From assembly GCA_027858795.1 (NCBI GenBank), contig JAQICF010000130.1, positions 1 through 5,724 on the forward strand: DNA of 5,724 nucleotides. The letters run 5' to 3'. The translations under genes were made by a program, and so were the position numbers. Below the pieces are notes generated by a model. It ran no database searches. It was not told where the DNA came from and was given only the letters and a program-made list of their open reading frames with translations. The stretch comes from Candidatus Delongbacteria bacterium (GTDB lineage Bacteria > Delongbacteria > UBA4055). Positions 1-5,724 of this stretch are shown in pieces (within the stretch, counting starts at the first letter, position 1; the number at the start of each line of letters is the position of its first letter).

Positions 1-1965
1 ATCATATCAAGAATCTTAAAATACAAGAACCTGTCAACATACAAAAAGAAAGCTCTTCCCCACAAACTACAGAGAAAAGAATTTGAGCATAACTGGGAGA
101 TCAGCTGTAATTACATCACTACAAAGTACATAGACAACAAAAGGCGATTCTTATACAAGATCATCCTCAGAGAAAGATCATCGGGAATAGAATTTGTCGG
201 GTTCACCTTTGAAAGATCAAATCTAAGCATTGGAATTTTTACAGACTACATTTTATACAACCTGAAAGCTGCCGGGATCAATACCAGTGACATTATTATC
301 AATGCACCAAAAAGCTCGGTATTCTCAAATATCAGAAGTGAAAAAGATACTTTCCTCGACAATATTCTCAATATCAAATACAAAGCAAAATTAACGACTA
401 CAAAAAAAGATAACATACCTAATTCAGACCTATGTAAAAACAACAATTTCTGCCTTGATGAAATTAAAACAAGCAACGAATTAATCAAATATGCATTCAC
501 TGGAATTCTTCAGAACAATCTGAATATCTTAAGCACAAATTTCAGACTAAAAGATAAGAATATAAAATCACTGTTGATCCCTCCCATAATTGTAGATGAT
601 TTCATAAATGACATAGATGCAATAAAGAACTTTGATCATTACTGGCATTCATTAAGTCAACCTGAAGTCAGGGACAATATCCTGAATGAAGTTCTAACTG
701 GGCTTAAGCAGATCGGAGACTTGAACAAAGGGAACTATGAGAACGAAAAAGCATTAAATTTATACGATAAGATCATAGCCACTCTTCAATACACAAAGAA
801 AGATAATAAGAAACTCAGAATGACCGTTTTTTATAAGAAGGGAGAGATCTATCAGCTGACAGGTGACTACTCAAATGCAATTAAGCAACTTGAGCATTCT
901 CTGGAACTTGCTGAGCACATAGATGAGTTTGATACTATCGCAGACTCAAGCTATTTACTGGGTGATCTTTTCAAAGTAACTCAATCAAATAATAATTACG
1001 ATGATTATTATAATAAAGCTCTGACAGCTACCAAATCAACTGATAATAAGATCATTAAATATTACAAAACAATGGGAATAATATATTCTCGTCAGCTAAA
1101 CTTTATGTTGGCTCTGAATAACTTCAATACCATGCTTGAAGAATCTAAAAAGCAAAATGATGATGTGAATTATTCAACTGCATTGCAACTGATTGGTGAA
1201 ACATATAAGAACATGAGCTTATTCAAAGATGCACTGGAATGTTTTACCAAAAGAATTGAAATTGAGATCGAGTTAGATGATAAATATAGACTCATGGAAT
1301 TGTATAACTCTCTTGCATTGGTAAATTATGAGCTTGAGAATTATGATGTATCATTGAAATACTTTAATATGCAGTTGGAGCTTGCAATTCAGATCGGAGA
1401 TAAAGGATCTTTAGCTATTGCTTATAAAAAAATCGCTGATATAAACTTCAATATTCTAAAAGAAAATAAGATCGCGATAAATAATTATCTAAATGCTCTG
1501 AATATATTTGATGAGATAGATGACAAAGTTAATAAATGTATGACACTTATTTTAATATCTATTGTGTATAAAAAATCAAAGAATTTCAGAAAAGCAATTA
1601 GCCTCCTTAACAAAGCTAAAACAATTTCAAGTTCGATCAATAATCATTATGTTCAATGCTGCACCGAAGGTCAACTTGGAAGTATATATTTTTATCAGAA
1701 TAAACTGGAAAGATCACTGGATTCATTTTTAGTTCAGGAGAGTATCGCTCGAGATAATAATTTTAATTCACTCCTGGCAAATTCATCAAAGTTCATTAGC
1801 TACATTTATTTAACAATGAAACGATATGCCAGAGCAGACATTTATGATACAGAAGCAAAGAAGATCTATTCTGTTCTAAATCAGCGATACGGTGAAAATG
1901 AAATAAAAAAAGATTTTATTCATCAGGAAGATGATTATTTATATTTAACCTCGCATTATAAGTAG
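1..1965 (+). CDS. Degenerate transposase-like (integrase-core) domain fused to a TPR array; 5' end outside the window
   Basis: The frame is open from base 1 to the TAG at 1963-1965, giving 654 visible residues and no visible start. TTG 574 has no ribosome site and lies inside the continuous frame, so it is not the start. Visible residues 3-11 (SRILKYKNL) resemble the end of a transposase helix-turn-helix. Residues 32-108 follow the integrase-core pattern: WEIS where active enzymes have WQID, then FLYKIILRERS, ERSNLSIGIF, a helix ending LKAAGI, and INAPKSSVF where QTDNGSEF is usual. By this ungapped alignment the catalytic Asp positions are S35 and P103, so strand-transfer activity is unlikely. 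No third acidic position was recognised. From about residue 235 to 630 there are roughly nine or ten TPR units of 36-40 residues (for example YKKGEIYQLTGDYSNAIKQL), normally a protein-protein interaction scaffold. No signal peptide or membrane segment is visible in this part. Its role is unknown; a domesticated transposase acting as a DNA-binding adaptor is inference. The gene and TPR call are secure; the transposase ancestry is likely but unproven. Confidence 0.9.
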   Translation: MISRILKYKNLSTYKKKALPHKLQRKEFEHNWEISCNYITTKYIDNKRRFLYKIILRERSSGIEFVGFTFERSNLSIGIFTDYILYNLKAAGINTSDIIINAPKSSVFSNIRSEKDTFLDNILNIKYKAKLTTTKKDNIPNSDLCKNNNFCLDEIKTSNELIKYAFTGILQNNLNILSTNFRLKDKNIKSLLIPPIIVDDFINDIDAIKNFDHYWHSLSQPEVRDNILNEVLTGLKQIGDLNKGNYENEKALNLYDKIIATLQYTKKDNKKLRMTVFYKKGEIYQLTGDYSNAIKQLEHSLELAEHIDEFDTIADSSYLLGDLFKVTQSNNNYDDYYNKALTATKSTDNKIIKYYKTMGIIYSRQLNFMLALNNFNTMLEESKKQNDDVNYSTALQLIGETYKNMSLFKDALECFTKRIEIEIELDDKYRLMELYNSLALVNYELENYDVSLKYFNMQLELAIQIGDKGSLAIAYKKIADINFNILKENKIAINNYLNALNIFDEIDDKVNKCMTLILISIVYKKSKNFRKAISLLNKAKTISSSINNHYVQCCTEGQLGSIYFYQNKLERSLDSFLVQESIARDNNFNSLLANSSKFISYIYLTMKRYARADIYDTEAKKIYSVLNQRYGENEIKKDFIHQEDDYLYLTSHYK

Positions 1966-1996
1966 GTCATACTGAGGTTCTCGAAGTATAGACCTA
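1963..1996. repeat. Imperfect palindrome / REP-like hairpin overlapping the stop codon of the TPR gene
   Basis: The arm at 1963-1972 (taggtcatac) pairs with 1986-1996 (gtatagaccta), giving ten base pairs with a single bulged A at 1990. Inside it, gag 1974-1976 can pair with ctc 1980-1982 around gtt. No T-run follows, so it is not a standard intrinsic terminator. The core, ACTGAG followed by CTCGAAGT, resembles short palindromes that occur in many dispersed copies in some bacterial genomes; that comparison is from memory and was not searched. The left arm includes the TAG stop of the upstream gene. It could protect the mRNA 3' end or simply be a small mobile palindrome. Confidence 0.6.
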
Positions 1997-2071
1997 CACC
2001 TAATATGTTGCATTTAATTGTTAAATTACTTTTTCAATTTCTTTCCATTCATAATTATCGTAATTTGGTTG

Positions 2072-2081
2072 TACAGCTGTA
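2072..2081. promoter_or_regulatory. Perfect 10-bp palindrome upstream of the ATPase pair; possible operator
   Basis: The sequence tacagctgta is a perfect palindrome 35 nt before the ATG at 2117. Short flanks ggtt (2067-2070) and aacc (2085-2088) add partial symmetry. Its position in the leader of the two-gene unit would suit a repressor site, but a 10-bp palindrome in a 150-bp gap is weak evidence and no promoter could be fixed beside it. Confidence 0.2.
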
Positions 2082-2106
2082 GCAAACCGAATCGAAAAGT
2101 AAAACA

Positions 2107-2110
2107 GGAG
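2107..2110 (+). promoter_or_regulatory. Ribosome binding site of the first ATPase gene
   Basis: GGAG lies 6 nt before ATG 2117. It decides the start: the frame is open further upstream to TTG 2018, but that codon has no ribosome site. The same site, spacing and first 15 coding bases recur at the second ATPase (3329-3353), which supports 2117 as the true start. Confidence 0.85.
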
Positions 2111-2131
2111 AAAGATATGTTAAACGCAGAA
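2107..2131 (+). repeat. Direct repeat, copy 1 (ribosome site plus first five codons)
   Basis: These 25 bases match 3329-3353 with one mismatch, in the spacer between GGAG and ATG. It is the best preserved nucleotide trace of the tandem gene duplication that gave the two ATPase genes; similarity continues at a lower level through both genes. Confidence 0.85.
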
Positions 2132-3319
2132 TTGATTAATAAAGATGAAGAACTCATCAAATTAGTAGATGACATTCTCGAAAAAGGGGTAAAAGAAAAT
2201 GCATCAGATATTCACATTGAACCATTGGCAAAATGTACACAAGTAAGATATAGAGTAAATGGTGTCCTTTATGTACCTGAAGGTTACGATAATATTCCCA
2301 AAAAGCTACATGAGTATATAATTGCAAGAATAAAAATTCTCTCAAAAACAATTAAGCTAGATGTTACTCTACTTCCACAGGATGGAGTGATAAGAAAGAA
2401 AATTGATGGGAGAAATGTCGGGTTTTCTTTACTTCTTGTTCCTACTATTTATGGTGAAAGTCTAAATGCGGTCATACACCATGAAAGAGATGGCAAATTT
2501 AGAGTTAAAGATATATTTAATAAGGACAAAGAATTAATTAAAAGATTTAATCGAAATATATCTAGAAGTGAAGGCATGATACTCTTTACAGGACTCGCTG
2601 GTTCTGGTAAAATAACCATTATCAATTCAGCTATTGATCAAATATCAAATGTTGGTAAAAAGATAGTTACTGTCGAAAATATTGTTGAAGTTGCATTAAA
2701 GAATACAACACAATTACAGATTCATGACAAAATCGGCAGAACAAGTGAACATCTGTTAAAAGTAGCGTTAAGAGCTGATGCTGATGTAATTTACGTCTGT
2801 GAATTCAGGAATTTTGAAACTGCTCTTTTAGCATTTGAAGGTTCAATGCAGGGTCGTTTAATATTTTCTACAATGCATACGAACAATGCTATAGATGCAT
2901 TATTCAGATGTACCCAAATGGGAATAAAAGAGTATCTATCCGGTAGTGGAATGCAATTTATCTTAAACTCAAAACTTGCAAAAACTGTCTGTAAACATTG
3001 CAAAGAAGAGAAAAAATATTCAAAAGCAAGTTTAAAAGCTATAGGTCTGTCTGATGATGAGATCAAAAATAATAAATTCTACAAAGGCAAAGGCTGTAAG
3101 AAATGTGATAATACAGGATATAATGGCAGAATTGCAATAATGGAAATGCTTGAATTTACTACTGACCTGAGAGAAGCATTCATAAACGGTGCAGACAAAA
3201 AACAAGTAACGAAGTTAGCTAAGAAAGAAGGCGTTTATTACACTCACAAAGATGATGCACTAAATAAATTAAAAGGTGGTTTTATTGATCTTGAAACAGC
3301 GAGAAAGTTTACACTGTAG
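2117..3319 (+). CDS. GspE/PilB-family secretion/pilus ATPase paralog, N-terminally short, with a degenerate nucleotide site
   Basis: This 400-aa protein belongs to the type II secretion / type IV pilus assembly ATPase family, cytoplasmic hexamers that turn ATP hydrolysis into pilin or pseudopilin movement. Visible landmarks in order: SDIHIEP (30-36) and PQDG (87-90) of the N2 domain, Walker A GLAGSGKI (159-166), the Asp-box region TVENIVE (185-191), Walker B region with Glu E229 in VCEFRN, His box STMHTN (251-256), and a four-Cys zinc motif, C292/C295 and C327/C330. It lacks the roughly 150-residue N-terminal domain of full PilB/GspE. PilT-type retraction ATPases do not normally carry the zinc motif, so PilB/GspE is the closer match. 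Several key residues are changed: Ile166 replaces the Thr/Ser after the Walker A Lys, Asn188 replaces the Asp-box Asp, and Ser104 replaces an Arg kept by the next gene's product. It may bind but hydrolyse ATP poorly. The next gene, 19 nt on, is its paralog. The partner machine is not visible. Confidence 0.93.
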   Translation: MLNAELINKDEELIKLVDDILEKGVKENASDIHIEPLAKCTQVRYRVNGVLYVPEGYDNIPKKLHEYIIARIKILSKTIKLDVTLLPQDGVIRKKIDGRNVGFSLLLVPTIYGESLNAVIHHERDGKFRVKDIFNKDKELIKRFNRNISRSEGMILFTGLAGSGKITIINSAIDQISNVGKKIVTVENIVEVALKNTTQLQIHDKIGRTSEHLLKVALRADADVIYVCEFRNFETALLAFEGSMQGRLIFSTMHTNNAIDALFRCTQMGIKEYLSGSGMQFILNSKLAKTVCKHCKEEKKYSKASLKAIGLSDDEIKNNKFYKGKGCKKCDNTGYNGRIAIMEMLEFTTDLREAFINGADKKQVTKLAKKEGVYYTHKDDALNKLKGGFIDLETARKFTL

Positions 3320-3328
3320 AAAATAAAT

Positions 3329-3332
3329 GGAG
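3329..3332 (+). promoter_or_regulatory. Ribosome binding site of the second ATPase gene
   Basis: GGAG lies 6 nt before ATG 3339. An in-frame ATG at 3327 overlaps this site and has no ribosome site of its own, so 3339 is preferred. This also aligns the product with its paralog from residue 1. Confidence 0.85.
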
Positions 3333-3353
3333 ATAGATATGTTAAACGCAGAA
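3329..3353 (+). repeat. Direct repeat, copy 2 (ribosome site plus first five codons)
   Basis: This is the second copy of the 25-base block at 2107-2131, with one mismatch. Because the block includes both the ribosome site and the start codon, the two genes probably have matched translation signals. Confidence 0.85.
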
Positions 3354-4538
3354 ATTATTGATAAAGATGAAGAGATAGTTAAGTTTGTAAATGATCTTCT
3401 TGAAAAAGCGGTAAAAGAGGGTGTTTCCGACGTTCATATTGAACCTCAAGCAACAAATACGAGAGTAAGATTCAGAAAAGATGGCAAATTGTATGTTGTC
3501 GAAGGCTACGATAATATCCCAAAGCAACTTCATGACTATATTATTGCTCAAGTAAAAATTCTGACCGGAACAATGAAGCTTGATGTCAAAACCCGTCCTC
3601 AGGATGGAAAGATAATATTTTTTGCTTATGACAAGCGCTTTGTCTTTAGATTACTCCTTTATCCAACTATTCATGGTGAAAGTATCAATATTTATAATAT
3701 GGATGATCAGGTAAAACATTATTCCATTGAAGAGTTATTTAATAATGATACTAAGTTGATCGAAATGTTTAGAAGGAATCTTAAAAAGGAAGAAGGTTTG
3801 TTCCTTTTTACAGGTCCATCAACTGCAGGAAAATCAACTTTTATAGCCTCAACCATAAACGAACTTGCAGATACAGGTGTTAAAATTAGAACAATTGAAG
3901 ATCCTGTTGAATTGCAAATGGATAATACAGATCAGATACAAATTTCTAATAACATTAGCATGCTTACGGCTTGTAGACAAGCTTGCAGAGGAGATGTAGA
4001 TGTTCTTTACATAAGTGAATTAAGGCAATTTGAAGTTGCACACATAGCTTTGGAAGTGGGTACAAATAAAGGATACAAAGTTATATCTACTATGCATACA
4101 AATAATGGGATATCTACATTATTTAGATTTACTGAAATGGGAATTAAAGAGTATATGACAGCATCATGTTTAGAATTGGTTGTTGGTCTCAGGAGAACTA
4201 AAAAATTATGTCCGCATTGTAAAGAAAAAGCAGACTTATTAGAAAGTGAGTTTAAAGGATTTGGTTTAACTGAAAAAGAAATTCAAAATGGTAAGTTCTA
4301 CAAAGCTAAAGGATGCGATAAGTGTTTCAACACAGGCTATGCGGGCAAACTTGCATTAGTTGAGATGCTTGAATTTACCAGATCCTTGAAAGATGCATTC
4401 GTAAAAGGTGCTGACCCAGAAGAAATGGAAAAGCTTGCAAAAAAAGAAGGAGTAATCCATACATTTGCAGATGATACTCGAAGAAAATTTCTAAATGGTG
4501 ACATTGATATCGAAGAAGCAATAATGTTTATGTTCTAG
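3339..4538 (+). CDS. GspE/PilB-family secretion/pilus ATPase paralog, N-terminally short, key nucleotide-site residues intact
   Basis: This 399-aa protein is the paralog of the preceding gene; 40 of the first 60 residues are identical by eye. Landmarks: SDVHIEP (30-36), RVRFRKDG (42-49), RPQDG (86-90), Walker A GPSTAGKS (159-166), Asp box TIEDPVE (185-191), Walker B region with Glu E227 in ISELRQ, His box STMHTN (250-255) and a zinc motif, C291/C294 and C326/C329. Walker A Lys165-Ser166, Asp188 and Arg104 are present, so ATP hydrolysis is plausible, unlike its neighbour. Like its neighbour it lacks the N-terminal domain of full PilB/GspE, and the usual GE(I/V)RD after Walker B reads SELRQ. 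It sits 19 nt after the first ATPase and is followed by a strong terminator, so the two are almost certainly co-transcribed. A hetero-oligomer with the degenerate paralog is an inference. No pilin, platform or secretin gene is in view, so the substrate is unknown. Confidence 0.94.
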   Translation: MLNAEIIDKDEEIVKFVNDLLEKAVKEGVSDVHIEPQATNTRVRFRKDGKLYVVEGYDNIPKQLHDYIIAQVKILTGTMKLDVKTRPQDGKIIFFAYDKRFVFRLLLYPTIHGESINIYNMDDQVKHYSIEELFNNDTKLIEMFRRNLKKEEGLFLFTGPSTAGKSTFIASTINELADTGVKIRTIEDPVELQMDNTDQIQISNNISMLTACRQACRGDVDVLYISELRQFEVAHIALEVGTNKGYKVISTMHTNNGISTLFRFTEMGIKEYMTASCLELVVGLRRTKKLCPHCKEKADLLESEFKGFGLTEKEIQNGKFYKAKGCDKCFNTGYAGKLALVEMLEFTRSLKDAFVKGADPEEMEKLAKKEGVIHTFADDTRRKFLNGDIDIEEAIMFMF

Positions 4539-4561
4539 TGATGGAATAAATAGCAATATCG

Positions 4562-4588
4562 AAGGCAGGATTTTTCCTGCCTTTTTTT
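4562..4588 (+). terminator. Intrinsic terminator after the ATPase pair
   Basis: A perfect 9-bp stem, aaggcagga (4562-4570) with tcctgcctt (4575-4583), closes a 4-nt T loop and runs into seven T bases (4582-4588). It starts 24 nt after the stop codon of the second ATPase and separates that unit from the lipoprotein gene. The stem also works in part for the opposite strand, but no opposing gene needs it. Confidence 0.93.
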
Positions 4589-4603
4589 ATTTGCTTTAGT
4601 TAT

Positions 4604-4614
4604 TATTTTTGACT
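4604..4614 (+). promoter_or_regulatory. Possible promoter element for the lipoprotein gene (weak)
   Basis: After the terminator the lipoprotein gene needs its own promoter within about 60 nt. Two candidates overlap here: TATTTTTG (4604-4611), which fits the Bacteroidetes -7 pattern TAnnTTTG and would leave a leader of about 35 nt, and TTGACT (4609-4614), a near-consensus sigma-70 -35 whose best -10 (tttaaa, 4633-4638) would place the transcript start inside the ribosome site. No matching -33 element was found at normal spacing. The region is very AT-rich, so chance matches are expected. Confidence 0.2.
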
Positions 4615-4641
4615 AATTTAGTTTATCAATAATTTAAATAT

Positions 4642-4645
4642 GGAG
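4642..4645 (+). promoter_or_regulatory. Ribosome binding site deciding a TTG start for the lipoprotein
   Basis: GGAG stands 6 nt before TTG 4652, the same spacing as at both ATPase genes. With the signal peptide starting immediately (MKRIII), this fixes the non-ATG start. Confidence 0.85.
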
Positions 4646-4651
4646 TAAAGT

Positions 4652-5724
4652 TTGAAAAGAATAATAATATTAGCTATCATTTTGGTTGTTTTTCTCTTTA
4701 GTTGTTCAAAAAACGAAAAGAATTATACCGTATCAGAAATTAATGGAATAAAATTATTTAGCAACAAGAATATTCCATCAGACTCGACTTTCAAGATAAC
4801 TCCTAAAGAGTTGTACACAATTGAATTAAATGAAAACAATCCAGATACTGCTCTCAGTAACATTGGTGTAAGGAATTTATGTATTGATAAAAATAAAAAT
4901 GTATACATGCTTGACACTCGGAGAGCTATGGTCCATAAAGTTGATTCTCAAGGCAAATATGTAACAAGTTTTGGTAACAAAGGAACAGGTCCGGGTGAAA
5001 TGACCATGCCTTTAAATATAGCAGTCATGAGTGATACCTTATATGTTTTTGATTATGCTGAAAGAAAGACAAATATATTTGATCTCGATGGAAATTTTGT
5101 TAAAGCAGATTTCATAGCTTCAAATGCTTTCTTTTATTCTATTTCTGGAGTCAATGATGAATGTTTTACAGGGATACTAGCTTTAGACAGATACGGTGAT
5201 GAAGGTGTTTACACAGTTTATCAAGTACCGATCTATAAAAGAAATTCTACGCCATATAAAGAGCTGTATAACAGAGAAGAAATACTACAACCACCAAACG
5301 ATCGCTTCTTCCCTCAAAGTTTTCAACCGTCTTATGCTGTTGGACATAATAAGATTTATCTTTTAGAAAATAGCCAAGATACTTATAAAATTTCTGTTTT
5401 TGACCCTGAAGGAGTAAATTTATATAACTTAAGAAAGAATTACAGAAAACTTAGGATGAAGGAAATAGATGTGGAAGAACATGGTGAACTTGGGTTAAAG
5501 TTCTTAGATATTCTAAAATTCAAAAATGTATCTGACCAGTTTGGACTCCATGTAACAAAAGATGATTACCTCTTGGTTAAAAAGTCGATCGATAGAACTG
5601 AAGAAAATAAGTATGATTATATTGTTGATGCTTTTAAAGATGGTGTCTTCATAAATTCATTCAATCTTGGTATAGGTAAAGCATATGACTATTCTTATGG
5701 TCTTCACAAAAGGTGGTTTTTAGA
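4652..5724 (+). CDS. Lipoprotein, probable 6-bladed beta-propeller (NHL-like) protein; 3' end outside the window
   Basis: The frame runs from TTG 4652 to the window edge without a stop, giving 357 residues. The N terminus is a textbook lipoprotein signal: MKR, a hydrophobic stretch (residues 4-16) and the lipobox LFSC with Cys18, followed by a charged linker. The mature protein should be lipid-anchored outside the cytoplasmic membrane. Propeller-like repeats follow: NVYMLDTRRAMVHKVDSQGK (83-102), the characteristic FGNKGTGPGE (107-116), and LYVFDYAERKTNIFDLDGNF (130-149); a further blade reads IYLLEN, then ISVFDPEG. This blade style is typical of the 6-bladed beta-propeller lipoproteins abundant in Bacteroidetes and relatives, most of which have no known ligand. 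It starts 113 nt after the ATPase pair, beyond a terminator, so it is a separate unit. The fold assignment is from motif recognition only; the function is unknown. Confidence 0.92.
   Translation, partial: MKRIIILAIILVVFLFSCSKNEKNYTVSEINGIKLFSNKNIPSDSTFKITPKELYTIELNENNPDTALSNIGVRNLCIDKNKNVYMLDTRRAMVHKVDSQGKYVTSFGNKGTGPGEMTMPLNIAVMSDTLYVFDYAERKTNIFDLDGNFVKADFIASNAFFYSISGVNDECFTGILALDRYGDEGVYTVYQVPIYKRNSTPYKELYNREEILQPPNDRFFPQSFQPSYAVGHNKIYLLENSQDTYKISVFDPEGVNLYNLRKNYRKLRMKEIDVEEHGELGLKFLDILKFKNVSDQFGLHVTKDDYLLVKKSIDRTEENKYDYIVDAFKDGVFINSFNLGIGKAYDYSYGLHKRWFL

Follow-up and report, generated by a model that had tools for sequence, protein, structure and literature searches.

TPR-containing one-component regulators, such as MalT and the members of the RRNPP group, join an HTH to a TPR module that receives a ligand or a partner. 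The IS21 transposase IstA is active and works together with the IstB ATPase, and catalysis has been lost in the bacterial protein TldR. DDE transposases of the IS481 type, which are described by NCBIfam model NF033577, begin with a two-part HTH and continue into an RNase H-like core. Metazoan transcription factors derived from transposases are well documented (PMC10027918), and the RNA-guided TldR represents a transposase-derived regulator in bacteria (PMC13418256); in both cases an enzyme of a mobile element has been kept as a regulator, as is proposed here.

The present family was met in a stretch of 5,724 nucleotides from a Candidatus Delongbacteria bacterium (contig JAQICF010000130.1), referred to below as the window. 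It shares with the IS481 transposases the two-part HTH and the RNase H-like core, with the profile spanning both in some members, but differs from them in that all 31 aligned rows lack the first catalytic Asp, in the gain of a TPR array and in that flanking inverted repeats were not found in five regions. It resembles MalT and the RRNPP group in combining HTH and TPR, whereas its HTH matches transposase models and is separated from the TPRs by a dead integrase core. Compared with the catalytic core of retroviral integrases, the family has lost the acid triad and retains about 9% identity. The domain arrangement differs from that of IstA (PDB 8b4h, 8q4d), since the model of a close homologue, L002, compares with it at an rmsd above 20 Å. 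The metazoan factors and TldR derive from other element families, and TPRs were not met in the excerpts describing either (PMC10027918; PMC13418256).

Among the best matches in the open-licence PMC literature, neither the combination of an HTH/integrase core with TPRs nor a bacterial regulator built on a dead DDE core was found. Transposase-derived regulators are already known, and what seems to be new is the domain combination, the phylum-wide expansion and a branch without the HTH. It seems that within one bacterial phylum a dead transposase joined to a TPR module has multiplied into a family of paralogues, a feature masked by the public name 'tetratricopeptide repeat protein', which hides the transposase-derived part. 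The HTH-core-TPR proteins, the HTH-less core-TPR proteins and the Asp-bearing transposases found elsewhere provide a series on the path from transposase to host protein. We regard the family as a domesticated IS481-like transposase that serves as a putative DNA-binding regulator, with a probability of roughly 0.6; that it originated as an IS481-like transposase, has a dead core and is maintained by selection is close to certain.

The gene in the window and its N-terminal HTH

The gene occupies positions 1..1965 of the forward strand and encodes the C-terminal 654 residues of an HTH - dead integrase core - TPR protein, as assigned from the open reading frame, Pfam and homologues. The preliminary description had claimed a single uninterrupted frame, and this is present: it is open at window base 1 and ends in a TAG codon. 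The protein on contig JAQIDB010000198.1 (L001), from another Candidatus Delongbacteria MAG, is 96% identical to it (residues 1-653), and L002, from MAG GLR157, is 84% identical. The full-length homologues L002 and P0002 contain 746 and 745 residues, respectively, and from the length of L002 about 102 N-terminal residues are missing from the window. The N terminus, which the preliminary description had proposed to read from upstream sequence, is thereby known from these two relatives, in which the missing residues form the two-part HTH; the gene in the window itself is entered some 102 residues in, with the HTH beyond base 1. The contigs of L001 and the window begin at one and the same codon of the family gene. 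A repeat-driven assembly break at base 1 was considered and rejected, as only diverged paralogues (26-30% identical) of the upstream segment were found in genome G001. A search of viral contigs for relatives of the window protein found none, and at NCBI the relatives are named 'tetratricopeptide repeat protein' (for example P0006) or 'hypothetical protein', with one labelled Cloacimonadota.

Of the HTH pair, only the final part of its last helix, corresponding to homologue residues 103-110, is predicted to fall within the window (1..24, forward strand), based on alignment and on helix 101-110 of the L002 model. The N-terminal residues of the full-length relatives match HTH_28, HTH_32, HTH_Tnp_Tc3_2 and other Pfam models, several of these matches lying below the curated cut-off, and all ten of the scanned family members match NF033577 over the HTH at E<=0.01, the window being cut before this region. 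Judged from such sequence matches, the N-terminal region of the relatives is an HTH pair of the transposase type. It is present in 33 of 41 distinct members, with columns W41 and G49 almost invariant. When the family profile was searched against PDB sequences, matches were confined to the HTH region (best E 0.0012, to SETMAR), and an HH profile comparison with five transposases from the genomes that carry the family aligned the HTH alone (74 columns, probability 72%). DNA binding would more likely be a function of this HTH pair, which precedes the window, than of the dead core.

The degenerate core and the TPR array

The degenerate RNase H-like integrase/transposase core is placed at 82..573 on the forward strand (residues 28-191, mapped from L002 residues 130-282) by AlphaFold prediction, PDB comparison, the IS481 model and alignment with transposases. 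Pfam alone would have overlooked it, since the rve model matches neither the window nor P0002-P0005 (E<=1), nor any of ten members (E<=0.05). The integrase-core pattern put forward in the preliminary description therefore goes undetected by Pfam in the window taken alone, and is recovered by the IS481 model in homologues, by the AlphaFold and PDB comparison and by the family profile. In homologues such as P0002 the match to the NCBIfam IS481 model extends across the HTH and on into the core (residues 12-157, E 1e-17), and the profiles of homologues do match integrase-core transposases. A predicted structure other than RNase H-like would have counted against the pattern; the AlphaFold model of the L002 core, which is 80% identical to the window over this region, is RNase H/integrase-like, and its best Foldseek matches are IstA and HIV integrase. 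When the HTH-core alignment was searched against a protein database, none of 5027 candidates matched at E<=0.001. On sequence comparison the nearest transposase family is IS481-like.

With respect to catalysis, residue 129 of the L002 model pairs with integrase residue 57 in the PDB comparison, and ungapped extension from this pair brings integrase residue 64, which we take to be the first catalytic Asp, to L002 residue 137 and so to Ser35 of the window protein (103..105, forward strand). Alignment with transposases also places the first Asp in the Ser35 column, which holds Asp in none of the 31 family rows, window included, and in all four transposase rows (L143, L144, L146 and L147). The residue is replaced by N, S, T, K, Y, F, R, L, Q or V in the family, and its loss extends to all 31 aligned rows. 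The earlier assignment of Ser35 as a dead catalytic position is thus borne out, whereas that of Pro103 (307..309, forward strand) is less firm: it lies near the second catalytic Asp position in the alignments, the exact column is uncertain, and the transposase alignment sets the second Asp opposite Phe108 instead, neither residue being acidic. In the Pro103 column Asp occurs in none of the 31 rows, 24 of which are gapped there; in the Phe108 column it occurs in one family row (L113) and in three of the four transposases, those that reach the column. Glu is found at the third position in one of 31 family rows, the transposases having E in L143 and L144 and Q in L147. The D-D-E triad is consequently not intact in the family (first Asp 0/31, second 1/31, Glu 1/31), the latter two counts being weaker than the first as their columns are poorly aligned across the family.

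Ten TPR-type helical hairpins follow at 661..1890 of the forward strand (residues 221-630, mapped from L002 312-722), as placed by Pfam and the L002 model. The TPR models score far above their Pfam cut-offs in the window (TPR_12, 97.3 bits against a cut-off of 30.1, E 6e-28). The full-length L002 model, made from 27 rows (pLDDT 83.3, pTM 0.69), has helices that form ten hairpins over residues 312-722 of 746, as paired by the analyst from the model's helix list, and the initial estimate of about ten TPR units is accordingly correct. TPR matches are also present in P0002-P0005, in nine of ten scanned members, the tenth (L010) being truncated where its contig stops, and in both of the HTH-less members that were scanned; matches to TPR_MalT in the window and the P proteins stay below that model's own cut-off. 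When four family proteins were compared with a defence library, three gave a generic TPR match and one gave no match. Among TPR frames of the same genomes that lie outside the family, a histidine-kinase or GGDEF output domain is present in six of the seven scanned; TPR arrays thus act in signalling proteins there, which lends support to viewing the array in the family as an input or partner module.

Spread, related transposases and selection

P0002 finds a match in all 13 genomes of the phylum, although the HTH-core profile A3 gives a better count because the P0002 matches take in similarity of the TPRs alone. Derived from 21 family members and used at E<=1e-6 with at most 15 candidates scored per genome, A3 also matches 13 of 13 genomes, with 2 to 13 matches each. 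Homologs with the equivalent fusion, for which the preliminary description had proposed to look, occur on many contigs. The profile was built without the window, the P proteins, the HTH-less members, L122, L119 and L120/L003, and A2 without L119 and L120/L003; L001-L003 come from named Delongbacteria MAGs, the other ten genomes having been assigned by the phylum grouping of the search. The fetched loci hold 42 members, or 41 distinct ones given that L125 and L002 are one gene. With a local profile, 22 of these show both HTH and core within a single frame, 11 an HTH without a core and 8 a core without an HTH, the last group including L001, which is cut as the window is, the remnant L120 and the broken L119. 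Nine of the 11 seemingly coreless members (L096, L099, L100, L101, L107, L108, L114, L115 and L116) match A3 far past the HTH, which leaves a true HTH-TPR form only for L087, where A3 aligns over positions 1-116 only, and perhaps for L121, which is absent from the listed matches.

Five HTH-less genes from five genomes (L109-L112 and L123) form a clade with an SH-aLRT of 99, which fits a single loss of the HTH; in this quick tree, which has four long branches and excludes L120, L003, L125 and P0001, the clade groups with the HTH-bearing L086 and L092 at only 84. The retention of these five genes means that DNA binding is not the sole role of the family. Their survival, together with the wider retention of the core implied by the nine members that A3 matches far past the HTH, would also suit a protein-binding scaffold of core and TPRs that has no role on DNA and for which the HTH is dispensable. 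We hold this to be unlikely, as the HTH is kept in so large a share of the members and its W41 and G49 hardly vary.

Outside the phylum, transposases match the family profile. Of 145 relatives of G001 searched with A3, 27 match, comprising the 13 phylum genomes and 14 of the 132 others, and in these 14 none of the frames with a listed match exceeds 459 residues, which is too short for a fusion. Of the twelve matching regions that were retrieved, eleven belong to genomes of other phyla. A3 is covered over positions 2-224 by L143 and 20-200 by L144, that is over HTH and core, and L143 and L147 cover the IS481 model nearly whole (2-282 and 8-283 of 284). The cut-off of that model (224 bits) is not reached by the best member, P0002 (64.5), or by the transposases L143 (104.7) and L147 (102.8); that none of the 13 phylum genomes passes it says little, because none of 14 control genomes does either.

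Dead transposases with an intact HTH can in principle inhibit transposition. The family might on this account act in trans, occupying the ends or poisoning the complexes of IS481-like elements, with the TPRs oligomerising or binding a partner. HTH and core do appear to descend from such elements, and frames of transposase length that match the IS481 model occur in at least five of the 13 genomes (G001, G005, G009, G011 and G013). However, six of the 13 are without any rve match at E<=1e-5 and yet the family is kept in all 13, which makes inhibition less likely, and the low identity of members outside the window's own group to L002 (19-31%) suits many targets more than one element. Overall, this alternative is distinctly unlikely.

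Both parts of the protein are under strong purifying selection. In the pairs window/L001, window/L002 and L001/L002, two methods give a dN/dS of 0.05-0.10 for core residues 26-175 and of 0.04-0.09 for the TPR part, or 0.04-0.10 over both, which answers the question about selection raised in the preliminary description. A decaying pseudogene or an assembly artefact, against which the long intact frame had already been cited, could be invoked for the remnants L003/L120, with in-frame stops, and L119, in a broken copy (bin S2.13 and G005), or for the common starting codon of the L001 and window contigs. This explanation is contradicted by the repetition of the domain order on many separately assembled contigs, by complete frames of about 670-900 residues and by these low ratios, and it retains almost no probability.

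Proposed mechanism and gene neighbourhood

If the family does consist of domesticated regulators, the two-part HTH of an IS481-like ancestor would have been retained as a sequence-specific DNA-binding unit, seen in the relatives and lying beyond the window here. The DDE core has lost its metal-binding residues and persists as a folded scaffold that probably serves to dimerise the protein or to make a further contact with DNA or a partner, and the ten TPRs would have been gained at the C terminus as a sensor or partner interface. We infer that the product is most likely a one-component regulator in which the TPR array would engage a signal, either a protein or a peptide, the HTH would sit on a promoter and the core would couple both. 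A wider scheme can be offered only tentatively: a captured IS481-type transposase may have given rise to one-component regulators across the phylum, the dead enzyme providing HTH and dimer scaffold and the TPRs sensing, with paralogues that control an adjacent surface or secreted protein (putative type IX-like export) and one branch that lost the HTH and kept core and TPRs as a protein-only module.

No constant partner gene was found beside the family genes on the fetched loci. The largest cluster of neighbours contains 21 ORFs in 16 loci, and all seven that were scanned carry Por_Secre_tail, the secretion C-terminal sorting domain; the other large cluster contains two-component proteins (3 of 13 scanned), and in neither are the scanned proteins recombination proteins. 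A tail neighbour is present for 10 of 42 members, being divergently upstream in 6 of 42, and the tail fills 11 of 72 neighbour slots (binomial p 2e-7 to 1.3e-4 at assumed gene rates of 2 to 4%). After removal of ORFs below 110 residues, it is found in 13 of 71 immediate neighbours, compared with 8 of 172 genes elsewhere in these loci (Fisher p 0.0011). At least 615 tail matches occur over the 13 genomes (~33 Mb), 150 of 159 candidates having been scored in one of them. The enrichment is a lead only, because seven of the tested neighbours served as seeds for the local tail profile and the loci are non-independent, with six of the ten tail-positive members coming from G005 and L102, L104 and L117 being orthologues in which a tRNA-Sec gene separates family gene and neighbour. 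A link between the paralogues and adjacent secreted-protein genes is thus possible but doubtful.

No clear operator emerged when the upstream regions of two orthologue groups were aligned, and the conserved block of one group is a tRNA-Sec gene (RF01852), missed by ARAGORN, on the strand of the family gene (L102 5790-5885, L104 6835-6930, L106 1827-1922, L117 874-969). It lies directly upstream of the four orthologous family genes and separates each from a divergently oriented gene (LTD/CARDB/CHU_C in L104). The tRNA-Sec gene is a common integration site. Its position beside four orthologues, the transposase origin of the family and the divergent neighbour of the L002 gene, which encodes not a secreted protein but an ATPase of the PtuA/retron I-A type (L002 2-1759, reverse strand, from the defence library), would be consistent with an accessory or targeting subunit of a current mobile element or DNA-processing machine, whose TPRs recruit an active partner. 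Such a role is nevertheless highly unlikely: purifying selection is strong, a constant partner is lacking, the large neighbour clusters hold secretion-tail and two-component proteins where scanned, and no inverted repeat pair with arms of at least 16 flanks the gene in five regions, though short or diverged ends could escape, the window opens inside the gene and the L002 contig ends shortly past it.

Downstream of the family gene, the window encodes two tandem T2SSE/PilB-like ATPases according to Pfam (2018-3319 and 3327-4538), other pilus genes not being in view; the Walker A motif is altered in the first (GLAGSGKI) and intact in the second (GPSTAGKS). In L001, frames that by eye resemble these ATPases lie at 3728, 6245 and 7464, and a pair of putative HipA-like pieces (2369-3696), also identified by eye and absent from the window, is found between the family gene and the ATPases. 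A 6-bladed propeller adjoins the ATPases in both loci (window 4652-5722, DUF5128 in Pfam; L001 5059-6219), and propeller-like ORFs are also present in L100, L103 and L121.
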